Below are positions 1 to 64,000 of a DNA stretch of 64,000 nt, one piece after another (the first letter of the stretch is position 1; every line of letters begins with the position of its first letter). The position numbers and the translations under genes are program-made. The DNA comes from Chamaelirium japonicum (taxonomy: Eukaryota; Streptophyta; Magnoliopsida; Liliales; Melanthiaceae): the NCBI GenBank assembly GCA_947650365.1, contig OX393555.1, positions 9,850,840 through 9,914,839 on the forward strand. Reading direction: 5' to 3'. A model generated the notes under the pieces. The model had not been told where the DNA came from. It saw only the letters and a list, made by a program, of their open reading frames with translations, and did not search any database.

Positions 1-459
1 CTTACGAGAGACGGCTCTCTATTCTGCTCCACCAAACACGTACTGACGGGGTGTTTGGCATGAAGAACAATTGTTATGCTTAATCCTCATCCAACAGAGG
101 GTATTTCTATCAATTGTCATTTATAGTATTAATTTGATGGTTCAGTGTCTGGTTGGTAGAGAAATGCATGGAGCGATAAAATCGCTTTCCCAACTCCTCA
201 GTCCACCGAAACAAACACTAGCTGTTACTTTTAAAATCTGGAACCGGGAATAGAAACGACAAGTTCCAGAACGATGCCAAACGCCCCCTAAGTCACTCCT
301 GGTTTCCACCATACATCCCATTTTTTTGGATCAAACCCCAACCCAATTAAGTCGCATCTCAAAAATATCATTGTCCCTTCGGTACAGCCTACCCCATTCG
401 AGGACATCCCAAGTAAATCTACCTTTCTCCCTTTTTCTAACACGAGCCCCGCCTCCTAT

Positions 460-640
460 TCCTTCCCCATCATTACCACCACTGTTGTCTCCAATTCTCC
501 ATCCATGGTGTTACCGCATCCTCGTCCTTCCTCATCAGAGATACCGCCTCCCCTTCCCCTTCCCCTTCCTCCTCCTTTACCATTGTCGGCATCGATGCCT
601 CCTTGCCTTCCACTTCCTTCTCCAGTGCGATGTACTCATG
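460..640. repeat. Pyrimidine-rich direct repeat, copy 1
   Basis: This CT-rich stretch (CCTTCCCCATCATTA, then an ACCACCACTGTTG-like run) recurs with substitutions at about 1665-1830. The two copies flank a copia LTR fragment. Open frames across it are low-complexity Pro/Ser/Leu strings with no domain, so it is not called coding. Bases 1-459 contain nothing I recognise. Confidence 0.5.
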
Positions 641-711
641 GAATGCAGGATGGTAATGAGATTTTTTCTTCAACTCTAATTATATAGTTAGACTAGGATA
701 AAGTAAAGGCT

Positions 712-1664
712 TGACATGATTGTGAATAGGGTGGAACCTTCAGGGACTAGGGTTCATGGCTTCCAACCGGGCCCGATCGACACACTACACAAGTGTCTCT
801 ATCAATCTTTCAGGACCCGGTTAACTTGCGTGGCCATCTAGAGTGCGACGCAAGCTGCACTCCAATCCCCCTAGACTTACTATGCTCTCTCGCATACCCC
901 TGCTCTTCACTTAGTATTGGTAATGCGATGTCCCTCAACTTGATGCCATGTGTGAACTCGAGGTGGAGAGCACCGTCAGACTCGAGTGACCATCTGACTA
1001 GGTTCCTTCCAAGTTGATCATCTCATCGCACCTCCGGTCGCTTTGGCCAAGCAAGCAGATCCAGTCAATAGCTCGACTGTTGACCACCAAGCCTGGGTTT
1101 AGTGCGGTGTATATAACACCAAGGAACGCACCTCCCAATAAGGATATGGATGTCCTGCAGGAGTGGCGTGCCAATGCAACGTCAGCCCGATAACCCAACG
1201 CATCGTGGTATTGGGTCGTGGTTAGATCTCTCACACGTTGGTGAACCAAAGTTTCCTGCAACTGGTTAGTCCACCGGTTATGATTCCTCAGGGTTTAGGA
1301 TCGATTACCCTAAGCAGAAACACGGCTATATGCACCGGTGTCTACTCACTGATCGATCTGTACACCATGTTGGTTCTGTTCAGTCACAGACACTGTGTCT
1401 GCTAATGACCATGGTGGAAAAACACATGCTTTGTCATTTCAATAGCTTAACCTGATAGGGTGACCAACCCTAATTAGAGCTGCGAACTATTTAGGCTCAT
1501 AGGACCAATCCACTGAGTCTCCCACTCAGATGGACTACTATATAGCCATGACTCTTTTAAGTCATGTATATAGAACACATACAAAGATACGCACCATAAA
1601 GCAAATATCAACTCATTTATTAATCAACCAAGTTTTTACATGCTCTAAACCACATCTTATACCA
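712..1664 (-). mobile_element. Diverged Ty1/copia LTR fragment
   Basis: The segment aligns by eye, with substitutions and small indels, to about 7913-8866 and 15636-16589, the right-hand 950 bp of the copia LTRs in this window. Shared blocks include GGTGGAACCTTCAGGGAC, the CTCCCACTCA block near 1520 and the TTTTTAC block near 1634. It lacks the first ~1.4 kb of that LTR and any internal domain next to it. It is a truncated LTR of an older copy or sister family, in the same orientation as the complete element. Confidence 0.7.
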
Positions 1665-1830
1665 CACCTTCCCCATCATTATCACCACTGTTGTCTCCAA
1701 TTCTCCATTCATGGTGTCGCCGCCTCCTCATCCTTCCTCATCAGAGCTACCGCCTCCCCTTTCCCATTGCCGGCATCAATGCCTCCTTGTCTTGTCATTC
1801 CTTCTCCATCATCATTGTCGCCTCCTCTTC
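1665..1830. repeat. Pyrimidine-rich direct repeat, copy 2
   Basis: Second copy of the block at 460-640. It begins within a few bases of the end of the copia LTR fragment, so the fragment lies between the two copies. No coding signal. Confidence 0.5.
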
Positions 1831-1876
1831 CTTCCCATCGTCGTCGCCTTTACCTCCCCTTCCACATCGTTCCCAC

Positions 1877-2424
1877 TAGGGGTGCAACTCGAGTCGGGGA
1901 ACCACCCCAAAACCAAACCAAACTAGTTCGGATTTGCTATATTGCAACCAGAACCAATCTAAATTGGGCAAACCCGAACCGTTACCCAACCCACACTAGG
2001 GTCGGGTCAGATGAGATCTCGGATCTATAGTTGGTCAAAAAAATAATGGCTATTGGTCATTTATTAGCAAGCCAGAAGCCCATCTTAAACTAGGCTTTAG
2101 TCACACATTGAGTTCTCTTAGTAGTCAGCTCAACGTTAGCAAACAACAAACAATTACTCGTGCGCTATTATGATGTAGCCCCCAAGTCCAACCCTATGGT
2201 GTAAATGGACTTATCAGATATGTGGACTATATATATGAGTTTGGTACGGTTCTTGGTCGGGTCGGGTCTACCCGAGCCCTAACCTGAAAAAAAAATGTAT
2301 TTAGTCAGGATAGCAAAATTTAGAACCAAATCAACCCATTTGGTCAAAATACCCAAACCAACCCAGCCAATTTAGGTTGGGTTGGGTTGGTTCTCGATTT
2401 TACCCAACCCAAGCTACACCCCTA
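1877..2424. mobile_element. hAT-type MITE, TAGGGGTG termini
   Basis: The 548-bp segment starts TAGGGGTGCAACTCG and ends AAGCTACACCCCTA, giving short inverted termini. It is flanked by GTTCCCAC (1869-1876) and GTTCTCAC (2425-2432), an 8-bp target duplication with one mismatch, as expected for hAT transposition. The interior is AT-rich with runs related to AACCCAACC and has no transposase. Bases 2433-2920 to its right are AT-rich and hold nothing recognised. Confidence 0.75.
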
Positions 2425-2924
2425 GTTCTCACTGGTATCTGAGGTGTATTCAACGATTTGTGTAGGGGTATATTTGGTAAAACAGTGAAGTTATACTTGT
2501 CATTTTAAAAAAATAAAAAACAAGTAAGTGAGAAACAAGTGAGAAAGGTGAGTTATTTATAGGTTTATGGGTTATTTACATGTGATTTGGTTATCCTGGC
2601 TCTCTAGGTCTTTATAGTGTATTTTCTTTACCAAAAAAAAAAATTAAAATAACACTACTCTTTGCAAAATAAAACCTGCCCCGACCGGTTAAAGGGGGCA
2701 TGGCATGCATGCAAGAAAAAGTCGTGCGGCGGATTTTGCCAAATTAATTGTGAAAATGTTATTTACATCCCAAAATTATTCTCTCTTATTCAGCTCTCCC
2801 CAGTTTCTCATTTTTGTGTGAGGTATGACCAGGATATCCCCCATTTCCTAACACACACCCATCCCCTCCGAACCTCCATATCCCCATCAGCTCATCAACG
2901 GCACGTCCGTCACTGACATAACCC

Positions 2925-3740
2925 CGATGCCTTCGATGCCAACTTCCGACGCCACCGTCTCTCCTCCTCCTTCCTACATCTTTCCCCTCCTCCCCTCCTC
3001 CTCCTCGTTTGAGCCATCGGAGCCTCCCCTCCCCCTTACTTCTCCTCTTTTTTCATCACCGGAGCCGTTGTTGCCTCCACTTCCCCTCCTCATCATCCGG
3101 CACGCTTGGTTAATTGCCGAATATTGCTCAGCATGCTCGTGGGAATGCCATGGCAGACGTGTCGGAGGGGAGGTTATGGGATATGGAGGTTCAGAGGGGA
3201 TCACATATGGAAGAAAAAAAAAAGAGGGGGGGGGGGGGGGGGGGTATTCTTGCTAAAAAAAGGAATGGTTTCCCGCCACTCGTCATCATCGGAGCTATCA
3301 TCGCCTCCCCTTCCCTCCTACTCGTCCTCTTTTTCCATAGTCAGAGTCATCGTTGCCTCCACTTCCCCTTCTCATCGCCCAATATATTTAGTTGACTGTC
3401 AAATATTGCTTAGCATGTTTGATAGCTCAGTGTTGAACATGCTCGGCACTAAACTACCAAACATATTACACAACGGGGAGGGAAAGGGGAGGCAGCAGTG
3501 ATGGAAAAGGAGGAGAAGTGGGAAGGGGAAGGGAAGGCGCCAATGTTGGAAATGGGTGTCAGAGGCACGATGTCTAAAGTGGGCAGCGGAGACATCGAGT
3601 GTATGCTGTGCCGGTCATGCCGACGTGGAGGTTATAGGATATGGAGGTTCAAAGGGGGATCAGGTATGGAAGGGGGAGGAGGATGGGGTGTGCTGATAAG
3701 AAAGAATGGTGTCATGGGGGTATTCTTGTCTTTAAAAAAT
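2925..3740. repeat. Degenerate duplicated CT/GA-rich region
   Basis: Two or three degenerate copies of one unit are visible. The block GGATATGGAGGTTCA occurs near 3179 and 3636, and an ATATTGCT/AGCATG block occurs near 3120 and 3402. A run of 19 G lies at 3226-3244. The strands are strongly purine/pyrimidine asymmetric, which produces long but meaningless open frames. No protein family is recognisable. Confidence 0.45.
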
Positions 3741-3924
3741 GGGGAATGCTTTCCATGGGACATAGGGTATAGTCATCATTTTTGGGGTGTGAATAAAATT
3801 TCCCAATAATTAACAAAGCCCTTGATCACAATGGGCACTACAAGTGTGGCCTTAACTTTGCTCCCATAACAAAAATGGCTAATAACATGTCAGTAGCACC
3901 TAGGACAGTACGATGCAGAATCAG

Positions 3925-4105
3925 CAGCCACGATGCACACGATGCCCACTATTGATGGAAGTGCCCTTGTGCATCGCGTATGCTGCTTTTGCAACGCACG
4001 ATCCTGAGCGGAATCAACGGCCACAATGAACACAATGCCCGCTATTGACGGAAGTGCCCTGTGCATCCGGTATGCTGCTTTCGCAACGCACGATCCTAAG
4101 CGCTA
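3925..4105. repeat. Tandem duplication, about 92 bp x 2
   Basis: A unit containing GATGCCCACTATTGATGG and GCAACGCACGATCCT occurs at about 3928-4014 and again at about 4020-4102 with a few substitutions. No gene is seen. Bases 4110-5420 hold unique-looking sequence with no recognised gene; an ATAAAAGG-like TATA motif at 4987 followed by a purine-rich stretch near 5030-5120 could be an old transcribed element, but nothing identifies it. Confidence 0.55.
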
Positions 4106-6194
4106 CTAGCCTGTTACAGGGCAATTTCATTACCGGAGCAGAGCCTAAACCTGTACGTCAGAGATAGCTATCCATACACTGTAAGGGATGTATGGATTCT
4201 CGAGAGGAGACGAGCCGTTGTGTATACCAGTTTAAAATCACTGCCATAATCATAATAATTATTATTCTTGATCGGTAAAATCTATAAAATAAAAAGAAAG
4301 AAAAAAGATAGGTGCATTTTGGGCGACAGAGGGCCATCTTGGGTTCGTTTGTAGCTTGGTCATGGTCTAGCTGGGCGTGACCTGAGATGTGGCTCGGGCG
4401 CTTGTCTCATAGCCAGCTAGAGTCTGATTCAATCCGAGCTCGATTCATTTCGATGACCCAGGCTAGCCCAAATAGACTCGGCCAGGATTCGTGCGGGTTC
4501 ACCATTTTAGCCAAATGGCTCGTCAGGTTCACTCCAAAGTCCAAACCAACTTTCCCCTTGAGATGGCATGTGAACTGCCTATGCCTATAACCCTATGAGC
4601 CAAATGGCTATTGCACTTGCACAAGGGAGGATGATGCCCATGGGGCCCCAATAGCCACAACTTATGCATAGTATCCTTCTCTTCAAGCTCAACAAACATC
4701 AGGACTCGACGCTCTCTTACGGCTCCCTCGTGATTATGTTGTTGAGGTTCCATCCCCATGTTGAAAGTGGTGAAACTTAATCCAATTTCGAAGCAGCACA
4801 GCACCGGATCCAGGGCGCGTCTTCAGGCAATCGGTGCCCGGTCACTGGCAAGCGCCAGGATCGGGGCCTCCTCTCGGGCTGGCGCCTAGGGCGCTAGCTC
4901 CAAGCAGTCGGGATTCAGGCCCCAGGTCGACGGCGCCCAGGGCGAAACCTGCATGGGTTGTGGGCTTTGTTTCTCGGATTTGACCCTATAAAAGGGATTT
5001 TTCTCTTTTAGGGTTATAACGAATGATTGAGACAACGACGACAGAACTTAAGCAAGAAGAAGAGATCTTCTCTATCACGTTGGAAGAGGAAGACTATTGG
5101 GATTGATCGACGGGAGATCGATCAGATCTAAACTTCATCGGAGGTGAGTTCTCTCTTGAACCTTTCTAGGGTGTTGTTTGTCAAACCTTAAAGGAAGAGG
5201 TAGATCTTGATTGGAGGAGGAAGAGGAGTCAGGTTGTACTTTGTTCCCGCTTGCCCCTTTGATAGTGAAGCCTTTTCAGAGCGATTGCTCGGAGCAAAAT
5301 CCCGTGTTTCTCTCTTGTGTTTGATTTCGTTTGCTTTGTGATTTGTGATTATTCTTCATTATCTCTGAATCGTCTCGAAATAGGGATTATTGGTACGAAC
5401 TCTCGTGGTCGAATTCCCAATATATGTGTGTGTGTGTGGGGGGGGGGGGGGGGTCTTAATCGAACCGGGCAGTTCGGATGGCAAGCACAATCCAACAAGC
5501 CAAAATCAAGACAAAGACTGGGAATTACGTGGAAAACTCCTTCTCAACGCCGAAGGGGAAAAAACCACGGGTGGGGAGAGAATGCACTATAACACTTGTG
5601 ACGGATACAATTCGCTCACCTTACCCCAATTACACCCTGAGGACCGGTCTCCCGAAATACCGACCTCTGCAGTTTCGCTCAAGCTGCCGACCGCTGCAGA
5701 CAGCGTCTAACCACAGATCGCTGCAGACAGTGCCTGACTACCGACCACTTCAGACAGTGTCTGACTACAGACCGACCTCCGTAGACAGCCGCTGACTACC
5801 GACCACTGCAGACAGTGTCTGACTACCGACCGACCTCCGCGGACAGCCTCTGACTACCGACCGCTGTAGACAGTGTCTGACTACCGATCAACCTCCGCAG
5901 CTCTGCAAATTTCAGGACGAAACGGGCAGCGTCTCCTCCAGAATTCCTCCTCGAAGGGGTAGGTCCCCTTTTATAATGGTGGGATGACAGTTGGGGCGCT
6001 CCGCACGGAGCGGGTGGATGGCGTGTCCCCGCAATGAGCTCAACCGTCGTGGTAGTGAGGACGTGGCGCGCGGTTGACACCTGGTCACTTCGGGCCAGAA
6101 ATCTCGGAGCGTAGTCAGCACCTCGTAGCCTCTGAGATTTCCGGGTTCGACTGCCGCACTGTTCCTCGGCATTTTGCATGGCCGACCGAGGGCG

Positions 6195-6537
6195 GGGGGG
6201 GTTCAGCTCGACCCCCCCTTTCCATGTCTGTTGCGCGGCCGACCGCAAGGAAGAGAAGAAAAAGGAGGGGGGGCTGTTGCACGGCCGACCCCCCCCTTCC
6301 ATGTCTATTGCGTGGCCGACCTCAAGGAAGAGAAGGAGAGGGGGGGTTGTTACGCGGCCGACCCCCCCCCCCCTCCATGTCTGTTGCACAGCCGATCTCA
6401 AGGAAGAGAAGGAGAGGAGAGGGGGGGGGGCTGTTGCACGGCCGACCCCCCCCCCCCCCCTCCATGTCTGTTGCGCGGCCGATCTCAAGGAAGAGAAGGA
6501 GAGGAGAGGGGGAGGGGCTGTTGCGCGGCCGACCCCC
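6195..6537. repeat. LTR tandem array with C and G tracts
   Basis: Units of roughly 70-80 bp repeat the order C-tract, TCCATGTCTGTTGC, GCGGCCGA, CAAGGAAGAGAAGGAGAG, G-tract. About five units lie here and about three more at 16590-16760 beyond the copia insertion; the right LTR holds about two. Tract lengths vary from unit to unit, as expected of slippage-prone homopolymers. Confidence 0.8.
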
Positions 6538-8866
6538 TGTTGGAAATAAATCCATGGTAGAGGCCCGCAGCGGAAGCAAAGTGATAGTCCGAGGACCGTA
6601 GGCGGTGTGCGTTACATATCAAAATTTTCATCGAAACGATCTACATATGCATGTATGAAACTAGCATGGCAACTACACGAACCCCTAACGACGATCTAAC
6701 GCAAAAGAACAATCTAGCATGTATGCATGTTCTAATTATGTTAGATCTATTTGTTAGAGATCATACCTGCGTGCGGAATCTTTCACCGCGACAAATTTCT
6801 TCTTTGTCGATGGAGACGGGCTACGGATCTGCTCGATATAGCTTCGGTGCGACAGCCATAACTTTCTGCTCCAAACTCCGATTGGGCTCAAATTTGGACT
6901 GCAGGTAACCAACTTCGAGACGCAACTTTTCCAACAAGTGTCACGTCGTTTGGACTTCTTTAGCTCCCGGAATTGCAGAAACAACGTTGATTTTCTGTGC
7001 AGATTCTGGACAGCAAAAGGTTGCGGGAGACGCCTTCTAGTTCACCCGATCTCACACGATGCACGGCACCTCGTCGATGGATCTCTGAGTGCCTCCATAC
7101 GACGAGCCTTCTCCTTCTACGAAACACCACGCGAGGAAGACGAGTCGCCATCCAATGGCGCAAGCGAGGGAGAGAGAGACGAGGGAGGAGATGCGAAGAG
7201 AGGAGAGGGGCTTCGGTTTCCCCATGGCTTGCATGGCCGGTCCTAGGGCTTGCCCATGCATCTAATTTCGTGCCCCCTCTCTCTCCTTCTTATATATAGG
7301 GCCGGCATATCCATATGGATAAGGACAGTATGGATAAGGATGATTGATTCAAGTCTTATCCCTATATATCTCTTCTTTATCTCTATCATTTCCTTGTTTT
7401 CGAAAACGGTCAAAACCAGCCCGTTTTTTGTGCCTCATAACTGGCCCCTTCATCGGAGGCAACAACCTCCCGAAACTAATGGGGCCGGCCTTGACCAGTC
7501 TCTCAACACTTTGGGCCGGCCCCCTTAGTGCATAGTGGCGCATGGTTTGACCAAAACGCCCTTATGCCACTAGTTGGCCATTCCTCGTGTACGAGACTTT
7601 GCAAGGCACACATAAGTGAAGTGCACCAGTGATTTCACTATTCTCTGAGGTTCCCGTAGGGTGCCCCTAGTGAAGTCAACTAGTCAACTCGCAACATGTC
7701 CCGGTGCATCGCACCCATGTGGCAAAGTCCACTTATGGCAAGGAATTGCTACATGCGTCTCTGCACTAACCTAGGGTTTCCCCTTAGTGTACACACGTAG
7801 CTACGCATCTACCGTGCACTAGTGCGAAGCACTCACAGAGCGTATGCTTGGACTTCTCGCTTCCTCTAACTACGTTCTGTGTTTCGAGGAGATGGTATAA
7901 GAACCGTACATAATGTCGATAAGGTGGAACCTTCAGGGACCAGGGTTCATGGCTTCCAACTCAGACTCGATCGACACACTACCCGAGTGTACCATCGATC
8001 CTCTGAGTCCGAGTTAACCTGCGTAGCCACCCAGAGTGCGACGCAGGCTGCACTCCAATTCCCCCGGACTTACTATGTTCTCTCTCATACCCCTGCTCTC
8101 CGCTTAGTATGGTAAACTCGCTGTCCCTCCACTTGGTGCCATGATGCAACTCGAGCAGTGGAGAATACCGTCAGACTCGAGTGCTCATATGACTCGGTTC
8201 CTTCCCGGTTGACCACATACATCGTACCTCCGATTACTCTTCCGAGCAACCGGATCCGTCACCAGTCCAACTGATGACCACCTGGCCAGGGTTTAATACG
8301 ACATAGGTCAGACCAAGGAACGCACCTCCCGTTAGGGGTGTGGATAGCCTGCAGGAGTGACACGCTGATGCAACGCCAGCCGGGTAACCCAGTACACCGT
8401 GGTTTTGGATCACTGCATCCGGATCCTCACACATTGGTGCGCCAAAGCACCACACAACTGGTTAGTCCACCAGACATGGTTCCTCAGGGTTTAGGACCGT
8501 TTTACCCTAAACAGAAACACGGTTTAGTGCACCGATGTCTGCTCATCGATCTGTGCACCGTGTTGGTTCCGTTCGGCCACAGACACTGTGCCTGGTAATG
8601 ACCGTGGTGGAGACACCTACGCTCTGTCATCCCAACAGTTTATCCTGATAGGGCGACCAACCCTTATCAGAGCTGCGAACGTATTTAGGTTACATGGGGC
8701 CAGTCCCTTGAGTCTCCCACTCAAGTGGATTACCATGTAGCCATGGCTCTCTGTTCTGTAATCAGAACACGTACTAAGGTACGTACCAATATGCAATCCT
8801 ATACTATCAACCATACAAAGCTAAACACTAGGTTTTTACGAGCTATAGACCTCACCAATTCTAACA
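6538..8866 (-). repeat. Copia LTR, left (3' LTR)
   Basis: Starts TGTTGGAAATAA and ends CCAATTCTAACA on the plus strand, with TG...CA ends in either orientation. It is the same length as the right LTR; differences are almost all transitions. It should contain the promoter and poly(A) site, but no TATA box stands out clearly. Confidence 0.95.
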
Positions 8867-8876
8867 ATCTCCCACT
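8867..8876 (-). other. Copia polypurine tract
   Basis: On the minus strand AGTGGGAGAT directly precedes the LTR start TGTTAGAATTGG. This is the usual position and composition of the plus-strand primer for copia elements and confirms the orientation. Confidence 0.8.
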
Positions 8877-9613
8877 AGGTCTAATGAGGAATAACGGTGT
8901 TGAGCTCTGTAGCTTCTACATGCTGCCCAAAAGCCTTTGCAGGAATTCCCTAAAGGAATTGACAACATTGTCTGTAGATTCCACCTCAGTACCGCTACTT
9001 GCATTTCCTCATATAACTGTCAGATCAAGTGGAGTTTGTACTTGATGGGTTTCCCCTCACGGCGGTGCCTAGTCTCCTTGGACCTTGCTTACCGCTCTTC
9101 TGTTGTAACAACAGATAACTGAGCCTCTGGTACGCGTCCCAAGTTCTCTAAGAACTTCCTAAGCCTTACCACCTGATATACTACTTCGCACGCAACAACG
9201 TGCTAAGCATCTGTGGTAGAGTCTGTGATGCACTTGCTTCATACTCTACCAATTACCGCTTCTAATCCCAAAATAAAAATAATCCCTGAAATCAATTCTC
9301 TGAAACACACATCTGACACCAAAGTCAGATCCTGTGTGTCCAATCGATATCAGGACCTGTGAAGTGCAAGCTAACTCACAATCCTTACTTAACGAGGATT
9401 TCTGAGTATACCCTTCACATCGGTCCAAAGATCTGGACCCGGGTTCGACTGAAACCGACCCATCTTCCTGCTGCGCAATAGATATCTAGCCTCTTAAAAC
9501 GAATCTGGCTAGAATCTTATCTTCATGCGTAGCCTGTGACAACAAGAGAATCTTGCTCTGGTTGTCTCGAGTTACCTTGATTCCCAGAGCATAACTCGCC
9601 TCATTAGGGTCTT

Positions 9614-9856
9614 TCACATCGAATTGTGATGACTACAAACCTTTATCGTAAATAATATTCTTACATCATTTTCAATCAGTAAAATATCGTTAACGTAAAG
9701 TACTAAATACACCCTTGTAGCTATTTCACCTTTCTTGTACCAACTTGGTTTATCCTCATTCTGATCAAATCCGTGTGAGCGGATTCCCTTGATCAAAATA
9801 GACATTCCAACCTGGATGCTTGCATCAGTCCATAAATGGACCATTGCAACTTGCAT
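9614..9856 (-). pseudogene. Copia reverse transcriptase fragment
   Basis: The 80-residue frame contains GFDQNEDKP, a YKK pair and LYVNDILLI, matching the copia RT block that normally carries the catalytic YVDD. Here the first catalytic Asp of the pair is Asn (YVND), so this RT would be inactive even if in frame. Flanking RT and RNase H sequence (about 8900-10200) is present only as short out-of-frame pieces. Confidence 0.8.
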
Positions 9857-10215
9857 TCCATATCTTCCTAACCTACTGACACAAAGCCTGAGGCTACATC
9901 ATCCATATGTCCCTTTTCAAATTCCCGTTAGGGAATAACTGTCTTGACATCCATCAACCAGATCTCCCAACTATAATGGGCTGTGATGGATTAAGAGGAT
10001 CCGTTATAGACTTAGGCATAGCTACCAGTGAGATGGTTTTGACATAGTCAATCCCTTCTCCTTTGGTAACTAATCTAGATACTTAAGTCTTAACCGGGTG
10101 CTCTTCTTATACACCTCCTACACCCTGAAGGGTGATAGTGCTATAAGTGTCAAGACTGTTCCAAGGGACATTGATGTAAGCTTGCCTCCATGGTCTTTTG
10201 TCAGTCAGAGCTGTC

Positions 10216-10479
10216 GGAAGCTCCCACTACTTCTTTGTAGCTCTAGGGATCATCCTCCTGAAACTCTGGATTAACTATCAAAGTTTCTCCATAGTATCTT
10301 TCAGGAGCTCTGATGGTCCCACAACGATGAGGTGGTGGTGGTACAAAGGAAGCTCCCACTACTTCTTCGTAGCTCTAAGGATCATCCTCCTGAAACTCTG
10401 GATTAACTATCGAAGTTTCTCCATAGTATCTTTCAGGAGCTCTGATGGTCCCACAACGATGAGGTGGTGGTGGTACAAA
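10216..10479 (-). repeat. 132-bp tandem duplication in copia pol hinge
   Basis: Two near-identical 132-bp units, 10216-10347 and 10348-10479, each encode 44 residues on minus, including RCGTIRAPERYYGE and a DDP..YEEV tail. This is the integrase-to-RT linker of copia elements. The duplication keeps frame; one unit carries an in-frame stop. Confidence 0.8.
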
Positions 10480-10904
10480 GTGAATCGTTTCTACAATACC
10501 TGGTATACTAGTTTCTTGTATCATCTACTCCCACTACGTTTTTTAAATGCGCACTCTCTACCAGTACCCAGTAGTTCACCCAGAACTACCTTACTGATAA
10601 ACTTGGGGTCTTATAATATAATCTTGATCTAGGTAGATGGTGTTCGTAGAAACGATTACCTTCCTAACCTCAAGATCATAAAACAGTCCATCTTATGCCT
10701 CCTAAGGGTAACCTACAAACAGATATACCTGGAACTACATCTCCATCTCATCCCTTTTGTCGTTTTGCACAAGTGCAGGACAACTCTATATCTCGAGACA
10801 CTATAGTGTCAGCTTTCGCTTAGACCATAGCTCTCTATAGGTCTGAGGTACTGATCTAGATGAGAGATAGTTTCAGATATAAGCTACTGTTTTAAGGTAC
10901 AACC

Positions 10905-11062
10905 CCACCAAAGGTGGGTAGTATACTTGGCAATATTCATCATACTACGGACCATGTCAAACAGAGTCCGATTCCTTCTCTCGGAGACTTCATTCTGACG
11001 TGTCATCCTTAGAGCATTTAACTGGGAGATAATCCCATACTCTCTCAGGATCCTATGGAACT
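10905..11062 (-). pseudogene. Copia integrase core fragment
   Basis: Minus-strand translation reads LREYGIISQ then QNEVSERRNRTLFDMVRSMM. This is the copia integrase core around the catalytic Glu, where the usual motif is QNGVAERRNRTL. The Glu is kept and the conserved Gly before it is replaced. Upstream core Asp residues could not be placed because the frame is lost. Confidence 0.8.
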
Positions 11063-11912
11063 CGTCCGATAGTGACTTATTTCTTCGATTAAATCGAAGA
11101 GTCTTCTATCGTCTAGACGCTCTTGGAACCATAGACGTCAAAATTAACTAACTCCAATACCTTAATGGCCCTTTTAGTTATTCTGCCTTCCAGATAACAT
11201 TCATAGGTTAGAAGGATCTCCGATGAATCTGTGAACAAAAACTCGGCCTTCTTTTACCTTTGAATTTATCTAAGGCAGAATATCTAAATCAGAGGGGTCA
11301 CAAATGGGATAGCTTCTCCGAAGGATTTAGATGAATTTAAATTAGACGCTGCAGTTGTCATGATATCTATTTCCGAATTAGGATTAAATATAAAGAGATT
11401 ATTCTGATCTATTTCTCTAGTAATGAAGCTATCTATTTAGTTTAAGATACACACCTACGGTGCTGTCTAAAACTAAAAACTTTATTTACCAAAGAGGAAA
11501 CAGAACTACATCTCTAAAAAACAAAATCCGTATTTCGGAAAAACTAAGACAATCATATCTAACAGCTTCCGCAGCGGCTTATGGCATCAGTACCTATGTT
11601 AGGATTCCTTCACTATAAAGTAGCCTTCTGCTTTCCTTGAATATCTGTAGACCAGAAGTCTACATTCCAAGAAGCATAAGAACTGCTACTAGATAGCGAC
11701 TCAACTCCTAACATCCTGAGGTCATACTCAATCTTCAAATACCCCCTATGCTCGCCACAGCGGAAATACTTCCGTCCTTGGCGTTACCAGACTTAGGATT
11801 CCACACCAGTTTCTGCACTAGAATAGTTTTCGATCTCTTATAAGTTATTCCCTTAGGTTCTTCTAAAGAAGACCTAGGTTAAGCACTAAAGGCATTTCCT
11901 TTAATCTTGATC

Positions 11913-12188
11913 TCATCCTTTGTCTCTTGGAAATCTCCTTAGAAGTTCTGCGTTTATCATCTCTAACTTGTTAAAGCTAAAGTCTCTGATAACGCCTTCA
12001 AAGGATCCAGACAAGGATGCAAGACAGACGTCTTCCACCACCTCGTCATCTGGTACCATGTCTTGGGAATCTAGTTCGTTCTGGAACTCAAAGATGTGTT
12101 CCCGAACAAGCATACCCACTGACATCTCGGTACCGACAAGTATCTTAGTGGAAAAGCGATGAGTCGACTGACTTCGCCTTCTAGACAT
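11913..12188 (-). pseudogene. Copia gag fragment (UBN2-type)
   Basis: The 91-residue frame includes GMLVREHIFEF, a DDEVVEDVCLASL block and FSFNKLEMINAELL. These match the copia gag region where VREHV, LQSLP and NKLE..PELL are conserved. The N-terminal and zinc-knuckle parts are not recognisable. The 12,200-14,240 stretch between gag and the primer site holds no coding signal I can identify; it is leader or spacer sequence. Confidence 0.72.
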
Positions 12189-14246
12189 CTAATACAAGTA
12201 AAACTTAATTAGAGAAGACCCGGCATATCTCTGACTCACTTCTAAAGAGTTGTCCGCAAGTCTGCTATAATATAGCACTTGCACATCTCCTTAGACTCTC
12301 GCCAGTCTTCATATGCCCTAGTTAGTGCCCTAGTGATATCTGGACCTATTAGGTCTAATACAGGGATACTTAGATTACATGCCAATGTACGTTTTTACTA
12401 CCCTATGCATAAGCTAAAGAAAGTGCTTCGGCTCTACGTAGTTAGAGACCCGATAATTGGTTCTCTTATGGGATAACGGATAGGGGATCTATATGGTTGA
12501 ATGAAAAACGAATGCAAAATAACTTATTTTATGGATTTTAAAAAACAAGCTAATTATATCCAAATGTCAGCGCTACCCTCACAGCGAAGACACCTCTATG
12601 GATTAATTAACCATGTATGTAAGATCTCGGAATCGACTACACCTGCCCTAGGGGGCATCATGCAGCGTCAATCCGCTTACACGGGCCTTTCCTTGACCCA
12701 GTCCAAATCTGCCAACTAAGGGCTTTGATGGACCATGGTTATCTTTTGACCAGTGCCACGTGATCCCCATTGTGCAAGCAACGGATGCCTCACGTCCACT
12801 TCGGATGCTTACCCACAAGCCTAAGCAATTACGGCACGGGAGTTCATGCGGCCCCCACTAGGGTGGGATAAAAAGCCCTTCTCTCCTGGCCCCGTAACCG
12901 CCATATCCTGAAGGAGATCGCTAAGTTATCTGGCATGGAAAAACATAACCCTCACCCTAGGGGGTGTCGAGCTACGCCCTTCCACCCAGACACAAAGCAG
13001 TTGGTTGTGGAGGCCAGAGGATCTCAACGAGTCCTCTTACACATCCCTTATTATAGTTGAGGGTTATTTAATGCAAGTATGAGTGTACACTAAGGTCACG
13101 ACAACCTATACACTAGACCCTGGTCATACCGTGCTCCCACTAGCATTCAAGCCTTTCGCGAAGCATTAATCGATCTTGGAATATCATAGTCCCTACCTCG
13201 AGTGGATTTCTCCACTCAAGGGTCACATTACATATCCCAAGAACATTGATGCTTTGCAAACTTGGCTATCACGCTAATGCCCTGGAGCCTAGCCTAAGGT
13301 CAGACTGACAGGAAAGGTCTTCCACTACCATGGCGTCTTGCTTATAAATTTGACGAATGATGTCATAGTAGAATTCCAACTCATTCTAGGTTTCGATGCT
13401 TGCCAAATAGGCACACCCGACTAATCGGGTGTTGACCTAATGGGGGCATAACCAAATGTGAGAAATTCATACTATCATCAAGGGTCAATTAAATAATAGG
13501 CGTCACTAGTGGAATCCAATCCTAATAAGGTCGCTAGGACCCGAGGGGAAAGGGCATCCCTCTGACACAGATAATCAAATTATCGCATCGGGGTTCTCTA
13601 CAGAAATATAAAGAACTACTGAAAGAAATAAGCACATAACTGAATCAAGTTCAGGGTCCGACCCCTGAACCTGACTGGCACAGCGCAGGCTCTCTGTCTC
13701 CTTCACAAGGCTCCTCGATCCAGTGCAAGCCTCTGTATACGATCTTCTGACGCTTTATGCCCTTTGCCGTCATCGTGTACGCTTCGCCGGATCGCCATCG
13801 TCCTCCAAGGTTCCGCTCATCTTCCCAGTGGTGGATCTCCACGGTAAGTCCTCCTCTTCAATCTGTAACCGAAAAAGATCTAGTACGCTTCGAGCAAGTG
13901 CTCGCTCGTACACAATTTCCTAGAAAGAAAAGGAAAACAAACCTAGCAAAAGCCTGGGAATCAAGGGTGGTAAATCTTCACCTCTTGCCCGACTATGGCT
14001 CTAAAATCTATCCACACACAGAAGAAAAAACATCCAGACAAAATCGCTAACACGGGGTCCGACCCCCGGTAGCAAGCAATCACATATCCAGAATAATTTT
14101 AGAAGCGGCGCCCTGCAAGAACGATTCATAGAACATACAAAATCTACTATGCATGATCTACTCGTAGAACCCCGATGGCGGCACATACTATTCATGCGCG
14201 CACATGACGGTTTTATAAAAAAACATGAAACGCACACCACTAGCGT

Positions 14247-14258
14247 GCTCTGATACCA
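14247..14258 (-). other. Copia primer-binding site
   Basis: TGGTATCAGAGC on minus, two bases inside the right LTR, is complementary to the 3' end of plant initiator Met tRNA. It identifies the right LTR as the 5' LTR. Confidence 0.92.
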
Positions 14259-14260
14259 AT

Positions 14261-16589
14261 TGTTGGAAATAAATCCATGGTAGAGGCCCGCAGCGGAAGC
14301 AAAGTGATAGTCCGAGGACCGTAGGCGGTGTGCGTTACATATCAAAATTTTCATCGAAACGATCTACATATGCATGTATGAAACTAGCATGGCAACTACA
14401 CGAACCCCTAATGACGATCTAACGCAAAAGAACAATCTAGCATGTATCCATGTTCTAATTATGTTAGATCTATTTGTTAGAGATCATACCTGCGTGCGGA
14501 ATCTTTCACCGCGACAAATTTCTTCTTTGTCGATGGAGACGGGCTACGGATCTGCTCGACATAGCTTCGGTGCAACAGTCATAACTTTCTGCTCCGAACT
14601 CCGATTGGGCTCAAATTTGGACTGCAGGTAACCAACTTCGAGACGCAACTTTTCCAACAAGTTTCACGTCGTTTGGACTTCTTTAGCTCCCGGAATTGTA
14701 GAAACAACATTGATTTTCTGTGCAGATTCTGGACAGCAAAAGGTTGCGGGAGACGCCTTCTAGTTCACCCGATCTCACACGATGCACGGCACCTCGTCGA
14801 TGGATCTCTGAGTGCCTCCATACGACGAGCCTTCTCCTTCTACAAAACACCACGCGAGGAAGACGAGTCGCCATCCAATGGCGCAAGCGAGGGAGAAAGA
14901 GACGAGGGAGGAGATGCGAAGAGAGGAGAGGGGCTTCGGTTTCCCCATGGCTTGCATGGCCGGCCCTAGGGCTTGCCCATGCATCTAATTTCGTGCCCCC
15001 TCTCTCTCCTTCTCATATATAGGGCCGGCATATCCATATGGATAAGGACAGTATGGATAAGGATGATTGATTCAAGTCTTATCCCTATATATCTCTTCTT
15101 TATCTCTATCATTTCCTTGTTTTCGAAAACGGTCAAAACCAGCCTGTTTTCTGCGCCTCATAACCGGCCCCTTCATCGGAGGCAACAACCTCCCGAAACT
15201 AATGGGGCCGGCCTTGACCAGTCTCTCAACACTTTGGGCCGGCCCCCTTAGTGCATAGTGGCGCATGGTTTGACCAAAACGCCCTTATGCCACTAGTTGG
15301 CCATTCCTCGTGTACGAGACTTTGCAAGGCACACATAAGTGAAGTGCACCAGTGATTTCACTATTCTCTGAGGTTCCCGTAGGGTGCCCCTAGTGAAGTC
15401 AACTAGTCAACTCGCAACATGTCCCGGTGCATCGCACCCATGTGGCAAAGTCCACTTATGGCAAGGAATTGCTACATGCGTCTCTGCACTAACCTAGGGT
15501 TTCCCCTTAGTGCACACACGTAGCTACGCATCTACCGTGCACTAGTGCGAAGCACTCACGGTGCGTATGCTTGGACTTCTCGCTTCCTCTAACTACGTTC
15601 TGTGTTTCGAGGAGATGGTATAAGAACCGTACATAATATCGATAAGGTGGAACCTTCAGGGACCAGGGTTCATGGCTTCCAACTCAGACTCGATCGATAC
15701 ACTACCCGAGTGTACCATCGATCCTCTGAGTCCGAGTTAACCTGCGTAGCCACCCAAAGTGCGACGCAGGCTGCACTCCAATTCCCCCGGACTTACTATG
15801 TTCTCTCTCATACCCCTGCTCTCCGCTTAGTATGGTAAACTCGCTGTCCCTCCACTTGGTGCCATGATACAACTCGAGCAGTGGAGAATACCGTCAGACT
15901 CGAGTGCTCATATGACTCGGTTCCTTCCCGGTTGACCACATACATCGTACCTCCGATTACTCTTCCGAGCAACCGGATCCGTCACCAGTCCAACTGATGA
16001 CCACCTGGCCAGGGTTTAATACGACATAGGTCAGACCAAGGAACGCACCTCCCGTTAGGGGTGTGGATAGCCTGCAGGAGTGACACGCTGATGCAACGCC
16101 AGTCGGGTAACCCAGTACACCGTGGTTTTGGATCACTGCATCCGGATCCTCACACATTGGTGCGCCAAAGCACCACACAACTGGTTAGTCCACCAGACAT
16201 GGTTCCTCAGGGTTTAGGACCATTTTACCCTAAGCAGAAACACGGTTTAGTGCACCGATGTCTGCTCATCGATCTGTGCACCGTGTTGGTTCCGTTCGGC
16301 CACAGACACTGTGCCTGGTAATGACCGTGGTGGAGACACCTACGCTCTGTCATCCCAACAGCTTATCCTGATAGGGCGACCAACCCTTATCAGAGCTGCG
16401 AACGTATTTAGGTTACATGGGACCAGTCCCTTGAGTCTCCCACTCAAGTGGATTACCATGTAGCCATGGCTCTCTGTTCTGTAATCAGAACACGTACTAA
16501 GGTACGTACCAATATGCAATCCTATACTATCAACCATACAAAGCTAAACACTAGGTTTTTACGAGCTATAGACCTCACCAATTCTAACA
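14261..16589 (-). repeat. Copia LTR, right (5' LTR)
   Basis: 2,329 bp, matching 6538-8866 end to end without net indels. It differs mainly by C/T and G/A changes. It ends in the C tract of the interrupted gypsy LTR repeat array. Confidence 0.95.
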
Positions 16590-16783
16590 CCCCCCCCCCT
16601 CCATGTCTGTTGCACGGCCGATCCCAAGGAAGAGAAGGAAAGGGGGGGAGGCTGTTGCGCGGCCGACCCCCCCCTCTATGTCTGTTGCGCGCTCAAGGAA
16701 GAGAAGGAAAAGAGAGGGGGGGCTGTTGTGCGGCCGACCCCCCCTCCATGTCTGTTGCGCGGCCAACCAGGAGGGTACACACA

Positions 16784-16795
16784 ATACCCCCTCCT
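16784..16795 (-). other. Gypsy polypurine tract
   Basis: Minus-strand AGGAGGGGGTAT lies immediately before the LTR start TGTGTGTACCC, as expected for the plus-strand primer. It marks the left LTR as the element's 3' LTR. Confidence 0.8.
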
Positions 16796-16995
16796 GACCG
16801 GACGGTCTTCAGTCTCACCCGGTCAGGATCGCTTTTTCTCGATTTGCGTGCCAGTCTCGCTTGGGTGCTGTCGGAACTTCGAATAGCTGTCTGGGCTTTT
16901 TCCAGTTTTTTGCCACATGGCGTCACCAGGCGTCGCCACCTCACCTTCTCTTTTTTCTCGAAATCCGAACCCATTCCCCCAGCTCCAACTTCTTC

Positions 16996-17003
16996 TATAA
17001 ATA
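16996..17003 (+). promoter_or_regulatory. TATA box of the gypsy antisense gene
   Basis: TATAAATA lies 225 bp before the ATG at 17228, in the same plus orientation as the antisense gene and opposite to gag-pol. It is followed by three imperfect ~50-bp leader repeats containing GATACACGCCGAG (17115-17225). The position suits an independent promoter for the antisense transcript. Confidence 0.65.
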
Positions 17004-17227
17004 GGACCCTGATGGTTCATTTCTTTCATCTGCTTCAGATTTCTCTTCTGTGGCTGAAGGTTCGCTGGGGTTGACGAATTGCTGCACGAGTCAGTAGCTG
17101 CACTGAAGTTATCTTAGATACACGCCGAGAAGTTGCGTGTTGGAGATAGCTCCCTTTGGATACACACCGAGGAGTCGCGTGTTGGAAGGAGTTTCGTCTG
17201 GATACACGCCGAGAACAAGCGCTGAAG

Positions 17228-19250
17228 ATGTCTTTCACTTGGTTCGATGTGCCAAAGAAGTTCCCGCTGATGGAGGACGTCCGGGCAGCTTACGGCATCC
17301 TTGATGCCATCTCACTCTCTTTCGCCACAGGTCCTTTGGACCCTGACGATGGCGACCGTACTGTCATCACTCTCAGACAGCTACGTTGCGGCCTGAGGCT
17401 TTCTCTCGCGAGCTTCTCAGGTCGCCTACTGGAGTACATGAAAGTGTCTCCATGCCAGATAGCTGGCAACGGCTGGAGGATTCTCCGTTGTATGGAGGCA
17501 ATAGAAGAACTGGCGGGGAAGCAGCTCTGCGTCGCGTATTTCTTGAAGAAGTACTTTGTCAAAGACTACAAGATGACGCCAGGCAACGTGTACTCCTACT
17601 TCAGTCTGCAGGCACGCGCAGGTAGTCGCCCTCCCATCGGAGGCTTATCCGACTCTGCGAGGGGTTGGAAGGAGTGTCCGATAGTGGTTGGAGGACCCTA
17701 GAGGGGTCATTTCAAAGTTCTCGGGCCAGTCTCCCACCTTGCTGTGACTATTGTGGACTTATACCCCTCTAGGAAGCTCCAGTGCCCTGAGAGTGTTGAG
17801 AATGACTTGGACAGACTGATTAGGAGGGTGACGCATAACGACGACGACTGGCGGCAGCTATTTCCAAAGCTCCCCGTCGTCAGGTCTTACAGTACTACTC
17901 CTAAAAAGGGTAAGCAAACAACAGCGACCAATAGAGAAGAAGAGCCCTCCGCTTACTCCTCGGAGCTTCCTGACAGGTACGTCAACTCCGTTAGACATTT
18001 CAACCCCAATACGGCATCATCTAAGCTTTGCGTGATCTTCAGGCGCCACACTAGGACGACTGCAGACAACCAGCTGCTCGCGACGTAGCTGCACCCGCGG
18101 GGAAGGCAAGGAGACGTGTCATTCTTAGCGAGTCTTCCAGCGACGATGATGAAGATAGATCCCCCCCAATTCACGTCACGCGATGAGCTGTTTGCGAAGA
18201 TTTACGTTCCCTCCCTGACGATTGGACAGAAGATGTGCCGTCGACTGGTCGACACTACGTGGAAGTAGAGGAATCCGAGAGGTCTTCCAGCTACAGTCTC
18301 TCTTTTTCCTACGGGAAGGGTAAGCAAGCCATGCCGTCCGGCTCTGCGGGGTCGCGTGGGCGAGCTTCACCCCGCGCTCCTACTGCTGCCCCTACTGCTG
18401 CACCCACTGCTGCACCAACTGTTGCACCTACCGCTACACTTTTCGAACACATGAATGTTCGGCACTTCATGGCTTCGCCTTCCTCCTCTGCTTCAGGGGG
18501 CATCGCCGGGCCACCTCCCGGTTCTCCCCTTGAAGCTACCGAAGCTACCTCCCACCACCGCTCCAGTGGGCTCTCTGCCCATCAGGTGGAAGAAGAGGAG
18601 ACGGGGGTGGATGGTTCTACTTGGCGGAGCCAGCTCGACGAGCTTCACGAGGTAAGTCTTCGAATCGTTGAAGAGTTGATTACAGTAGTAACTCTTTCCC
18701 CTAACTCTGTGGTACATGTCGTTCCCATCTTTGTCAGATGAGCGACCGCGTAACTATAATGGCCGGCCGAGTTGCCAAGGGGGGTGCTCGAAGGATGGCT
18801 CAGCTCGAGGCCTCCCTGCGGACTGCTCGGCAGGACTTGAGAGAGACTCGCGCTCAGTTAGTGGAGGCTCGAAGGGTTCATGCGGAGGAGTTAGCTGCAG
18901 TCAGGGCTCAGCTCAAACTCGCGCAGGCGAATGCTGCTGACCCTTTCGAGCTTCAAGAAGCACTGGAGACTGCTCAGGCAGAAATTGACACGATGGAAGA
19001 TCGGTTCATGGGCCAGGCCTCTATGATCAGGAGGTAGCGAACAGATGCCAAGGCCGCCAAGGCAGCTCACGAAGCCAAAATCGCCGTGTTGAAGTCCTCT
19101 TTCGACCAGGCCGAAGCATCGTATAAGGCTGCGCTTGCTCAGCAGCATATAGACTTCTCTATAGAGTGCAAGTCGATTCTTGAAGAACAGGCGGCGGGAT
19201 GGCGTAAGAAGGTTGCGAAGCTACGCAGCAAGCTCCCGCCGGGGCTGTAG
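17228..19250 (+). pseudogene. Tat antisense ORF (PF04195-like), decayed
   Basis: This plus-strand gene, antisense to gag-pol, matches the 'putative gypsy type transposon' family found between pol and the 3' LTR of Tat elements. From ATG 17228 (MSFTWFDVPKKFP) the globular part runs through GNGWRILRCMEAIEEL and YFSLQARAG. A stop at 17699-17701 interrupts it but the frame resumes. An acidic SESSSDDDED patch near 18120-18150 is in another frame. An intron at 18652-18737 (GTAAGT...CAG, phase 0) joins ...LDELHE to MSDRVTIMAG. The last exon is an Ala/Glu/Arg coiled coil with one stop at 19035-19037, ending LRSKLPPGL at 19250. Poly(A) signal AATAAA follows at 19304. Its molecular role in the element is not known. 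Confidence 0.78.
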
Positions 19251-19303
19251 AAAGCTGGCGCAGACGATTGACCGCTCCCGCTTACGGTCTTGTTTCGTGA
19301 TGT

Positions 19304-19309
19304 AATAAA
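19304..19309 (+). terminator. Poly(A) signal of antisense gene
   Basis: AATAAA 54 bp after the last codon of the antisense gene, on the same strand and followed by a T-rich stretch. With the TATA box at 16996 it brackets a self-contained transcription unit. Confidence 0.6.
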
Positions 19310-19559
19310 ACCACATTCTCGTTTGTATTGAAACCTTTAGTGTGATCTATTTGAATGCCATGGTTGCAATCTTTCTCTTATCGATCTTGCATCTTAAGAA
19401 CACGTCGACGAAGTATCGTTAAAAGTTTGGCTTTCATGTTTTAACTACACGTCGACGTCGTGCAATCAAAATTTGACCTTTGTACTTTAATTACACGTCG
19501 ACGACGTACGACCAAAATCTGGCCCACATATTAGCGGGAGGTGGTATACCTTACCTTGC

Positions 19560-19997
19560 TTGCGTTGGTCGATCAGTCGTACCCCCGCGGGGTCTATCGA
19601 TCGATCTTCCCAGGTGTTCACTGGCCGATCACGCCCTTCGCAGGGATCTGTCTACCGGTCGGCCAAGTGGTAGAACTCGCTCGGAGTGTTATGTACCACT
19701 TGGTTTAGGTTGGTCGACCGGTCGTACCCCGGCGGAGTCTGTCGACCGATCTTCCCAGGTATTCACCGGTCGGTCTCGCCCTTCGCAGGGACCTGTCGAC
19801 CGATCGGCCAAGTGGTAGAACTCGCTCGGAGTGTTATGTACCACTTGGTTTATGTTGGTCGACCGGTCGTACCCCAGCAGAGTCTGTCGACCGATCTTCC
19901 CAGGTATTCACCGGCCGGTCTCGCCCTTCGCAGGGACCTGTCGATCGGTTGGCCAAGTGGTAGAACTCGCTCAGAGTGTTATGTACCACTTGGTTTG
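19560..19997. repeat. 145-bp tandem repeat, three copies
   Basis: Units are anchored by AAGTGGTAGAACTCGCTC at 19665, 19810 and 19955, an exact 145-bp period. Each unit is rich in GGTCGACCGG-like palindromes. The array lies between the 3' ends of the convergent antisense gene and the pol gene. No coding sense. Confidence 0.9.
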
Positions 19998-20105
19998 CAT
20001 TGCGTTAGTTAACTGTTATTCTCACGCACGAACAAGAACACTGAGCAAACGCATCTTTATTGAATAGATCCGGAATTACAAAACAATTACTAGCGTCTCT
20101 CCCAT

Positions 20106-21348
20106 TTAACTACCCTGGTAGAACTTGCATAGATTGGTCGCATTCCATGGCCTTGCTAGTGCATCGCCGTCTTGAGTCTTCAGGCGGTAGGCTCCATTTT
20201 TCCCCCATACAATCGATGATGTATGGTCATTCCCAGGTAGTTCCCAGCTTGCCACTTCCCGGCTCCTTGGTGTTGTCGAAGACCTTCCGCATGACCAGGT
20301 CCCCCTGTTTGAATATCCGCCTTCTAACTTTGCGGTCATATGCCCTCTTAATGGCCTGATGGTAATTGGCTATGCGTGCTCTCGCTCTTTCTCTCTTCTC
20401 TTCCAGTAGGTCTAGGTCATCCAGCAGGAGTTCGTCATTCAGCTCCGGGTTAGGAGCTACGACTGTTCGCTGTGTTGGGACCAGGGTTTTCGTTGGCAGG
20501 ACTGCTTCAGAGCCATAGGTAAGGCTGAACGGAGACTCTCCCGTCGGTCGCTTCGGTGTCGTCCGAAAGGCCCATAGAACTCTGGGTAAAGCCTCTTCCC
20601 ACAATCCCTTCTTCTGCTCCAGCTTCTTTTTCAGTATGTCCAGAATAGCGCGATTCGTCGACTCCGCTTGCCCGTTGCTCTGAGGGTATCACGGTGTAGA
20701 GAAGAATAGCTTGATGTTGTTACTGGTGCAGAATTGCTTAATTGACTCCGTGTCGAATTGTCGCCCGTTGTCTGTAACAAAAACCCACGGCAGTCCGAAT
20801 CGACAGATGATGCTGCTCCATAGGAACTTTACTACTTGAACTTCACCAATCTTCAGCAGCGGAATTGCCTCCACCCACTTGGTGAAGTAGTCAGTGGCGA
20901 CTAGGAGAAACTTTCTTCGATTGGGCGACGTCGGGAAGGGGCCCAAAATATCCAACCCCCACTGTTGGAAGGGCCAAGGGCTGGATATCGGGTATAGCTC
21001 TTCTGCCGGTTGGTGTATGGAGGGAGCATGTTTTTTGCATTGCAAGCACCTCTTCACATACCCTCCCGCATCTGCTTCTATGGTGGACCAGTAGTAGCCT
21101 TGCAGCTTTATCTTCCGCACTAGGGCTCTTCCTCCGGAATGATTCCCGCATCCTCCTTCATGTATCTCCCTCATGATTTCTACTACTTGTTCCTTCGTGA
21201 GGCACTTGAGGTACGATCCACCAAATGAGTGCTTGTACAACTCGTCGTCGGTGAGGGTGTATCTTGGAGCGTGTGCTTTGGTTCTTCGGGCATCATCGAC
21301 GTCCTCCGGTAGTATCCCATCAAGTAGGTAGTTCTTAATGTTGGCCAC
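20106..21348 (-). pseudogene. Gypsy integrase
   Basis: The N-terminal zinc module (HEGGCGNH ... CLQCKKH) is followed by the core: GLDILGPFP with the first Asp, then VTDNGRQFD with the second. Then comes STP, a TGA at 20689-20691, and YPQSNGQAES with the catalytic Glu. The stop replaces a position that is normally Arg (CGA to TGA). The C-terminal domain runs through WAFRTTPKR and GDLVMRKVF. It carries a TGA at 20227 after TTWE and a frameshift near 20205, and finishes PWNATNLCKFYQGS at 20106. No chromodomain is seen, consistent with Tat. Confidence 0.9.
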
Positions 21349-21960
21349 CTAATCAGTTCCGGCCGCAATAGTATGGGCCGCTTCAATGGCTTGCGTCCTC
21401 CCCGCCAGGTGACTATCTTCTGTGTGGCCGGCTGTTCGGGGGTCAATTTGCACCTCGATGAAGACCCTTTTTTCTCTGTCTTCTCCGAGTACCGATGCTA
21501 GATTAGCAAGGGCATCCGCCTGCTTGTTCTCCGCTCTGGGGAACTGGTGGAAGTGCATGTCCTCGAACTTGGCGATCAACTCCCGGGCTAGCTTCAGGTA
21601 AGCTTGCATTCTTGCGTCGCGGGCTTCGTATCTACCGGTAATCTGATTGATCACCAAATGGGAGTCGTCGTAGACCTGTAAGCTGGTCACCCCCAGCGTT
21701 GTTGCCATCTCCAGTCCTGTCAGCATCGCCTCATACTCAGCTTCATTGTTCATCGTCGGGAAAAGTAGTCGCACTGATTTTTCGAGCTTTGTGTGGTCGG
21801 GGGTTACTAGGACTACCCCCACACCACTCCCGATCGCGCATGACAAGCTATCCATGAACAATCTCCAGCCTTCTTTTTTGTCCTCCTCCTGTCCTGTTAC
21901 CGCACCGACTCCCACGGGTCGACCGGCAGCTACCGACAGGTCTTCTAACGTCTCTGGCAC
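21349..21960 (-). pseudogene. Gypsy second RNase H (Tat aRNH)
   Basis: A second ribonuclease H follows the RT-RNase H, a hallmark of Tat elements. Visible are LFMDSLS (first Asp; the family usually has VDGS), NNEAEYEAMLTGLEMA (catalytic Glu), VYDDSHLVINQ and ENKQADALANLAS. A TAG at 21349-21351 separates it from integrase, but both are in one frame, so this was a single polyprotein. Confidence 0.85.
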
Positions 21961-22053
21961 AGGTGCAGTGTCTTCTGCCAGGAAATCACTGAGGAAGTCT
22001 GTAAGTGCTTGGCCCTTGATTGCTTTCCGAGGTACGTACCGAGGACCAAACTC

Positions 22054-23479
22054 TTACAGTTCTGCAGCCCACTTGCTCAGTCGACCTGCCCGAGTAGAGT
22101 TATCTAATACTTCCTTCAGGGGGTGCTCGGTGATGACCTCGATGGGGTGAGCGACGAAGTATGGGTGAAGTCTCCTTAACACGTACACTAATGCCAGGGC
22201 CACTTGTTCAATCCGCGCGTACCTAGTTTCAGTTGACGTCATGATGCGGCTGACGTAGTAGACAGGCTTCTCCACTCCTTCACGTTCGCATATCAGTACA
22301 GCACTGATTGCTGCCTCCGATACCAAAAGATACACCCCTAGCGTTGCACCTGGCTGGGGGGCTGTCAAGATAGGGGGTTGGCCAAGGTACGTCTTCAGCT
22401 CCGAAATGGTTCTTCGCAGCGTCGGTCCCACAGTCGAAAGGTGCAAGCTTGCTCAGCCTTTCGAACAGGGGCCGACACCGGTCTGAGGACTTGGATATGA
22501 AGCGGTTGAGGGCGTTGATCCGTCCGGTCAGCTTCTGGACCTCATTTCGTGACCTGGGCGACGGCATCTCCTCCAAGGCTCGGATCTGCTCCGAGTTAGC
22601 CTTGATCCCCCGTCGAGTGACCAAGTAACCTAGAATTTTTCCCGACGTCACACCGAAGGCACACTTGGCCGGGTTCAACTTCATGCTATACCTCCGCAAG
22701 GTTACGAAGGTTTCCTTTAGGTCTTGCATATGCGCCTCCTCCACCTGGCTCTTCACAAGCAAGTTGTCGACGTAGACCTCCACGTTCTTTCCAATTTGGT
22801 CGACGAATATCTTGTTCACCAGCCTTTGGTACGTCGCCCCTACGTTCTTCAACCCGAATGGCATCATCTTATAGTAGTAGAGACCTCAACCCGTGACAAA
22901 GGTCGTGTGCTCCTGGTCCTCTGGGTTCATGGGGATCTGGTGATAGCCTGAGTACCCGTCCATGAACGAGAGCCTCTCGTGTCCTGCCGTGGAATCTACC
23001 AGGATATCAATGCATGGTAGCGGGCAGCTGTCCTTCGGGCATGCCTGGTTGAGGTTTGTGAAATCGATGCAGACCCGTATGGCTCCGGACTTCTTGGGGA
23101 CGGTGACCACGTTAGCGATCCACTTCGGGTACCGAACCTCTCTGGTGATGCCCGCTCGTAGCAGCTTCTCTACCTCCATGTTGACAACTGCTGCTTTTTC
23201 CGGTGCTAGCGACCGGGGCTTCTGGCGTACAGGTGCAGCTCCTTCTCGAATGTTGAGGTGGTGACAGGCTACCTCGGGGTGGATGCCTGGCATGTCTTCA
23301 ACTGACCATGCGAACACATCCAGGTTTGCCTTGAGAAATGCCGTTATAGCTTCGGTATGATGTCTTGGCAGCTGTGACCCAAGAAAAGTTATCTTCGGAT
23401 GACCCGCTTCTCCTAAGTCCACGGGCAGAATTGGCTCGACGGCGGGTGACTCCTCCCACTCCGTGTTCAGGTTTGTCAT
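22054..23479 (-). pseudogene. Gypsy reverse transcriptase and RNase H
   Basis: The RT reads through PVRQKPRSLAPEK, VPKKSGAIRVCIDFTNLN and FMDGYSGYHQI. It breaks at TGA 22886-22888, which replaces the Arg of the FVTG-R-GLYYY block, and resumes with MMPFGLKNVGATYQR. The catalytic motif is YVDN instead of YVDD. A frameshift lies near 22440, where LAPF meets RRTISELKTYLGQPP. The RT-linked RNase H continues (VYYVSRIM, ARIEQVALALVY) to TAA 22054-22056. Two stops, one frameshift and a mutated active site make it inactive. Confidence 0.92.
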
Positions 23480-23547
23480 TGACCTCTTCGACTCGTCCGG
23501 TTCTTTAGATTCAACCGGTCTTCTGCGGGTGCGTCGTCCTGTTCAGC

Positions 23548-23912
23548 TCTTTACCTTCTGCTGACAGGTCAGTCTCCATCGGGTCTCTCGGATCAGTTAG
23601 CTCTTTAAGTTTACTTAACTGACCGGCCTTCTTCAAGCTCCTCGACGCAGTCAGTTTATTACGTTCAACTGGCTGGTCGGTCTTCTTTGAGTTTTCCAAC
23701 ACCGTCAGTTCTTTGCGTTCAACTGATAGGTCGGTCTTCAGCAGGTCCCCCGACACTGTCAGTTCCTTATGTTCAACTGACAGGTCGGTCTTCAGCAGGT
23801 CCCCCGATACTGTCAGTTCTTTATGTTCAACTGACAAGTCGGTCTTTAGCAGGTCCCCCGATACTGTCAGTTCTTTAAGTTCAACTGACAGGTCGGTCTT
23901 CTGAAGAGCTTT
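23548..23912 (-). repeat. 54-bp coding minisatellite, PR-RT linker
   Basis: About seven head-to-tail 54-bp units, the four rightmost nearly identical and the rest more diverged. On minus each encodes 18 residues of the type SVEHKELTVSGDLLKTDL. The period is a multiple of three, so copy-number change keeps the gag-pol frame. It sits between protease and reverse transcriptase. Confidence 0.9.
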
Positions 23913-23966
23913 GCCTTCTCGTGCTCCTACGCTTGATTGGGCGTGGTGCTGGAGCGTTGGAGCTTC

Positions 23967-24839
23967 TTAACTCCGCTTCGTAGTCCAGAGGTTGAGGATG
24001 CCCAACTCAGCTCCGCCTTCACCTGTTTCTCCCCCCTCGATTTGGCACGTTGTCTTCAGATGTATGGCGCTAAGCTCGCACTTGGCCGCTGAGGACTGGT
24101 CACCTCGAATGCTCATCACGCCCTGGTCGGTCCAAAACTTCACTACCTGGTGGGCCGACGAGGGGACCGCATCCAAGTGGTGGAGCCATGGCCTTCCAAG
24201 GATGATGTTGTACGCCGAGTGGGCTTCAATCACAATGAACCGGGTAAGATTGGTGAGATGCCCTGTTGTGATCGGGAGGGTGATCTCACCAACCACCCTT
24301 GCAGCCTCTCCCGTGAAGCCCGTTATCGTCGACGACGACTCAGTCATCTGCCCGCGATCTAGCTGCATGGCGTCGAAGGCGCTGAGGAAGAGCACATCTA
24401 CCAAACTCCCAGCGTCGACCGGAATTCTCTTCACCAGGCAATTTGCTATCTGCAGCCGTATAACCAGAGGATGGTTGTGAGGCCTCTTTATTCCGACCAG
24501 ATCAGCCGCCGAAAACTGTACTGCTGCTTCCACTCTTGGCTCGGGGCGAATGAAGGGGTCGAGCACCACATGGTGAACTTGCCTTGCTTGTTCAATACGC
24601 CGCACCTGTCGGTCGACAACATTTGATGATGGTACAGGGCCATGGTACCCGTAGACTGCGTCTACCTCTCGGAGCTGGCGTCTTTCTGGCGGAGGACCCG
24701 GTAAGCGTTGTGCCGTCGCTCCTCGCTGGACTTCCCCTACAGCCTTAGTCTCCTTACGTTGAGGGAGGTCAATGAAGCAGCCAAGGTGGCCGGCCTCAAT
24801 GAGATCCTCGATATGATGCTTGAGCGCCCGGCACTGCAA
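23967..24839 (-). pseudogene. Gypsy zinc knuckle remainder and protease
   Basis: The frame opens inside the gag zinc knuckle (CRALKHHIEDLIEAGHLGCFI) and continues into an aspartic protease. The active site appears as VDAGSLVDVLF, where this family usually has DTGSS or DSGSS. Downstream FTGEAARVVGEITLPI and a NIILGRPWLH flap/strand are typical of Tat protease. It ends at a stop before the minisatellite linker. It is in frame with the upstream gag reading frame across one stop (24900-24902). Confidence 0.85.
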
Positions 24840-26536
24840 GGTAGTGTGGCCTTGGCCCTGGTGGTACTCGCAGTACCTTGATGTATCTCTAGCTCCCCTC
24901 TATCCGGGTTCAAGCGGTTGCGCCCACTTGAAGTACGGTTCACCCTTGATAGCCTCCAAGATCTGGTCTATGGGTGCATTCAGTACCGTGAACTCCCTAT
25001 TCCATTGCGGCCTCGCTGGCCTGTCTTGCCTTTGCCGCTTCACTTCGTGCCGTGTCGCCTCCCCTTGCTGCTTGTTGACGTTCTTCACCGTAGCTGGCTT
25101 GGCGTAGCCTTGTTGCGGGGCCCTAGTTTCCACCGCCTTCCTCTTGCGGTCCGCGTCTTCTATCTTGATGTACTTCTCAACACGCCGCGATAGCTCGTCG
25201 ATCGTCTCCGGGGTTCGCTTGATGAGCGACGCGTTGACGAGCTGGGTAGGCTGAATGGCGTTCTTGAAGGCCGCGATCACCATGCGATCCTGCCCATCTG
25301 CGTCCGCCAAGCTCAGGTACTCGGACCTAAACCTATGGTAGAATTGTCTGAGCGTCTCCTTCTGGGTCATACTCATCCCGAAGAGTGACTTCAGCGTCTT
25401 CAGCCCCCGGCGGTTGCACCGGTATTGGTCTATGAACCGCGTGCTCAGCTCCGAGAAAGAGGAGATGGACGAGGGCCTGAGCTTGTGGAACCATTCGAGG
25501 GGGGTTCCCGACAAACTGTTGGCGAAGGTCCGACAGAGGATATGATCATCCTCGTGGGGGACCAGAGCATCCCGGAAAGCCAGTACGTGCTCCACCGGGT
25601 CTTTCGATCCGTCGAACTTGGGAAGACGCGGAGGATTCCATCCCCGAGGGAATGGCTCCCGGAGTAGCTTCTCGACAAGCGGCGACCGTGCGGCTCCTCG
25701 GATGGCGACTTCCTCCAGCCGATTGGGAGCTCGAACTCCTGGTCGGTCTCGCTGGATTCCTTCTTGATCCCCGAGTCGCTCCGACGTATGTACCCGAATA
25801 CGCTCATGTACGCTCCTCCGATCAGCAGTGTGGGCCGGCTGCCGACTGGCCGGCGCCATCCGAGTGTGATGGCTATCACTCGGTTGATGATGATGTTCGC
25901 CGTCTCGCTTCGGGCGATGCACTTGTGCCGAGTCCGTCTTCGAGTGATGCTTGGAGGCAGGCGACTGTCGGGGGTATGCCCCGAGCCGGGACCAGACATC
26001 CGAGCGTGCCGACGCCGCTCGAGCATGCTTGTTTCTCTCCGTAGGTTCTGGGCTACTCGAGTCTCGCCCGTCGGGATTCACACTTTGGACCTCCACCGAG
26101 CGATTAACCCTGATCTCCACCTGAGGCAGTGTTGCGGCTGCACTTGCCCTGGTGGGGCAGCTTGAGTAGGAAGGCTCTGTCCCACTTGGGCCATCATGCC
26201 CTGGTTGAGTAGACCACACGTCGGTGTGGCCCGCACGAAGTCACGCAACTCCTCGTAGTTGCGCTGCATTGTTTGGAGTTGGGCGGTAAGAGCTTGCTGG
26301 GTCATCATCATAGTGGTCAGAAAAGCTTCCGATAGACCCCCTGTTAGAGGAGCCAGGGTTGCTACCGGAGCCTGACTGGACTCCCTGACCCCCAGTATGG
26401 GATTCACTAGCGAGACTATGCGCTCCGTGTCTATTGGTGGTTGAACAAGGCGCCCGACATCATTAGCATCTCCGAGTGGTGCAGCTTCGGATGGGAGCTG
26501 CGACGTCGAGCGGGTACGATATGGTCCACCGGCCAT
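24840..26536 (-). pseudogene. Gypsy gag
   Basis: ATG at 26536 (MAGGPYRTRS) opens the gag. A frameshift near 26110-26160 moves the reading into the second frame (TLPQVEIRVNRSVEVQ), which runs to 24900. The retrotransposon gag domain contains FDGSKDPVEHVLAFRDAL, GTPLEWFHKL and LRQFYHRFRSEYL. After a TAG at 24900-24902 the same frame encodes the CEYHQGQGHTTLQC zinc-knuckle variant of Tat elements. The two lesions are a frameshift and one nonsense change. Confidence 0.88.
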
Positions 26537-26642
26537 CGTTCTTCAACCGTGTGGTCGTGGATTGCTGGTTGCAGGTAGCCTCGGACTGGTCGACACCCAC
26601 GGGTCAACAGTCGAAAGCTCTAGTAGGAAGTCTCGAAGACTA

Positions 26643-26660
26643 TCCCACAGACGGTGCCAA
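26643..26660 (-). other. Gypsy primer-binding region
   Basis: Minus-strand TTGGCACCGTCTGTGGGA starts 3 bp after the right LTR. The near-identical TTGGCGCCGTCTGTGGG is the conserved post-LTR sequence of plant Tat elements. The primer tRNA was not identified. Confidence 0.8.
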
Positions 26661-26663
26661 GAT

Positions 26664-27517
26664 TGGGGGGGGTTCTTAATCGAACCGGGCGGTTCGGATG
26701 GCAAGCACAATCCAACAAGCCAAAATCAAGACAAAGACCGGGAATTACGTGGAAAACCCCTTCTCAACGCCGAAGGGAAAAAAACCACGGGTGGGGCGAG
26801 AATGCACTATAACACTTGTGACGGTTACAATTCGCTCACCTTACCCCAATTACACCCTGAGGACCGGTCTCCCGAAATACCGACCTTTGCAGTTTTGCTC
26901 AAGCTGTCGACCGCTGCAGACAGCGTCTAACCACAGATCGCTGCAGACAGTGTCTTACTACAGACCGACCTCCGCAGACAGCCTCTAACTACCGACCGCT
27001 GCAGACAGTGTCTGACTACCGACCGACCTCCGCGGACAGCCTCTGACTACCGACCGCTGCAGACAGTGTCTGGCTACCGACCGACCTCCGCAGCTCCGCA
27101 AATTCCGGGATGAAACGGGCAGCGTCTCCTCCAGAATTCCTCCTCCCCTCGCTGAAGGGATAGGTCCCCTTTTATAGTGGTGGGATGACAGTTGGGGCGC
27201 TCCGCGCGGAGCGGGTGGATGACGTGTCCCCGCAATGAGCTCAACCGCCGCGGTAGTGAGGACGTGGCGCGCGGTTGACACCTGGTCACTTCGGGTCAGA
27301 AATCTCGGAGCGTAGTCAGCACCTCGTAGCTTCCGAGATTTCCAGGTTCGACTGTCGCACTGTTCCTCGGCATTTTGCACGGCCGACCGAGGGTGGGTGG
27401 TTCGGCATGTCTGTTGCGCGGCCGACCTCAAGGAAGAGAAAAGGGGGGGGGGCTATTGCGCGGTCGACCCCCCCCCCATGTCTGTTGCGCGACCGATCTC
27501 AAGGAAGAGAAGGAGAG

Positions 27518-27557
<40 letters not shown>

Positions 27558-27593
27558 ATGTCTGTTGCGCGGCCGACCAGGAGGGTACACACA
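26664..27593 (-). repeat. Right (5') LTR of the gypsy element
   Basis: 930 bp, matching the split left LTR from TCTTAATCGAACC to GAGGGTACACACA. It contains GC-rich units of the form CGACCGCTGCAGACAGTGTC repeated with variation (about 26915-27080; also 5680-5890 in the left LTR) and only about two units of the C/G-tract array. Confidence 0.9.
27518..27554. repeat. 37-bp cytosine homopolymer
   Basis: An uninterrupted C37 tract inside the right LTR tandem array, where other units have 7-16 C. The length may be unstable in vivo or uncertain in the assembly. Confidence 0.85.
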
Positions 27594-27779
27594 ATATGTA
27601 TGTATGGAAGGCCAGAACCCGATGGGTATTTGATCAACCCCAGTGAGAGTTAACACTATCAACCGGATGTTTCATGGCTTTATCTCTGCCCATGTTACGT
27701 CCCCAACCATACACCCATCTCACCTGCTACCCCCGACAGAGGCACTCCGAAAGCAAATATGGCCAGGTCTTCACTTGTC

Positions 27780-27975
27780 CGCTACGGGTATAGATACATG
27801 GTGTCAGCATACCCCTACTTATCGCAGCTAAAGCGATGCTACAGAATTTGAAGGCTTTGATCCAGTTGGGTGGTACTCATGCGGTGGTAGAAGGTGATAG
27901 CCTCCCCCTGATTCAAATCCTGTCGAACAGGGGCCCCTCTGCTCCGATACAGAGTCTTGTATCCAACTGCAGGAA
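27780..27975 (+). pseudogene. Non-LTR-type RNase H fragment
   Basis: The translation IHGVSIPLL..AKAMLQNLKAL, then THAVVEGDSLPLIQIL, resembles the RNase H domain (RVT_3 type) found at the 3' end of plant LINE ORF2 and in related orphan proteins, around the conserved VEGDS motif. It has no start, stops soon after and has no RT nearby. From 27980 to about 28160 the sequence is AACCCAACC-rich. 28160-28983 shows nothing else recognisable. Confidence 0.45.
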
Positions 27976-28983
27976 TTTATACCATCTTTCTAACTCAACC
28001 CAACCCAACTCAACCGGTTTACATGGGTTATGTTGACCCAACCCAAGACAACCTAACCCAACCCGACCCGTTTATTAAACAGGTCAGGTCGGGTCGACAT
28101 GTTTATTAGGAGGGCCAGGTTTGGATTTAAGTTGACCCGCTTATTAAACAGGTCGGTTTCAGGTTGGGTGTTTTGCCCTTGTGCGTATGTCTCAAACTGT
28201 AACTCTTTCATGCATGGGTTGATTTATTTACTCATATTACAAGAGAGGACGACGGATCGGAATGTAATAACATGTTTTAAAAAGGAGCATATACAAATCA
28301 TACTAAGGAGATGGGGACGGCAATATCAAAACCGACGGTGGTCTGCGGACATGCAGCACTTCTGAGGATGGAATTAGAATGTCATCATCAAAGCCTAGCT
28401 TCAACGGATGACGCCAAGTCCCTGAACACAGCGGAAAACATCTCGTCTATGCCGACAAGTTGAAACCGTCACCTGGAAAGAAATATTCCAGTTAGCAATT
28501 CATGAATTATTGCTCAAGCTAGGATCAGGGTAGATGTGAAAATTAATCACGATCATCGTCATCATTCACATCTTATCCCATCAAGATAGTGTCGACTATA
28601 AGAAAGATCAACAATAATTTTTTGACAGACTGTCAACCTGACGAATCAAAGATTGCCACCTAAACCCTAACCAAGACGGCTTAGCACGAAAAGGGCAACA
28701 GCAAGAAACCTGGAGGGCTAGTTGACCAGTTGGGAGATCTAGTTGTTGGTCACACAATCTAAGCCCATGCAACCAAGGAGCAACCCTCCAAGGTTGCCCT
28801 AACCAGAATCTTCTAGACAAAGAGGATACAAGGAAAAGTTTGACTCGTGGAACGATGTGCAAGGGTCTGGTGTGGTATTCATCTGTCGGGTTACCTGCCA
28901 TCGGACGGCTGTGATGAATAAAGGCCCGTCACCTTATGCAAGGGACACCTTATTGGATCATTTCTCGGTTGGAAATACTAGAA

Positions 28984-29431
28984 CTAACTCGACAAACCAG
29001 ACCAAAATGCAAGATCAGGACGAGGTGATGGAATGATGGAGTTTGTACCGTATGGTGATTCAGGTAGCTGCTTCCTGACTGCCTGCAGCTGAATGGAGTT
29101 CTCAAGGCAAAGGTCGAAGCCGTAATGCGGATGCCTCTCGTACCAAGTGTCCTGCTGCGCGTGGGTGTCCCAGTGCTCGCCGCAGCTGCTCTTCCCGTAC
29201 TTGTGCACCCACCCAGACCCGTTGTGGTGCTCCCCCCATGTTCGGTTCCACCGCTCCCCGTGCCGTCCCTCCCACCAGGTCTCCCCCTGCTTCACCCCGT
29301 GCCCATCCGGATTGAAGTTTTCGTCCCACTTGTCTCCCCATTTCGACCACCGATCATCACCTTCTGATCGCTCCGCCCATTTATCGGTGTATTTCATGCT
29401 CCCGCCCTTCCCATCATACTTCTCGCCCCAC
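28984..29431 (-). CDS. LESV: LESV exon 4
   Basis: Begins after the acceptor TTTGCAG and completes the Arg codon split across intron 3. It encodes the C-terminal Trp-rich part (WGEKYDGKGGS to WYERHPHYGFDLC) and a Pro/Ser-rich tail, stopping with TAG at 28984-28986. Intron 3 (29432-30049, 618 bp) contains no recognisable insertion. Confidence 0.88.
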
Positions 29432-32400
29432 CTGCAAACAAAACAAAACGTAAACAGATGCAAACAAACCAATCCATAAACCAGATACAATAAATTGTCC
29501 GCTCATCTCCAGTCACAAAGCTCACCGAATTTCGATGAAAGTAACCTAGTTTCGGAGCATTAAGGGACGCCGAATAAATCGGCAATTAAACATCTGATTC
29601 ACTAGTTCGCCGAATAATCCCGAAAATTGCTAAATAACCCCAAAAAATCACGAACAATTCATGAAAAACGCTGAAAATCCTACAAACCTCCCGAAAATCC
29701 CAAAACAAACCTAGAAATCCCGGAAAATACTGGGGAAAAAAAAAACTTTCTTTTTCCAATTTCCCCCGAATTTATCAGAATTGAACTGAATTGACCCCCC
29801 ACCGAATTAGTGCAGAATCCGAACTTTGTTACTATGATCATATCAATATTACTCTTTCTAAAAGAAATGGGTTTGGAGGGTTCTGAGGCAAATGCTTTTA
29901 CTTCACAAATCAGATGACTCCCACACAAATCTTGGCAAACTTTATTGGTAAGAAATTTTGAAACATCTGAAATGGCCTTGAGTTTCTAAATGACTCTGGG
30001 TGAGAACACATGTAAACAAAGAGAGAGATGGAAGGATCAAAAGTCTTACCGTTCGTGCCAAACATGAGCATGGCCAGCATCCAACTGTGTGTTGAGGTCT
30101 ATGCAGCACCATTTGTCGGCCCACTTCTCTGCTTGTCCAGAAGCATCATAATGTTCCCGCCATTTTTCATGCCATTCGCCACCATAGTCATTCTTCCCCC
30201 ACTTATCTGCAGTCTTCTCGATATGCATAAGCCCACTCTCAAGGTCCTGCAAAAATAAAATCCATATACAGCACCTCAAATGGCCTCACAGAGATTGTAA
30301 TATCAATTCAGTAACTATCCCACATTAAGTATTAGAGTTTAAGAAACTTTAATAATTGGGAATGCTATAGACAGAGAAAGAGTAGACATATAGAGAACTA
30401 GCACCCCCTTTTGACTTAGGCTTCAAGAACTAGAGTCGTGTCCGTTGTCGGGTTAGTATTAAATAAAAGAAGCCCTACATGGCATTTTGGACTAACATCT
30501 CCCAGAAAGAGACATTTTATTTGCAAGGGAATTAGAATACTCTCTTTATTATGCTTGCCCAGCTTCTAGAGATGCCTCTCATGAAACGGACCAACCATAT
30601 CAAATCTCCATCGGATCGAACATGGTACATCTAGCCCTACTGGTCCCATGGAGCCAGCGATCATAACTCGAACCAATGTGTTCAACACTTCAACCCGGGG
30701 GCCCTTAACAGTCTCGGTCGCATATATCATCTTATCAAGAATTCCAATTTTGCAAACCAAAGTATTTTGTTTTATATGATTGCTTTTGTTTTAAAAGTTT
30801 CTTTTACAATTGGTCAGCCTTAAAAATCGGACAAGGATCAAATATGCTTCCGATCTAAGTAAAATCAATGGATCGTCCTCATCCAGCTCATATTATTCGA
30901 GCATTAGAAATGTCTGCTTTCGCCAATACTTCCAACTCGATGGGATCATATTCATGACCGTGGGATTGTATTAGTCTCATCACATAACATACCATTACAT
31001 GCAACCAAGATGGAAACAAGGATTACATGAAACAATGTGCCATGACACCCATCATATGCTTCAATCTTTCTTATGCATTATGGTATAATCCAAAGAAAAC
31101 CACAACTTGCCGTTGTATTGAACTTATCCACATAAATAATTGTCTCGAGAAAGGCCAACATGCTTACGAGCACCATCAACAATGAATGACACCAGGAACA
31201 TCTATAACTGCACAGCTCCAAAGTCGAGCACTATGATCCAATGGGAACGGGCAAAAAGATAACTAAATCGAGTATCAAGATCACAAAATAACTAATCATT
31301 TGTAAAAGCAAGCATCCATAATCGGGTAAAAACAAACCTAAAAATGATCTTACGCACTTAGAGACAACCGATATCATCGATGAACGCCCAAATGCCCGGA
31401 AAAACAAGTCTTACTAGAGGACATGATAGAATAACACACCTATAATATAGCATGTAAGATGATAATCATGCATCAAACAAGGAGCATGTGCCCAATTACT
31501 CATCTAAGAGTCAAAAAGACACCCAGTACAAAATAGGTATCGCAAACAACTTGAGCAAGACCAACATATTTCCATTTGGCACAAAAAAAACTTCAAGTTG
31601 ATGCGTGTAAGAAGAAGAAACTTAATCCAAAAGGTTACCAAGGTCACACAAACAGACAATAGCAACAATACAGCTGAGTTCTCCATAATGTTTGACTCCC
31701 TAGATCATGTGAAACCATGAATCGGTCCTTAAGGAACACATTGTTTCCAGAATCCTATCAGCTTTGAGTGGAGCAAACAATATCCTAAATCCGAAAGAAT
31801 GTAGAAGTGTAGAACTGATCATGCCTTGTGTTTACACCATAAAATCGCCGTACACCAAAATTGTTGTTCGGTTGGTTGGGTGGGTAACAATTGATGCTCA
31901 CGTGGTGACCTTTACATAAAGAAGTTGAACACATGAGTGACCTTCACAGCCTTTTGACCAACGAGGATCTAATCCTGATCCATGATGCTCAAACCAACCA
32001 AGGCATGGCACGTCAACATCTGGCGGGTGGTTACACACATCCTCATGATTAACTCAGAAGTTCAAACATGACTAGGCAAGACTAATAGAGCAAGCGACGT
32101 GTAACGCCGACCTATGAAGATGTTGATCGTAAGCGAGCGCAACCATAGTTACCAAGTCAGAAGTTGGGGGAAAATCAGCTAGGGTATTAGTCGGAAAAAT
32201 CGAAAAAAAGTCGGAAAAATCGGATAAAAGTCGGAAAATAAATGGTAAAATTTTAGAACATATTTATGTATAGATGTTACAATAGGTTTTTTGAGCAATA
32301 CATAACGGGATTAAAACGCAATTAATCGGGATTAAAAAGTGTAAATCGGGATTAAAATGTGAAAATCGTGACTTTTTCATAAAATCGTGACTTTTTCAAA

Positions 32401-35400
32401 AAACAGGAAATAGTCGCGTAGCGAACGTTTACTAAATAAGTCGTGTTTTAATTGAGACCTATTCAAAAAAGCAGATTTTTTGGTAACAGAGAGCGCAACT
32501 ATGGACTGGCACAATCTAATCAAAATCGGCCATCGGGATGACGGAAAGTCAAGGACATGGTTTCAACCATGCATTGAAACCTGATGCGCACGTGCGTGTG
32601 TGTGTGTTGGGGGCGGGGGGTTAAATTTTAAGACGTAAGGGTAAATTTTACAAAACAAAATAAAGCATGCTATGTTATATGGTTCAGAATGGTGGCCCTA
32701 ATAGGCAGCTCAAACTCATAAGATGAGTGTGACAGAGATGAGGATGTTGAGGTGGACGTGTGGAAAAATTAGAAAGCATAGAGTGAGAAATGAGGGTATT
32801 AGATGAAGTGTTGGAGTGACACCAATTGAGTACAAGATAATGGAGAAAAAACTAAGATGGTTTAGGTGTTTTAGTGTACATTATAGAGCAAAGCTGGCCT
32901 TGATAAGAAGAGGGTCCCATATTACTGTGGAATATTCAAGTAGGCAGGGAATACCTAAAATAACATTAATGTTAGTTGCTAGAAACAACTTGGAAAAACT
33001 TTCTTTGGCAACAGAACCCTAAATAGAAATGAACGACAAAAAATGATTCATCAAGCTGACCCCAAATGGATGGGAAATGGCTTGATGGTTATGGTTATGG
33101 CCTTACTTAGTTGAAAACCAACATTCCAAAGAGCGAAGGGTGCCAAACAAACATCACATAGGTGTCATAAACCCGTCAACTATAAAAAAAAAATCAATTT
33201 GAATATTAAGAAGAAACCTTATTTCAGCAACTGCCACAAATCACAATCATAGAGAGCCCCAAGAGCTCTGATAAGAACGAGAAGACCGGGCTAACATGCA
33301 AAAACCTCAAGTAGAAATAAACATGTAGCGTAACGTTGAAGCACATACCCGATCACGATCTCGGACCACAAGCAAACACACAAACCAAAGCGATGGGATT
33401 CCTACACACAAGTTCATGATAAATCACCCAATCGGGGTGCAACATAGAAAGAGTCTTAATGCATAGAATGATGAGATGGGAAGGTTTATATAGAGAGCCA
33501 TCCCCTCTCGCTTAGACCACAAATAACCAAGGATTGAGATTTTGACCGAAATCACGAAATTTCGGTTTCAGACGCTATCAAAAAAAAAACACCTGTGCAC
33601 AACTCCGAAACTCTACTTCGAGCGACTTTGGTACACTTCGGAGGATTTCGTTGTATTTCGTTGAACTTCGGCGAAATTTTGACCGAAACAAGTGGGACCC
33701 ATGCTAAGGTGGCATTTCCGCTTAATTTCGATTAAATTTTGGTCAAATCCTGTGGGGCCTGTGAAATCACGTAGGTCGAAATCATGTCGACTCTTTTGAT
33801 GGGTTATCTGCGGAACTAGATAAATTTTGTTCGAAATTTCTCCGCGATATAAACAATATAAATTTATGTAAATATACAGTGATTATCAAGTTTTTTTTCA
33901 GTTTACTATTATTCCACCTTGGTTATTAGTCCATGCAGGCTTACTATGTGTTTGGTGTGTTCTCTTCAAACTATTCAAGTAAATATATTCACAACTATAA
34001 AAGACTTAAATTTGAAATTTTAAAAAAAAAATTCCACAAATTCGGCCCTTTTTTTACCGTTTCGAATTTTTCCAAAATTTTGGATAAAATTCTGAAATTT
34101 CGGTTTCAGCCAGAGTCGAAACTAGACACAAAATCAAAATCTCGAACCTTGCAAATAACTGAACTAGAGGTGGCAGTGGTGCGGTTTAAAACCGAAAAAC
34201 ACGGTAAACCGCACCGCGTGGTGCGGTTTTGGCTTGCCAAAATATAACACTGTCGCGGTGCAGTGCGATTTTGGTTTTCAATTTCGGTGTAGCGGTGCCG
34301 GTTTTGGTTTTGACCAAAACCACATAATACAGCATCGTTTAAGTCATTATAATGATAAACCGTGGTGCACCGCACCACACCACACCGCATGGTGCGGTTT
34401 TGGGTTAACATAATGGTACATCGTCGCAATGCGGGGCGGTTTTAATATGCCGGTTCGGTGTTGCGGTGCGGTTTCGGTTTCTCCCGAAACAGCACCGTTG
34501 CCATCCCTAAACTGAACTTGCTCTTATACAACCCATAAGACCCAATAGGGTCAATATGCAGGAAATAGCCATATAACGTGTTGTACGCCAAATATCAAGG
34601 TGATGAGATGGGTTATGCTTCACCTGCCACATTGATTCCTTCCAATATTCATGCCAAACATTTCCAGCCGCATCACGTCCGGATTTCTCTGAACCGAGCT
34701 CTTTATAGTCAAACGGGTCAGAAGCTTCCCAGAACTTATCTTCCCATTCAACAGCTTGATCAGCACTAACTCCCCGAATAAGTGTCCATTTGCAAACTAC
34801 CCCATCATGCCATTGTTCGGTTCCTGTCTCTCTCCACCACTTTGAACCATCTGAATTAAATCCATGTGATGATGCTTCCTCGCTCTTACCAAGGGCTTCA
34901 ACAGCCTCTTCCGCATGCCTCGAAAATAGCACATCAAGTTTATTTTCATCTGTTGTAGTAGACAGAACTGAAGAGGATGCGTCGGTATCTACCACTTTTT
35001 GAACTTCCACAAAGGATTGAAGAGGTGGAAGTGGAGGGGTATGCTTAATTTCAAACACAGTGCTCTCAAAAGGAATTTCCAGAATATCTGCAGGCTGCAA
35101 TTTTTCTATCAAAGAACTGGATGGATACGGATAGGAATTTAATTTCATCAGTGGCTCGAAGCTAGTGACATCATCCCTTGATTTATTTTTACTGTCCGGT
35201 GGAGGTGACCATGACCAAAAATCCGGACCGGGAGTTCCATGCCCTAAAGTTCCTGATTGATGAACGAATGAATTTGCACTCCCCAAGCCTGAAAAAATTG
35301 ATAAATGCCAAAGTTAGAAACATAAACTGTCACCCTGCTAATAGAGAAAAGAATAAATACATAAAGTTGTGTGCTTGATTTCAGTAAGTAGGTATAGTTG

Positions 35401-38400
35401 AAGATAACCAACCAATTTTATGAGATGATGTAGTGTATGCATGGTACACTAGAAGAGGAAAAATGGCTTCCTCCTCATTCACAATCAAGATTTAAGTATA
35501 GTACACATGACTAAATCACAACAATAGGGAGAGATGCACTAACAGAATCGAGGTAACAGTAAATTTGTTTGCTTTCTCCAACATACAGGTGTATTGCGGA
35601 AAACCTAAATATGAAGACTTGCAGCTATCAATCCATACATGTTAGTATATGTACAACAAACACCGATCAATAATTATCAGCATATAATTCTTTCCTTCTA
35701 AAAGCAGTCCTTCTGAATAAAAACTGTGTTTTTCTTATGCATACATATATTACCTGCGGTTCTTTTTATATTTTCTTTCACATGAAGTAAGGCAAATTTA
35801 ACATGCTTTGAGAGCATTCTCTTTCCATTTGTATGGCTGCATGTATGTGCCCTTGAATTAAGTTCATCTCCTCAAGAAGAAATTCTACACGTACTGGAAT
35901 TGCACAACAACAGAACTCACAAGCAGTTTTGTATTGTGTTTCTGGTTTTGAATAGGCATTCAGTTCACTGCAGCATAAACACAGTCCACTAAGACCAATT
36001 TCAGATTTACAACATCTTCTTGATCATCCACAATCCATAGTCAAGGATATTTTCCGGCCTTGTTTCTTTATTGTTAATCTGAATTGAGATGACTTTTTTT
36101 CATGCATCATTTCATGTATCATTAATGGTTCTCCTGTAAACCCCCCCCCCCCCCCACCCCCAACACCCCCCGCGCGCGCGCGCACGCACACACACTATCA
36201 GGTTCTAGTAATTCAGGAGCAATGCGCATCCTGACATGATCACAAATGGAGATTGAACTACGAGCAGGTTATGTCCATTTGTTACCAAAGTATGAATTCC
36301 AGATCAAAATCACAATTCCGCAAGTTTTATCTAGTTGACTAAAGTACTTAGTATTCACAAAATGGACCCCAAAAATATGTCATCTGAGCCTTCTGATCCT
36401 ATTTAATTCAGGATCCTATTTATTTTTTCATTCAAATTTCTCATCTGAGCCTTCTGATCAGAGTCCTGTTTCTTGCTTATTGATCAAAACCACTTGCACA
36501 CCCTCTAGTACCTCCTATAACAGTGTAAGATGCTAATCTTTGTTGTTCCAGGAGCTTAGGAAATCCTCTTAAAAGTAGAGCTAACTGAAAAGTAAATAAC
36601 AACGAGCATTCAATTGTGGAGACATTTAAGAGAACATCTATGATCTATGAAATGCACACATCAAAAGATCCGAACAACAAGGTTCCTAACAACTCAGACA
36701 GATTTAACTCAAATAAATTTATCAGTCAATGTGATGCGAAACAAGTGCGGGTGGGCAGGAAATCAGTAGTTTAATTGTCCTAGCAATGTTTCGCTATGAA
36801 TTAAAAGTCTCAGGTAGGAAGTTTATTCAAACCATCAGCAGGGAATAATGGGTTTTAACAGAAAATACTCGCATCAAGCAATTCAATCTCAGTTCTAAGA
36901 ATTACAATAAATAATGCTTAAATTAAACGGCACGAGTCCGTCCCGCAATATCAAATACTAATGAACTTAACAGGCAGGTGGGGACGCACAACCTCACGAT
37001 GGTGGACAGCCGTCGGCACAGATAATATACTGGAGATCCGATTAGTAGAATTACCGGAAATACCCTACTGGAAAGAGACGTACCTACTGAGGCTCATGCT
37101 TGGCCTCAGGAATAGGGACTCCGAAAATGATGATCAAATATCCAAGAGTCGTCAGCATCCTCAATCGAACCCGTGATCAGCGTCCGGGTCAGCCGTCAGC
37201 ACCCTCAATTGAACCCGTGATCAGCATCCGGGTCAACCATCCAGTCGTGCGGCCATGCAAGCATGCTGAAGTGCGTCGGGGAACACGAACTCGGGCACGG
37301 GGCGAAGCCGGGGATGAGGGTTAGTGTCGGGTTGGGAGCGAACTGTAGAGGAGAGGAGGGGTCGGGTCGGGTTGATGGTCGGGCTGCAGAGGAGAGACAG
37401 AAGGGGAGAGAAGGAGGAGGGAATGGGGTCGGGTTCGGGCGGCGGAGGAGAGGGAGGTGGGATCGGGCGCGGGGTGAGGGGTGTGGTTCGGGTAGGGCTG
37501 CGGGAAAGGGGGAAGGGAAGTGGGGGGGTCGGGGTTCGGGCAGCAAGGGGGGCCGGGGTCGGATGGGCCGCGGGAGGGGAAAGGGAAGTGGGGGGTCGGG
37601 GTTCGGGCGGGCAAGGGGGGCCGGGGTCGGCTGGGCCGCGGGAGGGAAAAGGGAGGGAGTGGGGGTCGGTCCGGCTGGGTAGGAGGGGAGGGAGGGGGGA
37701 TCGGGATGGGCGGCGGCAAGGAGGGAGGCCGGGGGTCGGGCGGCACGGGCAAGGGCCAGGTGGCTCGCGGGGGAGAAGGAGAGGAAGAGAGAGAAAGGGG
37801 TGAGGTAAGGGTTGGGCTAGGGTTTCACACGCCTAGTACCCACCTAGGGTTTCACACGCCTAGGGTTTGGGATTGGGGTTTCACACACCTCACCCTGGTT
37901 TCTCTCAACAAGCATGTAGAGGAAAACAAAATTTTATTTCATTCTTCAGTGCCATTACATGATCCATGGGCAGGGCTATATAAAGGCCTGCGATAACAAA
38001 CGAAAGTCCCTGGAAGTCGAGGTGGGACTAAATAACACAATGCAAAAAAATAAAAACAAATGAAAACATCCATGATGGTGCTGACTGTCTGATCAGAGCC
38101 ATAGGCTCAGGTGGCGCCTCCTGCGCTGGTACACGTGCCATGGGCGCTGCTCGATGTCCCCATCATTCTCCCGGTGTGGGAGAGAGCTCGACTCCGTCGA
38201 GTAAGGCTCGGTGCGGCTCTCGTATAGCTCCAGCAGGTCTGGGTCCATCTGCTGGGGTCCCTGATGCTCACTCCAAGCGTCCTCAGAATGGGGCCTTCCT
38301 TTCCAGCGAACCAGGTACCGCCGAATTCCACTGTCGTCTTATCGAGACAATCTCGTCATCCAGAATATTATCAATGCCTTTTGCTGTATATGGTGGGGAT

Positions 38401-41400
38401 ATTTCTGGGAGTGGGGGTAGGGGGGGCACTCAGGGGCTGGGTCCAGGGTAGGCTCAACTATCAGCGGATTTCTAGGGTTAAAATATGGGTCATTATAAGC
38501 CACTAGATCTTTAATATTGAAGGTGGGACTGATGCCACAACCCTTGGGTAATTCAATAACATAAGCATTATCATTTATTTCTTTTAGAACCCGAAAAGGA
38601 CCTGCACTGCGTGCCTGTAGTTTCTTAACGGCTTCCGAAGGAAGTCGTTCCGGACGAACCCGGACCATCACATAATCTCCCACACTGAAAGTCTGAACTC
38701 GCTTCCGGGCATCGGCCCTTAATTTATAGCTCGCATTGCTCTGTTCAATTTTTTTACTGATTTCCATATGTAGATCATGCACATGAGATGCAAAAACAGA
38801 TGCCGACTCGGAAATTCTATGATGCTCAGACATGGGAATAAGATCGACTGGTTGCCTAGGTTTGAACCCATGCATGACTTCATGAGGACTCATACCGGTG
38901 GACCTATTGACAGATGTATTATATGCAAACTCGGCTATTGACAGTTTCAGATCCCAAGTCTTAACGTGTTCACCCATCGAGGTACGGACAAGGTTTCTCG
39001 GACTCCTATTGACAACTTTAGTCTGGTCATTGGTCGGGGAATGGAAGGTAGTGGAGAACTGAAGCCTGGTGCCCAGCTTGTGCCATGGGATTTTCCAACA
39101 AAAACTGGTGATCTTGACATCCTTGTTGGGCATGATTTCAGGCAATCCGTGTAACTTCATGACGCCATTGGACGTCTTGAAACAAGGGAGGAAATGGATC
39201 ACCTCAGAAAATCGGTCTACGAAGATTAGGACCGAATCATGCTCCTTGAAAATCTTTTTAGCTAGAGTTGATTGCTGTTTGGCCTGACTACTCTTAGGTT
39301 GGCAGGGACCCAGTTTGACCTTCTTGTCCTCATGCTCAAATAGGCACATGTTCGAACGGCCATAAATAAGAACATTATTGTCAAACAGACAAGGTCGTCC
39401 CCGAATGACTTGACCCGCATCCATGGTCAAAATATCACACCATGTTTTGTCTGGGTAAACATTGAAGTTTATGGGGAGAAGGCACCGTTGCTTGACCTCC
39501 AGGGTGGTCGAATTGATCCGGGGGACCTGATAGGGTCGAGAGTAGAGGACGGCCTTGAAGCAAGTCTTAGAGATCACGGTTGATGACACGGTATTGGTGC
39601 AACTACCACAATCAACGATGACCTTACAGTTCTTATCCCCAATCTTTATGAACGTGTGGGAAATGTCAGTACGTCTCCAGTTATCTTGATCCTTGGGTTG
39701 AGACAGGGTGCACCTAACTGACATGGAGGGAGATGACATCTGTCTAAGGGAACTCAAGATGGCTTCATCATCATCATCAAAATCTCCATCTTCTTCTTCA
39801 GCTTGATAGACGAATTCTGCCTCTCTGGCCTCTATCACTTCAATTAGATTGCCATTAATAATGTTGACTTTGACATGGCTTGCGCAGTTTGCGGCCACAT
39901 GTCCATAGCCTTGGCATTTACAACACATGATGAGGGGACTTCCTTTGGAGAAGTCTTTCTCAGGGCCCTTGTCATGGTTGTCTCTCTCATTGCTTCGACG
40001 GGTGGAGTCGGCTCTTGGTTGGGATTCGTTGGGGTGGGGCCAACTTAGGTAGTTGTCCGAGAAGGGCCGAGGGACTTTGCTTCGGGAATCTTGATCCCGA
40101 TGGAAATGGTTGGACCTAATGCTATCGAGGTTCTGAACTAAGGCATAGGCTCTTTCCAACTCTGTAACATCTCGGGTAAGGAGCTCACTCCTCAGGTCTT
40201 CTCTTAAACCTGATCGAAAACGTGCCAGGACCTGGGCAGGGGTTTCTGTTCCGAGGACCTTGCAGCGATTTAGGAACTCGTCGAATTTGGTGACATAGTC
40301 CCTGGCTGATTTGTTGCCTTGGGTGAATTGGTGTCATTGGTCCAATAGGTGAGCTCGATATGATGGGGGCACATACTTGCCCTTTAGCTCATTCTTCATG
40401 GCGACCCAAGTATCAATGGGGTCCTGAGTTTTGGCGGCTCTCAAGGCTTCTACATTAGTCCAGTATTGGCTGGCAGGTCCACTAAGCTTCATGGCAGCGA
40501 ATTGCACTTTTCGCGGTTCGGTTAAAGGATACCAGGCAAAGTATCGGTCCATGGACTGGAGCCAGTCCAAAAAGAATTGGGGATCGTGCCTGCCATCGAA
40601 AGAGGGCACCTCTAACCTGATGCTCCGAAGATACTGTTCATCCGGGTCTTGATTGTTCTGCCAAGGTGGCCAAAAATCTTGAGGGTCTAGGGGTGGTGGA
40701 GCTAGAGGTGGAGCTTGGCCCAAACGGTCAAAACGGGCATTGGTGTCACGCTGACAAGCGGTGAGGTTCTGGTTCATAGTTGCTATTCCTTGGGCTAACT
40801 CGGCAAGTGCCCTAGTTAAGACCTCGGGATCCATATTGTCCGACTCACTCGACTCTTCTAACAGATAGGACCTACCTCTACGGGGTGGTATGCAAGACAA
40901 ACTCACAACATGATGCATGCTGAAATTTTTTTTTTTTTTTTTTTAAAAAAATGGCAATCAAATGTAATAGCTAAAAGAAAATTTTCCTCGATGCAAATAT
41001 GCAATACAACTGACAGTTCCTACCTACAACCATGCTCTGATACCAAAAATGATGCGAAACAAGTGCGGGCGGGCAGGAAATCAGTAGTTTAATTGTCCTA
41101 GCAATGTTTCGCTATGAATTAAAAGTCTCAGGTAGGAAGTTTATTCAAACCATCAGCAGGGAATAATGGGTTTTAACAGAAAATACTCGCATCAAGCAAT
41201 TCAAATCTCAGTTCTAAGAATTACAATAAATAATGCTTAAATTAAACGGCACGAGTCCGTCCCGCAATATCAAATACTAATGAACTTAACAGGCAGGTGG
41301 GGACGCACAACCTCACGATGGTGGACAGCCGTCGGCACAGATAATATACTGGAGATCCAATTAGTAGAATTACCGGAAATACCCTACTGGAAAGAGACGT

Positions 41401-44400
41401 ACCTACTGAGGCTCATGCTTGGCCTCAGGAATAGGGACTCCGAAAATGATGATCAAATATCCAAGAGTCGTCAGCATCCTCAATCGAACCCGTGATCAGC
41501 GTCCGGGTCAGCCGTCAGAACCCTCAATTGAACCCGTGATCAGCGTCCGGGTCAACCATCCAGTCGTGCGGCCATGCAAGCATGCTGAAGTGCGTCGGGG
41601 AACACGAACTCGGGCACGGGGCGAAGCCGGGGATGAGGGTTAGTGTCGGGTTGGGAGCGAACTGTAGAGGAGAGGAGGGGTCGGGTCGGGTTGATGGTCG
41701 GGCTGTAGAGGAGAGACAGAAGGGGAGAGAAGGAGGAGGGAATGGGGTCGGGTTCGGGTGGCGGAGGAGAGGGAAGTGGGATCGGGCGCGGGGTGAGGGG
41801 TGTGGTTCGGGTAGGGCTGCGAGAAAGGGGGAAGGGAAGTGGGGGGGTCGGGGTTCGGGCAGCAAGGGGGGCCGGGGTCGGATGGGCCGCGGGAGGGGAA
41901 AGGGAAGTGGGGGGTCGGGGTTCGGGCGGGCAAGGGGGGCCGGGGTCGGCTGGGCCGCGGGAGGGAAAAGGGAGGGAGTGGGGGTCGGTCCGGCTAGGTA
42001 GGAGGGGAGGGAGGGGGATCGGGATGGGCGGCGGCAAGGAGGGAGGCCGGGGGTCGGGCGGCACGGGCAAGGGCCGGGTGGCTCGCGGGGGAGAAGGAGA
42101 GGAAGAGAGAGAGGGGTGAGGTAAGGGTTGGGCTAGGGTTTCACACGCCTAGTACCCACCTAGGGTTTCACACGCCTAGGGTTTGGGATTGGGGTTTCAC
42201 ACACCTCACCCTGGTTTCTCTCAACAAGCATGTAGAGGAAAATAAAATTTTATTTCATTCTTCAGTGCCATTACATGATCCATGGGCAGGGCTATATAAA
42301 GGCCTGCGATAACAAACGAAAGTCCCTGGAAGTCGAGGTGGGACTAAATAACACAATGCAAAAAAATAAAAACAAATGAAAACATCCATGATGGTGCTGA
42401 CTGTCTGATCAGAGCCATAGGCTCAGGTGGCGCCTCCTGCGCTGGTACACGCGCCATGGGCGCTGCTCGATGTCCCCATCACAATGTAACTGATTGATGA
42501 CACTACAAATGATGATAACCATAATTTAAAATAGTGATGGTGGGTTGTACCAAGAAAAATGGAAATTGAACTAGTTTATTATCTTTCATAGTGAATAATA
42601 ACCTTAACCACAGCCATCAAGCATTGTCTCATCTATTTGGAGTTGGCTTTTATGAATACTTCTGCATCAGTCATTCTAATGAATGTCTACCTCTGGCATC
42701 ATTGTACAATTTTTCATATCCTAACCCACAATTTACTGCCATGCTATTGTAGATCTTCCCCTTCTCTTTTTTTTCCTGCCACAAACGTCTGAAACATGGG
42801 GGCACCATTATGCCCCATTGAACACCCTGTATCATCTTAATTGTTTTCCATCACTTTGCCCACAATTGGTGTGATCCTTGCACTTCCTCAAATGTACTTG
42901 TTCCTCAACCTATCCTTCCTAATATTGCCACACATCCACCTTAGTATTCTCATCCTTGCCAAGTTCATCTTGTGTGCTTTACCCATTAAAAAGTCCAACA
43001 TTCTGAATAATACATCATTATTGACCTTATTATCGTCTTCCAAAAGGGTTTTCACTAGGAATAGGACCTGAATTTTTACTAATTAAAAGAGATGTGAGAT
43101 CTATTTAAAGGTTGCATAATATTGATTTATAAAATGTGGATTACTACATTCTAAATATTACGCACATGTAATCCAAAAATCTATGGCACATACGCAGAGG
43201 TGGCAAATTCATTGGTTATACTGAGTGACCGCAGAATATATTGTCCATTCGTATATCTGACCATACAGTGAGATGTGCAACTACTTTGCAAATGCACAGT
43301 GCTTCGACGATTAAATTTTCTTTTACTACTATTGGATTATTTTAAGATTTTGCCCTCACCTCTCTTACCCCTTCATGCATTATATATACCCTTCATCCCC
43401 TCCTCGTCTCCCACAACTCTTCTAACCCACTCCTAACTATCCCGAAGCTCTCTATAAGTCCTCCAAGCTCTAAATCTCTCCCGAAACCCTCAAGCACTTA
43501 CAAAATTTTCAATCTCCCCCTGGCTCTCTTCAAGAACTCATGATTGCGGCATGCGGGTGCCACATACCGATGCAAGAAGGTCAAAGTCGTCAGTGTGTAG
43601 CAACACTCGCCTATCTACATAACAACACCATTGACATTCGCTTAAAACTATTTTATTATTTCTTACCCTCATTTTTATATCATGCAATAACAATCATTAA
43701 TTAGTTACTAGCCTCATACATCACAATCTCCATGTACATAAAAGCATCTCAGAGTGTAAATTGTGAAACTTTGGGCATGTTTGGATCGGTTCTACTTCAA
43801 GAAAGATTCATTCTACGTAAATTTTATTCAAATATTGCAGGAATCAACTTTTTAGATTCTGCTATTTGGTCGGTGATCATTTGGATGTTGTGTCCAATGT
43901 ATAAAAAGGCGTTCGACGATTACACCTCGAGGCCCGCCTCGAGGCAAGGCGGCCATGTGCTGCCTCGAGGCGCACGCCTCAATAGCCATCTATAAAAATC
44001 TTACGCCTCTGCATCAAGAGGCATACGCCTCTTGCTCCAGGCATGAAACATAGGACGGGGAGGGGTTAAAACCAATGTTTGGTATGGGGGCAATAAGGTT
44101 TTGATATGAAAATCGCCCCCATGGGCCCTTTTTCACCCATTAAAAAGTAGTTTCTCGGCCACGCCGAAAGCCAAGCACCTCTTCCGGCCGACCACGTCGC
44201 CATCACAGCTGATCACCGACTCAACTTTGTAGGCGATCTAGGGTCCGCGGCCGGCGGTACCATAGTTGTCAAGGCGCAGTGAGGCGCGCGCCTCAAGGCG
44301 ATTCAACCATATGCGCCTCAGGCGCTTCCTGGTGAGGCGAGCACAGCAAGGCATGGCTCAGGCGCGCCTTTCAGCGCCTCATGAACCAGGCGCAAGGCGG

Positions 44401-47400
44401 ACAAGGCGCGCGCCTTACTGTGTTTGGTTTTTTTTCCGTTTTTTTTTCAGTTTTTTTTTTACCGGTTTGTTGAAGAAGAAGCGCCTTTTGGAGATGTGGA
44501 TGACCATGCCAATCAAGATGATGTGGAGGGTTTATTTGATGATGATGATGAGTGATTGGGTGGTTTTATGATTTATGTCCTTTGTTTTTTTTTTGCGAGC
44601 GTGTCCTCTGTTTTTTAGTACTTATACTTCTTGATCTATTTAAATGGTTTAACTGTTTAAGAATTAAGACAATGTTAACTTATCATGGTTCATGGATGAT
44701 TTTTTTACTCATTGGTTATGAGTTCTCACTTATCAATTATCACTTATGAGTAATGTATCCCTTCATTTTATGAATATGATGTTGGCATGTTGCCTATAAT
44801 AAATTGTTTATTTGATGACCACACTAGTTATGACTTATGAGTTAGTGTATACCTTGTGGCTTGCATTGATTTAGTTGAATAATGGTCATATTTCTTTTTT
44901 TTTCATAAAATATATTTTTTTTATGAATTTTAGAATTTTTTGACAATTATTATTAATTTTAAAGCAGTAGATGTACTTGCGAGTCATCCGAGTAAAGAAG
45001 TAGGACTCGGCGACATCCTCTGCAAATAATATGGGTCATCGATCGGTAAGCCTCAAGACAAACCCTAATCCGAATTGGCGGCGGAAAGGAGATGGCCGGG
45101 CAACTTACCGGGGAGGAGATTCCAGGATTCGGTGATGTAGGCGTCGACGGTGACGACAGCGTCGGTCTCGAGGGGTTGGCCGGAGATTTTGCTATAAAGG
45201 CAGGAGAGGATGAGTTCGTCGTCAGTTGGTCCAAACCTAAAACCCACAGGTAGCTCCATGGCTTCGATCAATCCTCTGGATCTCTCAATGGGGTACTTCG
45301 GTCTACAAATAGACCCATATGATGAAGTCGGTTCCCACTTTTCTTTTTTTTATTCAAATAATATTATAAGAGATCTGGCCGTTACCCAGCCGTACTCCGC
45401 GTGAATCGATGAAAGATCGTGGGCTAAAGGGCAGGATCATACCCGTCCATTATACCCAGCCCCATCCGTGAATCACACGTATCACCGTCTGCATGCAAAA
45501 AAACTGATGTGATTTACTTAAGAGTAATGCTATTCAGCCCGAGGGTTTGTCTCGAATTCGTCGGCCCGAAAGACGTGGCAGCGTGCCCCAGCCGTACCCC
45601 ACGTGAATCCATTCAGCCCAAAGGTTTTTCCGATTTCGGCGACCCGATTGACATGGCAGCGTGCAACTGGTGACTGAAACCCTTAGAGTTCTGTGAAGTC
45701 GTGGTAGAATAGGGGTATGCATCGGTTTGAAACCGACCTATTTAGGCAAAACCCAAACCGATCCATCCTTGGTTAGTTTTAAGGATTTTCAATCCGATCC
45801 AAACCGAACTAAGATTGGAATCCAATCCAATCCAATCCAATTAAAGTCAGTTTGGATTGGTTTGGATGGTCGGTTTAAGCTTTGAACATGTTCTTATTGG
45901 GCTATCCCCCCTTTCATTAGGACCTAGTTCAAACTTAAAAAATAATAATTGTTATCAAATCATTAGGCCTAAATAAGATTTTTAACTGATTTTGAGTCAT
46001 CCTACAGTATTGCAATCGTTGTTGGTAGTACGGGTATACGAGGACATATGGTTAATAAAATATTATATGTATATACATATGTCGGTTTGGTTCGGTTCGG
46101 TTTAGGTCGGTTTTTAATTTACAAATCCGTCAACCAATCCAATCATGTCGGTTTTTTAAAAACCCAATCTGATCCAATGAGTGTGTCGAAACCAATCAAA
46201 ATTGGTCGGTTTGGTTTGGATCCTGCACACCCCTAGGGTAGAAGGGTTGTCTCAAGACTCGCAACTGGTGATAGAGGCCTAGCTGATAGCCTGGTGCAGT
46301 CGTGTTGCACCACAGTCGCCTCCTGGGTCCCACGATAAAGTGTGGCTGTCGTCAATCATGGAACAAGAGTCAGGGAAGAGCCAATGCATGCTGAAGGAGA
46401 CAACCACTGTGGTGATGCCCAAGTACTTCTGGGACACCCAGACGCGATGATGCCCAAGTGCTTCTAGGAATGGGTGGAGACACTGGTAGTCGGCCTACTA
46501 TGAGAAAATCCATACGCTGAAAAAAAACCAAATCATTGGAACTGTCGGTGGCAGCTCTGCTGTAGGCGGGGGCTCCACAGATGGGAATGCAGACTCCTCT
46601 GCAAGTAGAGCTATTAACGTGGGTGGAATCGACGATGCAGCACCGCAGGTTGTGGCACGAGCGGTGAAGAAGACTCCTCTGGCGATAGTAGCACTAAAGG
46701 CATTGGTGCAGATGCATGGACTCTACGTCACTGCTTGATCATAGCCTCTTGGCTCTTGCTCAATCTTGACCATCAGTTACATCCATAGTTACCAAAACGC
46801 CCGTTTTTTTGAAAAAAACGCGTATAGAACGCGTACTAATCCATGTTCGTAGCAAACGCGAAAAAAACGCGTTTTTTTCAAAAAAACGTGGCTACGCGTT
46901 TTATACGCGTTTAAAACGGCTAAAACGTGAAAACGGGTTTAATACGGGTTTAATACGGCAAATTGGTTCGGGTCAGGGTTCGGGTTCGGGTTCAGGTTCG
47001 GGGTCAGGTTTCGGGTCAGGGTTCGGGGTCAGGTTTCGGGTCAGGGTTCGGGGTCAGGTTTCGGGTCAGGGTTCGGGGTCGAGTCAGGGTTCGGGTCAGG
47101 GTTCGGGGTCAGGGTTCGGGTCAGGGTTCGGGGTCAGGGTTCGGGTTCGGGTTCGGTTCGGTGGAAACCGTGGGATAAAAGACCCCCGAGGCCCCGATCC
47201 CTCTTTTATTCCAAACCCTCACCGGCCTCGGCGGCCTGCGATCCCCAAACCCTCAGACCCCCGATCCCCGATGGCGATGGCGATGGCGACGGCGACTGAG
47301 ATCGGCGATGGCGACGGCGACGGCGACTGCGACTGAGATCGGCGACGGCGACGGCGACAGCGACTGAGCTCCTCGACGGCGACGGCGACTGCGACTGAGA

Positions 47401-50400
47401 TCGGCGATCGGCGACGGCGACTGAGCTCCCCTGCGACGACGGCGACTGCGATCCCCGGCGACTGAGCTCCCCGGCGACTGAGCTCCCCGGCGACTGCTAC
47501 TGAGATCGGCTACGACGACGGCGACTGCGATCCCCTGCGACTGCGATCCCCTGCGCTAGGTTTGCATTTTTCTATCCTTTAGTCCATTTCAATTCTCTTT
47601 TTTTTCCATGATTCCAGGTTTGATTTCACTGCAGTCAAAAAAAAAAATTGGTTACACAAATCAGAAATACAGAAGTTACACACTTACACATATGGAATTG
47701 ATATGTATTGTGTTTTCTTTTAATTCTCTCAATTTGATTATGTTTTCTTTTACTGCAGTCTTTAGACTCTTTACTGCAGTCTTTCCCTCATCTTCTAATT
47801 CTCTCAATTTGTATTGTATTGTATTTACATATTTCACTGCAGTCTTTCCCTCATCTTCTAATTCTGTCAATTTGTTTATGTTTCTTTTACTTTTCATCTG
47901 TAATTGATTTGTATTGTAACGTTTGTATTGTATTTTTTTATTTGTCTTCTTCCAGTTTTGATTCTCTTCGTTGAATAACTATGCCGAGAATAAAAGATAA
48001 ATTTTGGGACTTTGTTGAGCCTGAGAATAGCAAACTTCGTTGCAAATGTTGCAATGAATTATTTACGGCATCAATAACGAGAATGAAATATCATTTGGCG
48101 AAGGTTGAAGGGTGTGAGGTGCGGCCATGCACAGCAGTTAATGATGAAATTTGTCAGTTGGCTAAGGAGGCGGTCACGGGGATCGAGTCAAGGAACAAGA
48201 GGCCTCGAATGTCCGAATTAGATAAGTCATCTACCGGAAGCTCAAGCTCTTTCATTTCTCAATCACATGGAAGTATAGGAACGGGAGGTTCAATTTCAAC
48301 CTTCTTTGGAAGAGGGAGTGAAGGTGAAGGTCAACCGAAGATTGCCTCCTTCATAAAGAAGAAAGAGAAGGAGATTGCCGATCTAAAGCTTATGGCAATG
48401 ATTGTGGCAAATAATCTTTCCTTCAACTTGTTGAGGTCAAATGAGTTCAAGGATGCGATGATGGCGATCGCAAATCATGGGCCGGGGTACGTAACTCCAA
48501 GCTACGAGACCGGAAGAACGAAGCTTTTGGCTACTTTGAAAGGGCAGACAGAGGAATACGTGAAGACTATCCGAGAGTCGTGGGCGGTGACCGGTTGTAC
48601 CGTAATGTCCGACTCGTGGACAGATGCGAGGAAAAGGCCCCACGTCAATTTGCTTGCATGTTCACCGAAGGGTACAATATTTTTGAAGTCCGAATGCACC
48701 GTAGGAAAGAAGAAAGATGCAACCTATATTGCTAATTTCATCACAAGCGGGATAGAAGAAATAGGTGCAAGCAATGTTGTACAATTCATTTCGGACAATG
48801 CGTCAAACTATGTTGCGGCGGGGTATATTATTCAAGAACGATTTCCGCATATCTTCAAAACCTCTTGTGCTGCACACTGTCTTGATTTGATTTTGGAGCA
48901 TATCGACGAACTTCATGATGTCAGTCCAATCTTGGCTAGTGCAAGGAATATGGTCAAATTTATGTACAAGTTTCAACATGTGCTAGATCTAATGAGATCC
49001 CACACACATAAGAGAGAATTGAAAAGGCCCGGCGCAACTAGGTTTGCAACACAATTCTTGTGTTTGCACTCCGTTATCAAAGAAGAACAAGCCCTACGGA
49101 ACATGGTGGCTTCAAATGAATGGAGGTCTTTACCTCAAAGCAAGAGTGATGATGGGATGGAAATTACATCGGTGATTCAAGGCAACCACTTTTGGGAAAT
49201 GGGAAGAAAGATTATAAATGCGATTGAGCCTCTTGTGCGTGTTTTGAGAATGGTAGACGGTGAAGGGTCTACAATGTGCTATTTGTATGAAGGTATGAAT
49301 CGAGCAAAAGAAGGAGTCAAGAAAGCTTTCAATGATGACGCTTCCAAGTTTATGCCATATTGGGATATCATTGATAAACGATGGAATGAGACCTTAGATA
49401 ATCCTCTTCATGCTTTTTCTGGGTACCTAAATCCATATCTCTTTCATCATAAGCTTGTGAAGATGGATCTTGAAGTGAAGAATGCAATTGATAAAGTGAA
49501 GGCAAAGTTGGTTCCCGTGGAAGAAAGAAAAGACTTCACCAATGATTTAAGGCGTTATCATTCCCGAGATCCTAAAATCTTTGTGGAGTCTGCCATTGAG
49601 TTGCTTGATAATGCGGCTCCAAGTGAGTAATTGTTTAAAAGTTTATAGTATTTAGATTATTATTTATGAACATCGTAGGCTCCTAGGTAAACTATATTTT
49701 GTATTTTCAGGAGTATGGTGGGATATGTTTGGGATTGAGATCCCTACTTTGCAAAAGGTGGCAATCAAGTTGTGCAGCCAACCTTGCAGTGCTTCTGGAT
49801 GCGAAAGGAATTGGAGCGCTTTTGATGCGGCGCACACAAAGAAACGGAATAGACTAGAGCCGAGAAAGTTGCATGACTTGGTCTATGTCAGGATGAACAT
49901 GCACTTCATGAAGACAAGTGCATTGAAAGAATCCAAAGATGCGGATCCTATCTTTCTTGATAATATCTCGGCGTTTCCGGAAGATCTTGGCAATGATGAC
50001 GATGAGTGGTCACTTTCTTCGGATAGTGAAGATGATCCAAACACAGACTTGGATGTTGAAGATGAACTTGCTTTAGATATGGATTAAATGTCTCTTTTTT
50101 ATTTGAAATATTTTGATGTCTTTTTTTGATGGCTCATTATGATATATCATGTATGGATTCTATGGAACACTTTTAGTCACTTTAGAGTTTAGACTTTATG
50201 ATGTATTGGAATGGGTCGGTTAATTCGTATGTGTTATGTAGCTTACTATCGAAAACAATGAAAAGCTGAATATTATGATCTATTTGTTCTTTCTTAGAAA
50301 ACTCATATGCTATATGTTTTGATTATTTAATGTTAGACAATGACATATACACTTGGTATAATTTTTAAGTTTTTTTTTATTTTTTTCCGATGTTTTCCCG

Positions 50401-53400
50401 TTTTTTTCCCGTTTTTCCCGTTTTCATCGTATTTTTCCGTTTTTTTCCCTTGCCGTTTTTTTCCCGTTTTCCGACTTGGTAACTATGGTTACATCACATC
50501 ACTAAGTCGCTCTTCAACCGATCCTCCTTGAGGTGGGAACCATTGGACGAATGGATTTGTTAGCAAAGTCAGCCATCGGGCTCGATTCTTAATGAGCCCA
50601 ACATAAATAGAATCAACAGATGTGGAAGGGTAGAATTGAAAATCCAATATGTTCACCCAACATAAATAGAATCAACAGATGTGGATCGGTCTGATGGTAC
50701 ATGACGATCAGGGGCAGAGTCGTGATTCTGGACAATGGGCTAACTGAACGAAAACAAGAAGAGCACGAGTGGATCAGGTTCAAAAAATTATGCAATTTTG
50801 ATATTTGGTCAAGCCAAATGCGATGAACGGATCAAAAGATACGGCCCAACGAGATGGTTGGGTCCAGTTAGGCTATTCGAGTTTGGATTAGAATTTAAGT
50901 TGGGTATGGACTTAATTGGGTTTGGTGGCTTAAGGCTGAACGCTCAGATCTAATGGTTTGGTTCTCTTTTGGGTCTCAAATGAGCTTCACAAAATGGGTT
51001 TAAAGATTCAATAGGAGGGCAAAAGAGTAAAACACGTGGTTAATATGGATAAGAATTAGGGCTTTGTGAAGTTTTCTTTGGCTTTCAGGTTGAGGCGACA
51101 TCAAGGAGATAAGGCATGAGGCTGTAGCGTGGATGTGCAGGTATGTTGCTCCTCTTTCTTTTTTTTACCACTTTTCTTCTTCTCTGTTATTTTGTTTTTT
51201 AGTTATATTTCCAAATATCTTATCAGACTTTGTATTTTTTTTGTTCTCAGATCACAGAGGAAAAAGATAGGGTTTGCTTTTGCAGTTCATGGCTGTGAAA
51301 GGATAGCTGTGAGATCGTGGCAAAGGAAAGCAGCAGCAGCTTGGGTGCTTGGGCTTCAAGTAAAAGTGTATTATATTTCTTTTTTTTTTATCTTCTTTCC
51401 TTCTATTTTTTCTCTTTTTTTTCTTGATCTTGCTTTGCGATCCTTGCAGGTTGGGAAGTCACGGGTGCAAAAAAGATCTAGTGGCTGCCACGATGAGGGA
51501 AGTGAAGGCCGATGGGTGTAGGGCTTTAGTGGGTTGCGATGAAGCAGATTGAGGCTGACGATTTAGGAAATTTAGTTTTTTTAGTATTGCATAAGAGATG
51601 GGGTAGAGTCCGGTCATGACTGAGGATGATGAAGCTGACGATGGCGGTGGTGAGATACTTCAATACTAGTGAAGTAATGTCATTGGGGACGATGACGAAC
51701 GATGAAGGAGATGATTGTGAATGGCGAACAAGATAACAATGTTGACGATGCTTGGGTGAGAATAAATAGAGTGAAGACAATGCGGATCGTTTGACGAAAT
51801 CGGAACCCTTCAAGCGAGTTCTTATGCCAAATTTGATGTAGTACGACTTCGATCGTCATCGCGAGAGAGGGGGAGGAAGAAGAAGATAGAAAGGATGGGT
51901 CTCGCGCCCTTGGCCTCATGCCAAATCCAATCTCAAATCGGTGTTGAGCCTCACGCTCGTTCTCTTCTCACAAGAAAACTCATGGCAAATCGCATATAAT
52001 TTGATTCATAATCATTCGATAAATTTTTATCATAGGGGAAGGCCTTTAAATAGACTTACAAGAGATAATCGCTAATAATGATAACGACATCTAAAATATA
52101 ATAACTTACTAATTTAAAAGATTTGAATTTATCCAAATCTTACCTAAAAATCAGATTTACAATTACCAAAATTTTATTCCAAAAATACTAATTTCAAATA
52201 TTATTAATTCAAAAATTATTATATTATTCTTATTCGAGTCTCGAGATATGTGCAAACCTCGAAACTCGTGCTCATAGAATCTACTCCCGCATACCCATCC
52301 ACCACATAAAAACTAATTTGACATTTTTACCCCTGTTGTCCTTAAGCAACCTTTTTTTTATTCTCTCCAAGACCCCTTGTTCCACATCACTCTACCCCTT
52401 TGGTATAGCAAGCTTGGGAGGAGCCGGCCAGTTGAGCCGAACACAAGCACAAGCAAGGTGCATGGTCGCGGACGTGAGCCGCCTGATCGCGAATGACCTT
52501 CGGGTTTCCTTTTGGGCTTTATTTCCTTAAATTTTTTTTAATCTTTGGATTATGGATCTGTCGGTTATTGAGAAGAGTAACGGTTGCAAGTTAATGCATT
52601 CATTACCGAACATTGCAAAGGAATAAAGTTTGCGAGTTATCGTATCCGTTACCGAACGTGGTGACTGGTGAGTAATGCCAGTAACATCTCCTTACACGGT
52701 GGTAATCATTGTTGGAGACTTGGAGTATACCTATATGAGAGGGTCCAAGGAAACTAGAGAACACACACAAAACAACATAGTTCTTTTCTTTCTTCCTTAT
52801 TTTTCTTCATCGTCTAGAGTACGCTAAGAGTCAAAAGGTTTCTTCCGTACTGTGGGCATCGAAATTAGCCCACGGGTCGAACCCGACTTGCACACGTAAA
52901 ACGGGCTCGCACTCAACGGCCTTTGGGTCGAACCCGACCCGCACACATAAAATGGACCCGCATGCGAAACTTGGCCCGCACACAACGCCCCGCATGCGAA
53001 ACCTGGCCCACACAAAATGGGCCCGCACACAACGGCCCACATGCGCAACTCGGCCCACACACAACGGCCCGCATGCAACTTGGCCCATACACAACGGCCC
53101 GCATGCGAAATTGGGCCCGCACACAAACGGCCCGCATGCGAACTCGGTCCACGTGCAAACTCAAATCGCGCGCCGTGGCCCAACTCAAAGCAAACGGGTC
53201 CCACTGGACCCGCAACTCGAACACAAAGAGGGGGGCCCACCGGCCCCCTTTTTTTTTGAAAACCGTGCCCCCCTCCCCATGGGGAGGTGGGGCCGGTCAT
53301 AAAGGAAAAGAAAAGAAAGGGAAAAAGAAAAAGAAAAGAAAAGGAGAAGAAAAGAAAAGAAAAGAAAAAAATCAAAACCGCCTCGATGCGGGGGGAGGTG

Positions 53401-56400
53401 GCGTGGACGTCTACGCAGCCGTAGATCCGCGACGATCCCTCGATCCAACGGACAAGATGACGTTGTGTCGCCATCCGATCCAAAAGTGCAAAAAAATAAC
53501 AACTCAATCTTCGAAGATCGAGTCACATCTAGCCCGTAACCACCCCAACTAAAAAGGAGGGGATCGAGTTTGTTTCCTCGGATAAAGGAACAATATCTTG
53601 ATGGTTATGAGGGGAGATATCGGATGAAACAAAAAGATTTCAGCCATATCTCCCCCAACCGCCCCCCTTTGACTATAAATAGAAGGGGTGGGGGAAGGCA
53701 CAAGGGGTCCGAAAAGCTGAAGACGAAAGGGCTCTGCAAGAGAAGCTCCAACGCTTGAAGACCGAAGGCTTCACGAGGCATGGCAAGCACGTCCTACGGG
53801 AATCCTTGACCCTTCAAGTCCTCATCAACGTGAAGACCTTGCACTCGAAGATCAAAGCTTCGACTCCTCGCACGAAAAAGAAAGCTTGGAGAAGAAGATC
53901 CGGAGTCGTCATCACCCTGACTGCTCCAACGATCTTCATCAGCTCCGAAGACGCCATAAGCAAAGGCTGGAGAAGAAGATCGAAGCCGACAACACCCGTC
54001 GTCTTCAACAAAGGCATCAACTCCTTGCACGAAGAAGAAAGCAGGGAGAAGAAGGCCTGAAGCCGGTGCTACCCCTGCCGTCTTCGTCAACAAAAGCCGA
54101 CGCTACAACCGTCGTGCGGATATCGGTGCTACCCCCGCCGTCTTCATCAACAAAAGCCGACGCTACAACCGTCGTGCGGAGATCGATGCTACCCCCGCCG
54201 TCTTCATCAACAAAAGCCGACGCTACAACCGTCGCACGGAGATCGGTGCTACACCCACCATCTCCACAAGAAACCTTCAACTCCGATCAAGCCAAATACG
54301 CCCGGAGAAGAAGCCAGCCGACGCCACAACCGTCGAGGAAGCCGGAAGAATAAAGAAGCCCTGAAAAAGTAGCCATCGTTGTTCGAGAAGAAGATCGAGT
54401 CAAAGCTAAAGCCAAAGCCAACGCAAGAAGCCAAAGCAGACGCACCGGTAAAGCCCGCGCCAAAGCAACGCACGTGCCAAAGCCAAGCAACTACGCCGGT
54501 CACGAGCAAAGCACCGCACGTTCTAGCCAATACGACGCGAAGTCCGGAAGAACTAAAGCATCACAAGTCTCTACCCGTCTACGTTCAAGTGCAAGCGCCA
54601 AAGCAAAGCAAAAGCCAGAGCTATGTCAAAGCTACGCCAAAGCCGAAAGCTAAAGCCAAAGCTGACGCCAAAAACACGATCGACGCCGCGAACCAACGAT
54701 CAAGGACGCCGAGGTCGAGCAAGGATCGAGGAAGACACGAAGACCGAGGAACGAAGCCCAAAGCCTCCCTAGCCGAGAAAGCGCGAAGCACGGACGGGAC
54801 GAAATCAACGGCGAAAACTCCTTAGCCTCTCAAAAACCCTCACCCTGTAAAGACCTCTGTCTTGGGCAACCCCTTCAGAGCTCTCGCACGAATACCACGT
54901 GGAGACGCGGATCAAAGGGACCCTCCAGAGGATCTCTCCCACAATCTCCTGATCAACACTAGCCGCACCCGGATTCGCCACACCCGAGTCCCCCCCGTCC
55001 CGGCCACTCTGTAATCTCGTGTGATCCGCAATAAAGACGACCCGTATCTTTTTCCGCGCTCACACGTACAAAAAGGAGTCCGACAGCCGTATCCTGGGAA
55101 GCAATCGGTCAGAGGCCTTTCCAGCACCACCATGCATTCTTTGACGAGGTATTCATCCCGGTGTTGGACACATATCATTACTTGATGATAAGAAAAAGAA
55201 TTGCATAATTTTCAATGATTGATGGCATTTGATGGCCCTGAAGCTAGAAATTAATCTTTTTGGAACAATGGTATCTTCAGTTTCTTTACATGGTTAGATA
55301 TGTCTATTTGTGCTCAGTTCCATTGTATGCATGGGCGGATCTAATAGTTGGCTCGGCCGGGCTATAGCCCGGCCGAGTTTTGAGAAAAACTAATCCACAT
55401 ATATCAGCCCGCCTCAATCAAGACCTCAGCCCGCATCAACCCAGCGAGGCCTTTGGCCCCTCACGACACGTACGTGAATCGCTATCGCCTCTGAGTCCTC
55501 ATGAAACGTAAATCGCCGCCAAAAACACTTAACCCCCCTATAGTTTATTTTGTTCCAAAACGCTCCCTAAAGTTTGAAATGTTAGCACAATACTCCTTTT
55601 GTCAACTACTTAATTTCTCTCGTTTTGTATTTTTTATTTGACTTCAATGGGGCAAAATGTAGTTTTTTAACTATAGGGGGGTTAAATATGTTTGAGCTAA
55701 AATTCAGGAGGACAAAGTGTAATTAACCTTATTTATATTAATATAATTTCTAGTACCGTTGTTGTTCGCATAAATAATTTTGCTTAGTATTTCTTTATAA
55801 AGTAAAAGTTTCATTGTAAAAAAAAACTAATTTAGTTTCAGCCCAGCCCAAAAAAAAATTCTGGCTACGCCCCTGATTGTATGAGGTCCAAATAATGAGC
55901 AGTGAACTCAAGAAACATACTGTACTTAACGAAAAGTATAACAATAGCCAGGAAAAAAAGGAGATCAAGGCCAAATTTTACTTCCAATTTAACATTTAAA
56001 CAATAAAGTGACTCGAATTCCTAGTTCTACCGCTAGGTTGAAAGTACCTTGCTGAGCAGGAGCTACTCGATGGGGAGACCGCAGTGCAGTCGGGCCGAAG
56101 ACGTCAGATCTGGAACCGGTGGCGGCAGGCGGCTTGGGACGAGTAGGAGGAGAAGACTCTTTGAGGATGGCACGGGCGGCGGCGATGGCCGCAGCTGCAC
56201 GATCGATGACCTGGAGCCGCTGGACACGGTCCCGCTCCGCCCTGGGGACGTCGAGGATCTTGTGGAAGCGCTGCGTCTTCCGCTCCACGGATTCGCTAGG
56301 CTCCTCCTCCAGTTCTCGGACGGACGTCACTCGTCCTCCGGCGGGATCGTCGGCGATCCTGAGGAACCCCTGGGACATGCGCTCCCGTTCCATGGCCTTC

Positions 56401-56531
56401 CTCCACATTTCGAGGTACGAATCGCCACGGGAGGGGGAGGATCGGGCCCCCCGGATGATCAGCCGACGACGAGGACGGAGGACGGCTCCGCGCAGGTTAG
56501 CGCCCGCGCAGGCGCTAAAATGCGCGGACAT
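28984..56531 (-). CDS. LESV: LIKE EARLY STARVATION (LESV) protein gene
   Basis: Four exons on minus: 56531-56048, 35288-34624, 30246-30050, 29431-28984. They sum to 1,794 bp, i.e. 597 codons plus stop, with GT-AG introns of phases 1, 0 and 2 and no internal stop. The Arg-rich, acid-poor N-terminus (MSAHFSACAGANLRGA...) suits a plastid transit peptide. Next come a helical segment with AERDRVQRLQVIDRAAAAIAA and a linker with GTPGPDFWSW. From about residue 310 to 570 lies the Trp-rich starch-binding domain: KELGSEKSGRDAAGNVW, KTADKWGK, GHAHVWHER, YTDKWAER, KWGDKWDENF, GSGWVHKYGKSS. In Arabidopsis, LESV and its paralog ESV1 bind starch and shape glucan ordering in the granule. The motif set is closer to LESV than ESV1. 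The gene looks intact despite a 20.8-kb first intron. Confidence 0.85.
30050..30246 (-). CDS. LESV: LESV exon 3
   Basis: 197 bp, starting after TTTGCAG (DLESGLMHIEKTADKWG) and ending CACGAACG before the donor GTAAGA. It holds the HEKWREHYDASGQAEKWADK repeat of the Trp-rich domain. Intron 2 runs from 30247 to 34623; its 30247-32135 part shows nothing recognisable. Confidence 0.88.
32144..32491. mobile_element. hAT MITE, same family as 46784 element
   Basis: 348 bp in LESV intron 2, flanked by AGCGCAAC at 32136-32143 and 32492-32499 (perfect 8-bp duplication). The left end is CATAGTTACCAAGTC, identical over these 15 bases to the inverted right end of the autonomous hAT at 46784-50487. The right end is degenerate (TTGGTAACAGAG). 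The interior is repeats of GTCGGAAAAATCG type without coding capacity. Confidence 0.85.
32690..33125 (+). pseudogene. LINE reverse transcriptase C-terminal remnant
   Basis: The frame MSVTEMRMLRWTCGKIRKH, RVRNEGI, then GVTPIEYKIMEKKLRWF matches the C-terminal block of plant non-LTR reverse transcriptases (EMRMLRWM.G ... RNE.I ... GV.PIE.K..E..LRWFGH). A TGA interrupts the middle and frame is lost after LRWF. It is a 5'-truncated dead copy; the clade was not resolved. Confidence 0.6.
33528..34151. mobile_element. hAT-type MITE, CAAGG termini
   Basis: 624 bp in LESV intron 2 with the perfect 8-bp duplication CAAATAAC at 33520-33527 and 34152-34159. Termini CAAGGATTGAGATTTTG and the inverted CAAGGTTCGAGATTTTG differ at two positions. 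The interior repeats GAAATTTCGG-like motifs, with no ORF of substance. Confidence 0.85.
34165..34509. mobile_element. hAT-type MITE, TAG(G/A)GGTGGCA termini
   Basis: 345 bp with the perfect 8-bp duplication AACTGAAC at 34157-34164 and 34510-34517. Termini are TAGAGGTGGCA and the inverted TAGGGATGGCA. The interior is rich in GTGCGGTTTT and its complement. It ends 114 bp from the LESV exon 2 donor. Its left duplication overlaps the right duplication of the preceding MITE by 3 bp. Confidence 0.85.
34624..35288 (-). CDS. LESV: LESV exon 2
   Basis: 665 bp, from the acceptor TTTTTTCAG (GC TTG GGG AGT) to ATGTGGCAG before the donor GTGAAG. It encodes the GTPGPDFWSW linker, an acidic Ser/Thr-rich spacer and the first Trp repeats (SKWWRETGTEQW, WEDKFWEASD). 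Upstream, intron 1 sequence 35289-36731 holds only AT-rich DNA and a C/CG/CA microsatellite at about 36138-36195. Confidence 0.9.
36732..38165 (-). repeat. Left (3') LTR of the derivative
   Basis: 1,434 bp. Positions 37320-37800 are extremely G-rich on plus (GGGTCGGG, GGGGAGG and GGGAGGG runs), with a GGTTTCACACGCCTAG repeat at 37830-37880. The long open frames over the G-rich part are composition artefacts. Confidence 0.93.
38339..40918 (-). pseudogene. Fused gag-protease-integrase ORF with one stop
   Basis: One frame runs from ATG 40918 to TAA 38339, 859 codons, broken only by TGA at 40334-40336 where LLDQ-W-HQF is expected (TGG to TGA). In order: gag (FDGRHDPQFFLDWLQSMD, YWTNVEAL), CCHC knuckle CCKCQGYGHVAANC, protease with IVDCGSCTNTVS, and then within a few residues integrase from VDRFSEVIHFLPC. 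RT, RNase H and the integrase N-terminus are deleted in frame. The core keeps the second Asp (NKDVKITSF) but its catalytic Glu is Lys (DQTKVVNRS). The C-terminal domain GDYVMVRVRPERLP ... ISPTFNIKDLVAY follows. Confidence 0.88.
41034..41045 (-). other. Primer-binding site of the derivative
   Basis: TGGTATCAGAGC on minus, four bases inside the right LTR, complementary to initiator Met tRNA. Confidence 0.9.
41050..42481 (-). repeat. Right (5') LTR of the derivative
   Basis: 1,432 bp copy of 36732-38165. Most differences between the two are C/T or G/A. Sequence beyond it, 42487-43900, is intron 1 DNA with no recognisable gene or repeat. Confidence 0.93.
43905..44965 (+). mobile_element. hAT deletion derivative remnant
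   Basis: 44264 starts CATAGTTGTCAAGGCG after palindromic GCCTCGAGGC-rich sequence (43925-44045), and GCGCCTC/GAGGCGC motifs fill 44275-44410, like a hAT subterminal region. Further on, VEEEAPFGDVDDHANQ and GLFDDDDE then stop (44468-44555) resemble the acidic C-terminus of plant hAT transposases, followed by an AT-rich 3' region. No right terminus is found: the sequence abuts the NAC fragment at about 44966. Identity as hAT is inferred from terminus and tail only. Confidence 0.4.
44966..45271 (-). pseudogene. Truncated NAC transcription factor gene fragment
   Basis: Exon 1 (45271-45109) encodes MELPVGFRFGPTDDELILS and TVDAYITESWNLLP, i.e. NAC subdomains A and B. A spliceable 89-bp intron (45108-45020, GTAAGT...TTTGCAG, phase 1) leads to exon 2 with EDVAESYFFTRMTRKY, the start of subdomain C. 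Homology then stops in AT-rich sequence near 44966, before the DNA-binding WKATG core. The splice signals and frame are intact over what remains, so the fragment is either recent or was captured. It cannot encode a DNA-binding NAC protein. Confidence 0.8.
45710..46235. mobile_element. hAT-type MITE, TAGGGGT termini
   Basis: 526 bp. Starts TAGGGGTATGCATCGG and ends TGCACACCCCTA. Flanks are TGGTAGAA (45702-45709) and GGGTAGAA (46236-46243), 7 of 8 matching. The interior repeats TCGGTTTGG/CCAATCCAA motifs. It shares termini with the element at 1877-2424. 45272-45701 and 46244-46775 hold nothing recognised. Confidence 0.8.
46963..47165. repeat. GGGTCAGGGTTCG minisatellite
   Basis: Short interspersed units GGTTCGGGTCAGG and GGGTTCGGGGTCAGG repeat for about 200 bp in the hAT 5' region. 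G-rich on plus. Not coding. Confidence 0.85.
47265..47560. repeat. GGCGAC-type minisatellite
   Basis: Units of GGCGACGGCGAC, CTGAGATCGGCGA and CTGAGCTCCCCGGCGA repeat up to a possible donor-like GGTTTGCA near 47560. It lies in the 5' leader of the hAT transposase gene, 420 bp before the ATG. Open frames through it are repetitive and not supported. Confidence 0.8.
47981..50087 (+). CDS. hAT transposase, BED zinc finger
   Basis: Two exons, 47981-49622 and 49711-50087, with an 88-bp intron (GTGAGT...TTTTCAG, phase 1) give 672 codons with no stop or frameshift. The N-terminal BED finger has LRCKCCNELF, KYHLAKVEGC. A Ser/Gly-rich linker and a Lys/Arg-rich patch (SRNKRPRMSEL) could be a nuclear signal. 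The catalytic region contains VMSDSWTD and FISDNASNY, the usual places of the first two catalytic Asp. The C-terminal dimerisation block is CSASGCERNWSAFDAAHTKKRNRL, followed by an acidic tail ending ELALDMD. Exon 2 begins RVWWDMFG. Start chosen as the first ATG before the BED finger. Confidence 0.93.
50496..52704. other. LESV intron 1 sequence, no gene recognised
   Basis: T-rich runs near 51155-51250 and 51380-51425 and moderately complex DNA elsewhere. A duplicated AACATAAATAGAATCAACAG block lies at about 50609 and 50660. Short open frames exist but show no domain. An A/T-rich stretch at 52010-52230 is plain intron-like sequence. Confidence 0.4.
52890..53165. repeat. GCACACAACGGCCCGCATGC minisatellite
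   Basis: About ten degenerate units of roughly 25-30 bp built on CACACAACGGCCCGCATGCG. They translate in three frames into repetitive strings and are not coding. A GAAAAG-rich purine run follows at 53300-53370. Confidence 0.8.
53674..53682 (+). promoter_or_regulatory. TATA box in the probable solo LTR
   Basis: TATAAATAG in a GC-richer context, 1.36 kb before the AATAAA. It fits an LTR promoter on plus. Whether it is active, or could drive antisense transcription of LESV intron 1, cannot be told from sequence. Confidence 0.5.
54062..54258. repeat. 60-bp tandem repeat
   Basis: Three complete 60-bp units and one partial, anchored by GTGCTACCCCCGCCGTCTTC and AAAGCCGACGCTACAACCGT. Near-identical copies indicate recent slippage or unequal exchange within the probable LTR. 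Confidence 0.88.
55330..55875. mobile_element. hAT-type MITE, CA(G/T)GGGCG termini
   Basis: 546 bp. Starts CATGGGCGGATC and ends GCTACGCCCCTG. Perfect 8-bp duplication ATTGTATG at 55322-55329 and 55876-55883. It contains a GGCCGGGCTATAGCCCGGCC palindrome near 55355. It is the transposon nearest LESV exon 1, about 170 bp past the donor. Confidence 0.85.
56048..56531 (-). CDS. LESV: LESV exon 1
   Basis: ATG at 56531 to the donor CAAG|GTACTT at 56048/56047. The frame is open upstream to 56708, but the N-terminal extension would be UTR-like, so MSAHF is taken as start. Encodes the putative transit peptide, YLEMWRKAMERERM and the RVQRLQVIDRAAAAIAAARA helix. The split Gly codon (G|GC) joins exon 2 in frame. 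Confidence 0.85.
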
Positions 56532-57010
56532 TTGGGATGGAGGTGGGAGAAAGAGTTGGAGGAGTAGACGGGAGCTTCGGGATGGAATGGGGGGAGAAGG
56601 AAGAGGAGGAGGAGGTGAATGAAGGGTTTTAATTGAATTTTGGAGTTTAAGAAAGAAAGAAAAAATAATTATAATTTTTTTTATCAATAGATTCCTCTCG
56701 AATCTCAATTTTGTTTTTTTGTATGACCTCTCTCTGGAAAGTTCCAGAGCTGTTCCATCAAGTTTTCCATCCCGATCGGGCCATCCTGACGTGGAAATTG
56801 ATCACAGCCGTACGTTCACCCAGCCCGAACAAGTGAAACTTACTCAGTGCGATGGCAATCAGAGGAATGGTGTGCAAACTACGGCTGTGATCAGGTGGCT
56901 CGTCAGGATGGCCCGATCCCGATGGATGGCTGGGAATCATTTTATGGGAGTGAGAGAAAAAAAGGAGGTACCACGTGGCTCAGTGCTAGGACCGTTCATG
57001 AAAAGTTCTT
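56532..57010 (-). promoter_or_regulatory. LESV 5' leader and promoter region
   Basis: Reading on minus toward the ATG: a MITE (56929-56767), a TTATAATTAT TATA-like motif near 56666-56675, then a CT-rich leader with CTCCTCCTC runs. The whole region recurs in diverged form at 57449-58095. The start site is not defined by sequence alone. Confidence 0.5.
56767..56929. mobile_element. Short inverted-repeat MITE in LESV promoter
   Basis: About 163 bp with imperfect ~50-bp inverted termini: CCATCCCGATCGGGCCATCC and its near-inverse, plus GATCACAGCCGTA / TACGGCTGTGATCA. The element is also present in the duplicated copy at 57830-57988, so it inserted before the duplication. No target duplication was resolved. 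Confidence 0.65.
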
Positions 57011-57054
57011 TTTTTTTAATGTTAGAAAAAAAAAATCGTGCCCGACTAATGGTT

Positions 57055-57445
57055 CGTAGGGTGTAAAAAAACCCACCGGTCCAAATCCGGTCCGGCCCAG
57101 TCCAAAAGTCAACGGCCCGAGTCCGACCCAGCTCAGTCAATGACCCGGCCCGGCCCAAAAGGAAGCCCTTGAGCCCGGTCCCAAAGCCTGATCCAAATAC
57201 TATAATTTTGGTATATATATAAATAAATTATATAATTCATTAATAATAACTAGTGCAGTGGATTTGATTGTGCTAAAAACTGTGTAAGGTCTTGAGTTTT
57301 AACCCACAAAAAAAAAATTATTAAAAAACATACGGTTTTTAGTCTAAACCTGACAACCACCCGATACAAAATTCATAATATATCTATACATGAGCCTGGC
57401 CCGGGCTCATACCCTTGGCCCAAGGCCCCGGCCCGGCTCAACAAC
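57055..57445. repeat. CCGGCCC-rich repeat between the duplicates
   Basis: This sequence (GGTCCGGCCCAG, GCCCGGGCTC, GGCCCCGGCCCGG with an AT-rich middle) separates the two LESV promoter copies and belongs to neither. The layout resembles the GC-ended hAT-type MITEs of this window, but no terminal repeat or duplication could be fixed. Confidence 0.4.
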
Positions 57446-57448
57446 TAG

Positions 57449-58095
57449 GAACCCCTGGGACATGCGCTTCCGTTCCATGGCCTTCCTCAAGGTACGAATC
57501 GCCACAGGAGGGGGTAGATTGGGCCCCTCAGATGATCAGCCGACGATAAGAGGGAGGACGGCTCCGCATAGGTTAGCGCCTGCGCAAGCGCAAAAATGCA
57601 CAAACATTTGGGATGGAGGTGGGAGAGGAGTTGGAGGAGTAGACGGCTTCGGGACGGAATGGAGGGAGGAGGAGGAGAATGAAGGATTTTAATTGAATTT
57701 TGGAGTTTAAGAAAAAAAATATATAATTATAAATTTTTTTTATGAATGGATCCCTCTCGAATCTAGATTTTGTTTTTTGGAATGACCTCTCGAGAAAGTT
57801 CGAAAGCTGTAACTCAACCATCCAGTTTTCCATTCCGATAGGGCCATCCTGACGTGGCACTTAATCACAGCCGTACGTTGCACCCAGCCCGAACAAGTGA
57901 ATCTTACTCAGCCCGATGACAATCGAGGGATGGTGTGTAAAGTACGGCTGTGATCAGGTGGTTCGTTAGGATGGCCCGATCCAGATGGATGTCTGACAAT
58001 CATTTTCAGGGAGAGAGAAAGAGACAGAGAGAGAGAGAGAAGGGAGGTACCACGTGGCTTGGTGCTACGACCGTTCATGAATAGTTTTTTTTTTT
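57449..58095 (-). pseudogene. Duplicated LESV exon 1 start and promoter
   Basis: The segment aligns with 56362-57010: the first part of exon 1, leader, TATA-like region and MITE. The copy's ATG (MFVHFCACAGANLCGAVL) is followed after a few more residues by a stop. The exon is truncated at 57449 where the intact gene continues. So it is a partial upstream tandem duplicate that decayed, not a second gene. 58096-58410 is AT-rich with TCCAACCCAACC motifs and nothing else. Confidence 0.8.
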
Positions 58096-58409
58096 TTTAG
58101 AACAAAAATTTGTATCCAACGAACAGTGACTGACGGGCTGCACCTCGACCGATTGAGAGGTCAATCCGACCTAATCCAAGTCCAACCCAACCTGAGGTTA
58201 GGTTAAACTTTTCTTGTCTAAGCCCAATCTGTCGAGTTGGCATGATTGATCGGATGAATTCTGATCAGACCTACTTAATATTATATAATATTATTTATTT
58301 ATTTACTAAATGATTGGGTTTCAAATTGATTCGAGATGCCTGAAGCCTTTGCCCACGTCCAATCCGAATTAAGAACATTGTGTTAACACTAAAAAATAAT
58401 TTTTGACCG

Positions 58410-58612
58410 TTGGACATGCACACCAATACATCATACATGTCCAAGCTCAATGCCTATGTTTTTTATCATTAGACAAGCACTCCAACACATCAAACATAAT
58501 CAAGCTCAACGACTATATTTCTAGACGTTGGGTACGCATTCCAACACATTAGACTTGTCCAAATTTAGCGGCTATAATTATGATCGCTGGACACGCACTC
58601 TAACACACCATC
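58410..58612. repeat. 60-bp tandem repeat, about three copies
   Basis: Units contain GACATGCACACCAATACATC-like and CAAGCTCAATGCCTATG-like blocks with substitutions. They lie just before the Harbinger transposase promoter and look like subterminal repeats of that element. Confidence 0.65.
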
Positions 58613-58621
58613 TGTTTATCT

Positions 58622-58629
58622 TATAAATA
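58622..58629 (+). promoter_or_regulatory. TATA box of Harbinger transposase gene
   Basis: TATAAATA, 160 bp before the ATG at 58782 and followed by a (CT)n leader (58669-58741). Spacing and orientation suit the transposase transcript. Confidence 0.5.
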
Positions 58630-58665
58630 CATACACATTCCACACTTGGAATGACCATTGCTTCA

Positions 58666-58668
<3 letters not shown>

Positions 58669-58741
<73 letters not shown>
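58669..58741. repeat. (CT)n microsatellite
   Basis: A perfect run of about 36 CT dinucleotides, in the 5' leader of the Harbinger transposase gene. Confidence 0.95.
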
Positions 58742-58744
<3 letters not shown>

Positions 58745-58781
58745 CCCAGCATCTCACCTCTATCTCTTAACTAACATCGCC

Positions 58782-60190
58782 ATGTCGAGCCACAATCGCT
58801 TGAAGGAGTTGCTGCTCGACGATGATGACGAGCATAAGATGCTAGTGTCTTGGGCTGCATGGAAGGAACACAACAAGTGAAGCCATATCGACTTCAAAGA
58901 GGAGGGTTGTCACGGATTGGATTTTCTTTATTTGTGTGTGTCATCCTTGCCCAAGGGCCCTGCTAATCTTCTCTATATAGACATCCAATAAAATTGGAAC
59001 GATACAAAGAAGATTAGCATTACCCCTGCACAAGAATGGCATACACAAATCGAGAAAATCCAGGGCGTGATAAAGGGTTCTAGTCAACCATGCAAAAATG
59101 ATCTATCATGACTGAAATTACATGCCGCAATAGATTGATCAATGACTACTTCACTGAAGATTGTGTTTACATTCCCATACGGTTCCGACAGAGATTTCGA
59201 ATGTACCACTCGTTGTTTCTCTGAATTCAGTATGCAGTGTAGCAGTACGATGATTACTTCATATAGAAGAGGGACACTACTGGAACCATCGGTTTCTCGT
59301 CGCTACAAAAGGAAAATAGTCACTCTAACGATGCTTGCCTATGAAGCTCCGGTAGATCTCTTAGATAATTAAGTACCTCAAAATCGAAGCGAGTGTTACA
59401 ATTGAATCAGTCCAATGCTTTGTCAAAACATTCAATGCGCTCTTCTCGGAGGTGTATCTATGAAGGTCTAACAACAATGACGTCACATGGCTACTATTCA
59501 TGGCAGAAGGTCGAGAATTCTCAGGCATGCTCTGTATTATCGACTGCATGCACTGGAAATGTAAAAATTGTCCAGCGGTGTTGGTGGGTATTTATATATG
59601 TCACATACACGAGTCGACCGTTATTCTTGAATTCATAGTTAGTAAGGACCTCTAGATTTGACACACATACTTCGGGCGACCCAGATCGTATAACGCTATC
59701 AACGTGTTGGTGTGATCTCATGTTTTTTCTGACATTGCAAATGGCGAGTTGTGCCATGCACCTTCACCATCAACGGCCTACAACCATAGCTACTATCTCG
59801 TAAACGGTATTTACCCACCTTGGTCGACACTCGTGAAAGACACGTTCAAAACATGTGACTTTGAGGCAGAAATACTTTGCGAAGCTCAAGAGTCGGTGTG
59901 AAAAGATGTAGAAAGAGCCTTCAGGGCATTGCATGCTCAATTTACAACTGTGTGAGGTCCGACACTTTTTCTGAAAGCATGAAATGCTTTTAGAGATCAT
60001 GATTGCGTGTATTATTATACACAACATGATCATCAAAGACGAGTGATATGTAGGCCAACTCGATGAAGAGGAGAAAGAGGTCGAGCCATTTTCCCATGCA
60101 CCCATTACAGAATTTGCATAATTTCTTAGTATTCACCACCAGATTAAGAACTGGATAACATATTCTGCACTTCAGCAATCCCTAATCGAG
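58782..60190 (+). pseudogene. PIF/Harbinger transposase
   Basis: ATG 58782 opens MSSHNRLKELLLDDDDEH and stops after 32 codons. After the U6 palindrome (58911-59070) the transposase continues in several frames: NDYFTEDCVYIP, RQRFRMYHSLF, TIGFSSLQK, MLAYEAPVDLLD, GREFSGMLCIIDCMHWK, KDL...HTYFGRP, INVLV, YYLVNGIYPPWSTLVK, KDVERAFRALHAQF and a HAPITEF-like C-terminus. These are the ordered blocks of plant Harbinger nucleases, including the Asp of IDCMHWK and of DLWIWH (Trp replaced by a stop). At least six stops and several frameshifts make it dead. Confidence 0.85.
58911..59070 (+). pseudogene. U6 snRNA-derived inverted duplication
   Basis: 58979-59062 matches plant U6 snRNA from ACATCC through AAAATTGGAACGATAC, AGAAGATTAGCAT, CCCCTGC and CACAAATCGAGAAA, with about a dozen differences and without the 5'-most bases. 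Immediately before it, 58919-58978 is the 3' two-thirds of U6 in antisense (TTTGTGTGTGTCATCC ... GCTAATCTTCTCT). The inverted match continues a little into flanking CACG/CGTG sequence. The result is a palindrome with ~60-bp arms. No T-run terminator or U6 promoter elements are seen, so it is not a functional U6 gene. Confidence 0.85.
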
Positions 60191-60322
60191 CATGTTTGAG
60201 AGATTCTTAGCCAATAGTAGTTTAGGGTTTAATGTACTTTGCTTTGATGTGAAGTTCAATTCTAGAAGTTCGTTACCATATTAGTACATCATACATAAGT
60301 AAAAAACCTGATTACAACATAA

Positions 60323-60689
60323 CAGTAGCGATCCAGTGAGATATACGATATATGAGATAACTTTGAGAAACCTATCTAGAGGTTTTATAATTTGATACAA
60401 ATTGGTGGGCATGCTCTCTATGGCAAGTTGATCATCCTCACAAAAAATCATCAAATTCTAAAACCTCTAAGCACATCAAATGTTAGAAGATTTATCGACC
60501 ATCTATTAAAACCAATAATTTGAATTGTGTATTTGATGTCTCTAGAGGTTTTAGAATTTGATGATTTTTTGTGAGGATGATCAACTTGCCATAGAGAGCA
60601 TGCTCACAAATTTTCATCAAATTATAAAACCTCTAGATAGGTTTCTCAAAGTTATCTCATAGAAGAGTTATCTCACTGGATCGTTATCC
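60323..60689. mobile_element. Foldback MITE, Mutator-like
   Basis: 367 bp flanked by TACAACATAA at 60313-60322 and 60690-60699, a 9-10 bp duplication as in Mutator-like elements. It is almost entirely an inverted repeat: arms of about 160 bp (roughly 60330-60480 and 60530-60685), more than 90% identical, with a ~50-bp loop. Shared blocks include GATCCAGTGAGATA and ATGCTCTCTATGGCAAGTTG. A transcript would fold into a long hairpin. Confidence 0.85.
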
Positions 60690-60731
60690 TACAACATAAT
60701 TCAGAAAAATACATCATAAATATAGGTACAA

Positions 60732-61890
60732 CTATAGGGCATCATTTTTCGATATTGTCTCTACTCTAAGATATCCTTTCTGACAGGTCGCGAAATAAGC
60801 AACTTGTGGTGGTGGCAGACGGTCAAGTTGCATCAACATAATTTTATCCTCTTCAGCATTTCCAAGCCTCCCCTCTTTTGCCACCTTAAGTGCAGTGCAT
60901 TTCTTATTAGCTGCAATCATCTATTTGTCCATTGCAAGCCTCTCAGCTTCGGTCATTGATATCTTCGCTAAAGTCTCGATCTTTTGAATTTGCATCTTCT
61001 CGAATATTTTGAGAATAGAGCAGTCATCATCCTGCACCGCAACAGTAGCCTTACCCTTGCGACGAGCCTTTTCAGTCTTCCTGCTCGGTGGCCTCGCCAG
61101 CTCGAAGAAGCCTTCATCTTCTTCTTTTATGTTATGATAATCGGAGTAGATGGAGAGGAAGAGGCAAGAGAGGCCGAGACACAGTTTTTTTGACTTCTGT
61201 CACCCCAACCTCCAACAACTTAGGCTGGTGTCAAAGCTCATTCGAAGTAAGCCTGAATTGGAACGAACTTATACTGTGCAAAGAGCAATAAGATTCCTTT
61301 GCTAGTTGGATCTATAAAAAAAAATCAAATTTAAATTTGAAAACCCTTTTTTGGTCTTATAAAAAAATAACAAGTCAAGTTTGATTTTTTACCTTACTTT
61401 GCTCGTTGGTGCCTGATCGTTACTCAAACCCCACTTGCACATAGCATGCAGTGAACTTGTTAACGGCTAGTTGGAGTACTGACCATCGATGCATCAAAGA
61501 GTTTTGCTTCCGGTTATCAAAAAAATCCTCTTATTGATGATAGTAGTGGATGCTGCATTTCCAAAAGGTATCTTTTCGTTGCTGGGTGTCACTGACCACG
61601 TCAATACCAATGTTGATCCATGCGGTGATGAACATTTAGATCCTCTGCCACCATGAAGCTCTGAGTGTGCCTTTCTTTAATGATGGGTGTCGCTTCAGGT
61701 TGTTTGGAGATCGGGGATGGATTGTCGGACGACTCCACCTCTTGATCATTCAAAAATCCCCCGCCGACTAAGTGTCGAAGCTCGATTACGAGCTGGGGGT
61801 AAATCAATAACGAGGATCCAACAACTCAAAATAGGGGAGAGAGCAAGAGGAGGGAGTGAGAGATTGGTGAAAATTTGCTTTTCTTGGTTC
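60732..61890 (-). pseudogene. Probable Harbinger ORF1 (Myb-like) protein
   Basis: Scattered minus-strand pieces form one order: ELRHLVGGGFLNDQEVESSD (61780-61740), WINIGIDVVSD...QRKDTFWK (about 61620-61565), HRWSVLQLAVNKFTACY, then K-rich RRKGKATVAVQD (about 61050), MTEAERLAMDK and MIAANKKCTALKV (60920). They fit the accessory ORF1 of PIF/Harbinger elements (AWLN.S.D...G..Q....FW, H.W..IQ..VNKF). Many stops and frameshifts. It points toward the transposase gene on the opposite strand. Assignment rests on motif order and context. Confidence 0.55.
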
Positions 61891-61914
61891 TACTATTTAT
61901 TTTATTTTTTCTAA

Positions 61915-62351
61915 ATTTTTAGAAATTATTTACTATGTTTTGAATTTTTTTAATGCATATTTCCCCCAAAAAGCAAGTTCTTTCCCCTTTTGAGGTTTGG
62001 ACTAGCCATTGGGCACCAACGGCTTGCTCAATAGGCTAGTTCAAACCAATCAAATTCTAATTATTCCATGATAATGACAACCAATATCATTTGGACCGCA
62101 CGATCGTCATCGTGCACCGACTATTGAAAAGGGCGAAGTGCACACTCGAGTTATAACACCCCGGTATTTTACGAATTTGGGTAACCCGTATAATGCTGGG
62201 GTGTTAAGAGAAAAACTTTGGTCAATAATTTTTATAAAGTAAGGAAGCGATTGGAGCCTCTTTGTTTAAGTAAATCATGTAGTACATTTAATAGTTTCAA
62301 ATACATGGCTTATAATAGTAGGAAAATGACATCTAGCTCCATGATTCTTTA
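61915..62351. other. Harbinger right flank, no gene
   Basis: AT-rich DNA. A GCCATTGGGCACCAACGGC block near 62011 echoes the 60-bp repeats at 58410-58612 in inverse orientation, suggesting the other subterminal end. A TAACACCCCGG ... CTGGGGTGTTA inverted pair occurs at 62154-62206. Exact element ends were not found. Confidence 0.35.
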
Positions 62352-62683
62352 TGTAATACCCGGGATTTAAAAAAAAAAAAAAAACTAAATTAAACTAAAA
62401 AAAAAAAAAAAAACCAAAACCAAAAAATTAAAAACCCAATACCCACCTAACCCACTACCCCACCCTAATTCCACTACCCGAACCCGACCCACTATCCCCA
62501 ACCCCCAACCCCCAACCCCCAACCCGTGACCCCCATCCCCCTTCCTCTCTCTCTCTCTCCCTCTCTCTTCTCTCTCTTTCTCTCTTCTCTCTCTCTCACT
62601 CGGATCCCCACTCTCACCCGACTTCTCTCTCTCTCCAATCCGACCTGGCCCCTCCCCAAACCCGACGCCGTCGCCGCCGCTAC

Positions 62684-62870
62684 TGCCCCGAATCGCGCCC
62701 CAAATTCCGCCACTGTCGCCGCCCCGGATCCCGCCGCCGTCGCCGCCCCGAATCGTGCCCCGGATCCCGCCGTCGTCGCCGCCCCGAATCGCGCCCCGGA
62801 TCCCGCCGCCGTCGCCGCCCCGAATCGTGCCCCGGATCCCGCCGCCGTGGCCCCCTGAGTCACGCCCCGG
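62684..62870. repeat. 36-bp GCC-rich minisatellite
   Basis: About five units built on CCCCGAATCGCGCC and CCGGATCCCGCCGCCGTCGCC, period 36 bp. Because 36 is divisible by three, all frames stay open and translate to Ala/Pro/Gly/Arg repeats. Confidence 0.85.
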
Positions 62871-63890
62871 ATCCCGCCGGCCGCCGCCCCTACCTTGCAG
62901 TCACCACCCCTCCCTTCCCCCTTTAAAAACCCCTCATCCGACCCCTTCCCTCCCTTCCCCATCTGATCCCCCACTCCCCCTCTTCCCCTTCCTCAGTCCA
63001 GCCCAACCCCCCTTCTCCCCTATCCAAACCCCTCATCCCTATCCGATCCATTTCTTCCCTCCTCGATCTCTCTCTTCCTCTCTCTATCTCTCCCCTGGTT
63101 CTTTTCCTCCCCTTGTGGCTCGCGCACGGCAGTCAGCACCGGAGAAGGCCGGCTGGCCGTAGAGAAGCGAGGAGGAGGAGCCGCAGCAACTGACCCCTCC
63201 CCACTGAGCGGGACAACCCGACCCTCAGATCTCTCTCTCATCGTCTTGCGCATGACGGACGGAGCAAGAGGCGGCAGCCTCACCTGAGCGACGACTGACG
63301 ATCTCCCCAAGCTCCGACGACCTCCCCTTTCGCCTCCTCGACGTCCGGATGCCCAACCGATCCGGCCTCTTCTTCACGTCAAGGCAAGCCCCTCTACACC
63401 TCCTCATTGCTTCGAAACCGCCCAACTCCGGGTCATTTTCCGGACCGCACCGGCTAGGAACTAGGCCGCCCCGGCTCGCATGGAGGGTTCTAGGCCGCTC
63501 TCCCTAGCGCCCTCTACGGATCGCCGTTGATGGCGAGGCCGGCCGACCCCCGTGCGAGACTCGGGAGCATCGTAAAACCCCCCTCCCAAGCTCATTCCTT
63601 GTAACAATGGGGAGTGGTTGGTTTTGAAAATTTGAATGCCCTAGTGGGCATTCAAGTAATTTTCTATAGTTTACCAATATTTAAATGATTAAAAATTGTA
63701 AATAGTGGCCCCCACCTAAAGGCGTGGCCCCATCTTGAAGGAGGCCCCCGCGGGTCCCACTTAAGTGTGTGGACCCCACTTCGGTATGTACACCCATTTT
63801 ATGTTGGTGGGCCCCAAATTTTTCTAAGTGGCATAACCTACAATTGCACATAGTGCATAGTGTCGGAATTGTCTGTCGTCATTTCACCAT

Positions 63891-64000
63891 CCGTTGACGC
63901 TGTCTTTGGCACCTCGGTTTGTGTGCCAGTAGACCGACGTCCGATGACGCTACCCTTGGCACACCGGTTTGCGTGCCAGTAGATAGGCGTCCGATGACGC
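63891..64000. repeat. 50-bp tandem repeat at window end
   Basis: Units start CCG(T/A)TGACGC at 63891, 63941 and 63991 and share CTTTGGCAC/CCTTGGCAC and CGGTTTG(T/C)GTGCCAGTAG. The array continues past the window edge. Confidence 0.85.

Follow-up and report, generated by a model that had tools for sequence, protein, structure and literature searches.

The locus studied here lies within a 64,000-nt stretch of Chamaelirium japonicum DNA (hereafter, the window) and consists of a decayed Harbinger transposase region, which we take to be PIF-type, that is split by an insert derived from U6 snRNA. The location inside a Harbinger transposase, as given in the original prediction, was borne out by a match to PF04827 (Plant_tran) at 59455-59970 (E = 4.3e-43; 147.8 bits versus a cut-off of 22) and by another match in a different frame at 59867-60046 (E = 1.4e-4), with stops read as X in both cases. 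The insertion itself measures 165 bp (58909-59073) and is placed between two copies of AGGGTT. The features, for which the U6 boundaries within the arms were refined by comparison with the U6 of the same genome (103 nt), are the following:

58782..60046, + strand: decayed Harbinger transposase region, split by the insert, with approximate ends (from PF04827 and relatives)
58903..58908, + strand: left target site duplication AGGGTT, with the identical 6 bp at 59074-59079
58909..58922, - strand: non-U6 tail of the antisense arm, which agrees with the right tail at 12/16 positions if the two T of the duplication are counted in
58923..58978, - strand: antisense U6, nt 89 to 34, 49/56 identical to the genome's U6
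58979..59057, + strand: sense U6, nt 11 to 89, 70/79 identical to the genome's U6
59058..59073, + strand: non-U6 tail of the sense arm, missing from empty sites
59074..59079, + strand: right target site duplication AGGGTT, from comparison with empty relative sites

Two other elements were seen in the window. Downstream of the Harbinger match, a second palindrome (60326-60686; 361 bp) shows 84% identity with its reverse complement, has ends like GATCCAGTGAGATA...TATCTCACTGGATC, and resembles a MITE or fold-back element. Farther away, 47975-50087 holds long open frames, the largest of 551 aa, that presumably belong to a BED-finger hAT transposase, judging from how they read.

Both arms of the insert scored as U6. 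In an Rfam cmscan of the window, RF00026 was matched in sense at 58966-59071 (67.9 bits) and in antisense at 59019-58912 (46.6 bits), each above the gathering score of 44 that we used for U6-derived sequence, and these two overlapping matches on opposite strands were the only ones at gathering level in the window. Similarly, when 58500-59600 was searched for inverted repeats, a single pair was returned, 58907-58978 and 59002-59073, of 72 nt and 76% complementarity. The sense copy had been described as near-complete and as directly preceded by an antisense copy of its 3' two-thirds. We find that the identification and the order hold, but that the extents are smaller: the sense arm covers nt 11-89 of 103, and the antisense arm about half of U6 (nt 34-89). 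There is no filler at the junction, where antisense nt 34 directly abuts sense nt 11 (58978/58979), such that the immediate upstream neighbor of the sense U6 is the antisense arm. The inverted arm is the shorter of the two and covers only U6 positions that the forward arm covers as well, and both arms depart from U6 at the same base, nt 89. Where a functional U6 gene would be full-length and end in oligo-T, the sense arm stops at nt 89 and continues into a non-U6 tail.

The 16-nt tail is common to both ends of the insert (shuffle p = 1.5e-5; 3.3e-5 versus random stretches of the window) and does not align to U6. The inverted match was thus correctly observed to extend past the U6 sequence, although not into flanking DNA as had been thought: the tail bases belong to the insert and not to Harbinger, because the empty sites lack them. 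We also considered whether the tail might derive from a second U6 unit, given that a tandem U6-like piece at one other U6 locus (L036) resembles the right end, with 91% over 22 columns (E = 0.005 versus that locus). This resemblance, found at 1 of 36 loci, is probably due to chance, since U6 nt 16-25 resembles nt 80-92, and we rejected the idea.

Comparison with other Harbinger copies of the same genome bears on how the palindrome came to this site. A search of the genome (1.52 Gb) with 58780-60100 yielded at least 70 matches, with 40 of 196 candidates scored, and the relatives matched 58780-58906 and ~59075 onward as abutting blocks. Twenty-nine relative loci were fetched, of which 25 could be aligned across the site by a flank criterion (L040, L044, L054, and L065 failed), corresponding to 24 distinct places since L046 and L063 coincide; L056 and L057 are near-identical neighbors, 4 kb apart. 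The U6 palindrome was absent from all 25 aligned loci, and 23 of the 24 distinct places were plainly empty at the site, while L050 has its own deletion over the insertion site, with a gap at the duplication letters. Both copies of the duplication in the window end in TT, whereas the relatives display CT in 22 and AT in 2 of the 24 rows with letters; the same derived TT in both AGGGTT copies is as predicted by a target duplication. The two marks of a retropseudogene, i.e., a duplicated target and a site that is empty in relatives, were both found, in agreement with the proposal of a retroposed U6 with an inverted structure. The palindrome is one insertion into one Harbinger copy and is not native to that family.

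We did not find a second copy of the insert or of its ends in a genome search (28 of 28 candidates scored; limited sensitivity), in which all matches apart from the window itself fell within positions 15-149 of the query. A search of the genome for other head-to-head U6 copies, which the original prediction had suggested as a check, led back to this place only, with exact cores of 11 and of 9 bases per side (spacer lengths 15-45 and 25-55) and with 0 matches for a reversed-pattern control; diverged pairs could be missed by such patterns. Among 66 U6 loci scanned (36 plus 30 re-fetched, as overlapping sets), the only opposite-strand pairs were L067 and L081, both of which are the window itself; in the U6 family search, 48 of 105184 candidates were scored, such that diverged pairs may be missed. 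The literature titles and abstract openings that were searched, with partial coverage, contained no report of a palindromic U6 pseudogene.

U6 retroposition as such is common in the Chamaelirium japonicum genome. Of 36 other U6 loci, 12 displayed a run of at least 8 A within 60 nt after U6, and 12-bp direct repeats were present at L011, L018, and L034. In contrast to these poly(A) copies, the U6 palindrome has a G-rich target and a duplication of 6 bp, and none of the three L1-like hallmarks (poly(A), long duplication, A-rich target) occurs at 58903-59079. For dicots, the available part of PMC4838847 supports L1-like retroposition for protein-gene retrocopies.

The other U6 loci displayed some features of their own. 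In eight U6 retrocopies (L011, L013, L015, L017, L018, L020, L021, and L029), a short stretch separates the U6 end from the A-run, and in five of these (L011, L013, L015, L017, and L021) it contains TACC, as though reverse transcription had copied the terminal bases of a different RNA, possibly a LINE, and then jumped to U6. The U6 fragments L022 and L023 share a TTGGTGTTACGTTGCAC-like repeat downstream, while L032, with two U6 pieces in tandem, has such a repeat upstream in inverted orientation plus a looser one downstream. At L006, L020, and L025, an extra U6 3' end (from nt 71-76) lies ~40 to 840 bp downstream in the same orientation.

The divergence of the two arms bears on when the palindrome arose. 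Over 56 columns, the arms differ from the genome's U6 by K2P distances of 0.128 and 0.138, and from each other by 0.288, near the sum of both. The sense arm carries 8 changes and the antisense arm 7, of which 7 are sense-only, 6 are antisense-only, and 1 is common, this single common derived base being a G to A change at a CpG. In a simple Poisson estimate, the probability of at most one shared change is 0.025 for a duplication three quarters through the life of the pseudogene, 0.11 for one half-way, and 0.44 for one at a quarter. A late inverted duplication is accordingly disfavored, but the base counts alone speak only against a late one, and hence the remainder of the case rests on the boundaries: The ends of the palindrome coincide with the start of the target duplication on both sides. 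The insert was probably born palindromic.

We consider it probable that the insert is a snap-back U6 retropseudogene, i.e., the product of a single insertion of a U6 cDNA that had folded back and served as its own template. A reverse transcriptase would have copied a U6 RNA that carried a short non-U6 3' tail and would have stopped inside the U6 5' stem-loop, at nt 11. The 3' end of the cDNA would then have folded back, annealed near nt 33-34, and been extended on the cDNA itself as far as its 5' end, tail included. The insertion would be complete once this fold-back strand had been joined to the far end of the target break and made double-stranded, after which both arms would have decayed. 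The signature of such an event is present, with an inverted arm inside the forward span, a common 3' end, and approximately equal divergence, which two-sided priming (see below) fits as well. Snap-back requires the inverted arm to be the shorter one, and the observed anatomy agrees with this. A start of U6 at nt 9-15, near the nt 11 of the sense arm, was seen at 5 of 36 other U6 loci.

Several points count against the snap-back reading. Unlike the poly(A) U6 copies of the genome, the insert has no poly(A), a duplication of just 6 bp, and a G-rich target. When U6 cDNAs with their ends at nt 11 or 12 were folded, the 3' end was predicted to pair with P = 0.04 and 0.06, and annealing of the cDNA end would, in this model, rest on about 1 base; self-priming of a truncated U6 cDNA by a paired 3' end is thus not what folding predicts. 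Furthermore, an early duplication at the DNA level is compatible with the base counts. Last, two-sided priming on two U6 RNAs gives an identical anatomy.

The latter is the main rival of snap-back, although we deem it unlikely. In this route, reverse transcription would be primed by both nicked target strands, each using a U6 RNA of its own and beginning at the 3' tail of that RNA, before a head-to-head junction of the two cDNAs. The order of the arms, the tail common to the two ends, and the lack of filler all follow from this. For mammals, priming of the second strand on snRNAs has been proposed, according to the available part of PMC4476161. However, this route requires two RNAs that share one non-U6 tail, and the published snRNA cases in that part of PMC4476161 start internally and are 3'-truncated, unlike the insert.

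We regard it as quite unlikely that a single U6 retropseudogene came first and acquired its antisense arm later by an inverted duplication at the DNA level, through template switching in replication or repair. A later inverted duplication had been offered originally as one of two explanations, and the base counts allow it during the first half of the time since the pseudogene formed, at the probabilities given above. Yet the duplicate would need to break off precisely where the tail does and to be placed precisely between the left target duplication and the U6 start. In addition, the two arms have diverged to about the same degree and have a single derived base in common.

The other of these two explanations, 5' inversion by twin priming, is not supported by the anatomy, at least in its canonical form. 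There, the segment that becomes inverted comes from the 5' part of the RNA and does not repeat the forward one. In the insert, the inverted piece (nt 34-89) includes the 3' end instead and duplicates a portion of the forward nt 11-89. In the available part of PMC4476161, snRNA chimeras ascribed to twin priming are 3'-truncated.

A palindromic DNA transposon (MITE or fold-back) that captured U6 and moved via terminal inverted repeats would account for the inverted repeats at the ends of the insert and for the 6-bp duplication, but it is a very unlikely origin: no match in the genome search for the insert reaches the insert ends except the window, although rarity is not proven by the lack of a match in this search.

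The palindrome had also been suggested to form a hairpin transcript that could yield U6-directed small RNAs. A hairpin is indeed predicted, as the RNA fold of the locus has -78 kcal/mol with z = -8.9 and 65 pairs, a strength that one would expect of a palindrome. Over 72 positions, the arms pair with 55 Watson-Crick, 5 G.U, 6 A.C, and 6 other combinations; the changes in the arms thus have no bias toward preserved pairing (5 G.U versus 6 A.C), which argues against selection for a hairpin and leaves the small-RNA role unsupported. A selected hairpin gene appears extremely improbable, given that the only resemblance to a miRNA family is to MIR2934 (28 bits versus a cut-off of 100; E = 0.51), that the locus sits in a decayed transposase, and that the target would be U6 itself. 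A function of the U6 palindrome finds no support.

If the snap-back reading is true, the insert is a natural example of the by-product that was described from engineered R2 insertions in the available parts of PMC11371274 and PMC11331408. It would also mean that reverse transcription can make a ready-made genomic inverted repeat in one step, as one possible source of hairpin loci. A natural snap-back product with a short duplication and no poly(A) might, as a possible but doubtful extension, point to an snRNA route other than the poly(A) one behind other U6 copies of the genome, e.g., via the enzyme of an LTR retrotransposon. All this carries modest weight, since there is just one copy, which is diverged and shows no sign of function; the insert appears to be an uncommon accident in a process that is already known.

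The insert can be compared with three known systems. Twin-primed LINE-1 inversions, reportedly described by Ostertag and Kazazian in 2001, are alike in their inverted orientation on the 5' side of a retroposed sequence and in their target duplication, but their inverted 5' part is not a repeat of the forward part, whereas here the forward arm is partly repeated in inverted form. For mammalian U6 retropseudogenes, as treated in the available part of PMC4476161, the likeness is that U6 RNA was copied into DNA, truncated, and inserted with a target duplication; those are lone copies or chimeras with another element, while the insert combines U6 with its own inverted copy and differs from them in having no poly(A). 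The third system is that of snap-back junctions that arise when R2 proteins carry out target-primed reverse transcription, reported in PMC11371274, where, in the part available, U6 is almost always the extra template; PMC11331408, as far as its available part goes, gives a low frequency for these junctions. In the 5' junctions of both of these partial sources, the 3' end of the cDNA primes on the cDNA and yields antisense sequence at the 5' junction, as we propose for the U6 palindrome. Those junctions stem from engineered insertions into the rDNA of human cells, whereas the present insertion is old, natural, and probably from a plant, and its antisense copy reaches the outer end of the insert.
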